Part shown: positions 1 to 52,146 of the stretch, piece by piece
Numbering within the stretch: position 1 is the first letter of the stretch
How the letters are laid out: each line of letters starts with the position of its first letter
Assembly (NCBI GenBank): GCA_016180285.1
Contig: JACPBO010000009.1
Span: 1 to 52,146 of the forward strand
Reading direction: 5' to 3'
DNA: 52,146 nucleotides
Origin: Candidatus Woesearchaeota archaeon
Lineage (GTDB): Archaea; Nanobdellota; Nanobdellia; Woesearchaeales; JACPBO01
Notes under the pieces: generated by a model
Databases searched by the model: none
Seen by the model: the letters and a program-made list of their open reading frames with translations, nothing else
Told to the model about the DNA's origin: nothing
Translations under genes and position numbers: made by a program

Positions 1-45
1 GATGGTGTTGCAGAAGAGATCGTGGAAAGGCTGAAAAAAGAATAG
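1..45 (+). CDS. 3' end of an unidentified protein (partial)
   Basis: Frame 1 is open from the window edge and ends at TAG 43-45, giving the C-terminal peptide DGVAEEIVERLKKE. This amphipathic helix is a common enzyme ending and is too short to assign. Its stop codon overlaps the last two bases of the oppositely oriented initiator tRNA gene. Confidence 0.5.
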   Translation, partial: DGVAEEIVERLKKE

Positions 46-162
46 CGGGGGGAAGAATTTCATCCTTTTGGATTTTGAACTTCCGACCTCTGGGTTATGA
101 GCCCAACGGGCACTCCTGATTGGGCGTGCAAGACAAAGCTTAACACTCTGCCCTACCCCGCT
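44..162 (-). tRNA. Initiator tRNA-Met (CAU) with two introns, D-loop and T-loop
   Basis: Read on the minus strand, the acceptor stem AGCGGGG/CCCCGCU is perfect, with A1-U72 as in archaeal initiators. The anticodon arm is UUGGG-CUCAUAA-CCCAG, with the three G-C pairs typical of initiator tRNAs and anticodon CAU at 97-99. Two loops are too long. The T-loop between GGAAG and CUUCC has 24 nt; removing 17 nt (57-73) restores UUCAAAU. The D-loop has 38 nt; removing 28 nt (120-147) restores AGUCAGGAGU between GGGC and GCCC. The T-loop site forms a textbook bulge-helix-bulge: T-stem, AUU bulge, 4-bp UUCA/UGAA helix, AAA bulge, UCC/GGA hairpin. At the D-loop site GGGC pairs with GCCC at 122-125, with bulges AGA and AAU, but the outer helix is weak. 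The mature tRNA would be 74 nt including the discriminator A, or slightly different if the D-loop cut shifts. Intron limits are inferred. Confidence 0.88.
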
Positions 163-182
163 ATATAGAATGGGATATTAAG

Positions 183-194
183 TTTATTTATAAG
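183..194 (-). promoter_or_regulatory. TATA-like box for the initiator tRNA
   Basis: On the minus strand this reads CTTATAAATAAA and lies about 21-32 nt upstream of the tRNA 5' end at 162, the spacing expected for an archaeal TATA box. The plus-strand gene at 260 probably uses the A/T-rich stretch around 230-250 instead. Confidence 0.5.
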
Positions 195-259
195 CGTTTT
201 TCTTTTGAATGAGTTTTTCAGTGAAAAATAAGAAAATTAATAAAGAATAAGGAACAACC

Positions 260-1354
260 ATGAAAAGGACGAAAATGAAGAAGGCAGATGAGTATATAAA
301 AATCATTAAAGATAACGGGTTGGTTCATGCCAGCTCAAGAAAACTTCCATTAATAACTGCCAGTTGCATATTTTTTGGCTATAATAATATCCTTAAAAAA
401 GAAATAGGATATTCTTATGGGACTATGGGAAACATAGGGAAAGGTGACATAGCTTATTTCTTGATTAATGAAGAAAAGGCAGGAAATTTGTTTAATAAAA
501 AAATTAAAGTGAGCGAGTTGAGATCCCTGAATAAAAAATTAAAAGCCCTCTTCGATAAAGACACTAATCTTTTTGAGCAAATTAAAAAAGAAAGAGATAT
601 TTTCAAAGTTTTAAAAGTTGCATTCCAAATATATCCCAGGGTTCTTGCTCAAATTGGATTTTTTAATTCAATAATGAGATATGTAAAAAATGACGAAGAC
701 CGGGCCAAAAAATTGGGAAAATTCACTTATTTGATTGCTAAAGATAAAGATGCTGTTGCTAACCTGATATACCTTAAAATAGAGCCGTTGATTAAAAAGT
801 GCGCAGAAAAAATCGGGAAATCTATTTTTGAAGGGGATTTATTAAGGTATTTGACCTTGAAGGAATTTAAGAAATTTTTAAAAGAGAAAAAAATCTCTAA
901 GGCCCAATTATCTGAACTATCAAAAAGAAGAAGAGGCTATTTATATCTTTTTCACAAAAATAAGGATAACATTATTACAGATAAGGAAATTGTTAATGGT
1001 GTTTACGAACAATTCATTAACGCTAAAAGCAATATGAGTGTTTTAAAAGGAACAACTGCTTATCCTGGAAAGGTTGTGGGGAAGGTTTATAAAGCGTTCC
1101 ACGGAGTAAAAACCGCCAAACCGGGATATGTGCTAGTAACAACTATAACAAAACCGGAAGATACACCTCTCCTTAGTAAATTCGCAGCTATAATCACAGA
1201 TGAAGGAGGTGCGCTTTCCCATATTGCGGTTGTGGCCCGAGAACTCAAAATCCCCAGCATTATGAGCACTAAAATAGCTACAAAGGTTTTAAAGGATGGA
1301 GATTTAGTTGAAGTTGATGCAGACAAGGGTATTGTGAGAAAGATTACTAAATAG
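260..1354 (+). CDS. Phosphohistidine swivel-domain protein, paralogue 1
   Basis: The last ~95 residues form a PEP-utilising mobile (swivel) domain. It carries TDEGG-x3-H with the presumed phosphoacceptor His321, followed by the conserved tail DGDLVEVDADKGIVRKI. In PEP synthase, PPDK and rifampicin phosphotransferase this His carries phosphate from an ATP-grasp domain to the substrate site. The first ~265 residues are a divergent helical region without a recognised family. Around 195-235 there is an LxxxEL-like segment followed by basic RRR, as in the central domain of rifampicin phosphotransferase-like proteins. No ATP-grasp and no PEP barrel are present, so it would need the ATP-grasp protein encoded at 3502 as phosphoryl source. 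It is more AT-rich than its downstream paralogues and lies 12 nt before the next gene. Substrate unknown. Confidence 0.85.
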   Translation: MKRTKMKKADEYIKIIKDNGLVHASSRKLPLITASCIFFGYNNILKKEIGYSYGTMGNIGKGDIAYFLINEEKAGNLFNKKIKVSELRSLNKKLKALFDKDTNLFEQIKKERDIFKVLKVAFQIYPRVLAQIGFFNSIMRYVKNDEDRAKKLGKFTYLIAKDKDAVANLIYLKIEPLIKKCAEKIGKSIFEGDLLRYLTLKEFKKFLKEKKISKAQLSELSKRRRGYLYLFHKNKDNIITDKEIVNGVYEQFINAKSNMSVLKGTTAYPGKVVGKVYKAFHGVKTAKPGYVLVTTITKPEDTPLLSKFAAIITDEGGALSHIAVVARELKIPSIMSTKIATKVLKDGDLVEVDADKGIVRKITK

Positions 1355-1366
1355 AAGGCAATAAAC

Positions 1367-2740
1367 ATGAATAAAAAAGAAGAATGGTCTTTAATTGCGA
1401 AGCGGGATAATGTCCCTTTGCTTCCCGTATGGTATAAATTTGAAATTCTCGCTGGCCAGCAGGCAATAAAACTATACTCAACTGGCGTTCCTGGGTTGCA
1501 GGTATGGAATAAGCGTGAATATGTCTGTTATTTTCGTACTGATGAATATCGGAAGGCTGCGGAATATGTCACCCAACTTTTACTTTCTAAAAAAGCATAT
1601 GCGCATATTAAAAAACTTGAACAAGCATGTAAGACAGCCAAGCATGCAGCCTCGCAAGCCACGAATATATCTCAGTTATCAGATAAACAACTTATAAATT
1701 TGCACACAAAGATTATTGGAATGTATAAAGAGATGTTTCTATATGGTTTTATTACGTGGTGTACGCAGGCTATTCACAGCAAAGCTTTAGAGATACTCAG
1801 AAAAAGAAGGATATCTGGTTTGGAAACAGCGTTATCTATATTGATTCAGCCGGATAAAGAGACGCCAACTACGCAGCGTGCAAAAGAAATTAGCAGATTA
1901 GCCAAAAAATATGGCAAAGATCCTGCAAAATCACAGCAGCTGAACAAAGACATTAAAGCTTTTATTGAAAAATGGGGTTGGGTTGGCTATGATTACGCCG
2001 GTCCATTAATCACAACAAAAGAGGTATTGGATGAAATCCGCAATACAGAAGCCCCAAAACCTGCCGCATCAAAACAAAAGATCCTATCTAAGCTAAGTAA
2101 ATCAGAGCAGCAAATCTTTAATGTATTGTCTTTAATAGCATATACTAAAGATTTAAGGAATACAAGTGATGATTATGTGCATTTTCAGCTGGATAAATTA
2201 TATCGTGAGCTTGCTAAGAGGCATAATTGCTCGTCGCAGGATGTGCGTTACCTATTGCCTGCTGAATTAACTAAGTTTATAGTAAATAAAAAGGATGTTA
2301 AGCTCAGACAAAGATTTCTCTTAGCTTATACCTGGCCGCTTAACTCAGAATTCTATACGGGCGTCAAGGCGCGCACATTATTCAGCCAAAGCATACAGGC
2401 AGAAAGCGCTTCTAAAACCACAAAAATATTGAATGGCATGGCGGCCTGTGCAGGAAAAGCAAACGGCATTGCCAGGATTATCAGAAAATTCCCGGATTTG
2501 AAAAAAGTAAAGAAAGGAGATATCCTGGTTGCAAGCATGACTTCTCCAAGATACACGGGTGCAATAGCCAGAGCTGCTGCAATAATAACAGATGAAGGCG
2601 GCATTACCAGCCATGCTGCTATAATAGCCAGGGAGATGCAGAAGCCTTGCATCATCGGCACTAGAATAGCTACAAAAGCACTTAAAGACGGCGATTTGGT
2701 TGAAGTTGATGCAAATAAGGGCATTGTTAGGATATTGTAA
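1367..2740 (+). CDS. Phosphohistidine swivel-domain protein, paralogue 2
   Basis: The C-terminal ~100 residues match the swivel domain of the PEP-utilising family, with DEGGITSH (His416), AIIAREM and the ending DGDLVEVDANKGIVRIL. The N-terminal ~350 residues are helical and differ from paralogue 1. A central segment with an Arg-rich helix and L-x2-AEL (about 265-310) has the spacing seen in the substrate domain of rifampicin-phosphotransferase-like proteins and recurs in paralogues 3 and 4. The first ~50 residues, rich in Trp and Tyr, have no clear counterpart in paralogue 1. It is read with its neighbours on one strand. I infer a substrate-specific half of a split phosphotransferase; the acceptor molecule cannot be told from sequence. 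Confidence 0.85.
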   Translation: MNKKEEWSLIAKRDNVPLLPVWYKFEILAGQQAIKLYSTGVPGLQVWNKREYVCYFRTDEYRKAAEYVTQLLLSKKAYAHIKKLEQACKTAKHAASQATNISQLSDKQLINLHTKIIGMYKEMFLYGFITWCTQAIHSKALEILRKRRISGLETALSILIQPDKETPTTQRAKEISRLAKKYGKDPAKSQQLNKDIKAFIEKWGWVGYDYAGPLITTKEVLDEIRNTEAPKPAASKQKILSKLSKSEQQIFNVLSLIAYTKDLRNTSDDYVHFQLDKLYRELAKRHNCSSQDVRYLLPAELTKFIVNKKDVKLRQRFLLAYTWPLNSEFYTGVKARTLFSQSIQAESASKTTKILNGMAACAGKANGIARIIRKFPDLKKVKKGDILVASMTSPRYTGAIARAAAIITDEGGITSHAAIIAREMQKPCIIGTRIATKALKDGDLVEVDANKGIVRIL

Positions 2741-2767
2741 CCACTTATTGGTGATATAAAAACGAAA

Positions 2768-2777
2768 GATTTAAATA
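2768..2777 (+). promoter_or_regulatory. TATA-like box before the HAD-like gene
   Basis: GATTTAAATA lies about 23-32 nt before ATG 2800, which implies a nearly leaderless transcript. It suggests that the HAD-like gene can start a separate transcript inside the cluster. Confidence 0.45.
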
Positions 2778-2799
2778 GTCTAACATCTTCCCATATGAT

Positions 2800-3435
2800 A
2801 TGGCAAAAGCAAAAATTTACGATTATAATGGGCCAATAATGGATATTGCTCCATTTTTCGATTTTCTTAAAGCCAAGGATCCGAAGCTTTATTTTGACTA
2901 TTGTATTTTAGGAAAAAAGGATAGAAGCAAGAAAGACCAATATAGGCCTGCTGTAGTGGAATTATATGAAGAGGCGATACAAAAAGGGCTGTTTCCTGCC
3001 AAGTTAATTCCCGGCATAGAGGAAAGGCTAAATAAGGATTTGGCAGAAGGCTATAAACCTCTTATATTTACAACTGTGCCGCATGATACTATGGCATCAC
3101 AAACAAAGGAGACTGGAATCAGCAAAATTTTTCCTAACGATTCTATAATAACACTTACCGATATCATAAAATATGGCGGCCTCAAAGAAGGAATAGGCAA
3201 AGAGAACCCTGAAGTTTATCAGCAGCTTATCAAATATTTATCGGGTTTTGAGAGCCTAGAAACTTATGTTGATGATTCTGAACAAAGGCTATCAGCAGCA
3301 CATGAAGCAAATATTTCCTTTAAAGACACAGGAAAGGGAATAAAGAGACTGTACCTTTTTAATCCCGAGGCAGAAAAGTCGCCAATGAAAAAAGAATTCT
3401 ATACTTTGGTAAATAACCCGATGCATGTTGAGTAA
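2800..3435 (+). CDS. HAD-like hydrolase family protein
   Basis: A 211-residue protein with the layout of the haloacid dehalogenase superfamily. Motif I is YDYNGPI (Asp8, with the usual second Asp replaced by Asn10). A hydrophobic strand ending in Thr-Thr near 90 is a motif II candidate, and VDDSEQ at 157-162 is a motif IV metal-binding pair. Most HAD phosphatases have DxD in motif I and use the second Asp as general acid. DxN makes ordinary phosphatase activity less certain but leaves a nucleophile. It sits between the swivel-domain genes and the ATP-grasp gene, so it may process the phosphorylated product, which is inference from context only. It has its own TATA-like box. Confidence 0.7.
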   Translation: MAKAKIYDYNGPIMDIAPFFDFLKAKDPKLYFDYCILGKKDRSKKDQYRPAVVELYEEAIQKGLFPAKLIPGIEERLNKDLAEGYKPLIFTTVPHDTMASQTKETGISKIFPNDSIITLTDIIKYGGLKEGIGKENPEVYQQLIKYLSGFESLETYVDDSEQRLSAAHEANISFKDTGKGIKRLYLFNPEAEKSPMKKEFYTLVNNPMHVE

Positions 3436-3501
3436 AAATATTGGGCAAAACAGAAAGCTTTATAGACAAAAAGAATGTAATCTCCTTAAAGCGAGGATCC
3501 A

Positions 3502-4440
3502 ATGACAAATATAAAGCTGTTTAAGGACATAAGGAAAGAAGACATTCCTATTGTCGGAGGAAAGGCTGCAAATTTAGGCGAACTGGCAAGCATGGGGCTT
3601 CCTGTTCCTGATGGGTTTGTAATTACAGCAATGGCATATGAGAGATTTGTAACAGAAGCAGGAATTAATGAGAAGATCCAAAAAATGCTTAAAGCCCTTG
3701 ATGTTGAAAATACCGGGCAGCTGAATAAAACAGCAGAAAAAGTAAGAGAGCTTATTATGAAATCCCGTATGCCAAAAAATCTTGTTGAGGACATAAAAAA
3801 GCAGTATTCTGCAATGAATGATTTTGTTGCAGTAAGAAGCTCGGCAACAGCAGAAGATTTGCCGGATGCAAGCTTTGCAGGCCAGCAGGAAACCTTTTTG
3901 AATGTTAAGGGAGAAAAAGAGGTTTTGGAAGCTGTGCAGAAATGCTTTGCCTCATTGTTTACGCCGAGGGCGATCTATTACAGGGTTAAAAATAACTTTC
4001 CGCATGAAAAGGTGTTTTTAGCTGTTGTTGTCCAGAAGATGGTCAATGCAGACAAGGCAGGAGTCATATTTTCTGTAAACCCTGTAACTCAAAATAAGGA
4101 AGAGATAATTATTGAAGGGGCTTACGGGCTTGGAGAGGCTGTTGTTCTTGGATCATTGACTCCCCATTCCTATGTAATTGACAAAGGAACGCACAAGATA
4201 AAGAGCAAAAACATATCAAAGCTGGAGTGGGGCTACTATAGGAGCAAAAGAGGGAAAACAGAAAAAAGAAATATAAGCCACGGGCATATTGAAGTTCTGA
4301 ATGAGAATGAAGCCAAAGGGCTGACAAAGTTCACAAAGGAAATCGAAAAGCATTACGGCATTCCAATGGACATTGAATGGGCAATTGAAGCAGGGAAGAT
4401 CTACATACTGCAGGCAAGGCCTGTGACTGCATTAGGATAG
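3502..4440 (+). CDS. Stand-alone PEP synthase/PPDK N-terminal ATP-grasp protein
   Basis: All 312 residues correspond to the nucleotide-binding domain of PEP synthase, PPDK and rifampicin phosphotransferase. Visible hallmarks are GGKAANLGEL (19-28), VAVRSSATAEDLPDASFAGQ (109-128), the FSVNPVT segment near 190, and DIEWAI (290-295) followed by LQARPVTAL, which supply the ATP and metal ligands. In full-length enzymes this domain transfers the beta-phosphate of ATP to a swivelling His. Here the protein stops exactly at the domain end and lacks the His domain and PEP barrel. Four separate swivel-domain proteins flank it (260, 1367, 4472, 5770), so it is the obvious shared phosphoryl donor. An out-of-frame relic of a swivel-domain tail follows its stop codon, which suggests that it arose by deletion from a longer gene. 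Confidence 0.9.
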   Translation: MTNIKLFKDIRKEDIPIVGGKAANLGELASMGLPVPDGFVITAMAYERFVTEAGINEKIQKMLKALDVENTGQLNKTAEKVRELIMKSRMPKNLVEDIKKQYSAMNDFVAVRSSATAEDLPDASFAGQQETFLNVKGEKEVLEAVQKCFASLFTPRAIYYRVKNNFPHEKVFLAVVVQKMVNADKAGVIFSVNPVTQNKEEIIIEGAYGLGEAVVLGSLTPHSYVIDKGTHKIKSKNISKLEWGYYRSKRGKTEKRNISHGHIEVLNENEAKGLTKFTKEIEKHYGIPMDIEWAIEAGKIYILQARPVTALG

Positions 4441-4475
4441 ATGCAAATAAAGGAATTGTAAGGAAAATAAAGTGA
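4440..4475 (+). pseudogene. Relic of a swivel-domain C-terminal tail
   Basis: From the last base of the ATP-grasp stop codon, a different frame reads DANKGIVRKIK and then TGA. This is nearly identical to the invariant tail of the swivel-domain proteins in this cluster (DANKGIVRIL, DADKGIVRKITK). It has no start codon and lies out of frame with the ATP-grasp gene. It is best explained as the remnant of a swivel domain once fused to, or lying just after, the ATP-grasp domain. The TGA overlaps the GTG start of the next gene. Confidence 0.75.
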
Positions 4476-5767
4476 AAAAAGATATAAAAGAAAAGATTTT
4501 ATCCTTGTCGTGGAAGCCCTGGCTAGAGAGGCATTTCAGCCCATTTACATTGTCTTTATTTCAGGATGGAATTAAGAAAGAATTTTTCAAAAAAATAGGG
4601 GTTTCTGGCGTAGAATGCAGGGCAATACTTCAGCAGAATCATTTTTGGTACAAAATCCAGGAAGTTTGGGATGACATGGCAAAAAAGCTGGAGATATACC
4701 TGAAGAAGCATTCCATATTTGACGTAACAAAATCGCTGAAGAAATTCCACGACGAAAAGAAAAAGAGGATAAAATGCCTTGCAAAAAAAGATGGGGACAC
4801 GATAGCACAGTTTGAAGAAATTTACAATATACTTACAACCGTTACAACCTTTATATGGCTGGCGCATGGGCTTGAAGAAGTATATCAGAAGAGACTTAGC
4901 AAAGAAGTGCCAAAGTATGTAAAGGAAAATGTTGATGGCTTCATAGGTGACGCAAGCTTTCCATCAAAGAAGAATTCTCATGCGCTTATGGAAGCGGCAC
5001 TAAGAAAAGGCATTTCTCCAAAAAGAGTCTCAGAAGAATTTGGATGGCTCAAGATGAGAGACTTTGATGATGAGCCATTCAGCGAAGAGGACATGAAAAA
5101 ACTAAAGAAAGAGATTAAGTCTGATGAACTGCATAAGAAAGTAAAGATACCAAAAGAACTGAAAAAATTATTCAAGGAAGTAGAGGAGCTTGTGTTCTTC
5201 AGGACAGCCAGGACAGATGTATTCTATGAACTGATGTGCCTCTCAAGGCCAGTATTCAAAAAAGTCGCTGATTACTATGAGATTCCTTATTCGGATATGA
5301 AGCACTATACTGTGCAGAGCCTGATAAGAAAAAAGCCTAAAAGATACGGGAAGAGCTATACGCTTGCATGCTATGGCAATGACAGCAGTTTCAGTGAAGA
5401 GCCAATACTGAAGGAGAGAAAGAACCAGAAGGCGGATTATGTCGAGGGTATTGTTGCTTGCAAAGGAAATGTGAAAGGAGCAGTAAAAATAGTCCTTAAA
5501 GTATCGGAAATCGACAAAGTCAAGCAAGGAGATATACTTGTTACTCAGATGACATTTCCGGCGTTTGCGCCAGCAATGGCGAAGGCATCAGCTTTTGTTA
5601 CAGACGAAGGCGGCCTTACATGCCATGCTGCAATTGTCGCAAGAGAAATGAATAAGCCGTGCATAATAGGAACTAAAATTGCAACCAAGACATTCAAGGA
5701 TGGAGATTTGGTAGAGGTTGATGCAAACAGGGGAGTTGTAAAAATAATCAAGAGGAACGCATCATAA
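4472..5767 (+). CDS. Phosphohistidine swivel-domain protein, paralogue 3
   Basis: The C-terminal ~95 residues form the swivel domain: VTDEGGLTCH with His385, AAIVAREMNKPCIIGTKIAT, and the tail DGDLVEVDANRGVVKII. The first ~290 residues are helical and charged. They include FFRTARTDVFYE (about 247-258) and, some 25 residues on, a YSDMKHYTVQSL helix followed by RKKPKR. The same order, an Arg-containing helix then an L-x2-EL-like element then a basic segment, appears in paralogues 2 and 4. The chosen GTG start is the only one that keeps the full helical region, and it follows the relic tail directly. It lies 2 nt from the next gene, so co-translation is likely. I infer a substrate-plus-His module that uses the ATP-grasp protein just upstream. 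Confidence 0.85.
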   Translation: MKKDIKEKILSLSWKPWLERHFSPFTLSLFQDGIKKEFFKKIGVSGVECRAILQQNHFWYKIQEVWDDMAKKLEIYLKKHSIFDVTKSLKKFHDEKKKRIKCLAKKDGDTIAQFEEIYNILTTVTTFIWLAHGLEEVYQKRLSKEVPKYVKENVDGFIGDASFPSKKNSHALMEAALRKGISPKRVSEEFGWLKMRDFDDEPFSEEDMKKLKKEIKSDELHKKVKIPKELKKLFKEVEELVFFRTARTDVFYELMCLSRPVFKKVADYYEIPYSDMKHYTVQSLIRKKPKRYGKSYTLACYGNDSSFSEEPILKERKNQKADYVEGIVACKGNVKGAVKIVLKVSEIDKVKQGDILVTQMTFPAFAPAMAKASAFVTDEGGLTCHAAIVAREMNKPCIIGTKIATKTFKDGDLVEVDANRGVVKIIKRNAS

Positions 5768-5769
5768 CT

Positions 5770-7167
5770 ATGGCAAAACTTCAAAATAAAAATTGGTATC
5801 ATGACGTTCCGAATCAGAGAGTTATGTTGTATATTATGAGCATTTTGCTCGCCTGCTTAAAAGAGCATGACAGCTACTATAATAGAAAAATCAGAAACTT
5901 GATGTTTAGCGTTACTAATGTGTACTCTGTAAGAGCCTGTTACTCAGAGCCTGATTTAAGAGAAGGCGCACAGAAATTATTGGCTAAATGCATGAAAAAT
6001 CCTGAATTTCTGAAGAAAACTGAAAAGATCATGATGGAACGAGGCAATCAATTGCTAAACTCTGCAAGAAAAGTTGAAACTATAAAGGACAGAAGCATAA
6101 AATCATTGAGTGTGCTGTTCAAAGAAATTTATGATAGCTATGTCAGGTACTTCGCCATAGTCATGATCCCCGAACTTTCCATTGAATTTGTTGAGAAAGA
6201 TTTTGATGAAGAGATAAAAAAACAGTTTCGGGAAGAATATGGCAAGATAATAAGCCTGCTTTCAATTCCCAGAGACTCTTTTTTGCTGAGGGAAGAAAGA
6301 GAGTTGCTAGCAATATCAAAAAAGCCAAATTTCAGGCAACTTCTCAAAGATCACGTAAAGAAGTATTTTTGGTTAAACAACAATTACGTAGATACAAAAT
6401 ACTTGGATGAGGGATTTTTCCTTAATAAGCTCAAGTCATTAAAACTAACTGAAGAGCGCAATATAGCTAATAAGCACATTTTTTTAAATTCATTAGAAGG
6501 CAATAAATATAAACGGCTTAAAACCCTGGCCAACATGGTGGAATTCATAACCTTTGTGCAGGATACAAGGAAAAGGACAGCTATAGAAGCCAGCTATTAC
6601 ATAAATGAACTTTTTGATGAGATGCGCGCGAAGAAGGGGCTGAGTAAAGAAGAAATATCGCTGTTGACTGGCCAAGAGCTAATCCAGTTAGATAAAATTA
6701 CAATCTCAAGGAAAGAGTTAATTAATAGAAAGAAAAAAATTGTATGCTATTACCACAATGGCAATTACGAAATGCGCACAGGAGATGATGGATGTAAGTT
6801 TGAACAGGAAATTGCACCCTTTAGTATATCTGGTCAAACGACTTTCTCTGGCAGGCCTGCTTATGGGGGTAAAATAAGGGGCGCAGTAAATGTTATTTTA
6901 AGCGTAAAAGAGCTACACAAACTAAATGATAAAGAAATACTTGTAACATCAAATACAACGCCAGATTATGTTCCATTTCTAAAAAAAGCAAAAGCAGTAA
7001 TTGCAGAAAAAGGAGGCATAACCAGCCATGCAGCAATAATCAGCAGAGAGATGAAAATACCCTGCATTGTTGGAATTAAACATATAACCTTGGCCCTGAA
7101 GACTGGCGATGAAATTGAAGTTGATGCTTATAAGGGTGTTGTAAAAATAATCAAGCGCAACACATAA
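5770..7167 (+). CDS. Phosphohistidine swivel-domain protein, paralogue 4
   Basis: The swivel domain occupies the last ~100 residues: AEKGGITSH with His420, AAIISREMKIPCIVGIKHIT, and the tail GDEIEVDAYKGVVKII. EKGG replaces the more usual DEGG, but the catalytic His is kept. The N-terminal ~360 residues are helical. VQDTRKRTAIEASYY (about 260-274) and LLTGQEL (about 298-304) match the central region of paralogues 2 and 3, supporting common descent of the whole proteins. The first 100 residues are specific to this copy. It is the last gene of the cluster and is followed by a TATA box and tRNA-Ser. Confidence 0.85.
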   Translation: MAKLQNKNWYHDVPNQRVMLYIMSILLACLKEHDSYYNRKIRNLMFSVTNVYSVRACYSEPDLREGAQKLLAKCMKNPEFLKKTEKIMMERGNQLLNSARKVETIKDRSIKSLSVLFKEIYDSYVRYFAIVMIPELSIEFVEKDFDEEIKKQFREEYGKIISLLSIPRDSFLLREERELLAISKKPNFRQLLKDHVKKYFWLNNNYVDTKYLDEGFFLNKLKSLKLTEERNIANKHIFLNSLEGNKYKRLKTLANMVEFITFVQDTRKRTAIEASYYINELFDEMRAKKGLSKEEISLLTGQELIQLDKITISRKELINRKKKIVCYYHNGNYEMRTGDDGCKFEQEIAPFSISGQTTFSGRPAYGGKIRGAVNVILSVKELHKLNDKEILVTSNTTPDYVPFLKKAKAVIAEKGGITSHAAIISREMKIPCIVGIKHITLALKTGDEIEVDAYKGVVKIIKRNT

Positions 7168-7175
7168 CAAAAATA

Positions 7176-7183
7176 TTTATAAA
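7176..7183 (+). promoter_or_regulatory. TATA-like box for tRNA-Ser
   Basis: TTTATAAA lies 26-33 nt before the tRNA 5' end at 7209, the typical archaeal spacing. Confidence 0.6.
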
Positions 7184-7208
7184 CAAACAAAGAATATCTG
7201 ATCTTTAT

Positions 7209-7361
7209 GCCGAGGTGGCACAACCTGGTACTGCGCTGACATGCCTTCCATCTGGAGCATGGCGGAAGATTGCTAAGTACGCTTGGTGCTTACGATTACC
7301 ACAAGTACCGTGAAGATTCAGTGCCCGCAAGGGCTCGGGAGTTCAAATCTCCCCCTCGGCG
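7209..7361 (+). tRNA. tRNA-Ser (GCU) with two introns
   Basis: The acceptor stem GCCGAGG/CCUCGGC is perfect, followed by discriminator G73 as in serine tRNAs. The T-arm is GGGAG-UUCAAAU-CUCCC. A long variable arm (GCCCGCAAGGGC, 7323-7334) makes it type II. The anticodon arm is interrupted. Best assembly: CUGA (7236-7239), intron 1 at 7240-7268 (29 nt), A31 at 7269, UUGCUA (7270-7275), intron 2 at 7276-7315 (40 nt), then A38 and UUCAG (7317-7321). This gives a perfect 5-bp stem CUGAA/UUCAG around loop UUGCUAA. Intron 2 is at the canonical 37/38 site, with bulges UAA and AGA cut after their second base and a central UUGC/GUGA helix containing two wobble pairs. Intron 1 has CGCU/GGCG and AUGC/GCAU helices but an irregular 3' bulge, so its exact limits are less certain. 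The D-stem has one C-C mismatch. The T-tract at 7362-7370 may end transcription. Confidence 0.85.
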
Positions 7362-7363
7362 TT

Positions 7364-8092
7364 TTATTTTGATGCGCCCCATAGAACTTTAAAATAATTC
7401 TTGAACGTATCCGCTGTTCCTTTATTTTCAATCAAAATCCCTGTTTCAGACTCCCACAGCATAAAGGCAACTTTATTATTGTAGAGCCAAATTGATATTG
7501 GGATAACGTATTTTGTGCCAATGAGCCTGGCTTCTGTTAATTTAAGCTTTTTAAGCTCCTTTGCCCTTTTAATTGCTTCTTTATTTTTGCCAAAAATGAT
7601 GTATAGTTTGATGTTTTCTTTTATTCTTCTCTCATGAAATTGAGGAAGGTAAAATGGAAGAACTTCAGTTGCTTTCCCGGCAGATGTCAGGGAATACCAT
7701 ATTTTTGGCTTGCTCTTGATTATGTCTTCCATTATATTTTTCAAGCCTTCTTTGCCTTTATGAACAGTTACATCAGTTATTGCCTTTGACTGCTGCGCTA
7801 TTTCAAATAGCTTTGGCAGAACATTCTCGATGTTTGCTTCTTTTTCCTTGACAATCTCTTTTAATTTTTGCGGGCTTGCAGCAATGAAAAATCTGGATTT
7901 TCCTTCCATTATGAAGCTTACAAGGCCGCGGTCAATAAGCCTCTCTAAGCAATCATAGATGGTTCTTCTGTGCATTCTTGTTCTTTCTGCAATCCTGCCA
8001 ATATGAGCTTTGCTAAGATCCAATAGCGTAATGTAAACAATTGCCTCATTTCTTGTCAGACCCAGGCTTTCCAATGCTTCTGTTTCGACCAT
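7364..8092 (-). CDS. TrmB-family transcriptional regulator
   Basis: A 242-residue protein. The N-terminal winged helix (about 5-75: LGLTRNEAIVYITLL, RIAERTRMHRRTIYDCLERLIDRGLV) is the classic TrmB-type domain. It is followed by a coiled linker (75-110) and a C-terminal domain of about 130 residues with the SLTSAGKATEVLPFYLP segment. Relatives are archaeal regulators of sugar and central-carbon genes whose C-terminal domain binds ligand; here the ligand is unknown. It points toward the tRNA-Ser gene and ends 3 nt after it. Lying next to the dikinase-like cluster it could regulate it, but nothing in the sequence proves that. Confidence 0.85.
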   Translation of the reverse strand: MVETEALESLGLTRNEAIVYITLLDLSKAHIGRIAERTRMHRRTIYDCLERLIDRGLVSFIMEGKSRFFIAASPQKLKEIVKEKEANIENVLPKLFEIAQQSKAITDVTVHKGKEGLKNIMEDIIKSKPKIWYSLTSAGKATEVLPFYLPQFHERRIKENIKLYIIFGKNKEAIKRAKELKKLKLTEARLIGTKYVIPISIWLYNNKVAFMLWESETGILIENKGTADTFKNYFKVLWGASK

Positions 8093-8155
8093 GGTGTTTG
8101 GAGATTATTTCATGTTTTTAAAGCTTTCTATTTGTGGTAAAGAAGTTTACCCATT

Positions 8156-8165
8156 AAATATAAAT
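8156..8165 (+). promoter_or_regulatory. TATA-like box before the 8208 gene
   Basis: AAATATAAAT lies about 45 nt before ATG 8208 and 65 nt after the start of the divergent TrmB-like gene. A GGAG ribosome-binding motif at 8194-8197 then sets the start at 8208, not the far-upstream ATG 8091, which precedes this promoter. Confidence 0.45.
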
Positions 8166-8207
8166 ATTAAGGCATTTTGCAGTAATTATTGTTTAGGAGT
8201 AATTAAA

Positions 8208-8666
8208 ATGGAAAAATTGAAAAGATTAACTGAAAAAATAAGAGAAGTTGACCAACGAGATAAAGAAGAACAAATTAAAAAACAAAGAATGTTGAGCGAA
8301 GCGATAGGTGGTTTGAATGTATTAGACGACATCGCAAAAATACCTCAAATAACAGAATATGCAAAGAGAAGGAACATCTATATTGCTACTGGGGGATTTG
8401 GTAGTTATAACCTTCTGCTTCATTATGGTGAAAAGATTCCTAAGGGAGAACTTCATAATGTTAATACTTATTATGGTTTATCTTTAACGAATGGAACATC
8501 AGATATTGAATTATTAAGCGTGAATGTCGTTCAAAACTTTATTGACGATTGGTTTAATAGCGATTCTACCAGTGCTGAAAGAGGGGTTATAAAACTTTTA
8601 TGTGAAATAAATGAAATTAAAGAAGAGAAAATGCTTGAGAGAATACTAGACGATTTGTTAAAATAA
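8208..8666 (+). CDS. Hypothetical protein with charged N-terminal helix
   Basis: No family recognised. It has 152 residues from ATG 8208, supported by the TAGGAGT Shine-Dalgarno-like motif and by the TATA box lying downstream of the longer in-frame start. The first ~40 residues form a charged, probably coiled-coil helix (KLKRLTEKIREVDQRDKEEQ). A mixed region with ATGGFGSYNLLLHYGE follows, and a C-terminal acidic helix ends in ILDDLLK. Codon use is more A/T-ending than in the core genes. With the next gene it forms a two-gene unit 15 nt apart, probably an accessory insertion. Confidence 0.65.
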   Translation: MEKLKRLTEKIREVDQRDKEEQIKKQRMLSEAIGGLNVLDDIAKIPQITEYAKRRNIYIATGGFGSYNLLLHYGEKIPKGELHNVNTYYGLSLTNGTSDIELLSVNVVQNFIDDWFNSDSTSAERGVIKLLCEINEIKEEKMLERILDDLLK

Positions 8667-8681
8667 AAACAAGAGTTAAAA

Positions 8682-9296
8682 ATGTTAGAAAATAAAATTA
8701 CTAAAATGCAAGAGAAAAAGAAATTAAAGCCAATTCCCGTTGAGATCATTGCCTATAAATGCCCTGTATGCACTGCCCTATTGTATGTTAAAACACCTGA
8801 TAAAGACATTACAACATTCACTCCAGAAGGAGTCATAGAGCATATTCGCAAGAGAATATATCCTGCATTACCTGAGGGGCTTGTATTTGTAAGAGAAAAG
8901 TCGAATTATTTTGAGATCATATTGAATGAAGGGAGAATGATAGAAGGAACATGGAACGGAGAAGGGTGGCCTTTAAGAGACACATGTTATGAAAGGAGTT
9001 TAGCACATTCCTACGGACATAAGGTTGGATTTTATGATGTTGAAAAGAAAAACTTTTTTTCTGATCATAAGATGACTGTTTTTTCAAAAGATATCAGAAA
9101 AAGATTAGGCAAAAATATTAGACTTTTAACAATAGACGAATTTTCAGACTTACAAACAGAATTCTTAAAATTAAAAAAAGACCCGCAAAAATATGCAGAG
9201 TCACCTGGCTTAGCATATTACATCGATTATTTTCTGTCATTGGACAAACTTATAAGGACAACGCCGGAGTTGGAAAAATTAGTGAGTAGACTTTAA
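8682..9296 (+). CDS. Hypothetical protein with a CPVC motif
   Basis: A 204-residue protein of unknown family. A short Lys-rich start is followed by IIAYKCPVCTALLYVKTPDKD (CxxC at about 26-29), which could be half of a zinc site or a redox pair, though no second CxxC is visible. The middle contains GTWNGEGWPLRDTCYE. The C-terminal half (KRLGKNIRLLTIDEF onward) is helical. Start at 8682; a second ATG at 8706 would remove only the first eight residues. It follows the 8208 gene closely and shares its AT-rich codon use, so the pair may have been acquired together. Confidence 0.65.
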   Translation: MLENKITKMQEKKKLKPIPVEIIAYKCPVCTALLYVKTPDKDITTFTPEGVIEHIRKRIYPALPEGLVFVREKSNYFEIILNEGRMIEGTWNGEGWPLRDTCYERSLAHSYGHKVGFYDVEKKNFFSDHKMTVFSKDIRKRLGKNIRLLTIDEFSDLQTEFLKLKKDPQKYAESPGLAYYIDYFLSLDKLIRTTPELEKLVSRL

Positions 9297-9308
9297 ATAT
9301 TGAATAAA

Positions 9309-9851
9309 TTACTTTATCCGCATAATATTATCTTTTTTCCTTTCCTTCAGATCCGGCTTCTCATCTGCATAGCCGAAGACAACTGCGTTGATCATCTTAT
9401 AGCCATCAGGAATGTTCAATTTCTTCAGGATATTCTCACCTTCAATATGCTTCGCCATTCCTATGAAGCAGCTCGCAATCCCAAGAGAATAAGCAGCAAG
9501 CATCATGTTCTGGCTGCATATGCCGCAGTCTGCATAGGCCCATTCATTGCCTTCTTCGCTCAGTACAAATACAAGAAGCGGAGCAGAATAAAAAACAGGG
9601 TCTTCCATTGTCTTCATTCTTTCTTTTATTCTGGTTGAGATATTAAGGAGCTTTTTTGTCATGGCATCTGAAAGCTCTTTGATGAGTTTTTTGTTTGTTA
9701 TGACAATAAAATTCCATGGCTGCCTGTTCATTGCAGAAGGGGCATAGCGGCCTGCCTCGATTATTTCATTTATTATATTTTCGGGGATTTCTTTATTCTT
9801 GTACTTCCTTACAGCCCTTCTTCCTTTGATTGCTTTGATTACACCCTTCAT
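9309..9851 (-). CDS. Nitroreductase-family FMN oxidoreductase
   Basis: The 180 residues match the compact nitroreductase fold. RRAVRKYKNKEIP (11-23) is the N-terminal FMN phosphate-binding signature (RRSxRxF-like). AGRYAPSAMNRQPWNFIVI (about 33-51) is the second FMN contact. DCGICSQNMMLAAYSLGIASCFIG forms the central helix and active-site strand, and FGYADEKP is the usual C-terminal element. These enzymes are dimers using NAD(P)H to reduce nitro-aromatics, quinones or flavins. The substrate here is unknown, and the gene is transcribed alone, convergent with the 8208-9296 pair. Confidence 0.9.
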   Translation of the reverse strand: MKGVIKAIKGRRAVRKYKNKEIPENIINEIIEAGRYAPSAMNRQPWNFIVITNKKLIKELSDAMTKKLLNISTRIKERMKTMEDPVFYSAPLLVFVLSEEGNEWAYADCGICSQNMMLAAYSLGIASCFIGMAKHIEGENILKKLNIPDGYKMINAVVFGYADEKPDLKERKKDNIMRIK

Positions 9852-9956
9852 AATTAAGGAAGAAACATCATTTTATTTAAATTTATCTTTGAATTTGTCA
9901 TACTGCAGAAAAATCCCGTTTTCATAATCAGGTCAAGATCCTGGTTTGCCAAAAGC

Positions 9957-11279
9957 CTACTTAATTATCTCCACAGCCAGCGTCCATTCCAGATGCCTCG
10001 ATGTTCTTCCTGAAGCTGCTCCAAAAGCATAAGTATAAGGGTTCATATCTTCATATTGACCTGCAAGTGTGCCGCCATTGGCATCGAAAACTGCCTTCCT
10101 GTAACTATTTTCGCGGACAAATGGCGATTCTACTGCCATTTTTTTCAGGATATATTCTGCAATGCCGGGGCTGCTGCAAGTCATCTGGGAGATGTCCCCT
10201 GCTTCAAGATGCGGATTATCTTTGACATAAGGATTATCAATATATACTGTAAGGCCGGATGCATCTAATGTCATTTCTATCGGGACTTTGATGCCATAAC
10301 TGGCGCTGAAAGAATCTGAATTGCATTCAGTAGTGCTGTATTCGCAAAAATCATAGGAAGTTGCAGCGCTGCCGGATGCTTTCATAGGCACTTGCAGATG
10401 CCTGACATTGTCTGTAGAAGTGTAGCCGTATTCGTCTGTTATGACGTCATATTCGTTAGAAGTATATGGGGTATTTTGGTTCCACGAACTAGGAGGCTGT
10501 GTCAGCACAATAACTTCATCAATCTCAAATATTATTGAGCCATCCTCCTTTGCAGATCCGCCGCAATAATTGAAGTTAACCACTTCTCCACTATAAGTTT
10601 TGGTTGATTTTAAGACTAATCTGTATTTCAGTGCAGTATTTTTCTTTATGCTCAGCTTAACATCCTTGCAGTCCTCAACACGCGCTGAGTCTATTGCGCA
10701 TACCCTGAATGTTCGCTCTCCTTCCTGTGCCTCTTTTGGTATCTTCCCGCTCAGCTCTCCATTCGGGCTGAGAAAGAGACCAAGCGGCAGTCCAGCAGCA
10801 GAAAAAGTATAAGGAGCGCCAGCACCGCCTGAAACCGAATAGCTGCTTGTGCAGTCCAATGCAGCAGGATTATCGCAGAAACTGAATGCATAATCCATAC
10901 CTATGCCTGCTTCTGGCAGTTTTGTAGGTGAAAACTCAGGAGGCCCTACGCTGACCGGCAGCTTTGCATCAAAAGGGCCATAAGCCTTTCCTGTTGAATC
11001 AACAATAGAGAACTTAAAGGAGAATATTTTCTCAGATACCCCTAAGAGTGTTGGAGCAGTTCCCGTAAGCTTACACCCGTTGAAGTTAAGGCCAGCTGGA
11101 ATCGCTGAATCGGGCGTTGCAGCGCAGATGAACGGCCCTTTGCCTCCAGACGGCGCGGGCATATCATAAGAATAATCCTGACCTGACAGCGCTGCAGGCA
11201 ATGCGCCTGACCCAGATCCGCAGCCAGCAATCAAGATAGCAAAGAAAATTATTGAAGCAAAAAATAGCTCTTTTTTCAT
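9957..11279 (-). CDS. Ig-like (cadherin/He_PIG type) lipoprotein
   Basis: A signal peptide with lipobox IAGC places the acylated Cys at residue 20, so the protein should be anchored outside the membrane. Two repeats follow with the putative-Ig signature (PAGLNFNGCKLTGTAP near 62-77 and GLPLGLFLSPNGELSGKIP near 160-180), as in He_PIG-type domains. The last ~220 residues form a distinct beta-rich region with Tyr/Thr/Ser-rich segments and several cysteines that could form disulfides. No enzyme motif is visible. It is divergent from the transglutaminase-like exoprotein gene, which suggests a shared cell-surface context. Function unknown. Confidence 0.75.
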   Translation of the reverse strand: MKKELFFASIIFFAILIAGCGSGSGALPAALSGQDYSYDMPAPSGGKGPFICAATPDSAIPAGLNFNGCKLTGTAPTLLGVSEKIFSFKFSIVDSTGKAYGPFDAKLPVSVGPPEFSPTKLPEAGIGMDYAFSFCDNPAALDCTSSYSVSGGAGAPYTFSAAGLPLGLFLSPNGELSGKIPKEAQEGERTFRVCAIDSARVEDCKDVKLSIKKNTALKYRLVLKSTKTYSGEVVNFNYCGGSAKEDGSIIFEIDEVIVLTQPPSSWNQNTPYTSNEYDVITDEYGYTSTDNVRHLQVPMKASGSAATSYDFCEYSTTECNSDSFSASYGIKVPIEMTLDASGLTVYIDNPYVKDNPHLEAGDISQMTCSSPGIAEYILKKMAVESPFVRENSYRKAVFDANGGTLAGQYEDMNPYTYAFGAASGRTSRHLEWTLAVEIIK

Positions 11280-11367
11280 GATTTCACCATTATTGGATTC
11301 AGCAAGTTTAAATATCTTTCTTCGTTTATGTCATGGTGCAAGAGGTTGCTTCAACATTTTCAAAAAC

Positions 11368-11377
11368 CTTTAAATAC
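11368..11377 (+). promoter_or_regulatory. TATA-like box for the transglutaminase-like gene
   Basis: CTTTAAATAC lies about 21-30 nt before ATG 11398, implying a leaderless or near-leaderless transcript. Confidence 0.55.
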
Positions 11378-11397
11378 TAAATAAAGACCATTTTCTT

Positions 11398-13383
11398 ATG
11401 AAGAAGACTTCAATTATTTTAACATTTCTATTTTTAATAAATATTCTCTTAGTTTCAGCCTTGTCTGAAGACAGGGCAGTCCAGGAAAGCAGGTATTTAA
11501 CAATAAGCCTTGGCCTGAATTCTGCAGTGAATATAACTCCGACATCTTATTCTTATTATGTAGATCATGTTTCTGTTCTGCTGCCTTTCATGCCGAGAGA
11601 TGATTACAGGCAGAAGACTCTCAGCCTTATAACTGTGCCTGATGCTGCAGAAGAGAATGGCTCTTTGAAATACCTGTGGAAGAATCCTGAAAAAACCAAT
11701 TTGAACTTTGCTTTAAATTCACAGATAGAAACAAGCAGCAGTTATCTTGAAATAAGGAAAAAGGCAGATTTCCCAATAAAAACACTGCCTGAAGATGTCA
11801 TTGTTTACACAAAGCCATCAACAAAGATAGACTCAGGTGATCCTGATATAATAAACATGGCATCAAGCCTTGCAGAAGGTGAAACTGACCTGTACGTTGT
11901 TGCCTATAAGGCTGCATCATGGGTCACAAAAAACATAAAGTATGATTTAAGCACGTTAACTGCAGATGTAAGCCAGAATGCTTCCTGGGTGCTGGAGAAC
12001 AGGGAAGGCGTATGCGATGAATTGTCTGTCTTGCTTATTGCAATGCTCCGCTCATTGGGAATTCCGGCAAGATTTGTTTCTGGCATTTCTTATACAAACT
12101 CGCCATTGTTCAAGGAGAGATGGGGATTTCACGGATGGACTGAAGTTTATTTCCCGGAATATGGGTGGATCCCTTTTGATCCAACATATGGGCAGTACGG
12201 ATATATGGATGCCGGCCATATAAAGCTGAATGCAGCAGCAGATCCTGATGATGTAACAACAAAATACGAGTCAAGCGGCCGCAATATACAGATCGAGGCA
12301 GGCAAATTACATGTTGAGGCTTCAATAATAAACAATAGAGAGAAAAATCCGGATTATACTGCTGTTTCAGCAAAAATGCTTTATGATAAAGTCGGCTATG
12401 GCTCTTACAACCTTGCTGAGGCAGAAGTTGAAAATTTAAGGGATCATTATGTAACAGAAGCTTTTTTCCTTGCCAAGACTTCAAATATCCAGAATATAAC
12501 TGCAAGAGAACAGAAAATACTGCTGAAGCCATACGAGAAAAAGATGCTTTACTGGATGATAAAAGTAGAGGAAGGCCTGCAGCAGGGCAATGTTTACTTT
12601 GAATTTCCAATTCTTGTTTATTCTTCGCAGAATATAAGCGCAGAAACAAAGTTTAATGCATATCCTGATGAGTATGCTTATTCTTATGATGGTGTGAACA
12701 ATATATTGAAACAAAAAACAGAAGAAGAGAAAAAGAGTTACTCAAAGAGCATCACTTTAAACTGTAGCTCTGAAAAAGAAGCTTATCTCGGAACAGCTGA
12801 TGTTAATTGCAGAATAAAGAATACAGGAAATATAATGCTCAATGACCTTAATGTTTGCATTAAAGCTGATTGTAGATCTATAGATTTGGGAATAAGCGAG
12901 GAAAAAGAAGCAATTTTTGAAGTTGTTGTTGATAAAGCTGGAAAAAACATAATTATTGCAGAAGCAAAGAATAGCGATGTTTCAAAAGCAGCTTATTTGG
13001 AGATTATGGGCTTAGATAAGCCTTCTTTATCGATAGATGACTTAGAATATCCTTCGGAGATGAAATTCAATGACGTTGTTAATATTTCATTTTTAATAAA
13101 GAAGAATTCGCTGTCAAATCCAAAAAATACTGCAATCGAGTACTGGAGAAATAAGGATCTGCAAAAATGGCAATTAGGAGAGCTTGCAAATGACCAGAAG
13201 ATTAAAATTAGAATTAAGGGAGCAGAGCTTTCAAAGGAAAATACGATCAAAATAATAATAACTTATGAAGACAAAAATGGCAAAAGCTACAAGGAAGAAA
13301 AAGAGTTCAGGATAAGGCTCGTTGATCTTACATTGTGGCAGAATATAAGGCTGTTTTTCAGGGGATTGTTTGGGTTTAAATAA
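11398..13383 (+). CDS. Secreted transglutaminase-like protease/cross-linking protein
   Basis: A signal peptide (MKKTSIILTFLFLINILLVSA) starts the 661-residue protein. The catalytic core is REGVCDELSVLLIAMLRSLG with Cys206, WGFHGWTEVYFPEYGW with His245, and PFDPTYGQYGY with Asp261: the Cys-His-Asp triad of the transglutaminase/cysteine-protease-like superfamily. In archaea these extracytoplasmic domains are mostly thought to be proteases or peptide-bond remodelling enzymes. After about 440 come two Ig/CARDB-like beta domains; the first holds several cysteines (LNCSSEKEAYLGTADVNC). The protein ends with an amphipathic stretch (LWQNIRLFFRGLFGFK), possibly membrane-associated. Substrate unknown. 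Confidence 0.85.
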   Translation: MKKTSIILTFLFLINILLVSALSEDRAVQESRYLTISLGLNSAVNITPTSYSYYVDHVSVLLPFMPRDDYRQKTLSLITVPDAAEENGSLKYLWKNPEKTNLNFALNSQIETSSSYLEIRKKADFPIKTLPEDVIVYTKPSTKIDSGDPDIINMASSLAEGETDLYVVAYKAASWVTKNIKYDLSTLTADVSQNASWVLENREGVCDELSVLLIAMLRSLGIPARFVSGISYTNSPLFKERWGFHGWTEVYFPEYGWIPFDPTYGQYGYMDAGHIKLNAAADPDDVTTKYESSGRNIQIEAGKLHVEASIINNREKNPDYTAVSAKMLYDKVGYGSYNLAEAEVENLRDHYVTEAFFLAKTSNIQNITAREQKILLKPYEKKMLYWMIKVEEGLQQGNVYFEFPILVYSSQNISAETKFNAYPDEYAYSYDGVNNILKQKTEEEKKSYSKSITLNCSSEKEAYLGTADVNCRIKNTGNIMLNDLNVCIKADCRSIDLGISEEKEAIFEVVVDKAGKNIIIAEAKNSDVSKAAYLEIMGLDKPSLSIDDLEYPSEMKFNDVVNISFLIKKNSLSNPKNTAIEYWRNKDLQKWQLGELANDQKIKIRIKGAELSKENTIKIIITYEDKNGKSYKEEKEFRIRLVDLTLWQNIRLFFRGLFGFK

Positions 13384-13418
13384 TAACATTAATAAACAAA
13401 ACAATAAAACAAGGTAAT

Positions 13419-15302
13419 ATGGCAAAAGAAAAATCAAAAAAACTGCAAAAAGAAAAAACTGAAAATAATGAAATAATTGAAAAACTAATTCCTGATACAT
13501 CTGTGATAATTGAAGGATTAGTTTCTCAGAAATTAAACAAAGGCGAAATAAAGCCTGAGACGATCATAATCCATGAAGCTGTTGTTGCAGAGCTTGAGCA
13601 TCAGGCAAACCAGAACAAGGCAATGGGTTTCTTGGGAATTGAAGAGCTTCAGAAGATAAAGGAATTAACTGGAAAATTGGGCTTCAAGCTTGAGTTTGCA
13701 GGAAAGAAGCCAAGCGCAGCAGAGATAAAATACGCCTCTTTGGGCGAAATAGATGCAATGATACGCGATCTTGCCTATGAAGCTGACGGCACATTGTTCA
13801 CAGCAGACAAGATACAGGCAAGGATTGCTGAAACAAAGAGCATAAAGACAATTTATGTAAAAGTCGAGCAGCTGATCAAAAAATTAAGGCTTGAAAGCTA
13901 TTTTGATGAAACAACAATGTCTGCCCATTTGAGGGAGAATGTGCTGCCTTTTGCTAAAAAGGGAATGCCCGGAAACTGGCAGTTTATGGCAATAGGCGAA
14001 AAACTTTTGACAAGGGATGACATTCAGGATATAAGCAGGGAAATAATAGAGGAAGCAGGAATAAGGAAAGACAGCTTCATTGAGATTGAAAGGCCAGGAA
14101 GCACAATTGTGCAGCTTGGGTTGTTCAGGATAGTTGTTACAAAGCCGCCATTCTCAGACGGGTGGGAGATAACTGCTGTAAAGCCTGTCAAAAAGCTGAA
14201 TCTTGATGATTATAAAATGAGCGACAAGCTGAAGCAGAGGGTTGCTGAGCAGGCAGAGGGCATTTTAATTGCCGGAGCCCCAGGAATGGGAAAATCAACA
14301 TTTGCAATGGCTCTTGCAGAATATTACGCATCCCAGAACAAGATAATAAAAACCGTTGAAGCTCCGCGAGACCTTATTCTGCCGGACAATATAACGCAGT
14401 ATGCGATCTCGCACGGAGATGCCCAGGAAATACATGACATTCTTTTACTGTCGAGGCCTGATTATACAATATTTGATGAGATGAGAAATACAGGAGATTT
14501 TCAATTATTCGCTGATTTAAGATTAGCAGGAGTTGGCATGGCAGGGGTTGTTCATGCTACCAATCCGATAGATGCAATACAGAGATTTGTCGGAAGAATT
14601 GAATTGGGAGTTATTCCGCAGATAATTGACACTGTTATTTTCATTAAAAACGGCTTCATAAACAAAGTTTTAAGCCTGCAGATGGTTGTCAAGGTTCCTT
14701 CAGGGATGACTGAAGCTGACCTGTCAAGGCCTGTTGTTGTTGTGACTGACTTTGAAACCAAAAAGCTGGAATACGAGCTTTACAGCTATGGAGAGGAAAC
14801 TGTTGTTGTTCCTGTCCGCGTCCAGGCAAGATCTGCAACTCATGAGCTTGCTGCAAGGACAATAATGCAGGAATTAAGGAAATACGCAGATGATGTTGAA
14901 GTGGATATTGTCAGTGAGGGCAAGTGCATTGTCAGAGTTCCTGAGAATAATATTGCAAGGATAATCGGCAAGGAAGGAAAGACTATTTCTGAAATTGAGA
15001 AAAGGCTCGGGATCAGCATTGATGTGCAGGAATTGGGGGCTAAAAAAGAAACAAGCAATGCAGCGGAGAACGCAGAGAAGCGCCAACTGCAGTACGATGT
15101 AAGGATAAAAAAGAATATGGTTGTTTTCTACCTTGATATCAGGATGCAGAACAATGATGTGGATGTTTATGTCGGCGATGATTTCTTATTGACTGCAAAA
15201 GTTGGAAAAACAGGGATTATAAAGATAAAGAAAGACAACAAGATAGGGCAGATCATAATAAACGCCATCAATGGCGGGGAGAAAGTCAAACTAGTATCTT
15301 AG
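13419..15302 (+). CDS. PIN domain - ATPase - KH domain protein
   Basis: Three parts are visible. An N-terminal PIN nuclease domain (about 25-150) has acidic residues in LIPDTSVI, ELEHQ, GEIDAMIRD and TADK. A VirB11/PilT-type ATPase domain has Walker A GAPGMGKST (286-294) and the Walker-B-like DYTIFDEMRN near 349-358. A KH RNA-binding domain follows, with NNIARIIGKEGKTISEIEKR near 508-527. This architecture is widespread and conserved in archaea but poorly understood; an RNA-processing or RNP-remodelling role is suggested by the domain set. Length (627) is normal for the family. An AAGGTA motif precedes the ATG. Its 3' end overlaps the convergent gene at 15286 by 17 nt. Confidence 0.93.
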   Translation: MAKEKSKKLQKEKTENNEIIEKLIPDTSVIIEGLVSQKLNKGEIKPETIIIHEAVVAELEHQANQNKAMGFLGIEELQKIKELTGKLGFKLEFAGKKPSAAEIKYASLGEIDAMIRDLAYEADGTLFTADKIQARIAETKSIKTIYVKVEQLIKKLRLESYFDETTMSAHLRENVLPFAKKGMPGNWQFMAIGEKLLTRDDIQDISREIIEEAGIRKDSFIEIERPGSTIVQLGLFRIVVTKPPFSDGWEITAVKPVKKLNLDDYKMSDKLKQRVAEQAEGILIAGAPGMGKSTFAMALAEYYASQNKIIKTVEAPRDLILPDNITQYAISHGDAQEIHDILLLSRPDYTIFDEMRNTGDFQLFADLRLAGVGMAGVVHATNPIDAIQRFVGRIELGVIPQIIDTVIFIKNGFINKVLSLQMVVKVPSGMTEADLSRPVVVVTDFETKKLEYELYSYGEETVVVPVRVQARSATHELAARTIMQELRKYADDVEVDIVSEGKCIVRVPENNIARIIGKEGKTISEIEKRLGISIDVQELGAKKETSNAAENAEKRQLQYDVRIKKNMVVFYLDIRMQNNDVDVYVGDDFLLTAKVGKTGIIKIKKDNKIGQIIINAINGGEKVKLVS

Positions 15303-16146
15303 CTTCTTCGCAAATCGGGCATTCTTTTTCAACAATGTTTTCGAGTTCCTTTTTAAGCCTGTTTTTTTCAGGGTGCTCAGGGTCAATTACCCTGTATATT
15401 CTCCTTCCCCTGTAATCGGTCCAGTATATTTCCGGGTTGTGCTCTTTGCAGACCTTCAATCTGATTTTTTTTAACCTCGGATCTTCTTCATCGACAATTA
15501 AGCTCAGGGATTCAAGTACAGAATGAATTGTGTATTCGCCGTCAGTGCGAAGATCAAGTGACCGCTCAACAGCATTCCTCAACGAAACTCCTTTGTCTAC
15601 ATCAAGTTTAACATTACTGGGCAGAGCATCGCTGATATCTTTCTCTTTGAAGATACAATCTACATCCTTTAAGAAAGTTCCGTAAAGAGCAGCTCTATGA
15701 AGTTGCACAATATTGAATCTGCTTTCATCTGTTAAGTCGAATAAGCCATATTTTTCATGCCCGACATATAGCCAGACCTTTCCTGGCTTTTTTGAAAATT
15801 CATGCCCATTTTTAAAATCTTCAAATTGAATTATTTTGTTAGTCTTGAGCAGCATATCCCTTTCTTCCTGGTTTTTATGAAGATGCCAAAGAAGTTGCCT
15901 AACATATTCAAAAGGAACATTGGCGATGTAGGAATCTCCGTTTGTCCCATTGAAGATGTGGAATTGATAAGGCTGTTTTTTTAAATCGATATGGGGCTCA
16001 AATCGGATAATATCGTCGCTCTTGAATAAGCTTCTTGCTTCCATCACAGTTTGAGCAGGTATCCTAATATGTATCGCAGATTCTCTTCCATTATAACGGG
16101 CTTCTGCTAGCGTGTGTTGTCCCCATTTATTGTAATCAATGCGCAT
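15286..16146 (-). CDS. Hypothetical protein with C-terminal CPIC motif
   Basis: The 286-residue protein is not assigned to a family. The N-terminal half looks beta-rich (YNGRESAIHIRIPAQTV, YQFHIFNGTNGDSYIANVPFEYV). The middle is helical, and KECPICEEAKILV closes the protein with a single CxxC that may be half of a metal site. It is divergent from the Lrp-like regulator at 16228 across about 80 nt, a common arrangement for a regulator and its target. The 3' end overlaps the PIN-ATPase-KH gene. Confidence 0.65.
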   Translation of the reverse strand: MRIDYNKWGQHTLAEARYNGRESAIHIRIPAQTVMEARSLFKSDDIIRFEPHIDLKKQPYQFHIFNGTNGDSYIANVPFEYVRQLLWHLHKNQEERDMLLKTNKIIQFEDFKNGHEFSKKPGKVWLYVGHEKYGLFDLTDESRFNIVQLHRAALYGTFLKDVDCIFKEKDISDALPSNVKLDVDKGVSLRNAVERSLDLRTDGEYTIHSVLESLSLIVDEEDPRLKKIRLKVCKEHNPEIYWTDYRGRRIYRVIDPEHPEKNRLKKELENIVEKECPICEEAKILV

Positions 16147-16227
16147 TTGTGCATATAGCCGATAACAATAACATTTATATATTTGACCTTCTTATTTTGA
16201 TATAAACATAACAAAAAACCAGCTAAA

Positions 16228-16833
16228 ATGAGAGAATTAGACCAAAACGAAGTAAAAATTGTGAGAGAACTCATAAAAAATACGAGAATAAGCGACAACA
16301 AGATTGCAAAGAAGACAAATGTGCCTGTTATGACTGTGAACAGGAAAAGGAAAAAATTAGAAAAAGAGGGGTTGCTAAAATATTTCACGAGCCTAGACAC
16401 AGGTGAGCATGGAACTGGAATGTTCAAGGCAAAGCAGCTTTATATCATTAAATTTAAGTTGGGTATAACGAGGCAGCAATATATGGAAAGCGTCGAATAC
16501 GACAAAAAATGGATGGGTTTTAATGCAGATTATATCTCTCTGTCTTATTTGGGTGAGAAAGACGGCCATTTAGCTTTAATTCTTATTTTAGATGCTGAGA
16601 TCGAGAGTGAGTTGGTAGATGAATTCAATAACAGAATAATCATGCACATCAAGGAGAAGCTCGGAGAAAATGCCATAATAGAGGTAATAACAACAAGGGT
16701 AACTGATACAATAAGAAGGCATCATAATTACTTGCCTTCGATCAATATGGAAAATGGCATAATGAAGAAAGAATGGTGTGATGAGTGGATATTTGTGGAT
16801 AAGTCAAAGACATGGAATAACAGTAAGAAATAA
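16228..16833 (+). CDS. Lrp/AsnC-like winged-helix regulator
   Basis: Residues 1-60 form a winged helix-turn-helix of the Lrp/AsnC type (LDQNEVKIVRELIKNTRIS, NKIAKKTNVPVMTVNRKRKKLEKEGLL). The remaining ~140 residues contain beta strands such as FKAKQLYIIKFKLGI and GHLALILILDAE, which may be a variant ligand-sensing domain but are longer and more divergent than the classic RAM domain. TATA-like sequences at 16172-16183 and 16198-16207 lie in the intergenic region shared with the divergent gene at 16146, so cross-regulation is plausible but unproven. Confidence 0.75.
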   Translation: MRELDQNEVKIVRELIKNTRISDNKIAKKTNVPVMTVNRKRKKLEKEGLLKYFTSLDTGEHGTGMFKAKQLYIIKFKLGITRQQYMESVEYDKKWMGFNADYISLSYLGEKDGHLALILILDAEIESELVDEFNNRIIMHIKEKLGENAIIEVITTRVTDTIRRHHNYLPSINMENGIMKKEWCDEWIFVDKSKTWNNSKK

Positions 16834-16846
16834 GGTTAGTGTGGAA

Positions 16847-17119
16847 ATGAACATGAAAAACTTGATTTTATTGTGGCTGATTGCATCTGTAATAATAAGC
16901 GGATGCCAGCAAAAAACCGGTAATTCCAAAGTCCTCGATGATCCTCAGAAAGAATGCGCAAGAGCAGGCGGCGAATGGAAGGCTCTTCCGGATGGCTGCG
17001 TAGATTCCTGTTTTAAAGCAAGAAGCAAAGAGCCTGTGTTCTGCACAGCTGTGCTGACTGATGGCTGCGACTGCGGAGCAGACAGATGCTGGAATGGAAA
17101 AACATGCGAGGTTAATTAA
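16847..17119 (+). CDS. Small cysteine-rich lipoprotein
   Basis: From ATG 16847 the protein has 90 residues. A signal peptide ends in lipobox IISGC (Cys20), and the mature part holds about nine further cysteines (DGCVDSCF, GCDCGADRCWNGKTCEVN), suggesting a disulfide-stabilised extracellular domain. ATG 16853 would also give a valid signal peptide; the longer reading frame from 16778 overlaps the upstream gene and would spoil it. It lies just downstream of the Lrp-like gene. Function unknown. Confidence 0.75.
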   Translation: MNMKNLILLWLIASVIISGCQQKTGNSKVLDDPQKECARAGGEWKALPDGCVDSCFKARSKEPVFCTAVLTDGCDCGADRCWNGKTCEVN

Positions 17120-17135
17120 TCCAGCATAATCGCAA

Positions 17136-17145
17136 AATATAAATA
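17136..17145 (+). promoter_or_regulatory. TATA-like box before the 17169 gene
   Basis: AATATAAATA lies about 24-33 nt before ATG 17169, consistent with a leaderless start. Confidence 0.5.
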
Positions 17146-17168
17146 CCAACAGCAATCATAACTTTACT

Positions 17169-17636
17169 ATGTCAAATGGAAGCATGATTCCCCCTGGAAT
17201 GGGGCCTGTAACCGGAATGGCTCCTCCGCCCGGGATGGACCAAAAAAAAGGAAAAGCCGCGCCTAGCGCGCCTTCTGATATAATAATGCAGATTACAGGG
17301 ATGAACAGCAGACTAAGGATTTTAGAGGAAGGTTACATCAATTTAAGAAAAAAAGTTCAGGTCAGCGACCAAAACATGCTGTCTTCAAATAGAAAAATAG
17401 CAGAAGAGATTAAAACAATAAATGCGGATATTATGGATATGAAGCACGAAATAGCAGATGTTAAAGAAAAGATGCTTGAAGTAATAAAAGAGCTGAAATC
17501 CAGCGCAAAAGAAGAAGACGTCAAGGTGCTTGAGAAATACATAGAGCTTTGGCAGCCGCTTAATTTTGTTACGAGAAATGAAGTTAAAAAAATAGTTAAA
17601 GAGATTTTAGATGCTGTTCCGCAAAACAAAGAATAG
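17169..17636 (+). CDS. Coiled-coil protein with Pro/Gly/Met-rich N-terminus
   Basis: Residues 1-35 are low-complexity (PPGMGPVTGMAPPPGMD, then KGKAAPSAPSD). Residues ~40-120 form a long coiled coil (SRLRILEEGYINLRKKV and MKHEIADVKEKMLEVIKEL). The C-terminal ELWQPLNFVTRNEVKKIVKEIL is a compact conserved-looking helix pair, reminiscent in layout of archaellum accessory FlaC/D/E proteins, but this resemblance is weak and no archaellum genes are nearby. The next gene (17706) also combines a Pro/Gln-rich stretch with a coiled coil, so the two may form a structural pair. Confidence 0.7.
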   Translation: MSNGSMIPPGMGPVTGMAPPPGMDQKKGKAAPSAPSDIIMQITGMNSRLRILEEGYINLRKKVQVSDQNMLSSNRKIAEEIKTINADIMDMKHEIADVKEKMLEVIKELKSSAKEEDVKVLEKYIELWQPLNFVTRNEVKKIVKEILDAVPQNKE

Positions 17637-17705
17637 AAAGTTATTTAAACAAATATTAGTAATAGCATTTATATTCAAACTATATTCAAAAAAAGGTGAT
17701 AGACA

Positions 17706-18329
17706 ATGCCTCTCTTCGGCAAAAAACCAGCTGCGCAAGCACCGCCATTAATACCTGTTGACCAAGTTCTCAATATGAGGGCGCAAGGGCTTTCAAATGA
17801 CCAGACAATACAGGCATTGCAGCGAGACGGCTACACATCAGACCAGATATTCGATGCAATGTCGCAGGCAGATATAAAAGGAAGCGTAGACGCTGCCCAG
17901 CCTTATCAGATGCCTCCTCTGGAAAATCCCATGGAATCGCAGATGCCGCAGCAGGAATTCATGCAGCAGCCTCAAATGCAGGCTGCAACTGATGTTGAGA
18001 GGATAGAGGAACTGGCAGAGGCAATAATAGATGAGAAATGGAACGAGCTTGTAAAGAACATAAACAAAGTTATTGAATGGAAAACAAAGACTGAAGCGAG
18101 AATCAACAAATTAGAGCAGGCGATTGATGACCTGAGAAACAACCTAAATGTAATTCACCAAACAATGATCGGCAAGGTTGAAGAATACGACAAAAACATC
18201 CAGAATGTCGGGTCTGAAGTAAAGGCAATGGACAAGGTATTCCAGAAAGTGCTGCCACAGCTGACCGAGAGCATTGGAGAGCTTTCCAGACTGACTGATA
18301 AAGTGAAAGAAAAGAGCATTAAAAAATAG
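17706..18329 (+). CDS. Coiled-coil protein with helical N-terminal repeat
   Basis: The 207-residue protein starts after an AGGTGAT ribosome-binding motif at 17694-17700. Residues ~20-60 contain two short related helical units (NMRAQGLSNDQTIQALQRDG and TSDQIFDAMSQAD), similar in look to UBA-like or helix-turn repeats. A Pro/Gln/Met-rich linker follows (PPLENPMESQMPQQEFMQQ). Residues ~95-205 form a long coiled coil (IEELAEAIIDEKWNELVKNIN to the end). No membrane segment or enzyme motif. It is likely functionally linked to the coiled-coil gene upstream; function unknown. Confidence 0.7.
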   Translation: MPLFGKKPAAQAPPLIPVDQVLNMRAQGLSNDQTIQALQRDGYTSDQIFDAMSQADIKGSVDAAQPYQMPPLENPMESQMPQQEFMQQPQMQAATDVERIEELAEAIIDEKWNELVKNINKVIEWKTKTEARINKLEQAIDDLRNNLNVIHQTMIGKVEEYDKNIQNVGSEVKAMDKVFQKVLPQLTESIGELSRLTDKVKEKSIKK

Positions 18330-18357
18330 CCAAGTCTAATAAGTTTTGCACCAATAA

Positions 18358-18368
18358 ATTTATATAAT
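18358..18368 (+). promoter_or_regulatory. TATA-like box before the small HAD gene
   Basis: ATTTATATAAT lies about 23-33 nt before ATG 18391. Confidence 0.5.
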
Positions 18369-18390
18369 ATCTAGTTAACCATAACATAAT

Positions 18391-18771
18391 ATGAATGCAA
18401 GGGATTGGAACTCTGAAAGAATAGTGAGTGTGGATTTTGATGGGGTTATTTCTACTTATGATGGTTGGAAGGGAGAAGATTATCTTGGTAAACCAATTGA
18501 TGGAGCAAAAGAATTTATTGAGAAGCTCATTAAAGCCGGATTCACTCCTGTTATCTGGACGACAAGGGACAAAAGAAAAATCGAAAAATGGCTTAAAGGC
18601 AATAAATTTCCAGATATTGAAGTAACAAGTGTAAAATATCCTTCTACTGTTTATATAGATGATCGTTGTATTCAGTTCAAAGGAAATTTTAAAAAATTAA
18701 TTAAGGATTTGAAAGAATATGATGTATATTGGCGTAAAAAGCCTAAAAAGATATTTGAGAATTTAAAATAA
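18391..18771 (+). CDS. Small HAD-superfamily phosphatase-like protein
   Basis: The 126 residues show all HAD landmarks: motif I VDFDGVIS (Asp15 and Asp17), motif II VIWTTRD near 52-58, a Lys in the following helix, and motif IV YIDDRC near 88-93. The cap is minimal, as in polynucleotide-kinase-3'-phosphatase-like and BT4131-like small HAD proteins that often act on nucleotides or small phosphate esters. Unlike the HAD-like protein at 2800, the DxD motif is intact. It is a single gene with its own TATA-like box. Confidence 0.85.
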   Translation: MNARDWNSERIVSVDFDGVISTYDGWKGEDYLGKPIDGAKEFIEKLIKAGFTPVIWTTRDKRKIEKWLKGNKFPDIEVTSVKYPSTVYIDDRCIQFKGNFKKLIKDLKEYDVYWRKKPKKIFENLK

Positions 18772-18877
18772 GTCGCAAAACTTACTTATCTTAATTGCTC
18801 CGTAATTCTCGACCTCTCTGAGTATTCGCAGGGACTTAACAGCGATCGCATATGTTAAATGCAATTCAGAAAAATCC

Positions 18878-19210
18878 CTAATACAATTTTCCGCCAATTG
18901 GAACATCTCGTTCTGGCTCAATTAAAACACACTCTCCATCCTCGCCAGGAACTCCTAAAGTTAAAACTTCAGATGCTGCAGGTCCGATTTGTCTTGGTGA
19001 AAAATTCACTACACACATAACTAATCTATTTTTCAGATTGTCTTTAGAATAATTCTTCACAAGTTGAGCGCAAGATTTCTTTATCCCGATTTCTTCTCCT
19101 AAATCAATCTTTAATTTGTAGGAGGGCTTTCTTGCTTCTGGAAAATCTTCTATCTCTACAATCCTGCCAACCCGTATATCTAACCTCTGAAAATCTTCAA
19201 ATGTTGCCAC
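18878..19210 (-). CDS. csaA: CsaA-type tRNA-binding (EMAP/OB-fold) protein
   Basis: The 110 residues form a complete tRNA-binding OB fold. FQRLDIRVGRIVEIEDFPEARKPSYKLKIDLG is the typical start. KKSCAQLVKNYS and RLVMCVVNFSPRQIGPAASEVLTLGV carry the conserved NxxPRxIGpxxSExL core. Proteins of this size are CsaA homologues, described as secretion-linked chaperones in Bacillus and as homodimeric nucleic-acid-binding proteins; the fold is shared with MetRS C-terminal and EMAPII domains. It is transcribed alone, separated by 120 nt from the downstream end of the membrane-protein operon. Confidence 0.9.
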   Translation of the reverse strand: MATFEDFQRLDIRVGRIVEIEDFPEARKPSYKLKIDLGEEIGIKKSCAQLVKNYSKDNLKNRLVMCVVNFSPRQIGPAASEVLTLGVPGEDGECVLIEPERDVPIGGKLY

Positions 19211-19330
19211 AATAAATCAGTATCGATAGAACCTATATAAATGTTACGGGCTTTTTCTGAACTCTAGAATTTCCATTCAGGATGTTGCACTAAATTTCAG
19301 CCCTTTGGCAGGTATAGGCGATAGTGTACA

Positions 19331-19906
19331 TTACTGCCTTTCGTAGCCGCTTAGAAGCCTTATTGTGAACGATGCTATCAGCAGTATGAGTATCAGCCCC
19401 AGGATCTTTGGGTGAAACAGCGTTGCCCAGAATGCTCCCTGGCCAAGAGTGCCGACACTTGTTGCGTTTGCGCCGATTATCATTGATTCGTTTGTTCTTG
19501 GCTCAAGCAAACCTCCGCTTGTGAAATACACCCTGCCGATTGCCCCAAGGATTATTATGACTGCAATAGTTATTATCCACCACAAAACAACCTTGTCCTT
19601 CCCAATTATTGTGCTGAGCAGATTTTCATCTGTAACGCCAAAAAACTTGAAAGCCATTATTACTAGCGCTGCGAAAATAAACATCAGGGTAAACCATGGA
19701 ATAAGTAAGTTTATTACTTGTATGACTCCAGATAACATCAAGGTTATCACAGCAATAGCTAATGCCATTATGGCATGTATGCTTTTATTTTCGCCAAAAA
19801 GTTTCGTATACTCTGCAATAGCATATACAATAACCCATATGAAAATAAAAGAAAAAATGCTGGAAAAATTCTCCAGCAGGTTAAATCCGGATAAAATATC
19901 TGCCAT
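19331..19906 (-). CDS. Multi-spanning membrane protein, tandem paralogue C
   Basis: A 191-residue protein with about five hydrophobic segments: FSSIFSFIFIWVIVYAI, SIHAIMALAIAVITLM, a strongly hydrophobic pair near 68-85, VVLWWIITIAVIIILGAI, and ILGLILILLIASF. The first segment ends in AIAEYTKLFG, which aligns with AIFQKSKILG and AILEKTKIFG in the two genes upstream, so all three are paralogues. It is the last gene of a three-gene minus-strand operon, 2 nt after its neighbour. No transporter signature or catalytic motif is recognised. Confidence 0.75.
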   Translation of the reverse strand: MADILSGFNLLENFSSIFSFIFIWVIVYAIAEYTKLFGENKSIHAIMALAIAVITLMLSGVIQVINLLIPWFTLMFIFAALVIMAFKFFGVTDENLLSTIIGKDKVVLWWIITIAVIIILGAIGRVYFTSGGLLEPRTNESMIIGANATSVGTLGQGAFWATLFHPKILGLILILLIASFTIRLLSGYERQ

Positions 19907-19908
19907 TT

Positions 19909-20496
19909 TTACTTTCTGCTAAACAATTTACCAAATTCCTCTAGGAAGCCGGATCCTTGTGTCTGCTGTCCGCTTCTTGTAATGAACCAGATTATGATGC
20001 CGAATACAATAATAACAACCACCAATGTCTGCGTATTAGGATCTTCCAGCCACCTGAGCCACCAAGGCAATGAAACGCCTTCCCCCCACCAGTTAGCTGC
20101 TTTCCCAAAAATCGCAATTACAATTAGCAATGCAAGTATAACTATCCCGCCTGTGATTTTGCCAGCCCATGTAAACTCAACTCCAAACACACCCATCAGC
20201 ATGAGCACCATCAATATCGCCACTATTACAACGGCAACATTCGGAATTGACTGGTTTATTATCTGCACAGGATCTGCATTTGCAGGATAGTTTCCTGTAA
20301 CGTGCGGAATTACAACAAGCAAGGAAACTATCAATGCTATTATCACGTTGAAATTCTGCTTGTCACTCCCGAGTATCTTCGATTTCTGGAATATTGCAAA
20401 TATTATTGTAAAGATCAGCAGGAAAGGCAACAAAACATCAGTTAAGCCAAGATCTTCAAGCCTTGTTATGACATCTGCTAAAGCACCACTTACCAT
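19909..20496 (-). CDS. Multi-spanning membrane protein, tandem paralogue B
   Basis: The 195-residue protein has about four to five membrane segments, starting with TDVLLPFLLIFTIIFAIFQKSKILG. A soluble stretch rich in Trp (KAANWWGEGVSLPWWLRWLED) precedes the last segment, LVVVIIVFGIIIWFI. The C-terminus is polar (SGQQTQGSGFLEEFGKLFSRK). It is closely related to paralogue A in its first 40 residues and lies 11 nt downstream of it. The Trp-rich loop before the final segment is shared with paralogue A (WLEWFWNWMSDHW) and may be an interfacial helix. Function unknown. Confidence 0.75.
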   Translation of the reverse strand: MVSGALADVITRLEDLGLTDVLLPFLLIFTIIFAIFQKSKILGSDKQNFNVIIALIVSLLVVIPHVTGNYPANADPVQIINQSIPNVAVVIVAILMVLMLMGVFGVEFTWAGKITGGIVILALLIVIAIFGKAANWWGEGVSLPWWLRWLEDPNTQTLVVVIIVFGIIIWFITRSGQQTQGSGFLEEFGKLFSRK

Positions 20497-20507
20497 TTTA
20501 ACCTCCT

Positions 20508-21083
20508 TTAATCTTTCTTTTCCTCTTTTTTCTTTCCGCCGCCACCTCTTGTTATCAGGGCGATGAAGACAATTATCACGATTATGAAAATTATTGCTGA
20601 AACCCAGTCATTCTGCCAGTGATCACTCATCCAATTCCAAAACCATTCAAGCCAGCTATTTCCAGATTCCATCGGTATTGCTGCCAGGAAAATCAGTATT
20701 ATTCCAACCAAAGTTGCGGACATAAAAACCGTTCTCCAGGCGCCTTTAAGAATAACCTCTTCGCCTTCGCTGAAGAATGACCCTATTAAAAGCAGGAAAG
20801 AAAGTATGACTATTAAAAACACAACAACATTGCCTAATGCCTGGTTTATTATTTTTACAAGCTTTGTTGAGGCAACAACAAGGAACGCAACAACAAAAGA
20901 CGCCATTGCATTTAGGTTCTTCTTTGTGTATTTTGTACCGCCAATCTCCTCTGTTCCGAAAATCTTTGTTTTTTCAAGAATTGCAAAGACAACAGTAAAC
21001 ACAAGCAGGAAAGGCAGAACTACATCGTAAATGCCTATTTTGTCGAAAAACTCTATTATTCCGCGAAATGTAGAGGTTGCCAT
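20508..21083 (-). CDS. Multi-spanning membrane protein, tandem paralogue A
   Basis: First gene of the operon. The 191 residues include YDVVLPFLLVFTVVFAILEKTKIFG, then about three more hydrophobic segments. A Trp-rich segment (WLEWFWNWMSDHWQ) precedes the last membrane helix (VSAIIFIIVIIVFIALI). The C-terminal tail is basic/acidic (GGGGKKKEEKKD). It resembles paralogue B over its whole length. A TATA-like GTTTATATAC on the minus strand (21109-21118) lies about 26-35 nt before the ATG. The three-gene set suggests a hetero-oligomeric membrane assembly, which is inference. Confidence 0.75.
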   Translation of the reverse strand: MATSTFRGIIEFFDKIGIYDVVLPFLLVFTVVFAILEKTKIFGTEEIGGTKYTKKNLNAMASFVVAFLVVASTKLVKIINQALGNVVVFLIVILSFLLLIGSFFSEGEEVILKGAWRTVFMSATLVGIILIFLAAIPMESGNSWLEWFWNWMSDHWQNDWVSAIIFIIVIIVFIALITRGGGGKKKEEKKD

Positions 21084-21137
21084 ATTTAAGTGTCTTACTA
21101 TTATAGTTCGTATATAAACTTTTCGTTTTTAAAAAGG

Positions 21138-21146
21138 TTTATAAAT
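21138..21146 (+). promoter_or_regulatory. TATA-like box for the translin-like operon
   Basis: TTTATAAAT lies about 30-38 nt before ATG 21176. The divergent TATA-like box for the membrane-protein operon is at 21109-21118, so the two promoters sit about 20 nt apart. Confidence 0.5.
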
Positions 21147-21175
21147 AGGGGAGATTTCATGCATTTTGATATAAA

Positions 21176-21730
21176 ATGCTCAACAAAAATGACTTTGAAA
21201 GCATCAGGAAAGAACTGAAAAAATTTGATGAAGAAAGGGAGAAGACGATAAGGCAGTCCCGCGATATAATACAGCTTTCCAAGCAGATAATCTATGCAGT
21301 GCAGAGGGATGACATAAGTTCGGCTGATAAGCTGGTAAAAGAGATAAAGGAAAAAGCAAAGAAACTTCCTTTGAAGTTTTACGACACAGAAATGGATGCT
21401 GTTGCAATGCAGGAGCTTGTTGAAGCCATTGTATTTTACGAGTTTGTTAAAAATAACAAGATGCCTTCACGAAAAGAGCTCGGAGCTGAAACTACGGATT
21501 ATCTTATGGGGCTTTGCGATCTGACTGGCGAATTGGTAAGAAAAGCTGTGAAGGATGTGATAAATAAAAGATACGGCGAAGCTAATAAAATAAAAGAGCT
21601 TGTTGATGAGATTTACGGCGAATTTCTGAAATTTGATCTTAGGAATGGCGATTTGAGGAAGAAAGCAGACCAAATAAAGTGGAACCTTAAAAAGCTTGAA
21701 GAAATGGAATATGATGTTGCAAGAAAATGA
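21176..21730 (+). CDS. Translin-family protein
   Basis: The 184-residue all-helical protein matches the translin/TRAX family. The N-terminal helix has FDEEREKTIRQSRDIIQLSKQIIYAVQRDD. ETTDYLMGLCDLTGELVRKAV is the family's central GLxDLxGELxR core. LRKKADQIKWNLKKLEEMEYDVA is the characteristic C-terminal helix. Eukaryotic translin/TRAX form hollow octamers with RNA-processing activity, and archaeal members are believed to bind and cleave RNA. Length is slightly below eukaryotic translin (~228) but normal for archaea. The stop overlaps the next gene by 4 nt (ATGA), so translational coupling is likely. Confidence 0.85.
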   Translation: MLNKNDFESIRKELKKFDEEREKTIRQSRDIIQLSKQIIYAVQRDDISSADKLVKEIKEKAKKLPLKFYDTEMDAVAMQELVEAIVFYEFVKNNKMPSRKELGAETTDYLMGLCDLTGELVRKAVKDVINKRYGEANKIKELVDEIYGEFLKFDLRNGDLRKKADQIKWNLKKLEEMEYDVARK

Positions 21731-22677
21731 ATTCTTTGCAAAAAGCAGCTTTAAGGATATTAAAGAAATGCATGGGTTTGGGCAAAAGAGATTCTTGCTT
21801 GATTATCTTTGATGAAAATAAGAAAAGCATTGCAGATGCCTTGTTCAAGGCTGCATCAGGAATTTCTAAGGCGAAACTGCTGCAGATTCCAATTGGAAAG
21901 CAGCATGGAGAAGAGCCGCCTTTGCATGCTGCAAAAGAGATGCTGAAGCACAGTGTAATAATGCTTGCAACAACAAAATCATTATCTCATACAAAATCAA
22001 GAAGGGATGCAACTAAAAAAGGAGCGAGGATTGCTTCAATGCCGGGTATAAATGAAGACATGTTTTTAAGGGCAGCTTCTGTTGATTATTCAAAGGTTTC
22101 TGAAAGAAGCAAAAAATTGATTTCTTTTTTAAAAAACAAAGAAATTGTAAAAATAAAAACAAAATCAGGAACAAACATTGCATTGAATATAAAAAACAGG
22201 CAATTGCACGGTGATGCTGCCGGGCTTTACATTAAAAAAGGAACTTGGGGAAATATTCCTGAAGGAGAAGTCTCCTTGTCTCCGAATGAAGGGTCTGCAA
22301 ACGGAATTTTCATTGTTGATGCCTCGATTTTGGGAAAAGTTGACAAGCCGGTAAGAATAACTGTTAAGAATGGATTTGCTGCAAAGATTGAAGGCGGGAA
22401 AACAGCATTAAAGCTGAAAAAAGAACTGGAAAAGATTAAAAACAAGAATGCTTATAATATCGCTGAACTCGGAATTGGAATGAATGACAAGGCGAAGATC
22501 ATCGGCAATGTTTTAGAAGATGAAAAGGTGCTTGGGACTGCCCATATAGCGCTGGGCAATAATGCCTCATATGGCGGCAAAGTGAATGTTCCGCTGCATT
22601 TAGACGGGATTTTCAAAAAGCCAACAATAAGCGTTGATGGAAAAATCATGATGAAAAATGGCAAATTACTTATATAG
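21727..22677 (+). CDS. Leucyl aminopeptidase (aminopeptidase T/M29)-like protein
   Basis: A 316-residue protein related to the archaeal aminopeptidase-T-like group. The C-terminal half holds GTWGNIPEGEVSLSPNEGSANG (about 176-197), NIAELGIGMND, and HIALGNNASYGGKVNVPLHLDGIF (about 275-298). In M29 enzymes the Glu and His residues of these segments bind the two metals. The N-terminal half has a flavodoxin-like look (LIIFDENKKSIADALFKAA). It starts inside the stop codon of the translin-like gene and its end overlaps the MBL gene by 20 nt, so the three form a tight operon. Peptidase activity is likely but not proven. Confidence 0.8.
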   Translation: MNSLQKAALRILKKCMGLGKRDSCLIIFDENKKSIADALFKAASGISKAKLLQIPIGKQHGEEPPLHAAKEMLKHSVIMLATTKSLSHTKSRRDATKKGARIASMPGINEDMFLRAASVDYSKVSERSKKLISFLKNKEIVKIKTKSGTNIALNIKNRQLHGDAAGLYIKKGTWGNIPEGEVSLSPNEGSANGIFIVDASILGKVDKPVRITVKNGFAAKIEGGKTALKLKKELEKIKNKNAYNIAELGIGMNDKAKIIGNVLEDEKVLGTAHIALGNNASYGGKVNVPLHLDGIFKKPTISVDGKIMMKNGKLLI

Positions 22678-23404
22678 AAGGGTGTTTTTATTTATCTGTT
22701 TTATTGCTGTTATATTTTTTGTTGGCTGTACTGAAAGCAATGATAAAACAAATATTCAAGGGGTGAGCAATATGCTGAATTTAGATGGCATAAAGATTGA
22801 ATGGCTGGGGCAGAGCGGATTTAAAATAACTGACGGCGACACAATCTATATTGATCCTTTTAATGCGAATGCAGCTGAAAAAGCAGACATAATTTTGATA
22901 ACGCATGAGCACTACGATCATTGCTCTGTGAAAGATATACAAAAATTGGTAAAGCAGGATACAACAATAGTTACAGTTGCAGACTGCCAGTCAAAATTAT
23001 CCTCTGTTGTTTCCGGAATTAAAGGCGTGAAGATTGTGAGGCCCGGAGCAAAGCTGATGATTGGCAACATTTCAATTGAGGCTGTGCCTGCTTACAACAT
23101 CAATAAACAATTCCATCCTAAAGCAAATGATTGGGTTGGGTTCATTGTAACAATTAAAGGAAAAAGAATTTATCATGCTGGCGATACTGACCTGATTCCT
23201 GAGATGAAAAACATAACAAATATTGACGTTGCATTATTGCCTGTTTCCGGGACTTATGCAATGACAGCGGATGAAGCTGCAAAGGCAGCTGAGATCATCA
23301 AGCCAAAGACCGCAGTGCCAATGCATTACGGAGCAGTTGTCGGATCAGCCAAAGATGCAGAAAGATTTAAGGAATTGTATAAAGGGGATGTGAGAATTTT
23401 ATAA
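22658..23404 (+). CDS. Metallo-beta-lactamase-fold lipoprotein (UPF0173/UlaG-like)
   Basis: A hydrophobic N-terminus ending FVGC (Cys24) looks like a lipoprotein signal, so the enzyme is probably tethered outside. The MBL fold follows: IEWLGQSGFKITDGDTIYIDPF, the metal motif THEHYDH near 86-92, HAGDTDLIPEM near 171-181, and AVPMHYG near 226-232. This short form resembles UPF0173/UlaG hydrolases, which are usually cytosolic; the signal peptide is the unusual part. The ATG overlaps the upstream aminopeptidase-like gene by 20 nt and no other start would preserve the signal. Substrate unknown. Confidence 0.85.
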   Translation: MANYLYRRVFLFICFIAVIFFVGCTESNDKTNIQGVSNMLNLDGIKIEWLGQSGFKITDGDTIYIDPFNANAAEKADIILITHEHYDHCSVKDIQKLVKQDTTIVTVADCQSKLSSVVSGIKGVKIVRPGAKLMIGNISIEAVPAYNINKQFHPKANDWVGFIVTIKGKRIYHAGDTDLIPEMKNITNIDVALLPVSGTYAMTADEAAKAAEIIKPKTAVPMHYGAVVGSAKDAERFKELYKGDVRIL

Positions 23405-23420
23405 CTGATCAAACTCTTTG

Positions 23421-23540
23421 GGGGTTATAGAAATTCAAATCAGGCTGGTTGGGATTATAGAAATTCAATTGCGGCTGATTCGGGTTATAAAAATTTATTT
23501 CTGGCCTGCAAGGGTCGTAAAATTTATGGAATTGCCTGAC
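23421..23540. repeat. Four degenerate tandem repeats of exactly 30 bp
   Basis: Units start at 23421, 23451, 23481 and 23511. Units 1 and 2 share GG-x-TTATAGAAATTCAA and GGCTG-x-TT; units 3 and 4 keep the GG-GT(T/C)(A/G)TA(A)AAATTTAT pattern and decay further. Because the period is a multiple of three, one frame reads GVIEIQIRLV, GIIEIQLRLI, RVIKIYFWPA, RVVKFMELPD. No good start or family supports a real protein. It starts 17 nt after the MBL gene and lies between convergent genes. Confidence 0.8.
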
Positions 23541-23606
23541 TGCATGGTCCAAACCAGAATTATTCTTGTCCATAAAACACCATTTTGCATCGCAACTATT
23601 TAATTT

Positions 23607-23669
23607 TTATGAATTTCTGCTGTTTTTTGAATATGCTTTCAAAAACTCTTTCCTGAATTTTCAAAATCT
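23607..23669 (-). pseudogene. Decayed duplicate of the 3' end of tgt
   Basis: On the minus strand this reads R-F-stop-K-F-R-K-E-F-L-K-A-Y-S-K followed by a few residues and TAA. It matches the true C-terminus of the queuine transglycosylase at 24440 (RFWKFRKEFLKGYLKKR), with the Trp codon changed to a stop. 23636-23657 is identical over 22 bases to 24460-24481. The toxin/antitoxin genes lie wholly between the two copies. Confidence 0.75.
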
Positions 23670-23706
23670 TTTCAGGGATTTTTTAATTTACAGCATTTCA
23701 TGCAGA

Positions 23707-24090
23707 TCACACAGCAATGTCAACTGTCAGCTTGTCATAATCGAAAACAGGCATCACCTTGTACCCTACACCGCCTTCAGCATGCACCTTTTTCGCATCT
23801 ATCAGGCCATACTTTTCAAGAATCTTAATATCAACTACTGTGCTCTTGATGTCCCTGTTGGTTAATTTAGCCAATTCATAGATTGATTTCGGATGCTTGT
23901 GCCTTATAACCTGCAGCAGTTCGATTCTCCTTGGAGTAAAAAATTCCCTGAAGGATTCCACGCTGCCAAAACTAAGCCCTTTTCTCATCTTTATGCTCTT
24001 TCCTTTTCTAGCTTCGCTCATAGCTTCAGCCGCTTCCTTCAGAACAGCCTTAAGCGGCTTTACATCGACTGTTATGTTCTTGATTTTCAT
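23707..24090 (-). CDS. HTH antitoxin (HVO_A0114/TumA-like)
   Basis: A 127-residue protein with an N-terminal helical segment, a basic linker (RKGKSIKMRKG), the FGSVESFREFFTPRRIELLQVI strand-helix, and a winged helix-turn-helix (SIYELAKLTNRDIKSTVVDIKILEKYGLI). This matches HVO_A0114-type HTH proteins that partner TumE-type toxins. The gene starts within the last codons of the toxin gene (4-nt ATGA overlap). As with other antitoxins of this type, it probably neutralises the toxin and represses the shared promoter; palindromes in front of the operon are candidate operators. Confidence 0.8.
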   Translation of the reverse strand: MKIKNITVDVKPLKAVLKEAAEAMSEARKGKSIKMRKGLSFGSVESFREFFTPRRIELLQVIRHKHPKSIYELAKLTNRDIKSTVVDIKILEKYGLIDAKKVHAEGGVGYKVMPVFDYDKLTVDIAV

Positions 24091-24371
24091 TTTACCTCAC
24101 CTTTTGTTATTCTTTCAATATCCTTTTGGAAATCTTCAACTAATTTCCATTCGTCAACAAACTCGTAAGGCAGCTCCATATTGCCTCTGTGGATGTGGTG
24201 GCCTTTTCTTTCATGATTGTCATATCCCAATACCCTTTTTCCGTCTTTGATCAAAGCAAGCGAATACTGGAACCCCTCTGGATGAAACTCGTCTTTTTCA
24301 ACCTTGTAAATGTCGATTTCAACTATGTAATTCTTATCCCTGTGCTTGTGGCTGAATATGAGTTCTGACAC
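24087..24371 (-). CDS. TumE-family toxin (DUF6516-like)
   Basis: The 94 residues carry the TumE signature. An N-terminal beta-rich part (YIVEIDIYKVE and YSLALIKDGKRVLGYDN) is followed by GYDNHERKGHHIH and a C-terminal helix (YEFVDEWKLVEDFQKDIERITKG). Proteins of this group are encoded next to HVO_A0114-type HTH proteins and are proposed toxins. The His-rich HERKGHHIHRG loop (about 52-62) is the probable active or binding site. It is the first gene of a two-gene operon with the antitoxin second, the reverse of the most common order. Toxicity is inferred from family, not shown here. Confidence 0.75.
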   Translation of the reverse strand: MSELIFSHKHRDKNYIVEIDIYKVEKDEFHPEGFQYSLALIKDGKRVLGYDNHERKGHHIHRGNMELPYEFVDEWKLVEDFQKDIERITKGEVK

Positions 24372-24404
24372 ACCATATGGTATGATATACCCTTATATAA
24401 ACCT
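24372..24404 (-). promoter_or_regulatory. Promoter and palindromic operator of the toxin/antitoxin operon
   Basis: The perfect palindrome ACCATATGGT (24372-24381) abuts the toxin start codon. A second inverted repeat, GGTAT-GAT-ATACC, spans 24379-24391. The TATA-like box GTTTATATAAG (minus strand, about 24392-24402) follows. Both palindromes lie between TATA box and start codon, suitable for repression by the HTH antitoxin. Confidence 0.6.
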
Positions 24405-24439
24405 TTTGTTTTTAGAAATTGAAGTTACCTCTCTTTCAT

Positions 24440-25546
24440 TTATCTTTTCTTCAGATACCCTTTCAAAAACTCTTTCCTGAACTTCCAAAACCTGTTTTCC
24501 TTTATTGATGATCTGATCTCCTTCATCAAATTCTGTATGAAATAAACGTTATGGTAGCTTAACAACCTTAATCCAGTTGGCTCCTTCATCCTCAGCAGAT
24601 AATTCAGATAAGCTCTTGTATGATTCTTGCAGACATAGCAGCTGCAGTTTTCATCTAATGATTTGAAGTCTTCTTTATATTCCCTGTTTTCGATCAGGAC
24701 TTTTCCATTTGATGTGAACAATGTTCCGTGCCTTGCATTCCTTGTAGGCATGCAGCTGTCAAATATATCGATGCCATGGCTGACACAGTCAATAAGATCT
24801 TCCGGCGACCCAACACCCATCAGATAGCGGGGCTTTTCCTTTGGCAGGAACCTTTCAGAGTAATCGATCATATTGTACATTAATTTTTTAGGCTCCCCAA
24901 TGCATAATCCGCCTAATGCAATGCCGTCAAAATCAAGCTTTGAAATGAATTCGCAGCTTATCTTTCTAAGATCCTTGAAAGTTCCTCCCTGTGTTATGCC
25001 GAAAAACAATTGCTTTGAATCTTTGTGAGAATTCTTAAATCGTAATGCCCAGTCATGGGTTCTTCTTAATGATTCAATGACATATTCCCTGCTTTTACCG
25101 TAAGCAGGCATATCATCCAATACCATTGCAACATCTGAGCCAAGCTCTTCCTGTATTTTGGCAGCTTTTTCAGGCGTTATAAGATGAGGCGCGCCATCAA
25201 AAGGGCTTTTGAATAAAACTCCTTTGTTTGTCATAGCCGGTGTAAATGACCTGTCTGCTGTCTGGAATCCGCCAGAATCTGTAAAGATCACATCATTGAA
25301 ATTCATGAACTTGTGCAGGCCATTTGCCTTTTTTATTATTTCCAGGCCGGGCCTTAAAAACAAGACAAGAGAATTGCAGATTATTGCTTTTGCTCCCATG
25401 CCTTTTAGCTCGTCAGATGTTATTAATTTCACGCTTGCCTTTGTTGCAACTGGCATGAAAAAAGGAGTTTCAGCTATGCCGTGCCTTGTTTTTAATTTTC
25501 CTATCCTTGCCTTTGTTTTTGGGTCTTCTTTGAGAATTTTATACAT
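24440..25546 (-). CDS. tgt: Bacterial-type queuine tRNA-ribosyltransferase
   Basis: The 368 residues follow the bacterial/eukaryotic TGT layout, not archaeal ArcTGT. FTDSGGFQ holds the active-site Asp near 91. FFGITQGG and GIALGGLCIGE follow. GIDIFDSCMPTRNARHG carries the nucleophilic Asp and the PTR-x-ARxG form typical of queuine enzymes. The zinc site CSCYVC plus a His about 25-30 residues later closes the protein. Archaeal ArcTGT usually is longer, with a PUA domain, and exchanges preQ0 for archaeosine at position 15; this type modifies the wobble G34 of GUN anticodons. No other queuosine genes are in the window. The 3' end is partly duplicated at 23607. The gene ends 6 nt downstream of the THUMP methyltransferase operon partner. 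Confidence 0.92.
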   Translation of the reverse strand: MYKILKEDPKTKARIGKLKTRHGIAETPFFMPVATKASVKLITSDELKGMGAKAIICNSLVLFLRPGLEIIKKANGLHKFMNFNDVIFTDSGGFQTADRSFTPAMTNKGVLFKSPFDGAPHLITPEKAAKIQEELGSDVAMVLDDMPAYGKSREYVIESLRRTHDWALRFKNSHKDSKQLFFGITQGGTFKDLRKISCEFISKLDFDGIALGGLCIGEPKKLMYNMIDYSERFLPKEKPRYLMGVGSPEDLIDCVSHGIDIFDSCMPTRNARHGTLFTSNGKVLIENREYKEDFKSLDENCSCYVCKNHTRAYLNYLLRMKEPTGLRLLSYHNVYFIQNLMKEIRSSIKENRFWKFRKEFLKGYLKKR

Positions 25547-25552
25547 TTTAAT

Positions 25553-26677
25553 TTATTTCTCCCATATCAAAACTTTCATTTCCTCTTTGCCCTGCATTAT
25601 GGTTTTTTCATTAATCAGCCTGAATTTATACTCTTCAGCATATTTTTTCAATAACCAGTCTTTTCTGGATATCAAGATAACTTTTCCTTTGTTCTTTAAG
25701 ATATATTCTGCCTGGTAAAATAACTCCTTGTATATTTTCTCAATTTCTTTTTCATTGTTTCTTGCAATGCTTATTTGAGGAGGATAGCTTATTATCTTGT
25801 CTATTGAGCTTTTTTTCAGCTTTATATCCAGCCAGTCAACATCTATTTTTGTGATGCTGATTGATTTTTCGATTCCGGCAATCTTTGCATTCTTCTGGCA
25901 GGATTTGAGATTTGCAAGGGAAGCAAATCCAAGTATCTTCATTTTGCCTTTTTTTATTTTTTTGTCAATCTTCCTGAAATCGAATTTCAAAAACTTATTG
26001 AATGCAAACTTGTCCTTTGAGAAATGATTGACCGGGAAGTTATTGGCAAACATCGCTGCTTCAATTGGGATCTCTCCGCTAAGGCAGAACGGGTCTAAAA
26101 TTATCTCTTTTTTATTGTATTCAGCGATTCTGACAAGAGCATAAGCAACTGTTCCCTTTAATGAATTAGGTGCTGAGAATATCTTATAATCCCTTTTATC
26201 GAGCTCTCTTCCTGCGAAATCTATTCCGATATAGCAGTCATCGTTATAGATGTAAATGAAAACAATGATATCTGGGTTGTTAAGGTCAACTTTTTGAGTG
26301 TACTTTTTGCCTTTCTTTATCTTTTCAATGATAAACTCGCCGGTTTCTGCTTCAATTTCAGAGCTAGTAAAGCTATGCTCGCCGATTCTTTCAGACCTTA
26401 CGACAAAGGTTCTATTTTTATTTAAAAATTCATCAAAGTTTATCTTTTCAACTTTTTCTTTAATATCTTCAGCATTTTTTATTTTAAAACAATCCATTAA
26501 AAAAAGAATCCTGTTGACGCTTTGGGATGTATAGCACAATTTGGCCAAGTCATCGAAATCTTTAATGGAGAAAATAACGCAGCTTTCCCTTATTTCGGAG
26601 CTTGCTTTAATCAATTCCTTGATTTCCAAAGCGGCAGCATTTTCAATGCCTTTGTTCACAATAGCCAATCCCTGCAT
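25553..26677 (-). CDS. THUMP-domain RNA methyltransferase
   Basis: The 374 residues contain an N-terminal THUMP-type region (about 30-150) with FVVRSERIGEHSFTSSEIEAETGE. A Rossmann methyltransferase domain follows, with LDPFCLSGEIPIEAAMFANN (about 195-214) as SAM motif I; the typical form is DPxCGSGT, so CLSGE is unusual. The catalytic motif IV is SYPPQIS, where NPPY or DPPY is normal for N2-guanine methyltransferases (Trm14/RlmL group). These changes may alter activity or target base. It sits just upstream of tgt on the same strand, suggesting a small tRNA-modification operon. Confidence 0.8.
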   Translation of the reverse strand: MQGLAIVNKGIENAAALEIKELIKASSEIRESCVIFSIKDFDDLAKLCYTSQSVNRILFLMDCFKIKNAEDIKEKVEKINFDEFLNKNRTFVVRSERIGEHSFTSSEIEAETGEFIIEKIKKGKKYTQKVDLNNPDIIVFIYIYNDDCYIGIDFAGRELDKRDYKIFSAPNSLKGTVAYALVRIAEYNKKEIILDPFCLSGEIPIEAAMFANNFPVNHFSKDKFAFNKFLKFDFRKIDKKIKKGKMKILGFASLANLKSCQKNAKIAGIEKSISITKIDVDWLDIKLKKSSIDKIISYPPQISIARNNEKEIEKIYKELFYQAEYILKNKGKVILISRKDWLLKKYAEEYKFRLINEKTIMQGKEEMKVLIWEK

Positions 26678-26724
26678 GAAGAATGGTAAAATGTCCCCAT
26701 ATATAAATCATATAGAAGCTGAAA

Positions 26725-28251
26725 CTACTTTATTGAGTGGCCTGCATATTCAAATTCGAGCTCAGAATTAACCAGCCTTCTCAGTGTTTCCTTTAAATCC
26801 TTGATTTTTACCCTTATCTGCTTTGTGTCATCCCTGTTTCTCAGCGTGACATCGTGGTTTTTCAGGCTGTCAAAATCAACTGTTATGCAGTACGGAGTTC
26901 CTGATTCGTCCTGCCTGGCATACCTTCTTCCTATGCTGCCTGATTCATCATAGAAACAGCTGAATTCCCTGTTTAAATCATTCAGAATTTCTTTTGCTTT
27001 TTTGTCAAGGCCTTCTTTTTTGATTAATGGGAAAATGCCTGCTTTTATCGGAGCCAATTTTGGATGCAGCTTCAAAACAACATTTTCTCTCTTTTTATCA
27101 TACTCATATGCGTCAAACATAAATGCCAATAAGGCGCGGTCAACTCCCTGCGAGGGCTCGGATGCAACAGACGGGATGACTTTCTGTTTTGTTGCTTCAT
27201 CGAAAACGCCCAAATCCTTTTTTGAGAATTTCATGTGCTGCTTCAGGTCAAACTGCTTTCTGTCAGCGTTTCCGTGAATTTCTTTCCAGCCGAATGGGAA
27301 TTTATACTCAATGTCGAAGCAAGCGCCGGCATAATGCGCCAGCTCTTCTTCTTTGTGCTCCCTTAACCTTAAATTTTCTTTTTTAATGCCTAAGTCTGTG
27401 AACCATTTGTAGAAGGATGCTAACCAATAAGCATGCCATTTGTTTGCAAGATTATTTTCAGCCAGCTCTTTTATTGTTGTTTCCTTGTGTTTTCCGTCTT
27501 TTTTCTGGGCATCTGCTGTTAAAACATTTATTTTCATGCCGCTTATTTCATCAAAAAATAAACATTCGTCTGTTTTATCAGGATGAGTGAAGAATTCAAT
27601 CTCCATCTGCTCGAATTCCCTGCTTCTGAACAAAAAGTCTCTTGGAGAGATTTCATTTCTGAATGCCTTTCCCATCTGAGCTATTCCGAAAGGCAGCTTT
27701 GCCCTTGCGTTTTCCTGCACAAGCTTGAAATTTGCGAATATTAACTGCGCTGTTTCAGGCCTTAAATAAGCAAGAGAATTTGCGCTTTCAACAGGGCCGA
27801 TGTTTGTCCTGAACATCAGGTTGAACTGCTTTGCATTCTCGAATTCGCCATGGCAGTTCGGGCAGCCTATATTGTTATCTTTTATTAGTTTATCAATGTC
27901 TGTGGCTGACAATCCTTCTGCGGCGATGTTGAGAAGATCTGCAACCAATGAATCGCCTCTTATTCTTGCATGGCATTTCTTGCATTCGACTAAGATATCT
28001 GTAAAGCAGTCAGCGTGGCCAGATGCCTGCCATACTTTCGCGCTTGTTATTATTGCGCCGTCAATGCCGAAAACATCTTCTCTTTGCTGGACAAACCTTT
28101 TCCACCATTCTCTTTTTATATTTTCTTTTAATTCAACTCCCAAATGGCCATAATCCCAGAATCCAGCCATTCCGCCGTAGATTTCAGCATCAGGATAGAC
28201 AAAGCCTTTCCTCTTGCAGAATGTTGCCATGTCAGCGATTGTCAATGCCAT
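26725..28251 (-). CDS. glyS: Glycyl-tRNA synthetase, dimeric archaeal/eukaryal type
   Basis: The 508-residue class II synthetase starts with CKRKGFVYPDAEIYGGMAGFWDYGHLG, the standard opening of alpha2 GlyRS. FRNEISPRDFLFRSREFEQMEIEFF is motif 2. EPSQGVDRALLAFMFDAY is motif 3. KLAPIKAGIFPLIKK begins the anticodon-binding domain, ending near DSGTPYCITVDFDSLKNHDVTLRNRDD. CKKCHAR and GCPNCHGE (about 85-150) may form a zinc site. It is transcribed toward the THUMP/tgt genes, 47 nt away. Gene symbol by function; archaeal naming varies. Confidence 0.95.
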   Translation of the reverse strand: MALTIADMATFCKRKGFVYPDAEIYGGMAGFWDYGHLGVELKENIKREWWKRFVQQREDVFGIDGAIITSAKVWQASGHADCFTDILVECKKCHARIRGDSLVADLLNIAAEGLSATDIDKLIKDNNIGCPNCHGEFENAKQFNLMFRTNIGPVESANSLAYLRPETAQLIFANFKLVQENARAKLPFGIAQMGKAFRNEISPRDFLFRSREFEQMEIEFFTHPDKTDECLFFDEISGMKINVLTADAQKKDGKHKETTIKELAENNLANKWHAYWLASFYKWFTDLGIKKENLRLREHKEEELAHYAGACFDIEYKFPFGWKEIHGNADRKQFDLKQHMKFSKKDLGVFDEATKQKVIPSVASEPSQGVDRALLAFMFDAYEYDKKRENVVLKLHPKLAPIKAGIFPLIKKEGLDKKAKEILNDLNREFSCFYDESGSIGRRYARQDESGTPYCITVDFDSLKNHDVTLRNRDDTKQIRVKIKDLKETLRRLVNSELEFEYAGHSIK

Positions 28252-28331
28252 GGCATCTGAAAAACAGCAGGGGTATTTAAAATTTGCTTTATTTTTGCTT
28301 TGTTGTTAATTTATTTATCAAAAAGGATAAT

Positions 28332-28496
28332 TTAGACAAAATAAAAAGAAGGGGACATACTCATTCTCCTATTTCTTTTGCTCTTTTCTAGATGGATTTT
28401 ATGTATTTTATGGGCAATGAACCTATTGCCGCTTTTATAAACACATAAATATAATCTCTGTCTGTCATTAATTTTTATGCCATAACTTTTTGCCAT
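28332..28496 (-). CDS. Possible small protein of 54 residues
   Basis: An open frame from ATG 28494-28496 to TAA 28332-28334, starting 5 nt after the stop of the hypothetical gene upstream. It begins MAKSYGIKINDRQRLYLCVY and is basic in its second half (LEKSKRNRRM). No family is recognised. It fills most of the otherwise empty 250-nt gap. It could equally be a chance frame; the tight spacing with the upstream gene is the main support. Confidence 0.35.
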   Translation of the reverse strand: MAKSYGIKINDRQRLYLCVYKSGNRFIAHKIHKIHLEKSKRNRRMSMSPSFYFV

Positions 28497-28501
28497 ACTC
28501 T

Positions 28502-28996
28502 TTAATTTGAATTTGGTTTAATGAATATGCTATAGTGCCCCATCACCCCAAGTGGTCTTCCGCCTCTTGTTTCTAGCTCCGTATATTTTATATTATTCAC
28601 TTCTCGACCATATGTTATTATAAATGGCGTGTCTTTTATTGTTGTTTTTCCTTGAAATAAAATTTTCATCTCGTTGTTTATCATATTCTCTAAAAACTTT
28701 AAAGCCTCCTCTCCATTATTTACTGAAGATTCTTTCTGCTTCCATGCCATAAATCCATCGGCAACAATGTCCCAATAAAGAGCGACTATTTCTACCTTAC
28801 ATAGACCATATTTTTCTATTTTCTCAAAATCTTCTTTAGTAGCTGGTCTTCCTTCTGTAAACGGTTTGTATAGGTCTCCATCAGACTTTGTTATTTCTTC
28901 AAGGCGGGTAGCCCATCTTTCTTTATACTCTTTCCCTTTGCTTAAATCATCTATAGTTTCTACAACTTTTCGAATTATCATTCTTATTACCTCCAC
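28502..28996 (-). CDS. Hypothetical protein
   Basis: A 164-residue protein without recognised family. The N-terminal half is charged and helical (DDLSKGKEYKERWATRLEEI; TEGRPATKEDFEKIEKYGLCKVEIVALYWDIVADG). The C-terminal half looks beta-rich (FQGKTTIKDTPFIITYGREV; RPLGVMGHYSIFIKP). Codon use is AT-rich, like other accessory genes here. A second ATG five codons in (MIIRKVVE) is also possible; GGAGGT just before it (minus strand, about 28988-28993) favours that shorter start at 28981. It is divergent from the HTH-10 gene. Confidence 0.6.
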   Translation of the reverse strand: MEVIRMIIRKVVETIDDLSKGKEYKERWATRLEEITKSDGDLYKPFTEGRPATKEDFEKIEKYGLCKVEIVALYWDIVADGFMAWKQKESSVNNGEEALKFLENMINNEMKILFQGKTTIKDTPFIITYGREVNNIKYTELETRGGRPLGVMGHYSIFIKPNSN

Positions 28997-29050
28997 AAAT
29001 TTATTTTATTTACTATGTAGTTATAACTAACCTTTTATATCTAATTTTAC

Positions 29051-29064
29051 CCTGCATATGCAGG
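29051..29064. promoter_or_regulatory. Perfect 14-bp palindrome upstream of HTH-10 gene
   Basis: CCTGCATATGCAGG is a perfect palindrome located 13 nt before the TATA-like box ATTTAAATAG (29077-29086) of the gene at 29108, in the divergent intergenic region. Placement and symmetry fit an activator or repressor dimer site, possibly for the HTH protein encoded next to it. Confidence 0.5.
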
Positions 29065-29107
29065 AAGAATAGCAAAATTTAAATAGAAGGCATGCTTTAA
29101 CTTCATT

Positions 29108-29761
29108 ATGTGGGTAGCGAAATTCAAAATCTGGCACAAGAATTGTTTAATCAGGCCAAGATGCGTAAAGTATAAAGTAACGGACTTTGTTTATTTAATA
29201 AATTCATGGACAGAAAAAAACAAATTTTACTATACAGAGCTTCATATTCTGCAGGGCAAAGAAGAAAACAAGAAAAAATTCATCAGGGACTTAAAAAAAG
29301 AAGAATCAATAAAAAAACTAGAGCAAGAGGGAAATCACATCTTCACCCTTAATGAAGAACCTGCTGAAAAACAATATTTTTCTCCTGTTTTCGATCCAAA
29401 AATAATTCAGGTTAAGCCAGTTGCGCAAAGAACAGACGGCTATGAAGACTGGGAATTGGCATGTTGGGATAAAGAAACTTTAATGAAGATCATGGATGTT
29501 CCTGTTTTTAAAGTCGAATTAAAATTCATACAAAACATAAAACTGGGAGATATCTTCCTTCCGCATATTTACCCAAAACTTTCACCAAAACAAAGAGAGG
29601 CAGTTGAACTGGCGGTAAAAGAAGGCTATTACGAATACCCCAGAAAGATTGATTTGGAAACACTAGGGAAGATTTCAAGAGTAAAAAGACAAACATATCA
29701 AGAGAATCTTAGACGAGCCGAAAGGAAATTGATACCGTTCTTAATAGAAAGCTCAGCTTAA
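29108..29761 (+). CDS. Bacterio-opsin-activator-type HTH regulator
   Basis: The 217 residues end in the HTH_10 domain: LSPKQREAVELAVKEGYYEYPRKIDLETLGKI, then RVKRQTYQENLRRAERKLIPFLIE. This is typical of the archaeal Bat-like group. The N-terminal ~150 residues are a divergent sensor-like region without an obvious ligand motif. A TATA-like box lies 22-31 nt upstream and a perfect palindrome sits just before it. It is convergent with the Fic gene (stop codons about 45 nt apart). Confidence 0.8.
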   Translation: MWVAKFKIWHKNCLIRPRCVKYKVTDFVYLINSWTEKNKFYYTELHILQGKEENKKKFIRDLKKEESIKKLEQEGNHIFTLNEEPAEKQYFSPVFDPKIIQVKPVAQRTDGYEDWELACWDKETLMKIMDVPVFKVELKFIQNIKLGDIFLPHIYPKLSPKQREAVELAVKEGYYEYPRKIDLETLGKISRVKRQTYQENLRRAERKLIPFLIESSA

Positions 29762-29805
29762 ATTTTTATTCCATTCGCTTTTTGAAATAGAAATATGCTT
29801 CAGTT

Positions 29806-31047
29806 TCATCTCTTCTGCATCTTCTCGTTCATTGATTTTAAATTGTAAAGAATAATCCTCTGAAGAACAACTGACAGCTTTTTGTCATTCCTTGCTTTTG
29901 AGCCTTTTGTTGAAAACAAATATTCTTCCAACAATCCCAAGGGAATGTCGGGCATTGGGAATTTCTCAGCCCTTAATAGATGGAATGCTATCAGCCTTGT
30001 TGTCCTGCTGTTTCCATCAGTAAAAGGATGAATGTGTTGGAAGGCATTATGGAAATATGACACAAAATCGAGTATTTCCTTTACTGATTTCTTCTTTTTC
30101 GCAGCAAATGAATTATATTCCCGCAATAATGCATTTAATTCGGGCTCTATTTTGCCAACAGAAGCAACTTTAAAATCAGGATTGCCTTTTATATAAACAG
30201 GAACAGTTCTCAGCTTTCCAGCAATATCTGGCCTGTGCTGCATTGCAAGATAATGATAATTAAGAATAGACTCTTTTGTCAACAGCTTTTCTGAATCTTT
30301 AATCATTGCTTGAATTGCTTTTTGGTAGTTTTGGACTTCCTGCACGGTTTCAACGCTTAGCTCTTTGGGAATGATGTGGTCTTTCAGCAGCCTGATTGTA
30401 TCTGGCAAGGTTATTGGATTTCCCTCTAAATTCAGGCTGTGCTGAATAAACTTTACCTCATATTCTTCTATAATTTCAAGATACCTTTTATTGTTCTTTT
30501 TCCTTAATTTTAAAAATTTGCCTAATTCAGATTCGATCTCATCAAGGTATGCTTTTTCAGGGTATTTTGGCTGCATTAATGAGCATCCAAAAAATCCAGC
30601 TAAATCCTTGAGAAAGCTATTGTAAGGAATTGTTGCTTCCAATGGCTTCTTAGAAAGCAGTATCAGCAAGCCGCATTTTGAAAGTATTTCCACATATTTT
30701 GCAAATGTCCTTGGATTAAGGCTGAAATCCCTGACTGAAAACTTGGGCTTGGCAACAGCTTTGCAGATAAATCCGGCAATCTTTGCGTCCAATATTTCAT
30801 TATAATTTATTTTATTTGCAATGCAGAATTTAATAATATTAAACAATAAATCGCTCTTTGCCGACCCCATGGCCTGAAAACCCTGTTCGTTCTTTGCAGC
30901 AAACCTGTTTTTTTCAAGATCTTGAAGCATCTTGTAGATGTTATGATATTCAGCACCTGACTTTCTGAATGCTGAGGCTATTTCTTGAGGCTTTAAGGCA
31001 GTTCCTTTCTCATACATGTATTCAAATACATCATATTTTGTTACCAT
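29806..31047 (-). CDS. Fic-domain protein with N-terminal HTH-like region
   Basis: The 413 residues hold the Fic core HIHPFTDGNSRTTRL near 337-351; the usual motif is HPFx[DE]GNGR, here with Ser for the second Gly. Upstream, HSLNLEGNPITL (about 201-212) matches the inhibitory helix [ST]xxxE[GN], which makes this a self-inhibited (class II) Fic protein. The first ~70 residues (YDVFEYMYEKGTALKPQEIASAFRKSG) look like a winged-helix segment, common in archaeal Fic proteins. Fic enzymes transfer AMP or related groups from nucleotides to hydroxyl side chains; the target is unknown. It ends convergently with the HTH-10 gene. Confidence 0.88.
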   Translation of the reverse strand: MVTKYDVFEYMYEKGTALKPQEIASAFRKSGAEYHNIYKMLQDLEKNRFAAKNEQGFQAMGSAKSDLLFNIIKFCIANKINYNEILDAKIAGFICKAVAKPKFSVRDFSLNPRTFAKYVEILSKCGLLILLSKKPLEATIPYNSFLKDLAGFFGCSLMQPKYPEKAYLDEIESELGKFLKLRKKNNKRYLEIIEEYEVKFIQHSLNLEGNPITLPDTIRLLKDHIIPKELSVETVQEVQNYQKAIQAMIKDSEKLLTKESILNYHYLAMQHRPDIAGKLRTVPVYIKGNPDFKVASVGKIEPELNALLREYNSFAAKKKKSVKEILDFVSYFHNAFQHIHPFTDGNSRTTRLIAFHLLRAEKFPMPDIPLGLLEEYLFSTKGSKARNDKKLSVVLQRIILYNLKSMNEKMQKR

Positions 31048-31176
31048 GCTATTCTTATAATGAGAACTCCTTAATAAACCTTTCTATTTAGCATTAAAAG
31101 TTAATAAATATTTGAATTTTAGTGCAAAATAGCACATTTTATGGTCCGCTTGACTTGATTTAGCAATCTATACTCA

Positions 31177-31259
31177 CGGACAAAATCTATTGAGCAATGG
31201 TTGTCCGCTCGTAATAAGTAAAAGGCATATTTATTGCTCAAATTTTTGTGCCTTTTACT
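31177..31259. repeat. Cluster of three interlocking inverted repeats after rfcL
   Basis: AGTAAAAGGCA (31217-31227) pairs with TGCCTTTTACT (31249-31259), a perfect 11-bp stem with a 21-nt loop just downstream of the RFC stop. CGGACAA (31177-31183) pairs with TTGTCCG (31201-31207). TTGAGCAAT (31190-31198) pairs with ATTGCTCAA (31233-31241), linking the loops of both. TCCGCT occurs twice as a direct repeat (31145-31150, 31204-31209). Possible 3'-end structure of the rfcL mRNA or a regulatory element before the Fic gene. Confidence 0.55.
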
Positions 31260-31267
31260 ATATCTGT

Positions 31268-32428
31268 TTATTTGCCCATCAGCCAATCTTTTTCTTCTTC
31301 GTTTAAATCAAGATAATCCGCGATCCTCTCTGCCTCTTTTTTGTTTTTCCTGAATATGACCTGCATATAAGGCAGTGTATCCTTTATGATCTCTTTCTGC
31401 GAAGAATGGGTTTTCAATGCGATCTTTTTTGCTATTTCCTTTCTTTTCATATACTTCATTTTAGCGTGCCACAGCTTGAGGATCCTTGTTGTCTGGCAGT
31501 ATTTTATGAATTCGCTGTTTTTCTGCTTCTTTGAAACAGCAACGCCTGCTCTGCCTCTTAAAACATCTGCTTTGCTCAGCATATCATAAGCATTTGCCAA
31601 GTCTTCAGGATCAGTGTATTCTTTCGGAAGGTTTTCGTCAACCCAAAGGAAGCATTTGTCAATGTCCTCGTCAACATTTTCAAAAGCTGCTACAGCTATA
31701 TTGGCGTCTTTGATCTTGAACACTTTTACAAGCGCATTAAGTATGGATTCCTGCTTGTTTCTCTCTGCAACATCTTCGACATCTTTTCTGATTAATTCTT
31801 TTCTTTCTTCTGCAAGCATCTGGAGATCAGTTATTGCTGCCCTTAAGTCGCCGCCTGCTCTTCTTGCAAGGCTCTTTAAAGCAGGCTCCTCATATTTGAT
31901 GCCTTCTTCAGAGGCTATTTTTTTGAGAACAGTAAAAACATCTAAAATATCTAATGACTTGAATTGAATAAGCTCTGACTTGCTTCTTAATGAGCTGAAC
32001 TTGTTGCCCCATGGATCATTTGAAATCAGAATTATTGGGAAGGTTGTTTTTTCAATCAGCTTTATTATTGCCTGTATTCCGCCCCTGTCCTCATTGCCGC
32101 TTAATCCGTCAATCTCATCAATAAGGATGATTTTGCCTTTTGAGAATAAGCTCATCTGATGCACTGCATTGCCGACTTTAAGGTTGATCTGCTCTTCATT
32201 CCTGAAATCAGAGGCGCTTGTCTCGACAATTTCAAGGCCCAGCTCATTTGCAATCGCATAAGCAGCAGCTGTTTTTCCGCTTCCTGCAGGGCCGTAGATG
32301 ATTGCGGCCCTCTTCTTCTTATTTTTGAAATTAAAGGCAAAGTCCTTCAGCTGCTTTAAAGCTGCATCCTGGCCGTGAACATCTGAAACTTTCTTCGGCA
32401 GATATTTATTCACCCACAAATCTTCCAT
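31268..32428 (-). CDS. rfcL: Replication factor C large subunit
   Basis: A 386-residue clamp-loader AAA+ ATPase. WVNKYLPKKVSDVHGQDAAL is the family start, IYGPAGSGKTAAAYAIA (about 43-59) is Walker A, ILIDEIDGLSG is Walker B, and LISND gives sensor 1. RAGGDLRAAITDLQ near 188-201 is sensor 2. The C-terminal helical collar domain follows. The protein loads PCNA onto primed DNA together with the small subunit, which is not in this window. It is shorter than many archaeal RfcL proteins, lacking a long charged C-terminal tail with a PCNA-binding motif. It is divergent from the gene at 32529. Confidence 0.93.
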   Translation of the reverse strand: MEDLWVNKYLPKKVSDVHGQDAALKQLKDFAFNFKNKKKRAAIIYGPAGSGKTAAAYAIANELGLEIVETSASDFRNEEQINLKVGNAVHQMSLFSKGKIILIDEIDGLSGNEDRGGIQAIIKLIEKTTFPIILISNDPWGNKFSSLRSKSELIQFKSLDILDVFTVLKKIASEEGIKYEEPALKSLARRAGGDLRAAITDLQMLAEERKELIRKDVEDVAERNKQESILNALVKVFKIKDANIAVAAFENVDEDIDKCFLWVDENLPKEYTDPEDLANAYDMLSKADVLRGRAGVAVSKKQKNSEFIKYCQTTRILKLWHAKMKYMKRKEIAKKIALKTHSSQKEIIKDTLPYMQVIFRKNKKEAERIADYLDLNEEEKDWLMGK

Positions 32429-32496
32429 AAGGGAAGTAATGGCTGTTTGTTTATTAAGTTTTTTATAGTGGAATATCTAAAATGCAAAACAATAAA

Positions 32497-32506
32497 GCAT
32501 ATAAAC
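32497..32506 (+). promoter_or_regulatory. TATA-like box before the 32529 gene
   Basis: CATATAAACC lies about 23-32 nt upstream of ATG 32529, in the short divergent region shared with rfcL. Confidence 0.45.
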
Positions 32507-32528
32507 CGCCGGATAATAACAAAGCCTG

Positions 32529-32858
32529 ATGAAAACAATAGATGTCAAATTCAAAAAAATTGAGATCTGCAATTATTCGCCAAGGGAAAATACAATGGAC
32601 ATCAAGATAACAGTAGACAATAACGGTCAGGAGAAGCAGTTTTTGAAAAAGGACAAAATAGGCAATCCGGGTGATCTTGCGCTTTACATCCTGTCGCATA
32701 TAAAGAAGTCGATCAAGGAGAAGAGCCTTGACAGCGAGGAAGGGCCTCTTGGAGGAATAGTTGTTGTAAGGCTGAATGACGAGGAGATCATAGACAAGAT
32801 GACTAAATTCTTATCGGGAGTAAAAGACAGGATAAACCACATATTTCAGGATGGCTGA
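32529..32858 (+). CDS. Small hypothetical protein upstream of ValRS
   Basis: A 109-residue protein, not assigned. It starts beta-rich (KTIDVKFKKIEICNYSPRENTMDIKITVDNN), then has a helix (GDLALYILSHIKKSIKEKS), a GPLGGIVVVRLNDEE strand, and a final helix (KMTKFLSGVKDRINHIFQDG). The compact alpha/beta order and lack of low complexity suggest a real folded protein. It precedes the valyl-tRNA synthetase gene by about 90 nt on the same strand. Confidence 0.7.
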   Translation: MKTIDVKFKKIEICNYSPRENTMDIKITVDNNGQEKQFLKKDKIGNPGDLALYILSHIKKSIKEKSLDSEEGPLGGIVVVRLNDEEIIDKMTKFLSGVKDRINHIFQDG

Positions 32859-32951
32859 GAAGATAAACGGATTGGCTATGAATTTTTGAATTTCAGATAA
32901 TTTCCTGTTTTTTTCAAAATCTTTAAAAACAGCAGATTAAATTCTATTGTT

Positions 32952-35375
32952 ATGGAACTGCCGCAGAACTATAGCTTCAAGGAAGCTGAAAAGAAGTGGA
33001 ATGAGCACTGGGAGAAAGAAGGCATTTACAAGTTTGACCCAGATGATGAAAAGAGAGAGATCTATTCAATTGACACTCCGCCTCCTACAGTCAGCGGCAA
33101 GATGCATTTAGGGCATGCTTTCAGTTATTCCCAGCAGGATTTTGTTGCAAGATTCCAGAGAATGCTTGGAAAGAATATTTTCTATCCTTTCGGAACAGAT
33201 GACAATGGGCTGGCAACTGAAAGGCTGATTGAAAGCTTAAAAAATGTAAAAGCATCGCAGATGGACAGGAAGGCATTTGCAAAGATTTGCCTTGAAACAT
33301 TGGAGAAGGAGCTTAGGCCAGCGTATATTTCAGACTGGAAAAGAATGGGCATGAGCTGCGACTGGAGCATCTATTATACTACAATAAACGAACACTGCAA
33401 AAGAATCTCACAGCGGTCTTTTGTTGAGCTTTATAGAATGGGTCGCATCTATAGGAAAAGAGCCCCTTTTGTTTGGTGCCCTGAATGCCAGACAGCAATT
33501 GCGCAAGTTGAAATGAAAGACAGCGAAAGAGAAAGCAAAATGGTTTACATGAAGTTTGACACAAACAAAAATGCGCAGATTATTATTGCAACTACAAGGC
33601 CAGAGCTATTGCCGGCATGCGTCGCTATACACATACATCCTGATGACAAAAGATACAAGCACCTGATCGGGGCAAAAGTAAAAGTACCCTTTTCTGGCAG
33701 GGAAGTAGCAATAACTACGAACAAAGATGTTGACATGGAGTTTGGCTCAGGAATTGTATATCATTGCACATACGGCGACATGGATGACGTTAAATGGCTT
33801 GATGAGCTGAAAATCCCCCCGATTGAAATCCTCAACAAAGACGGAACCTTGAATGAGAAAGCCGGCCGCTTTAAGGGGCTTCACGTAAAAAAAGCAAGAG
33901 ATGCTGTTATAAAGGCGCTGGAAGAAGAAGGAAGAATCGCAAAAATAGAGCCGATAAGGCATGTTGTAAATGTTCATGAAAGATGCGGCACAGATATCGA
34001 AATTCTTAATACAGACCAGTGGTACATAAAATATCTTGACCTGAAAGAAGATTTTATCGGCTACGGAAAAAAGATGGCGTGGCATCCTGAGCATATGCGT
34101 GTAAGATATGACAACTGGATCAATGGCCTGAAATGGGACTGGAACATCTCAAGGCAGAGGCATTTTGGAGTGCCAATCCCTGTCTGGTACTGCAAGAAAT
34201 GCAGCGAGATTATTGCTGCAGATGAAAGCCAATTGCCTGTTGATCCCCTAGTTGACAATCCGTTAAAAAAGTGCAAATGCGGCTCAAATGAGTTTATTGG
34301 CGAGAAAGATGTCCTTGATACATGGGCAACATCATCATTGACGCCAGACATAGCAACAGAGCTTTTTGACAAAAAAATTCAGAAAAAACTGCATCCAATG
34401 AGCTTGAGGCCGCAGGCGCATGACATAATCACATTCTGGCTTTTTAACACAGTTGTAAAGAGCTATTTCCATCATAAGAACATTCCATGGCAAGATATAA
34501 TGATTTCCGGATTCGTGCTTGATCCGCACGGCAAGAAGATGTCAAAAAGCAAGGGAAATGTTGTGGAGCCGCAGTCTGTTGTTGATAAGTATGGCGCTGA
34601 CTGCCTTAGGTTCTGGGCAGCAGGCTCTAAATTAGGAGAGGATCTTCCTTACCAGGAAAAAGATTTAGTTACAGGCCAGAAATTCATAATAAAATTATGG
34701 AATGCATCAAAATTCTGCTTTATTCATCTGGAGAAATATGAGAAAGGCAAAAATATAAAATTGGAGATGATTGACAGGTGGCTGCTGTCTAAATTAAACA
34801 GGATCATAAAAAATGCCACACACTCATTCAATGAGTATGAATATTCAAAAACAAAAGCTGAAACAGAAAACTTCTTCTGGCATGTTTTCTGCGATTATTA
34901 CCTCGAGATTGTAAAGGACAGGCTGTACAATTCAGGAAACTATTCTGAAGAGGCTGTTGAGTCTGGAAGGTATGCTTTATACGCTTCTTTGCTGGCAATA
35001 TTGAAGCTGATGGCGCCAATAATGCCGTTCATTACAGAGGAAGTCTTTCAGCTGTATTTCGCAAAAAAAGAGAAAGAAAAAAGCATACACATTTCAGAAT
35101 GGCCCAAGTTTGATGAAAAATCAGTTGATGAAAATGCTGAAAAAATCGGTGAATTAGCCTGTTATGCTGTTGAGGCTGCAAGGCAGGCAAAATCCGAGAA
35201 GAAGATCTCATTGAAAGAGCCGGTTAAGAAGATGGTCTTAAGAGGGAAGGTTTCAAAAGAAGATTTCAAAAAGGTTGAGAAAGACATAATTGCCACAACA
35301 AAGGCCCAGGAAATAATTTATGAAGAATTGAAGAAGGATTCCAAGGCGGATTTTGAGAATGTGATTGAATTATAG
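32952..35375 (+). CDS. valS: Valyl-tRNA synthetase
   Basis: An 807-residue class I synthetase. The HIGH motif is HLGH in PPTVSGKMHLGHAFSYSQ (about 54-57), and the KMSKS loop is KKMSKSKGN at about 526-534. The editing CP1 domain carries TTRPELLPACVAIHIHPDD. VWCPECQTAIAQ and CKKCSEII/CKCGSNEF offer zinc-type ligands. The anticodon-binding helical domain begins near DRWLLSKLNRIIK. Length is normal for archaeal ValRS, without the long C-terminal coiled coil of bacterial enzymes. Confidence 0.96.
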   Translation: MELPQNYSFKEAEKKWNEHWEKEGIYKFDPDDEKREIYSIDTPPPTVSGKMHLGHAFSYSQQDFVARFQRMLGKNIFYPFGTDDNGLATERLIESLKNVKASQMDRKAFAKICLETLEKELRPAYISDWKRMGMSCDWSIYYTTINEHCKRISQRSFVELYRMGRIYRKRAPFVWCPECQTAIAQVEMKDSERESKMVYMKFDTNKNAQIIIATTRPELLPACVAIHIHPDDKRYKHLIGAKVKVPFSGREVAITTNKDVDMEFGSGIVYHCTYGDMDDVKWLDELKIPPIEILNKDGTLNEKAGRFKGLHVKKARDAVIKALEEEGRIAKIEPIRHVVNVHERCGTDIEILNTDQWYIKYLDLKEDFIGYGKKMAWHPEHMRVRYDNWINGLKWDWNISRQRHFGVPIPVWYCKKCSEIIAADESQLPVDPLVDNPLKKCKCGSNEFIGEKDVLDTWATSSLTPDIATELFDKKIQKKLHPMSLRPQAHDIITFWLFNTVVKSYFHHKNIPWQDIMISGFVLDPHGKKMSKSKGNVVEPQSVVDKYGADCLRFWAAGSKLGEDLPYQEKDLVTGQKFIIKLWNASKFCFIHLEKYEKGKNIKLEMIDRWLLSKLNRIIKNATHSFNEYEYSKTKAETENFFWHVFCDYYLEIVKDRLYNSGNYSEEAVESGRYALYASLLAILKLMAPIMPFITEEVFQLYFAKKEKEKSIHISEWPKFDEKSVDENAEKIGELACYAVEAARQAKSEKKISLKEPVKKMVLRGKVSKEDFKKVEKDIIATTKAQEIIYEELKKDSKADFENVIEL

Positions 35376-35460
35376 GTGGTTTGGATTTTTACCCTGCTTT
35401 CTGTGATAGCTTATGCATTCGCAGCAGATCCCGTGCATTCTTTCTTGTTAACAAAATCTA

Positions 35461-36864
35461 TCATATCTTCTTCCACCTTACGCCTTCAGGAGTGTCCATC
35501 AGTTGAATTCCCTTTTTGAGAAGTTCCGCCCTTATTCTGTCTGCTTCTGCCCAGTTCTTGTTTTTTCTTGCAGTTTCCCTTTCATCTATCAGTTTTTTAA
35601 CTGCAGAAGGCAGCGCTTCCTCTTTTTCTTCCATGATTCCCAGAACTTTGTCAGCTGAAAAAATGAAATCAAGGGCATCTTTTGCATCTTTTTCGCTTAT
35701 TTCCCTGTTTGCCAGCAAAATATTTATCTCTCTCATGAAATCAAAAAGAGAAGCCAATGCAACTGAAATGTTCAAGTCATCGTCCATTGCAGACTCGAAC
35801 TCTGTTTTCGCTCTTTTTATCAGATTCTTTGCCTTTTTGCTACTTTCTTTTTTTACCTCTTTATGATCTTTTAAGCTCAAAACAAAATCCCTGAATTTTT
35901 CAACTGTTGATTCTGCTGCCTTTAATTCGTCAAATGTAAAATTAAGCTGCTGCCTGTAATGATTGGAAATGAGCAAATACCTTATTGCCTTCGGCTTATA
36001 GCCTTTGCTTATGACATCTCTCAAAGTGTAGAAATTCCCCAATGATTTTGACATCTTTTTTCCTTCTACAAGAAGCCACTCATTATGGAGCCAGTAATTC
36101 ACGAATTTTTTTCCTGTTGAACCTTCGCTCTGCGCGATCTCATTCTGGTGATGGGGGAAGACAAGATCAATGCCGCCGGTATGGATATCAAAAGTTTTTC
36201 CCAAATATTTCATTGACATTGCCGAGCATTCCAGATGCCAGCCCGGCCTTCCTTTTCCAAGCTCTGTCTGCCAGTAAACATTTCCGTCATGCTCGTCCCA
36301 TGCTTTCCACAGGACAAAATCAGATGCCTCTTCTTTTGCATATTCATCCTGCTTGACTCTTGCTCCGGCTTTTAATTCCTCCACCTTGATATGCGCAAAC
36401 TTTCCGTAATCCTTGAATGTTGAAATGTCATAATAGACTGATCCGTCTTCGCCTTTGTAAGCATGGCCTTTTTTCAGCAATGCCTTGACTAGCTCAACCA
36501 TTTCCCTTATGTGCTTTGTGGCTTCAGGATAGTATTCTGCCTTTTCAATGTTTAATGTTTCGAGATCTTCAAAAAATATTTTCTTGTATTTTACTGTGAA
36601 TTCGTCCAATGTTGTGCCTTCTTTCTGGCTGCCCTTTATTGTTTTATCATCAACGTCTGTGAAATTCATTACCTGCTTTACTCTGAAGCCTTTGTACTCA
36701 AAATACCTTCTTAATATGTCTGCGGTAAGAAAAGCCCTGAAATTTCCGATATGGCCGTAATCATAGACGGTCAAACCGCAACTATAAATTCCAACTTCTT
36801 TCTTGCTTATGGGCCTGAATATCTCTTTTTTCCTTGTTGATGTGTTGAAAAGCTTCAATGGCAT
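35461..36864 (-). CDS. cysS: Cysteinyl-tRNA synthetase
   Basis: The 467 residues show class I CysRS features. YSCGLTVYDYGHIGNFRAFL holds the zinc Cys and the HIGN form of the HIGH motif. GWHLECSAMS supplies the second zinc ligand. FPHHQNEIAQSEG follows with His ligands, and KKMSKSLGNFYTL is the KMSKS loop near 267-279. It charges tRNA-Cys directly, so this organism need not rely on the SepRS route. The GNAT gene upstream overlaps its start by 10 nt. This supports the idea that Cys-tRNA levels could be read by the poly-Cys leader at 41093. Confidence 0.96.
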   Translation of the reverse strand: MPLKLFNTSTRKKEIFRPISKKEVGIYSCGLTVYDYGHIGNFRAFLTADILRRYFEYKGFRVKQVMNFTDVDDKTIKGSQKEGTTLDEFTVKYKKIFFEDLETLNIEKAEYYPEATKHIREMVELVKALLKKGHAYKGEDGSVYYDISTFKDYGKFAHIKVEELKAGARVKQDEYAKEEASDFVLWKAWDEHDGNVYWQTELGKGRPGWHLECSAMSMKYLGKTFDIHTGGIDLVFPHHQNEIAQSEGSTGKKFVNYWLHNEWLLVEGKKMSKSLGNFYTLRDVISKGYKPKAIRYLLISNHYRQQLNFTFDELKAAESTVEKFRDFVLSLKDHKEVKKESSKKAKNLIKRAKTEFESAMDDDLNISVALASLFDFMREINILLANREISEKDAKDALDFIFSADKVLGIMEEKEEALPSAVKKLIDERETARKNKNWAEADRIRAELLKKGIQLMDTPEGVRWKKI

Positions 36865-37403
36865 TTTAACCAGTCCTTCCTGAGTATGCTGTGGATATAA
36901 TAATCATGGTACTTTCCTCCTACAAAAATATCTTCCTTTAATAAAGCTTCCTCTTTGCAGCCAACTTTTTCAATAACTTTTTTTGATGCCTTGTTTTCTT
37001 TTGCGCAATTTATGCAGATTTTGTGGAATTTTATCTTTCTGAAACCAAGATCCAGCAACAGCTTTACCGCTTCTGTTGTGTAACCCTTATTTCTAAAATG
37101 TTTTCCAATAACATAGCCTATTTCCGTATTATTATTTATCTTATTTATTCTAACAAAAGAAACAGTGCCCATTAATTCTTTTGTTTCCTTGCTGATTATT
37201 CCAAAAACAATTTCACTTCTATTTTTTCTTCTTGCGCTCGTTCTTTTCATGAATGCCAGAGCATCTTTTAACCTGTAAGGATAGGGTACACGGGTAAATC
37301 TGTGGATTGATCTGTCATGGCACAGCTTAACCAGCTGTTTTGCATCTGATTTTTTTAATGGCCTTAAATAAATCCTCTTCCCCATCATTTTTTTAGGCAG
37401 CAT
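36855..37403 (-). CDS. GNAT acetyltransferase, RimJ/RimL-like
   Basis: From ATG 37403 the protein has about 182 residues. KRIYLRPLKKSDAKQLVKL is the usual RimJ/L start. NTEIGYVIGKHFRNKGYTTEAVKLLLDLGFRKI holds the acetyl-CoA pyrophosphate-binding motif (R/Q-x2-G-x-[GA]-like: FRNKGYTTEA). NKASKKVIEKVGCKEEALLKED is the conserved C-terminal NxxSxxxxEKxGF element. The longer frame from 37442 runs deep into fibrillarin; the start at 37403 overlaps it by 11 nt, and 37388 would remove the overlap. It lies between fibrillarin and cysS in a minus-strand run. Acceptor (ribosomal protein N-terminus or metabolite) unknown. Confidence 0.88.
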   Translation of the reverse strand: MLPKKMMGKRIYLRPLKKSDAKQLVKLCHDRSIHRFTRVPYPYRLKDALAFMKRTSARRKNRSEIVFGIISKETKELMGTVSFVRINKINNNTEIGYVIGKHFRNKGYTTEAVKLLLDLGFRKIKFHKICINCAKENKASKKVIEKVGCKEEALLKEDIFVGGKYHDYYIHSILRKDWLKCH

Positions 37404-38070
37404 TTTTCTTCTTGCAGACAAACATACAATGATCTCTCTCAAACGGATCTAGAACCCGGTAATCAACAACAATTAGGCTGTTTTCAAGCTCCCTTCTGAC
37501 AGCAGAGAATATTTCTTTCGGGCTTCTTGTCACGTCAATTGACCTGGATTTCACAGCTATTATAGCATATCCCGTGCTTTTCAGAAACAGATTAATGTTT
37601 TTCAGGAATATCTCTACCTGGTTTTTCTGGGCAACATCCTGGTAGATGATGTCCGCTGACGGAATAAAAGAATAATATTCTTCCGGCTTGTTTGCATCTG
37701 CCAATAACGGAATTATGTTTTTTCTCTGCTCCACCAAAAACATCAGGTCCCGCATTACCCTTGGAGCAAAGTCTATTGCAAAAATCATTCCTTTGCTGCA
37801 GATATCAGAAACATGCGAAACAGTTGTTCCGGTTGCGCTGCCAAGGTAGAGGACTTTTGAATCTTCCTTGAAGCCGAGCTGGTCAATGCCCTTGACCAAT
37901 GCAGCAGCCAGCTTGCTCCTTCTTATATCCCATTCCCTGTATTCAATATCGTTTTCTGCAACAAGCCTTTCGCCATAAACCTGCTTTCCCGGGGTGAGAT
38001 TTTTAGTGTAGAATGTTTTTCTGTTATCTGTTTCTTCAAAAAATATTCCCGGGAATTTTGTTGGTTTCAT
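37393..38070 (-). CDS. flpA: Fibrillarin, rRNA/tRNA 2'-O-methyltransferase
   Basis: The 225 residues match archaeal fibrillarin: NLTPGKQVYGERLV and EYREWDIRRSKLAAALVKG, then SAM motif I VLYLGSATGTTVSHVSDI (about 69-86). FAIDFAPRVMRDLMFL and ADIIYQDVAQKNQVEIF follow, with the end at DRDHCMFVCKKK-like DPFERDHCMFVCKKKN. It is the catalytic subunit of box C/D RNPs, methylating ribose positions selected by guide RNAs. Its start overlaps the Nop5 stop by 4 nt, the standard archaeal operon. No guide RNA was identified in the window. Confidence 0.95.
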   Translation of the reverse strand: MKPTKFPGIFFEETDNRKTFYTKNLTPGKQVYGERLVAENDIEYREWDIRRSKLAAALVKGIDQLGFKEDSKVLYLGSATGTTVSHVSDICSKGMIFAIDFAPRVMRDLMFLVEQRKNIIPLLADANKPEEYYSFIPSADIIYQDVAQKNQVEIFLKNINLFLKSTGYAIIAVKSRSIDVTRSPKEIFSAVRRELENSLIVVDYRVLDPFERDHCMFVCKKKNAA

Positions 38071-39059
38071 TTAAACTTCTCCTCCAACTCTTTCCTTAAT
38101 TTGTCTCCCATAAACTTCCCTTTGAAGTAATCAAGCTTTGCTGCCAATGAGATCTTGTCAGCCAATGCCCTTGCTATTTTGCCGTGCATTGATCTCCTGC
38201 CTTTTGCAATCAAAGGATGCTCGTGCAATACCCCATATTTCGGAGGCAGCGCTTTCTTGTTTCTCAAATGCCTGAACAATGCCTTTTCAGCCCCCAATAA
38301 CTGCAATGTGGAAGAAGGCATTTCAGCAAGCCTCTGCAGAGAGCCTGCATGCCCGACTAACTGCGCTCCGATAAATGAGCCAGCTATTTCTGTGACATTA
38401 GGCATTGCCTTTTTCATTATCTTTTCAAGGTATTCTTCTTGCTTGTTTTTCAAGTCATAAATATTTTCAAGCTCTTTTGCCAGATTAAACATGGCATCCA
38501 GATCCTCTTTCTCAAAATCAGCCCCCATTGTTATTTTGACTTTTATTTCGCCCAGCAGCTCTTTTTTATTTTTCTTTAAGATAGCTTCAATGAATTTCTG
38601 GTGGTCCTCAACTGAGCGCGAGAATTCAGGAGCATGCAGCTCATACCATTCCCTTAACCTTTTCACCAAAGTGCTTATTGCCTTTTCAATCTCTGAAATG
38701 CTGCTTACTGCCTGGATTATGAGGAGATCGCTTGTCACAGAATCTTTTATTTTTTCTTTCGTTTTATTGATGCAGGTCTCCCTTATCTTCTCAAAATAAT
38801 TGTTTTTCATTAAAAATTCCGATACTGCCTCTAATTTTCTGATGTCCTGCGTCAGAATAACGTTGGGCATCTTTTCTTTTTTTAATCCAAGAAAGAATAT
38901 CTTGTTTTTAGAATATTTTTTAATTAAGCTTTTTTCTTCATCCCGCCATTCATTAAAGTCGATATTTTTAATGTCATTGAACTCCAGCTTATCAATTAGC
39001 CTGAAGCTCTGGTCAAATGCAAATGTTCCGATGCAGCTTGTGTAAATGATGGTTTCCAT
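38067..39059 (-). CDS. nop5: Nop5 (Nop56/58) core protein of box C/D RNP
   Basis: Starting at ATG 39059 (METIIYTSCIGTFAFD) the protein has 330 residues. The more upstream frame adds an unrelated hydrophobic stretch and is rejected. The NOP domain is complete: IGAQLVGHAGSLQRLAEMPS, LQLLGAEKALFRHL, PKYGVLHEHPLIAKG, RGKIARALADKISLAAKLDYF-like HGKIARALADKIS. Nop5 dimerises through its coiled coil and bridges L7Ae-bound guide RNA with fibrillarin, encoded directly downstream. Confidence 0.94.
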   Translation of the reverse strand: METIIYTSCIGTFAFDQSFRLIDKLEFNDIKNIDFNEWRDEEKSLIKKYSKNKIFFLGLKKEKMPNVILTQDIRKLEAVSEFLMKNNYFEKIRETCINKTKEKIKDSVTSDLLIIQAVSSISEIEKAISTLVKRLREWYELHAPEFSRSVEDHQKFIEAILKKNKKELLGEIKVKITMGADFEKEDLDAMFNLAKELENIYDLKNKQEEYLEKIMKKAMPNVTEIAGSFIGAQLVGHAGSLQRLAEMPSSTLQLLGAEKALFRHLRNKKALPPKYGVLHEHPLIAKGRRSMHGKIARALADKISLAAKLDYFKGKFMGDKLRKELEEKFK

Positions 39060-39182
39060 ATTGCTCTGGAATAGAGGCTTGTTTTTAAATATTGTCATTA
39101 AAATTTGGAAAAAGCTTATACGGAACATAAAAGCCCTAGCCACCCGAAAATTTTATAAATGCCCGCTGTACTTTATCATAAA

Positions 39183-40541
39183 ATGTCTTTTCCTATAACA
39201 GAAGGGCTTACAGAAGGTATAGAACCCGCGCTAGGACAACTTGCACGCCCTTGCACTATTGATAGAATTCTAGCAACGCCGCCATTAAAGGATAGAATGT
39301 GGAAGAGAAGCCTAAACCAAAAATTTGATTTGAATGAAGAAAAACAAAAAGATGAAGAAAAAGTTATAGAAGAAAAAAGAATGGAGTACGCTAGACTTTC
39401 TCTGCCAGGAATTGTTAAAAGAGTTGTAGAATTTGACCCAACTTCTTCTGAGAGCATTAAACACATTTGCGGTAATGATTATTCTAACTTTGTAGTGGCC
39501 CAATTTAAGTTTAAATATTTAGTTTCTGTTTTAGAAGGGCTAAGAGAATTAGGTTCTAGCGCGCCTAACTCGGCAAGAAGAGGTCTTTTCAGCAGAGAAA
39601 GAAGAAATACATTCTTAGAAGGCTTTAAATCTAATTTTGATTTCAAACAAGTAGCTTATGACGCAGTTTTTAGCCGGTTATCTGCAAGAAAATTTGCAAA
39701 AGATTACGCTAGTGAATCTGCAAGAGGAATAGAAGAAAGAGCTATGGAGATGAGCCCAGAATTTATAAAAAGAGTTTTATCTATGAAGGATACCACATTA
39801 GAAAAAGTAGTGAGAAGTGAATTAAAAAGAAAAAAGTATGCTCATAAAGGAGAAGAATTTTATCAATACTTTCAAAAATTCCCTGATTCTTACATTATCC
39901 CTTCTTTTGGGTTTTTTGAGAGTATAAGAGACATACTGACACAACTTGATGGAGTCTATCTTGTTCACAAATTCTTGTCAAGTGGATTAGGAGCAGAAAG
40001 AGAAAGATTAAATGAAAAAGCTAATCCTTATGTAATACTTATAGAAATTTCTACTCCAGCAGCAAAGTACAAATTAGTTAAGAAATTTAATTTTTTTGAT
40101 GAGGAAACAATTATTGAGGCGGATGTAGATAGTTTGCCTTATGAACAATTTTGCACGAAAATGTCAAAGCAAGGAAAGCATGTTAATCATTATAATATCC
40201 ATTATGATAAAAACGGTAAAAAGATATCACCTAATGCTGTGGTTACAGAGTATGTTTATGAAAGATTAAAAAAAGCAGGTTTAAGGATAGATCATCCTAA
40301 CACGGAGGGTAGTGTCCTTAGTATGCACATAAAGGGAAGGGTACCTAGCTATTTATATTATAGTTCTGGAAGTGATAATGCAGGTTTTTTCTATGCAACA
40401 TATGGAAATAGGCTTAGCAGAAAAAATTTAGCATATGCTTTACATCAATTTGCAATTGTAATGCCTGTGCTTGGAGAAGCGTTAGACAAACATAAAAGCC
40501 TGCTGAAGAGAGCAGCAGTAAAACAGATGGAAGCTAAGTAA
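39183..40541 (+). CDS. Hypothetical protein of about 452 residues
   Basis: No family recognised. The start at ATG 39183 is preferred over ATG 39159 because the TATA-like box TTTTATAAA at 39151-39159 overlaps the earlier ATG and would give a transcript starting near 39180. The first 80 residues contain a charged helix (NEEKQKDEEKVIEEKRMEYA). The middle is helical with many Arg/Lys (SARRGLFSRERRNTFLEG). The C-terminal ~170 residues look more globular, with YVILIEISTPAAKYKLVKKFNFF and LSMHIKGRVPSYLYYSSGSDNAGFFYATYG. Codon use is AT-rich compared with the nop5/fibrillarin genes nearby, so it may be an insertion. Confidence 0.6.
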   Translation: MSFPITEGLTEGIEPALGQLARPCTIDRILATPPLKDRMWKRSLNQKFDLNEEKQKDEEKVIEEKRMEYARLSLPGIVKRVVEFDPTSSESIKHICGNDYSNFVVAQFKFKYLVSVLEGLRELGSSAPNSARRGLFSRERRNTFLEGFKSNFDFKQVAYDAVFSRLSARKFAKDYASESARGIEERAMEMSPEFIKRVLSMKDTTLEKVVRSELKRKKYAHKGEEFYQYFQKFPDSYIIPSFGFFESIRDILTQLDGVYLVHKFLSSGLGAERERLNEKANPYVILIEISTPAAKYKLVKKFNFFDEETIIEADVDSLPYEQFCTKMSKQGKHVNHYNIHYDKNGKKISPNAVVTEYVYERLKKAGLRIDHPNTEGSVLSMHIKGRVPSYLYYSSGSDNAGFFYATYGNRLSRKNLAYALHQFAIVMPVLGEALDKHKSLLKRAAVKQMEAK

Positions 40542-40670
40542 GGATATTAAATTTTAGCCATCAGAACGGATTCTTAAATTGAGGATGTTAAAAAATAAAT
40601 CTTACAAAAGAGCAGATAAATGCTGGTCAAAATCAAAAACTATAAAAACAACATAAAATAAATAATTGCC

Positions 40671-40976
40671 ATGATATTAATCTATATGACCTGCAGGGAT
40701 GAAGAAGAAGCAAGAAAGATCTCCATGCACCTGGTCAAGAACAGGCTTGCAGCATGCACGAATATGTTTCCGATCAGAAGCATGTACTGGTGGAAAGATA
40801 AGATAGAAGAAACAGAAGAATATGCTGTAATAGCAAAAACAATAGATGAAAATTATGAGAAAATAAAGAAAGAGATCAAAAAGATCCATTCCTATGAAGT
40901 GCCGTGCATTATGAAGATTAATGCAGACGTCAATGAGGAGTACGGAAATTGGATCAAAAAAGAGACGAAAGTATAA
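40671..40976 (+). CDS. cutA: CutA1 divalent-cation tolerance protein
   Basis: The 101 residues match CutA1: the opening YMTCRDEEEARKISMHLVKNRLAACTN, the core SMYWWKDKIEETEEYAVIAKT, and HSYEVPCIMKINADVNEEYGNWI at the end. CutA1 forms very stable trimers related to the PII fold. A role in copper or other metal tolerance is proposed, but its biochemical task is uncertain. It is a single gene followed by the cysteine island. Confidence 0.93.
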   Translation: MILIYMTCRDEEEARKISMHLVKNRLAACTNMFPIRSMYWWKDKIEETEEYAVIAKTIDENYEKIKKEIKKIHSYEVPCIMKINADVNEEYGNWIKKETKV

Positions 40977-41060
40977 ACTTCTTACCGGCGAAGTTCATAT
41001 TTCGCTGAATCCAGAAAAGCAACAAGAGATTTTACGATTTTACGATTTTATAATAGAAAT

Positions 41061-41069
41061 ATTTAAATA
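41061..41069 (+). promoter_or_regulatory. TATA-like box of the cysteine island
   Basis: ATTTAAATA (41061-41069) lies 24-32 nt before ATG 41093. The spacing implies transcription starting at or near the leader ORF's first codon, so the leader would be translated first. An 8-bp GATTTTAC direct repeat (about 41033-41049) lies just upstream. Confidence 0.55.
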
Positions 41070-41092
41070 TTAGTAATAAATTACTCCCAAGT

Positions 41093-41146
41093 ATGGCGAC
41101 TAAAGTAATGAAGAAAAATAAAAAGTCTGATAGCTGTTGCTGTTAG
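41093..41146 (+). CDS. Putative poly-cysteine leader peptide
   Basis: A 17-codon frame reads MATKVMKKNKKSDSCCC and then TAG. The last three sense codons are all Cys (TGT TGC TGT). It starts about 25 nt after a TATA-like box and lies 160 nt upstream of a cysteine-synthase-like gene. The stop is followed by a weak stem (CGCA 41151-41154 / TGCG 41169-41172) running straight into TTTTT, and by further T-rich sequence. Short upstream ORFs ending in Cys runs are known to regulate cysteine genes in actinobacteria. By analogy, ribosomes stalling at the Cys codons when Cys-tRNA is scarce would change expression downstream. The function is inference; the frame and codons are direct observation. Confidence 0.6.
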   Translation: MATKVMKKNKKSDSCCC

Positions 41147-41215
41147 TTCTCGCATCGTCTGTTACTCTTGCGTTTTTATGTTCTATTGTTTTAAATCTTT
41201 AATGAAATTTTAATT

Positions 41216-41333
41216 ATGGCTGCTAAACTACCCTTTGATCAAGAAAAAAAAGATCAATAATATTGAGGACTTGGTATTGAGAGATATTGTAGACGTAGAA
41301 TTTAAAAATGACATCCAGAACTATTCTATCTGA
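41216..41333 (+). other. Short leader-like ORF with an A8 frameshift tract
   Basis: ATG 41216 lies about 25 nt after a second TATA-like stretch (TTTTAAATC, 41189-41197). It opens a frame reading MAAKLPFDQEKKDQ and ends at TAA 41258-41260. A run of eight A (about 41242-41249) offers a slip point. In the +1 frame the reading continues through INNIEDLVLRDIVDVEF to TGA 41331-41333, which overlaps the start of the cysteine-synthase gene by 26 nt. It may be a second promoter with a coupled leader, a homopolymer error, or chance. Confidence 0.3.
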
Positions 41334-42234
41334 GATTGGGAACACTCCGTTGGTGGAGATTAAGCATTTAAATCCCTATCGAAATAAGGGAATCTCCATT
41401 TATGCCAAATTAGAATACTGTAATCCTGGCGGGTCAGTGAAGGACCGAGCTGTTAAGTACATGGTTTTAGATGCGTTAGAAAAAGGGCAGTTGAGGAACA
41501 GGGTTTTGCTAGATGCGACGTCTGGCAACACAGGCATTGCGGAAGCCATGTTAGCGCACCATTTTGGGCTAGAGGCTCTAATCGTAATGCCTGAAAATGC
41601 AACTAAAGAACGGCGAGATGTTATTCAAAAGTATGGCGCGCTGGTTGAGTTAACTCCTGCTGCAAAAGGCTCGAATGGCGCTATAGAACGAGCGCAGGAA
41701 ATTTACCGGCAAAATCCTCAGAAGTACTTTTATGCGGACCAATACAATAATCCTAATAATATTCGAGCGCATCAAGAGACCACGGGACCCGAAATCTGGC
41801 AACAAACTGCAGGAAAAGTAACGCATTTTGTCGCTTGTGTGGGAACATCTGGAACCGCTACTGGAACCGGATACGCGTTGAAAGAGTTTAATCACCGAAC
41901 TAAGGTTTATGAAGTTCAGCCTAATGATGAGCTACATGGCATTGATGGCTTAAAGTACATGGGCGGCAATACGATTATTCCGAGCTTGTATGATGAGTGC
42001 TTTTTTGATGGATTTTTTGGGGTTAGAACCGAGGATGCGCTGGATTTGGCTAATCTAATTCATTCTGAGGAGGGATATTTTGTGGGGCCTTCTTCGGGAG
42101 CTGCGCTGAAGGGAGCCCTGCATTTAGCAAAACAATTAAATGATATAAAATGTTCTGACGCTGCGATTGTCACTATTTTTCCTGATGGAGGGGAGCGGTA
42201 TTTAAGTACGCACTTTCTAAATCAAAAATCATAA
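41308..42234 (+). CDS. Cysteine synthase / cystathionine beta-synthase-like PLP enzyme
   Basis: The 308 residues are a fold-type II PLP enzyme. LSEIGNTPLVEIKHL is the family opening. NPGGSVKDRAVKYM contains the PLP lysine (about Lys43), TSGNTGIAEAM binds the substrate carboxylate, and GTSGTATGTG binds the PLP phosphate. EVQPNDELHGIDGLKYMG is the usual CysK/CysM/CBS-core region. It could make cysteine from O-acetylserine, O-phosphoserine or other activated serine; no serine acetyltransferase lies nearby. Arginine codons CGA and CGG are frequent here, while neighbouring core genes use AGA/AGG, a sign of lateral transfer. In-frame stop TAG 41296-41298 fixes the start at 41308. Confidence 0.92.
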   Translation: MTSRTILSEIGNTPLVEIKHLNPYRNKGISIYAKLEYCNPGGSVKDRAVKYMVLDALEKGQLRNRVLLDATSGNTGIAEAMLAHHFGLEALIVMPENATKERRDVIQKYGALVELTPAAKGSNGAIERAQEIYRQNPQKYFYADQYNNPNNIRAHQETTGPEIWQQTAGKVTHFVACVGTSGTATGTGYALKEFNHRTKVYEVQPNDELHGIDGLKYMGGNTIIPSLYDECFFDGFFGVRTEDALDLANLIHSEEGYFVGPSSGAALKGALHLAKQLNDIKCSDAAIVTIFPDGGERYLSTHFLNQKS

Positions 42235-42334
42235 ATCTCTTGCGCGCTTTATCACATTCGATTTTATAAAAAAGTAAAAAAATTAGCAATTTCAATTTCA
42301 CAAACTTTATAAAAGAGTGCTTTATCCGAAAGCC

Positions 42335-42601
42335 ATGCCGCATCATATCGCAAGATCAGAAGCTCAGCAGGATACCTGCCTTTACTGCGGCTCTAGCTTA
42401 AAAGATAAAATCTGGGATTCTGAATTCAAAGGCCATCTGCATTACAAAACCCTGATCTGCAGCTGCGGAAGAAAAGCGCATATCAGGATGAATTTCAAGG
42501 GATCAGGTCATGATTCGTGGAACAACGGCAAAGTGGGCGGGGTAATAAGCGGAAACGGAAATAAAGTGAACAAGACAATAGAGCATAGGATGATGGCTTA
42601 A
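42335..42601 (+). CDS. Small zinc-ribbon-like protein
   Basis: From ATG 42335 the protein has 88 residues. CLYCGSSL and, about 25 residues later, CSCGRKAHIRM form a four-cysteine zinc-ribbon-type site; the tail is Gly/Asn-rich (GSGHDSWNNGKVGGVISGNGN). The TATA-like ACTTTATAAAAG (42304-42315) lies 20-31 nt before this ATG, so it is preferred over the in-frame GTG 42317. Its stop codon overlaps the stop of the convergent UMP kinase. Such small zinc ribbons are often nucleic-acid-binding; role unknown. Confidence 0.75.
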   Translation: MPHHIARSEAQQDTCLYCGSSLKDKIWDSEFKGHLHYKTLICSCGRKAHIRMNFKGSGHDSWNNGKVGGVISGNGNKVNKTIEHRMMA

Positions 42602-43275
42602 TAGATTGTTGTTCCAATGAATTCTTTTTCATTCAATATTTTTTTCAAATTATCAAGATCTTTTCCATTGGCGATCATAACCTTTATCTTCAGTTTTTCA
42701 GCTTCTTTTGAAGCAATAGGATCAAACGGGGCATTCAACCTGGGAGTCCATTTATCGCCGACAATCTTTCTATAAGCCTTCCATTTGATCTCTTTTATCG
42801 GCTTTGCATCCTGGAATTTGCTTGGATCCTTGTCATAAACATAGTCTATATTTGTCAGATTAATTACTGTTTTTGACCCAAAATTTTTTGCAAGCAACAC
42901 GCTGTCATAATCAGAGCTCCAGCCTGGCTTCCAGCCCGATGCAACAATTATTTTCTTGCCTGTTTTTATTTTTTCAGTCGGATTGTTGACAACTTTTTCA
43001 TAAGCATGATTGGAGAAGATGCACCTTACAAGCTCTGCATTTAATTTTGTGCAGGCTATGCCGAGCCAGTCGAGATCATCATCTTTTATGCTGCCTATTT
43101 CTCTTGCTGCAGCATTGTAGTTCTTATTGATGCCTCCGCCGCCGCATACAATTATTAATTTATTATTTTTTTTGATAAAATCAAGAACAATAGCTTTAAA
43201 ATTTTTTAAAAAATTAACATCTATGCTGTCCGGAATTATCAACGATCCGCCCAATGAGATAATTGTTGTTTTCAT
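42598..43275 (-). CDS. pyrH: UMP kinase, archaeal type
   Basis: From ATG 43275 (MKTTIISLGGSLIIPD) the protein has 225 residues of the amino-acid-kinase fold. IISLGGSL holds the phosphate-binding Lys/Gly loop region. IIVCGGGGINKNYNAAAREIG binds UMP, VASGWKPGWSSDYDSVLLAKNFG is the typical UMPK core, and NLTNIDYVYDKDPSKFQDAKPI follows. It phosphorylates UMP to UDP. The upstream frame (start 43287) overlaps the transporter gene and adds four residues only. It is the last gene of a minus-strand group with two SMR-like genes. Confidence 0.93.
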   Translation of the reverse strand: MKTTIISLGGSLIIPDSIDVNFLKNFKAIVLDFIKKNNKLIIVCGGGGINKNYNAAAREIGSIKDDDLDWLGIACTKLNAELVRCIFSNHAYEKVVNNPTEKIKTGKKIIVASGWKPGWSSDYDSVLLAKNFGSKTVINLTNIDYVYDKDPSKFQDAKPIKEIKWKAYRKIVGDKWTPRLNAPFDPIASKEAEKLKIKVMIANGKDLDNLKKILNEKEFIGTTIY

Positions 43276-43276
43276 T

Positions 43277-43618
43277 TCAACTCCCAATTCCGATAAAGCT
43301 TACGCCTAATATGATCAGGCCAATGCCGATCCACCTGAGCAAGGTCATTTTTTCCTTTAAAAATTTTATTGACAGCAAGCTGACCCAAACATAGCTGAGC
43401 GATACAAAAGGATAGAGCACAGACAGTTCGCCGCCTTTTAATGCAGGAATAAATGCAACTGTTCCAAGGCCATACAGCATAACTCCTGCGATGAATTTCC
43501 AATTCAGGAATGATCTTATGCCAGAGACTTTTGAAGCCTTTTTCCAGAGTATTGGGGCGAATGCTGCAATAACTGTGCCCAATACTACCAGCCCAATTGC
43601 CCATAACTGCGTGGTCAT
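43277..43618 (-). CDS. SMR/EamA-like four-helix membrane protein, copy 2
   Basis: A 113-residue protein with four membrane segments: LWAIGLVVLGTVIAAFAPI, FIAGVMLYGLGTVAFI, SVLYPFVSLSYVWVSLLSI and WIGIGLIILGVSFIGI. The pattern GGELSVLYPFVSLSYVWVSLLS, then E-K-M-x3-R-W-x-GI, fits the small drug/metabolite transporter (EmrE-like, SMR, ArnE/F) fold. The expected membrane Glu near residue 14 of EmrE is absent, so proton-coupled drug export is doubtful; a lipid-linked sugar flippase or metabolite role is also possible. It overlaps copy 1 by 4 nt, so the two probably form a heterodimer. Confidence 0.8.
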   Translation of the reverse strand: MTTQLWAIGLVVLGTVIAAFAPILWKKASKVSGIRSFLNWKFIAGVMLYGLGTVAFIPALKGGELSVLYPFVSLSYVWVSLLSIKFLKEKMTLLRWIGIGLIILGVSFIGIGS

Positions 43619-43986
43619 TTTACATTTCCTCCCGATTTAAAATTAATGAAGCAAATTCCAGACAATATTGATAAAACGCCGAGCCATCTGAATAAATTCA
43701 TGGCCTCATTAAAAAAATAGGCGGATAATAAGCTGACGAAAACATAGCTGGTTGCGATTATTGGATAAAGAACAGAAACGTCTCCCCCTTTAAAGGCAAT
43801 GATCATCAGAATAGCTGCAATGCCGTATACCAGCAGGCCGCCCACCAATATATAGTTGGTTATTACCGAATAAAAACTGAATGAATCTATTTTATCAACG
43901 CCCAATTTATAGAGTATCTGGGCAACTGATGTAAGAATTGTAACGATGAACATTAAGATGATCGCCCATGCTTTTGTTGCCATCAA
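43615..43986 (-). CDS. SMR/EamA-like four-helix membrane protein, copy 1
   Basis: The 123 residues have four membrane segments and share with copy 2 the stretch KGGDVSVLYPIIATSYVFVSLLSAYF, then E-x-M-N-L-F-R-W-L-G. The first segment (AWAIILMFIVTILTSVAQILYKLG) is typical of ArnE/SMR proteins. Paired small transporters encoded as overlapping genes commonly work as antiparallel heterodimers. The order is SecF, SecD, copy 1, copy 2, UMP kinase, all on the minus strand. The substrate cannot be deduced. Confidence 0.8.
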   Translation of the reverse strand: MMATKAWAIILMFIVTILTSVAQILYKLGVDKIDSFSFYSVITNYILVGGLLVYGIAAILMIIAFKGGDVSVLYPIIATSYVFVSLLSAYFFNEAMNLFRWLGVLSILSGICFINFKSGGNVK

Positions 43987-44025
43987 GCACCTTTAAGAGT
44001 TTTAATTTATTGGATGAATATTCAT

Positions 44026-45756
44026 TTAGTCCTTCAGCAATGTTTCAACTATTACAGCATATGCAGGCCTTGTTATAAAGACGCCGATTGAAACTGCAAG
44101 TATTGTTGTTAATGCAAAGCCCCTCAACAATCCAGCTCCTGCAAAATACAAAGGAGCCATCGCAGCGATCAATGTCAGATAAGACCCAATTATTATGAAA
44201 AATGCATTTTTTATTCTTTTCTTCCAGTCATAAGCAGCCTCTGCCTTTTCTCCTTTAAGTATCTCATCTGTTATGACAATCTGGTCATCAACACCAGTTC
44301 CAACAGAGACAATTATGGCAGCAATAGCGGCAAGGTCAATATTCCACCCAATCACTGCTGCAAGGCCAAGCACAAGTAAAATTTCAACAAGGCAGGTAAA
44401 CATTATTGGCAATGCAATGAACAGTTTTCTGTAAGCAATGACGAGTACAACAACAACAGCCAAGACAGCAATTAAGCCCATGAAAAGCGCATTTTTCAGG
44501 AATTCTTCCCCTAAAATCGGAGAGATATTGTCAGTTTTTACAATTTCAAGCTTTGCAGGCAGGCTTCCTGTTACGAGTATTGTCTGCAGCCTTTTCATGT
44601 TCTGCAGCGCGCTGTTAATCGCTTCCTGCTGCGTTGCGCCAACTCCTGAGCCAGATATTGCAATATCTGTTTCTGCTTTGCCTTTCAGGCCAAGCGCTAT
44701 ATTCAGGCTGTCAACAAGCTTCCCGTCAAGAAATAAATCCAAGGGCTTATCGAGATATTGCTCTCTGGATGACAAGCCGGCATCTGCAACTTTGACTGTA
44801 AGATTTCTTGTAAGGTCAGCCTGCCTTTGAGATGCATCCGGGCTTAATGAAATCCTGAACCAAAATCTGCATGCCCATCCTCCTGAAACTTGGCTGCAGC
44901 CGGCATTAGGGTCAATGCCTGCGCAATCTGCGCTTCTGCATACGTATGTGATGTCTTTTTTCTCTCCCTTGAAAACAGTGTCATTGCCTATCCTTGCCTC
45001 GAACTTTCCCTGCTGCGCTATAAGATTTTTTGCTTCCTCTTCATTTGCCCCTGCAATCTCAACCAGGATGAACTGGCTGCCTGACAAATCTCCAGCTTCC
45101 CTCACAACTATGTCGCTCAATCCATAAACATTGAGCCTTTCTTTCATGTTGTCCAGCAATATAGCCATATTATCTGCAGAAAGCTTTTCCTCCGGCTTCA
45201 GCAAAACCCTGACACCGCCCTGCAAATCAAGCCCTTTTCTGATATTTGTTGTCGGAGCAGGGTAAACTCTCAATCCGATGCCTTCTACACCGATAATTTT
45301 TGTAATTGTTTTTGGAGCTTCAACTATGTAAGTCCTGTTTACTGTTTTGTTTAATGTTGCATTAAAATATTCCTCTGTTACTGTTTTTATCTCAGTCTCA
45401 TTAAGAATTGTTATACTTAATTTTGGCTTTGTGGTTAATGTGTAAAAATCTTTGTTGGTCCTTAATGCAAATGTTATGTTGTAGCTGAATGCATCAGTTA
45501 TGCTATAATAATCATCAATAGTTTTTACGGGCACATTGTTTATTGCAAGCACCCTCTCCCTTGTCATCGGGGCAATATTTGGAGATGGGCTTTTTATTCC
45601 GGCCATGCTTGCAGAACTGTTCGGAATGACGTTTCTTATTGCAGCACCTTCATTCCACGGGCTGAATCCGATGGCGAATACAGCGGAGATTATAGCGATC
45701 AGTAATATTATTACCCTGATGTTCTTTATTAACTTCTTAGGCTTGCCGAGATTCAT
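44026..45756 (-). CDS. secD: Protein-export membrane protein SecD
   Basis: The 576 residues have the SecD layout. One N-terminal membrane helix (VIILLIAIISAVFAIGF) is followed by a large outside domain with GIGLRVYPAPTTNIRKGLDLQGGVRVLLKPE and DNMAILLDNMKERLNVYGLSD. Five C-terminal helices follow, beginning LFMGLIAVLAVVVVLVIAY. The DQIVITDEI region near 500 holds the conserved Asp pair of the proton-coupled RND fold. Together with SecF it helps late translocation through SecYEG. An insertion with two CxxxC-like pairs (VCRSADCAGIDPNAGC, about 265-280) in the outside domain may be disulfide-linked. The start overlaps the SecF end by 20 nt. Confidence 0.94.
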   Translation of the reverse strand: MNLGKPKKLIKNIRVIILLIAIISAVFAIGFSPWNEGAAIRNVIPNSSASMAGIKSPSPNIAPMTRERVLAINNVPVKTIDDYYSITDAFSYNITFALRTNKDFYTLTTKPKLSITILNETEIKTVTEEYFNATLNKTVNRTYIVEAPKTITKIIGVEGIGLRVYPAPTTNIRKGLDLQGGVRVLLKPEEKLSADNMAILLDNMKERLNVYGLSDIVVREAGDLSGSQFILVEIAGANEEEAKNLIAQQGKFEARIGNDTVFKGEKKDITYVCRSADCAGIDPNAGCSQVSGGWACRFWFRISLSPDASQRQADLTRNLTVKVADAGLSSREQYLDKPLDLFLDGKLVDSLNIALGLKGKAETDIAISGSGVGATQQEAINSALQNMKRLQTILVTGSLPAKLEIVKTDNISPILGEEFLKNALFMGLIAVLAVVVVLVIAYRKLFIALPIMFTCLVEILLVLGLAAVIGWNIDLAAIAAIIVSVGTGVDDQIVITDEILKGEKAEAAYDWKKRIKNAFFIIIGSYLTLIAAMAPLYFAGAGLLRGFALTTILAVSIGVFITRPAYAVIVETLLKD

Positions 45757-46663
45757 GTATTGCTCCTTTTTTGCGCTCTTTCCATTCCAGATACCATCTT
45801 AGAATTGCTGCGTTTGTTATCCACGTGTTTACAATATCAAATAAAAGCCCTATTGCAAGTATGAGCATTATCTGCCTTATTGTTTCTGAATTCGTGAATA
45901 TGAAGCCAACAACAACTGCAACAAAAGAAGTCAGGGACATTGTCATGCCGGTTCTCATTGCATCCAAAGTCCTGCTTAAAATGCTTCCTTCTTTACTTTT
46001 AAGAACCCTTGTTGTCAGCAGAATGTCAGTGTCAACGCTGTAGCCTATTAACATAAGGAATGCTGCAATGCCTGCTGTTGAAACTTTAATGCCAAGCAGA
46101 TTTATAACGGCCAGGGGCATAACGATATCTGAAAAAGCAGCCAGTATCACGAATGATGACGGGACAAGGTTTCTGAAATAAAAAAATACAACTATGCCCA
46201 TCAAAACAAAGGCGAAGACCATCGTCATTATTGTTTCCCTGAAAAAGCTCTGGCCAAGGGAAGAGCCCATTTCTTCAGCAGTATACTGGTCTTTTGACAG
46301 CTGGCCTATTTTGTTCTGCAAGGATGAGAGCAGCTCATTTTCATCAACGCCAGATGCTTCTATTATTATTCCAGTCTGCTTTCCGCCGCTTCCAAGGACT
46401 CTTACGTTGATTTCTGCTTTGCTGAATGATGACCTTAAATAATTTTCAATCTCTGCTATGCTTACCCGCTTTTCTGAAAATATCGTCAATGACAAGCCGC
46501 CTTTTAATGAGATGCCTTTGTTGATGAAGTCGCCTGTTGCCGCTGCCTGATAAACCAGCTGAATGATTGCAGCCAACAGCACAGCGAGCATTATAAATAG
46601 CAGAACTTTGTAATTTTTATCGTAAAAGTTTCTTATGTTGTTTTTAATATTATCCTTTAACAA
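45737..46663 (-). CDS. secF: Protein-export membrane protein SecF
   Basis: The 308 residues have an N-terminal membrane helix (VLLFIMLAVLLAAIIQLVY), the outside segment FINKGISLKGGLSLTIF, and five C-terminal helices. VINLLGIKVSTAGIAAFLMLIGYSVDTDILLTTRVL is the hallmark RND-type segment with the conserved GYSVDTDI Asp pair. It partners SecD. It is the first gene of a minus-strand operon and its end overlaps the SecD start. The upstream region carries the multi-hairpin element at 46745-46859. Confidence 0.94.
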   Translation of the reverse strand: MLKDNIKNNIRNFYDKNYKVLLFIMLAVLLAAIIQLVYQAAATGDFINKGISLKGGLSLTIFSEKRVSIAEIENYLRSSFSKAEINVRVLGSGGKQTGIIIEASGVDENELLSSLQNKIGQLSKDQYTAEEMGSSLGQSFFRETIMTMVFAFVLMGIVVFFYFRNLVPSSFVILAAFSDIVMPLAVINLLGIKVSTAGIAAFLMLIGYSVDTDILLTTRVLKSKEGSILSRTLDAMRTGMTMSLTSFVAVVVGFIFTNSETIRQIMLILAIGLLFDIVNTWITNAAILRWYLEWKERKKGAIHESRQA

Positions 46664-46744
46664 TCAACACACCCAAGAGCAAAGAAAAGGCAGTTGTTTT
46701 TTAAACTTTCGGTTTTGGAAAAAATGAATTTGAAATATTATTGG

Positions 46745-46859
46745 AAAAAATCCAGCCAGCCATGACGGCAGACGGTCAAAACTCGCTATGCTCGTTTTGC
46801 CCTACGCGACATCCCGTAGGGACAACCCCTGTCGCGTCTGCGTCATGGCTGGATTTTTT
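46745..46859. repeat. Compact multi-hairpin element with imperfect inverted ends
   Basis: The two ends are inverted: left AAAAAATCCAGCC...ATGACG-G-CAGACG (46745-46774) matches the complement of 46835-46859 except for a 4-nt AGCC and a 1-nt G insertion. Inside are CAAAAC/GTTTTG around a TCGCTATGCTC loop, CCCTACG/CGTAGGG, and CGCGACA/TGTCGCG, the last two competing. It is more GC-rich than its surroundings and lies between divergent genes, so it is not a terminator. Candidates are a miniature inverted-repeat element or a structured RNA. No second copy is in this window. Confidence 0.7.
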
Positions 46860-46923
46860 CTTGCACACATGAACTTTTGTTTCATAAAGCATATAAAGGG
46901 TCGAAAAAGGCTTAAAAACCGAA

Positions 46924-46933
46924 ATATTTAAAT
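46924..46933 (+). promoter_or_regulatory. TATA-like box for the surface-protein gene
   Basis: ATATTTAAAT lies about 80 nt before ATG 47013, leaving a leader of some 55 nt that ends in the ribosome-binding motif GGTGAT (47004-47009). It closely resembles the box at 41061. Confidence 0.45.
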
Positions 46934-47012
46934 ATGAACGCTTTCTCTAACCATGAAATAAATCATTTTTAAGAGGTTAAGTGGGTTGATAGCTGTTAAA
47001 AAAGGTGATAAA

Positions 47013-50000
47013 ATGGGCGAAAAGCTAGTTTCTGAAATAGTCGGTAGGTCTGCAGTTAAGTTCTCAATGTTTATTCTCGTTGCCGTCTTATTAAGCTTAC
47101 TTAGCGTGAGCTATGCAAGCGCAAATATTGTTATAAATACCAGCTCATTTTTACCTGGAAATGGCAGCCTTCTGAACTATCAATCAAATATAAATGTGAC
47201 ATTCAGCGTTACAGGAAACGATACAAAATTTAATTGTTCAGTTTTGCTGCAAGGCGCAAATACATCATCATGGACTGCCTGGGGCGTGGTTGGAAGCAAT
47301 ACAACTGGAGACAACAGGACAGTTGCTGCAAATCAAACTCTTACAACTATTAAATTCAATGTAGGCGCAGATGGAGCTTATAACTGGACATTAAACTGCA
47401 CACACTATTTAACAAATGACCCGTTAGAAACAAATGTTTCTGGAGTCAATATGACATTCACAATTGATACAACTCCGCCGACACTTACTGTAAACTGGAC
47501 TGGAGGGGCTGTTGATTTGCCATGGAATGGAACTGCTATCACTAATATAATCAATTCATCAAATGCAAACATGATGTTCAACTATACAATTGTTGATAAT
47601 TCATCAATCCTTAATGGAACAATTGTGGTTGACCAGGCAGCGGGCTTTTTACTGACAAAGAACTTCTCAATAAATAATTTAAACACAATGCTGCAAGTCA
47701 ATGGCTCTATATCTAATGGGACATCCATAACAACACCTCCTTTAGACCAAAACCTTACTGGAGGAGGCCCGGGAGGAGCTCCACCAGTTTTAACACCCGG
47801 ACCAAGCGGCGCTCTATTAGGAGCAGAATTCCAAATGTATAATGGCGCCCACAATATCACTTTCGTTTTGACTGATGCTGCAAATAATACGGCATCAAAG
47901 AGCTACGCGGTATTATTGACTGCAGCAAATGTAACGCAGATGGAAGCATCGCTGCCATATTTGCTGACAGGAGGAGCTGCAGCGGTTGGCATTATAGAGC
48001 TTAAAGTATATATAATTGCCGCGGATGGCGGGTTTGCAAGAGCAAATGGGACAATGAATCCAGCTTCTAATAAATATGTGTGGTCATTTAACAAGTCCGC
48101 AGGAGCTTATGCCAGCGCTGTTGAGTTTATGATATGGAACTTCACACTTTCAAATGCAAACATGAGCAATATGAAAAATATGTCATCAAACCATTCTCAG
48201 CCTAATGTTCCTCCACCAGGAGGCTCAATGAGCAACAACAGTTACGCAATGCTTAGCATGCTCGGCTTCCTTGAAGACAGCATGTATGAACACGCTGTAA
48301 TAAACATGAGCATGGCGCAAAGATATTATTATATTAATTTCTCAACAAAAAGCCCGAATATGGCTGCACCAATATATACTGTAGTGGCTCCTTGCAACAG
48401 AAGCGTCAGCCCAAAGAACGCGTCGCAGTCTATCCCGACGGACAAGGGATGCTGGATAAATGATACTGAAGGAAGAGCACTACTTTTCCTGGATCACTTT
48501 TCAGGCGCAGGCGGAGTAAATGATACAACACCTCCAAACATAACAATGAATGCTCCGACAACAAATGGAACATGGACAAATGACAACACAACAACAATCA
48601 ACTTTACAATATCTGATCTCGGAGAATCAGGAGACTTTGGTATAAATGATTCTTCTATCAATGTAACGATAACAATAACCATAGCAGGAACCACATATAA
48701 TTATACCTACAGCAATGCATCTGGAGCAATAAGATGCCAGTCTGCCAATGCAACAGTAGATAACAATATGTCCAGGACATGCTGGTTCACAACAAATGCA
48801 TCAGTGGATGGAAACTATTCAGTTGCAAATATAACTGCAAGAGACTGGATGGGCAATCTGCAGAATTACACATTCTTCTATTATGTGGATACATTGGCGC
48901 CAACAGTAATGCTGGAAACTGCAGGTGAATATGCTTTTGGCAATTATACTGCTGCAGGAACCCTTTCATTCAACTTCACAGCGAATGACACACTTGACAG
49001 CGTAATAAACTGCACGCTATTTATGAATGCAACCTCCACAAATCCGACAGTAAACAGCTCAAGGACAAGCGTAAATGGAACACAAGCGAACTTTAATGTT
49101 ACAATGGTAAATGATGGGCTTTACAGATGGTATCTAAACTGCACCGACAATGCAAGCAATATAGTAACAACAACTGTGGCTAATTTCACAATTGACTCAA
49201 AAGTGCCTGTAATAACAATCACCTCGCCGATGAATAACTCATTTACAAACTCTACATCAGTAACAATAACATGGAGTTTTGTTGATCAAGGAAATCACGC
49301 TGATAAAGTGAGATGGTATTCCGTATCTCAAGGCGCTGGTGCAGTGTCAAACAACTCAAATGCAACTTTCGGTTTCCCAACATCATACTCTGTTGCATTC
49401 ACATTGCTAATAGAGGGGCTAAATAACATAACAATAACAGCAAATGATACATTTGGCAACCAGGGCTACAATTACACAAATATCACGCTAGACCAGACTG
49501 CGCCAGTTTTGACATTCAACCACACACCGCCATCAATCACACCTGGGCAGAACATTAACTTGAACATATCATGGACAGAATTAAACCCAGACAATATAAC
49601 CATCTTGGTCAATGGAGTAATATTTAACTTCACTTATTTGTACACCAACACAACTAACTTGAGATTGGCTATAACATCGCTTAATTTTTCCATACCAACA
49701 AACGGAACATGGAATGGAACAAATAATGTATGGGCAAGGCTGTGCGATGCAGTTGGCTCTTGCGTGAATACAGGAAACTTCACTGTAGATGTCAATGATT
49801 CAATAGTGCCGACAGTAACATACGGCTATCCTACAAAAACATTCGGCAATTTCACAAATGACAACACAACAGCATTGAACTTCAGCATTTATGATGCAGG
49901 CGGGCTTAATTTGTCTTTAATAAATGTAACAATAAACGGAGTTGCATATAATTATACAACAAATACCAGCCTTATTGGGGCAGGAGGAGTGTTCTGCTCA

Positions 50001-51506
50001 GGCTCAACTGGAACAACACTAACAATGTGCAACTTAACAACATATGAGCTTGTAACAGCAACAAATTACTCGGTAAATGTAACAGCACGGGACTTGGCAG
50101 GGAACCAAAACAACTCACAAGGAGCATGGATTTTCATTGACACGCTGAATCCAACAAATTCCACATTCCTGCTGAACACTACACTATATGGGCATGTGCT
50201 AATAAATTGGACGAATTGCTCAGATGGAAAGTTCAACTCAACTAGAATTGACATATTGAGAGGCACGGCAGATACAAATTCATCATTCTCCACGCTGGCA
50301 TCAGCTGTCGGAGTGGGCGCATCGTATTACAATGATTCAAGCGCAGTAAACGGAACTAAGTATTATTACAAGGTAAGATGCTATGATGAAGCAGGCAATT
50401 ACAATGATAGCGCAGTCCAGAATGCAACAGTCAATGACACTCTAAAGCCCGCGCAGGTTACAAATTTAAATGCAAGCGGCTCAGGAGCAACAGCAACTCT
50501 GACATGGAGCGTTGTAACAGTTGATGTAAACGGCACGAATGACACTGCGGGATTAAAATACAAGATTTACAGAGGAACAACTGCAACATGCCTGAATGCG
50601 ACCAATACAACATGCTGGTTAAATGTTGCTAATGTGACAACTGCAACAACAAACTCGACAACAGACAGCGTGACAAGCTCAGCAACATACTTCTATGTTG
50701 TAACGGCGATTGATGATAATGGAAATGAAAATGAAACTATTATTACTGGAAACAATGTAACTATTACATTGAATTACACAGCAGCAGCCACTACAACCTC
50801 GAGTGGCGGAGATGGCGGAGGTCAGACAACAACTCCGACAAGCTCATCTGCAGTAGCGCAGTCATTCATATTTTCAATAGGCAGCGGAGCAACAAAGACG
50901 TTATCAATAACATCAGATGCCCTGGCATTCACAAATGTGCAGATTTCGGTGACAGCAAATGCTGATAATGTTAATATCAAAGTTGAGAAGGTAACAGCAA
51001 CACCGTCAGCAGTAGGCGCTCCAGCAGGAACTGTGTACCAAAACTTGCAGATTACAAAGACAAATCTGGCAGATACTGCAATAGGAACAGTAAAGATGCA
51101 GTTCAGAGTGGAAAAAACATGGCTGACCGAGAAAGGCGTAAAAGACTCTGATGTTGCATTGGCAAGATATGCAGACAATAAATGGAATGACTTGACAACA
51201 AAGAAGAAAACAGAGAGCGATAAATATGTTTATTATGAAGCAGACTCGCCCGGATTCAGCTACTTCACTGTTGTAGCAAAGACAGCCGCAGCAGCGCCAG
51301 TAACACCTGCGCCAACAACAACGCCAGTAACGCCTACACCTACTCCAACACCGACACCAGAAGTGACGCCCACACCTACACCGGCAGCGCCAGAGGCAGC
51401 AGCAGAAGCAGCGCCAAGCAATGCATGGATTGTGTGGACGATAGTGATCGTAATAGTGATTGCAATCATAATCGGCGCTGTGATGATGGGCAAGAAGAAG
51501 AAATAG
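47013..51506 (+). CDS. Large cell-surface protein with Ig-like repeats and PGF-pre-PGF domain
   Basis: The start at ATG 47013 follows a GGTGAT motif and gives 1,497 residues; the earlier TTG frame is weaker. A signal peptide (SMFILVAVLLSLLSVSYASA) is followed by several Ig-like repeats with recurring TPP-type boundaries and TVDTTPPTL-like starts (near 155, 510, 625, 740, 820, 925). A fibronectin-III-like unit lies near 1145-1250. The PGF-pre-PGF domain follows (about 1280-1413, ending PGFSYFTVV), then a Thr/Pro stalk (about 1415-1465), a membrane helix and KKKK. NxS/T sites are extremely frequent, so heavy N-glycosylation is likely. This is the layout of archaeal S-layer or adhesin proteins anchored by a C-terminal helix. 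Confidence 0.9.
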   Translation: MGEKLVSEIVGRSAVKFSMFILVAVLLSLLSVSYASANIVINTSSFLPGNGSLLNYQSNINVTFSVTGNDTKFNCSVLLQGANTSSWTAWGVVGSNTTGDNRTVAANQTLTTIKFNVGADGAYNWTLNCTHYLTNDPLETNVSGVNMTFTIDTTPPTLTVNWTGGAVDLPWNGTAITNIINSSNANMMFNYTIVDNSSILNGTIVVDQAAGFLLTKNFSINNLNTMLQVNGSISNGTSITTPPLDQNLTGGGPGGAPPVLTPGPSGALLGAEFQMYNGAHNITFVLTDAANNTASKSYAVLLTAANVTQMEASLPYLLTGGAAAVGIIELKVYIIAADGGFARANGTMNPASNKYVWSFNKSAGAYASAVEFMIWNFTLSNANMSNMKNMSSNHSQPNVPPPGGSMSNNSYAMLSMLGFLEDSMYEHAVINMSMAQRYYYINFSTKSPNMAAPIYTVVAPCNRSVSPKNASQSIPTDKGCWINDTEGRALLFLDHFSGAGGVNDTTPPNITMNAPTTNGTWTNDNTTTINFTISDLGESGDFGINDSSINVTITITIAGTTYNYTYSNASGAIRCQSANATVDNNMSRTCWFTTNASVDGNYSVANITARDWMGNLQNYTFFYYVDTLAPTVMLETAGEYAFGNYTAAGTLSFNFTANDTLDSVINCTLFMNATSTNPTVNSSRTSVNGTQANFNVTMVNDGLYRWYLNCTDNASNIVTTTVANFTIDSKVPVITITSPMNNSFTNSTSVTITWSFVDQGNHADKVRWYSVSQGAGAVSNNSNATFGFPTSYSVAFTLLIEGLNNITITANDTFGNQGYNYTNITLDQTAPVLTFNHTPPSITPGQNINLNISWTELNPDNITILVNGVIFNFTYLYTNTTNLRLAITSLNFSIPTNGTWNGTNNVWARLCDAVGSCVNTGNFTVDVNDSIVPTVTYGYPTKTFGNFTNDNTTALNFSIYDAGGLNLSLINVTINGVAYNYTTNTSLIGAGGVFCSGSTGTTLTMCNLTTYELVTATNYSVNVTARDLAGNQNNSQGAWIFIDTLNPTNSTFLLNTTLYGHVLINWTNCSDGKFNSTRIDILRGTADTNSSFSTLASAVGVGASYYNDSSAVNGTKYYYKVRCYDEAGNYNDSAVQNATVNDTLKPAQVTNLNASGSGATATLTWSVVTVDVNGTNDTAGLKYKIYRGTTATCLNATNTTCWLNVANVTTATTNSTTDSVTSSATYFYVVTAIDDNGNENETIITGNNVTITLNYTAAATTTSSGGDGGGQTTTPTSSSAVAQSFIFSIGSGATKTLSITSDALAFTNVQISVTANADNVNIKVEKVTATPSAVGAPAGTVYQNLQITKTNLADTAIGTVKMQFRVEKTWLTEKGVKDSDVALARYADNKWNDLTTKKKTESDKYVYYEADSPGFSYFTVVAKTAAAAPVTPAPTTTPVTPTPTPTPTPEVTPTPTPAAPEAAAEAAPSNAWIVWTIVIVIVIAIIIGAVMMGKKKK

Positions 51507-51554
51507 ATTTTTATTTCTTTTTTATAATTTTTTTTATTTATTCTGTTTAAGAAG

Positions 51555-52103
51555 TTATATTTCAATAAATTCTTTCTTTTTAATCTTCCTGTTCCAGAGC
51601 TTTAAAAAATCTTCAAATTCGCCTGCACTGTTAATAGGGACCAATACGCCGCCCTTTCCTGTCTTCTCGGAATTTGTGCGTTCCACCAAAGACTTTAATC
51701 CTTTGTTAAACATCACCTTTTTTGTTTGGGGGAGATCGCTCAATTCAAATGTATAAAGCGCTTTTCTTGAAATATGCAGTTTTTCATGGATAAACCTGCC
51801 TTGCCTTACACTATAGCCCTCAAACAGAATGTGATACGGGAGTTTGCTCTGAAGAAAATCTCCATAAGAGATTATCTGCAAATGCGCATTTTTAATGCTC
51901 TTATCAATCTCTGATTTGATTTGGCCTATGATAAGGGGCTTCTTTTCACTTACAACTGCGGCTATATCTATATCTGCGGGCTTTATTTTATCTTTCACAA
52001 AAGAACCGAAAATAATGAAGTCGTGAATAAAGCTATATTTTCTTAATAAGCTCTTCAACTTCTTTTCCGGGTTTTTTAAGCAAGACAATTGTTTTGATAG
52101 CAT
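51555..52103 (-). CDS. Nucleotidyltransferase-fold (MNT-like) protein
   Basis: The 182 residues contain FIIFGSFVKDKIKPADIDIAAVV (about 29-51): the GS-x(n)-DxD signature of the minimal nucleotidyltransferase fold. The C-terminal half (LHISRKALYTFELSDLPQTKKVMFNKGL and GVLVPINSAGEFEDFLKLW) is specific and unassigned. MNT-like proteins often pair with HEPN proteins as toxin/antitoxin systems, but no HEPN partner is visible downstream. An AAGGAG motif precedes ATG 52103. The start overlaps the 3' end of another frame (52033-52146). Confidence 0.8.
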   Translation of the reverse strand: MLSKQLSCLKNPEKKLKSLLRKYSFIHDFIIFGSFVKDKIKPADIDIAAVVSEKKPLIIGQIKSEIDKSIKNAHLQIISYGDFLQSKLPYHILFEGYSVRQGRFIHEKLHISRKALYTFELSDLPQTKKVMFNKGLKSLVERTNSEKTGKGGVLVPINSAGEFEDFLKLWNRKIKKKEFIEI

Positions 52104-52146
52104 TTTTAATCTCCTTGGTGTCTTGTATTGTAAAATCAGTCTTATA
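52033..52146 (-). CDS. 3' end of an upstream gene (partial, overlapping)
   Basis: A frame open from the right edge reads YKTDFTIQDTKEIKNAIKTI, then VLLKKPGKEVEELIKKI and TAG 52033-52035. It looks like a helical protein C-terminus and overlaps the nucleotidyltransferase start by 71 nt. Because the nucleotidyltransferase frame is also open to the edge, one of the two could be spurious. Confidence 0.35.
   Translation of the reverse strand, partial: YKTDFTIQDTKEIKNAIKTIVLLKKPGKEVEELIKKI

Follow-up and report, generated by a model that had tools for sequence, protein, structure and literature searches.

The gene for a CysM-type cysteine synthase in a Woesearchaeales archaeon is preceded by a short open reading frame (ORF) that ends in three consecutive Cys codons, and comparison with related genomes supports the existence of translated leaders with Cys codons that are associated with cysteine genes. 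The arrangement is best explained as ribosome-mediated attenuation, with the leader sensing Cys-tRNA and the output lying at early transcription termination, a reading given a probability of roughly 0.65. Its parts differ in strength: the sensing of charged Cys-tRNA by the leader is highly probable, and an output at the level of transcription, which entails the proposed steps of stalling, shielding and termination, is reasonably likely. The original prediction, made from this stretch of DNA alone, had recognised the layout of an amino acid attenuation leader, and the Cys-rich ORFs found before cysteine genes in relatives lend that interpretation support.

The leader and its gene in the window

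The window, the whole 52,146 nt stretch that was analysed, contains the following features of relevance to the leader, among which the predicted TATA box and 17-codon ORF ending Cys-Cys-Cys-stop are borne out by sequence and translation:

41043-41053, no strand: left direct repeat CGATTTTATAA, 11 bases, bordering the inserted unit
41062-41069, + strand: TATA box TTTAAATA, identified by sequence, starting 31 nt 5' of the leader ATG
41093-41146, + strand: poly-Cys leader ORF MATKVMKKNKKSDSCCC, 17 codons plus stop, identified by translation
41135-41143, + strand: three consecutive Cys codons, TGT TGC TGT, preceding the stop, identified by translation; proposed stalling site
41147-41157, + strand: post-stop motif TTCT-CG-CATCG (consensus TTCT, 0-5 nt, CATTG), identified by leader comparison
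41158-41215, + strand: T-rich tract, a candidate early termination region suggested by the U-rich, G-poor sequence after leaders
41308-42234, + strand: gene for a cysteine synthase of CysM type, presumably the target (best matches PF00291 and NCBIfam cysKM/cysM)
42259-42269, no strand: right direct repeat CGATTTTATAA, the same 11 bases as the left copy
35461-36864, - strand: CysRS (PF01406)

The gene lies 161 nt from the leader ORF and is the sole cysteine synthase gene copy in the 1.33-Mb genome. In a profile search it fell into the PALP family (PF00291, E=1e-65) and was closest to the cysKM and cysM models, yet below their curated cut-offs, which agrees with its prediction as a cysteine-synthase-like gene; the CysRS said to be encoded at 35461 was likewise confirmed, by its PF01406 match on the minus strand. 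No relative of cysE (serine acetyltransferase) was found in this genome (G000) or in many of the leader-bearing genomes, and for this reason a different substrate, for instance O-phosphoserine, may serve these CysM enzymes. The ValRS, SecD and SecF families, together with the TATA promoters and with tRNA-Cys genes containing introns in relatives, suggest an archaeon with a small genome, probably a DPANN member. Elsewhere in the window, four genes within 260-7167 (starting at 260, 1367, 4472 and 5770) form a tandem family, all matching one shared part of phosphoenolpyruvate synthase models near the C-terminus.

Three adjacent Cys codons in so short a frame had been thought improbable by chance, and this is upheld by two counts. 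When the 265 nt upstream of the gene were subjected to 20,000 dinucleotide shuffles, an ATG-initiated ORF ending in Cys-Cys-Cys-stop (CCC-stop) arose in a fraction of 0.0003 (0.03%). Inspection of every one of the 42 TGYTGYTGYTRR sites in the 1.33-Mb genome yielded 32 true Cys-Cys-Cys-stop strings, 29 within long reading frames and three outside them; an in-frame ATG accompanies just one of these three, the window ORF. The possibility that CCC-stop is a common genomic word was rejected on these figures. A genome-wide search with the pattern TGYTGYTGYTGYTRR was dropped as too noisy, since most matches examined fall in coding sequence.

Two further features of the region were considered. A second TATA-like site, TTTTAAAT, lies at 41189, with a 14-codon ORF, MAAKLPFDQEKKDQ (41216-41260), 27 nt downstream; a transcript from this site could bypass the poly-Cys leader. 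The interpretation of 41137-41202 as the frameshifted end of a signal peptide was rejected, T-richness being its sole support.

Leaders in related archaea

An ATG-initiated ORF ending in CCC-stop was found within 450 nt upstream of 17 of 50 cysM genes, a set comprising that of the window and same-order relatives at ≥38% identity, against a mean shuffle expectation of 0.003. None was found on the reverse strands of these 50 upstream regions, upstream of 20 weaker, distant paralogues or upstream of 78 bacterial homologues of this cysM, and no other amino acid came close to Cys in the same test (Leu scoring 2). The peptides are otherwise unrelated, with the terminal Cys run alone common to them: examples, each directly followed by the stop, are MLKAVCCC, MINAICCC, MLKAPCCCCC, MAIKIKSCCCC, MQSNIICCC, MKPNQCCCC and MTKTTCCCDCCCC. 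The run before the stop spans 2-6 codons in relatives and mixes TGT with TGC; some leaders end in CC (G058, G043 and G088), and interrupted runs occur, as in CCCDCCCC and CCCKCC (the latter in G297). The Cys codons are conserved as an amino acid. A search with whole-leader DNA across the order returned only short A/T-rich matches, mostly near the promoter, so the leaders share a design rather than a sequence. A recognisable leader precedes only part of the cysM genes, in genomes that are mostly fragmented assemblies. Beyond the order, G362 (same class) has MFKALKCCGCNCSCSQCCCCK followed by stop before tRNA-Cys and cysM, and in G384 an ORF ending NCCF-stop follows a well-placed TATA box.

Some leader loci have individual peculiarities. 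The very Cys-rich MFKALKCCGCNCSCSQCCCCK of G362 (L304) is followed by a GAGCAG/CTGCTC stem, absent from other leaders, and then by tRNA-Cys and cysM. In G087 (L099), G043 (L100) and also G444 (L302), a second short ORF containing GGYRC (GGTGGTTATCGGTGC), with a good ribosome-binding site, lies just upstream of cysM and overlaps its start, the cysM frame being +1 to the ORF in L099 and L100; a programmed frameshift near a Cys codon or at the stop is possible. 

The leaders are not confined to cysM. A search for Cys-Cys-stop plus the post-stop motif gave 33 places in 307 genomes of the order, compared with five for the reversed pattern. Thirty places were fetched, many of them inside genes on either strand; the intergenic ones were mostly leaders before cysM, cysE or cysS, with a few inconclusive. 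Leaders were assigned to cysM (L269, L277, L283, L284, L288, L291), to cysE-like acetyltransferase genes (L268, L285), to CysRS (L278-L281 and L289, with L276 further upstream) and to an unknown gene (L275). A tRNA-Cys(GCA) gene directly follows the leader in G199, G234 (with an intron), G107 (with introns) and G362, and in several genomes cysM, cysE and cysS stand in a row on one strand. The comparison of leaders in relatives that the original prediction had proposed revealed many ATG-initiated ORFs ending in CC-stop or CCC-stop before cysM, cysE, cysS and tRNA-Cys, the opposite of the result named there as a refutation, namely that homologous loci would lack any such Cys-rich ORF. At L249 (G275), the leader MPNSTVCCC, with its post-stop motif, lies about 390 nt upstream of CysRS and is followed by a second ORF, MEYKQGDCRCRKIE, whose +1 frame is open past the stop.

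Each of the 32 leaders collected has, 28-33 nt downstream of the start of a TATA-like box, an ATG that opens a frame running uninterrupted into the Cys codons, whereas a single out-of-frame ATG has the same spacing. The leaders were gathered through the Cys run and stop, or through the motif, mostly without an ATG requirement; they do not represent 32 independent events, since loose TATA patterns were applied and closely related genomes contributed some of the leaders. On the grounds of this in-frame ATG at fixed spacing, the leaders are judged to be translated. The usual archaeal distance from TATA box to start site places the first transcribed base on the A of the leader ATG or immediately beside it, and with the box 28-33 nt upstream the transcripts are probably leaderless, beginning at the ATG itself. 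Scanning the archaeal loci of this study for a TATA box, an ATG and the motif, with no Cys requirement, returned 24 ORFs, all 24 ending in Cys; the loci were partly gathered through the Cys pattern, and the seven outside that group all end in CCC but derive from cysteine-gene loci.

The history of the window's own unit can be traced by comparison with a sister species of the same genus (G001). The window has an extra stretch of about 1.2 kb that begins 8 nt ahead of the TATA box, ends 35 nt past the gene and is flanked by the two copies of CGATTTTATAA; G001 lacks cysM, and its DNA runs continuously across the unoccupied site (G001:C6 around 71430, L121), which has a single copy of the repeat (ATGATTTTATAA). 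Promoter, leader and gene therefore came, or went, as one unit. Insertion in the window's lineage is likelier than loss in G001, as the G001 site sits inside an apparently intact small ORF (about 85 codons), which in the window is disrupted, with only its 3' end kept. No plasmid match to the insert was found. In a protein tree, the leader-bearing CysM sequences are spread over more than one clade, well-supported branches requiring at least nine label changes, and are interspersed with bacterial sequences. The CysM of the window is a long branch beside Chloroflexota and Myxococcota, away from other archaeal proteins, a placement to be read with caution. The pattern suggests that Cys-run leaders came to precede cysM genes of several origins.

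The post-stop motif and the level of control

Behind the leader stop there is a recurrent layout of 0-4 nt, TTCT, 0-5 nt, CATTG and then T-rich sequence, the whole being U-rich, G-poor and unstructured. TTCT followed by CAT occurs within 24 nt of the stop in 27 of 32 leaders, compared with 0.44 expected by shuffling; because some of the 32 were found via the motif, the unbiased figure is the 14 of 18 seen in the cysM set picked on CCC-stop alone. The motif is absent or degenerate in the leaders of G238, G260, G151 and G087. It was rejected as a general gene-end signal, since in the window it accompanies only 2 of 48 ordinary gene ends; the T fraction of the first 30 nt is 0.31 at ordinary ends versus 0.47 after leaders.

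A classical hairpin attenuator, consisting of a terminator hairpin with a T run and an alternative pairing, was rejected. No terminator-like hairpin site was found in the leader region of the window, and the consensus structure across the 32 leaders is empty, with no conserved base pairing. The T-rich sequence with a weak stem that had been described there is partly sustained: a 4-bp stem, CGCA/TGCG, is present, yet folding of the leader is no stronger than that of its own shuffles (z = -0.11), and relatives share no structure. A T-box or other described RNA family was also rejected, as Rfam models searched against 40600-42400 gave no curated match and two sub-threshold chance matches only.

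With no hairpin attenuator, and with tRNA genes among the targets, what remains is transcription termination, or cleavage of the RNA, immediately behind the leader. Early transcription termination is favoured as the output because the first controlled gene is in some cases a tRNA; control of translation initiation alone would not account for leaders that directly precede tRNA genes. Archaeal termination at U-rich sequence uses the ribonuclease aCPSF1/FttA, described as present in all archaeal phyla (PMC8716108), and mutual exclusion of FttA and the ribosome on Spt4/5-bound polymerase has been proposed (PMC8116511, PMC11616081); it is on these two grounds that exclusion of FttA by a stalled ribosome is put forward here.

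Transcription would be expected to start at the leader ATG, and because it probably does, a ribosome could load on the emerging AUG, close behind RNA polymerase. When Cys-tRNA is plentiful, the ribosome would pass the Cys codons and leave at the stop, and the U-rich, G-poor post-stop motif, now bare, would permit early termination, most likely of the U-rich, FttA (aCPSF1)-dependent type. When Cys-tRNA is scarce, the ribosome would stall on the Cys codons, shield the post-stop RNA and keep FttA away, such that transcription would continue into cysM and, in relatives, also into tRNA-Cys, cysE and cysS. The fullest version of this proposal, whereby leaderless poly-Cys leaders of an archaeal regulon would control hairpin-free early termination of cysM, cysE, cysS and tRNA-Cys, with the stalled ribosome masking the motif from FttA, is considered an even bet.

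Among the alternatives, it is improbable, if conceivable, that the leader senses Cys-tRNA through translational attenuation, stalling opening a downstream ribosome-binding site with transcription unchanged. PMC13236596 cites the poly-Cys leaders of mycobacteria as attenuators of translation, and a strong ribosome-binding site follows the leader in several cysM genes; however, tRNA-Cys, which needs no such site, directly follows some leaders, and no conserved structure is present that could hide one, the window leader folding no better than shuffles. Slightly less probable again is control of RNA cleavage or stability, in which a ribosome halted at the Cys codons would protect the motif, a nuclease site, from cleavage. 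In favour are the shortness of the motif, its lack of structure and its place right behind the stop; aCPSF1/FttA is itself a ribonuclease (PMC8716108) and tRNA targets are compatible with this mechanism too, although it is hard to separate from FttA termination, which also cleaves RNA. That the Cys-rich peptide itself acts, for instance as a metal or thiol sensor, in place of its translation, is very unlikely: CCC peptides could bind metals, but only the terminal Cys run is common to the peptides, and it adjoins a conserved RNA motif. That the ORF arose by chance in T-rich intergenic sequence, for which its shortness and the absence of the window's unit from the same-genus G001 might speak, is scarcely credible given the strong enrichment in relatives and the presence in the window ORF of every family feature, namely TATA spacing, frame, CCC-stop and post-stop TTCT..CAT.

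Comparison with known leader systems

In 2005, leader peptides with Cys runs but no terminators were predicted for Actinobacteria (PMC1262725), in keeping with the original statement that poly-Cys upstream ORFs are known from this group, and leaderless polycysteine short ORFs were reported in mycobacteria by Canestrari et al. 2020, as cited in PMC13236596. No description of leader-peptide attenuation in Archaea, and hence no earlier case to contradict the expectation that an archaeal example would be new, was found in the literature searched, most subscription papers lying outside it. What appears to be new is therefore Cys-run leader control in Archaea, of a kind already known from actinobacterial Cys-run leaders.

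The mycobacterial and actinobacterial leaders share with the archaeal ones a short ORF, a Cys run at the stop, a position before cysteine genes and the lack of a terminator hairpin; a leaderless start would probably be a further likeness. By contrast, the archaeal leaders have TATA promoters and a conserved post-stop TTCT..CATTG, and their targets include tRNA-Cys, CysRS and cysE-like genes. None of the 78 bacterial homologues of this cysM has such an ORF, and the two groups are likely to be of separate origin.

Transcription attenuators of the trp, his and leu type similarly have a leader ORF ahead of a pathway gene, with regulatory codons for the amino acid that belongs to the pathway, but the archaeal leaders differ in having neither competing hairpins nor a terminator hairpin. 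The tnaC leader of Escherichia coli is an example of Rho-gated leader control, in which stalling is ligand-driven. Like tnaC, the archaeal leaders have a site free of structure immediately behind their stop codon, where a stalled ribosome is proposed to bar a termination factor; unlike it, they would depend on hungry Cys codons rather than a ligand, and the factor would be FttA. This protein is analogous, not homologous, to Rho (PMC11616081). Through these leaders, the reading of one particular codon run would be coupled to expression of the pathway that it matches, and such a system would make exclusion between the ribosome and FttA on the archaeal transcription complex directly testable. If the proposal is true, they would represent an archaeal counterpart of Rho-gated leader control.
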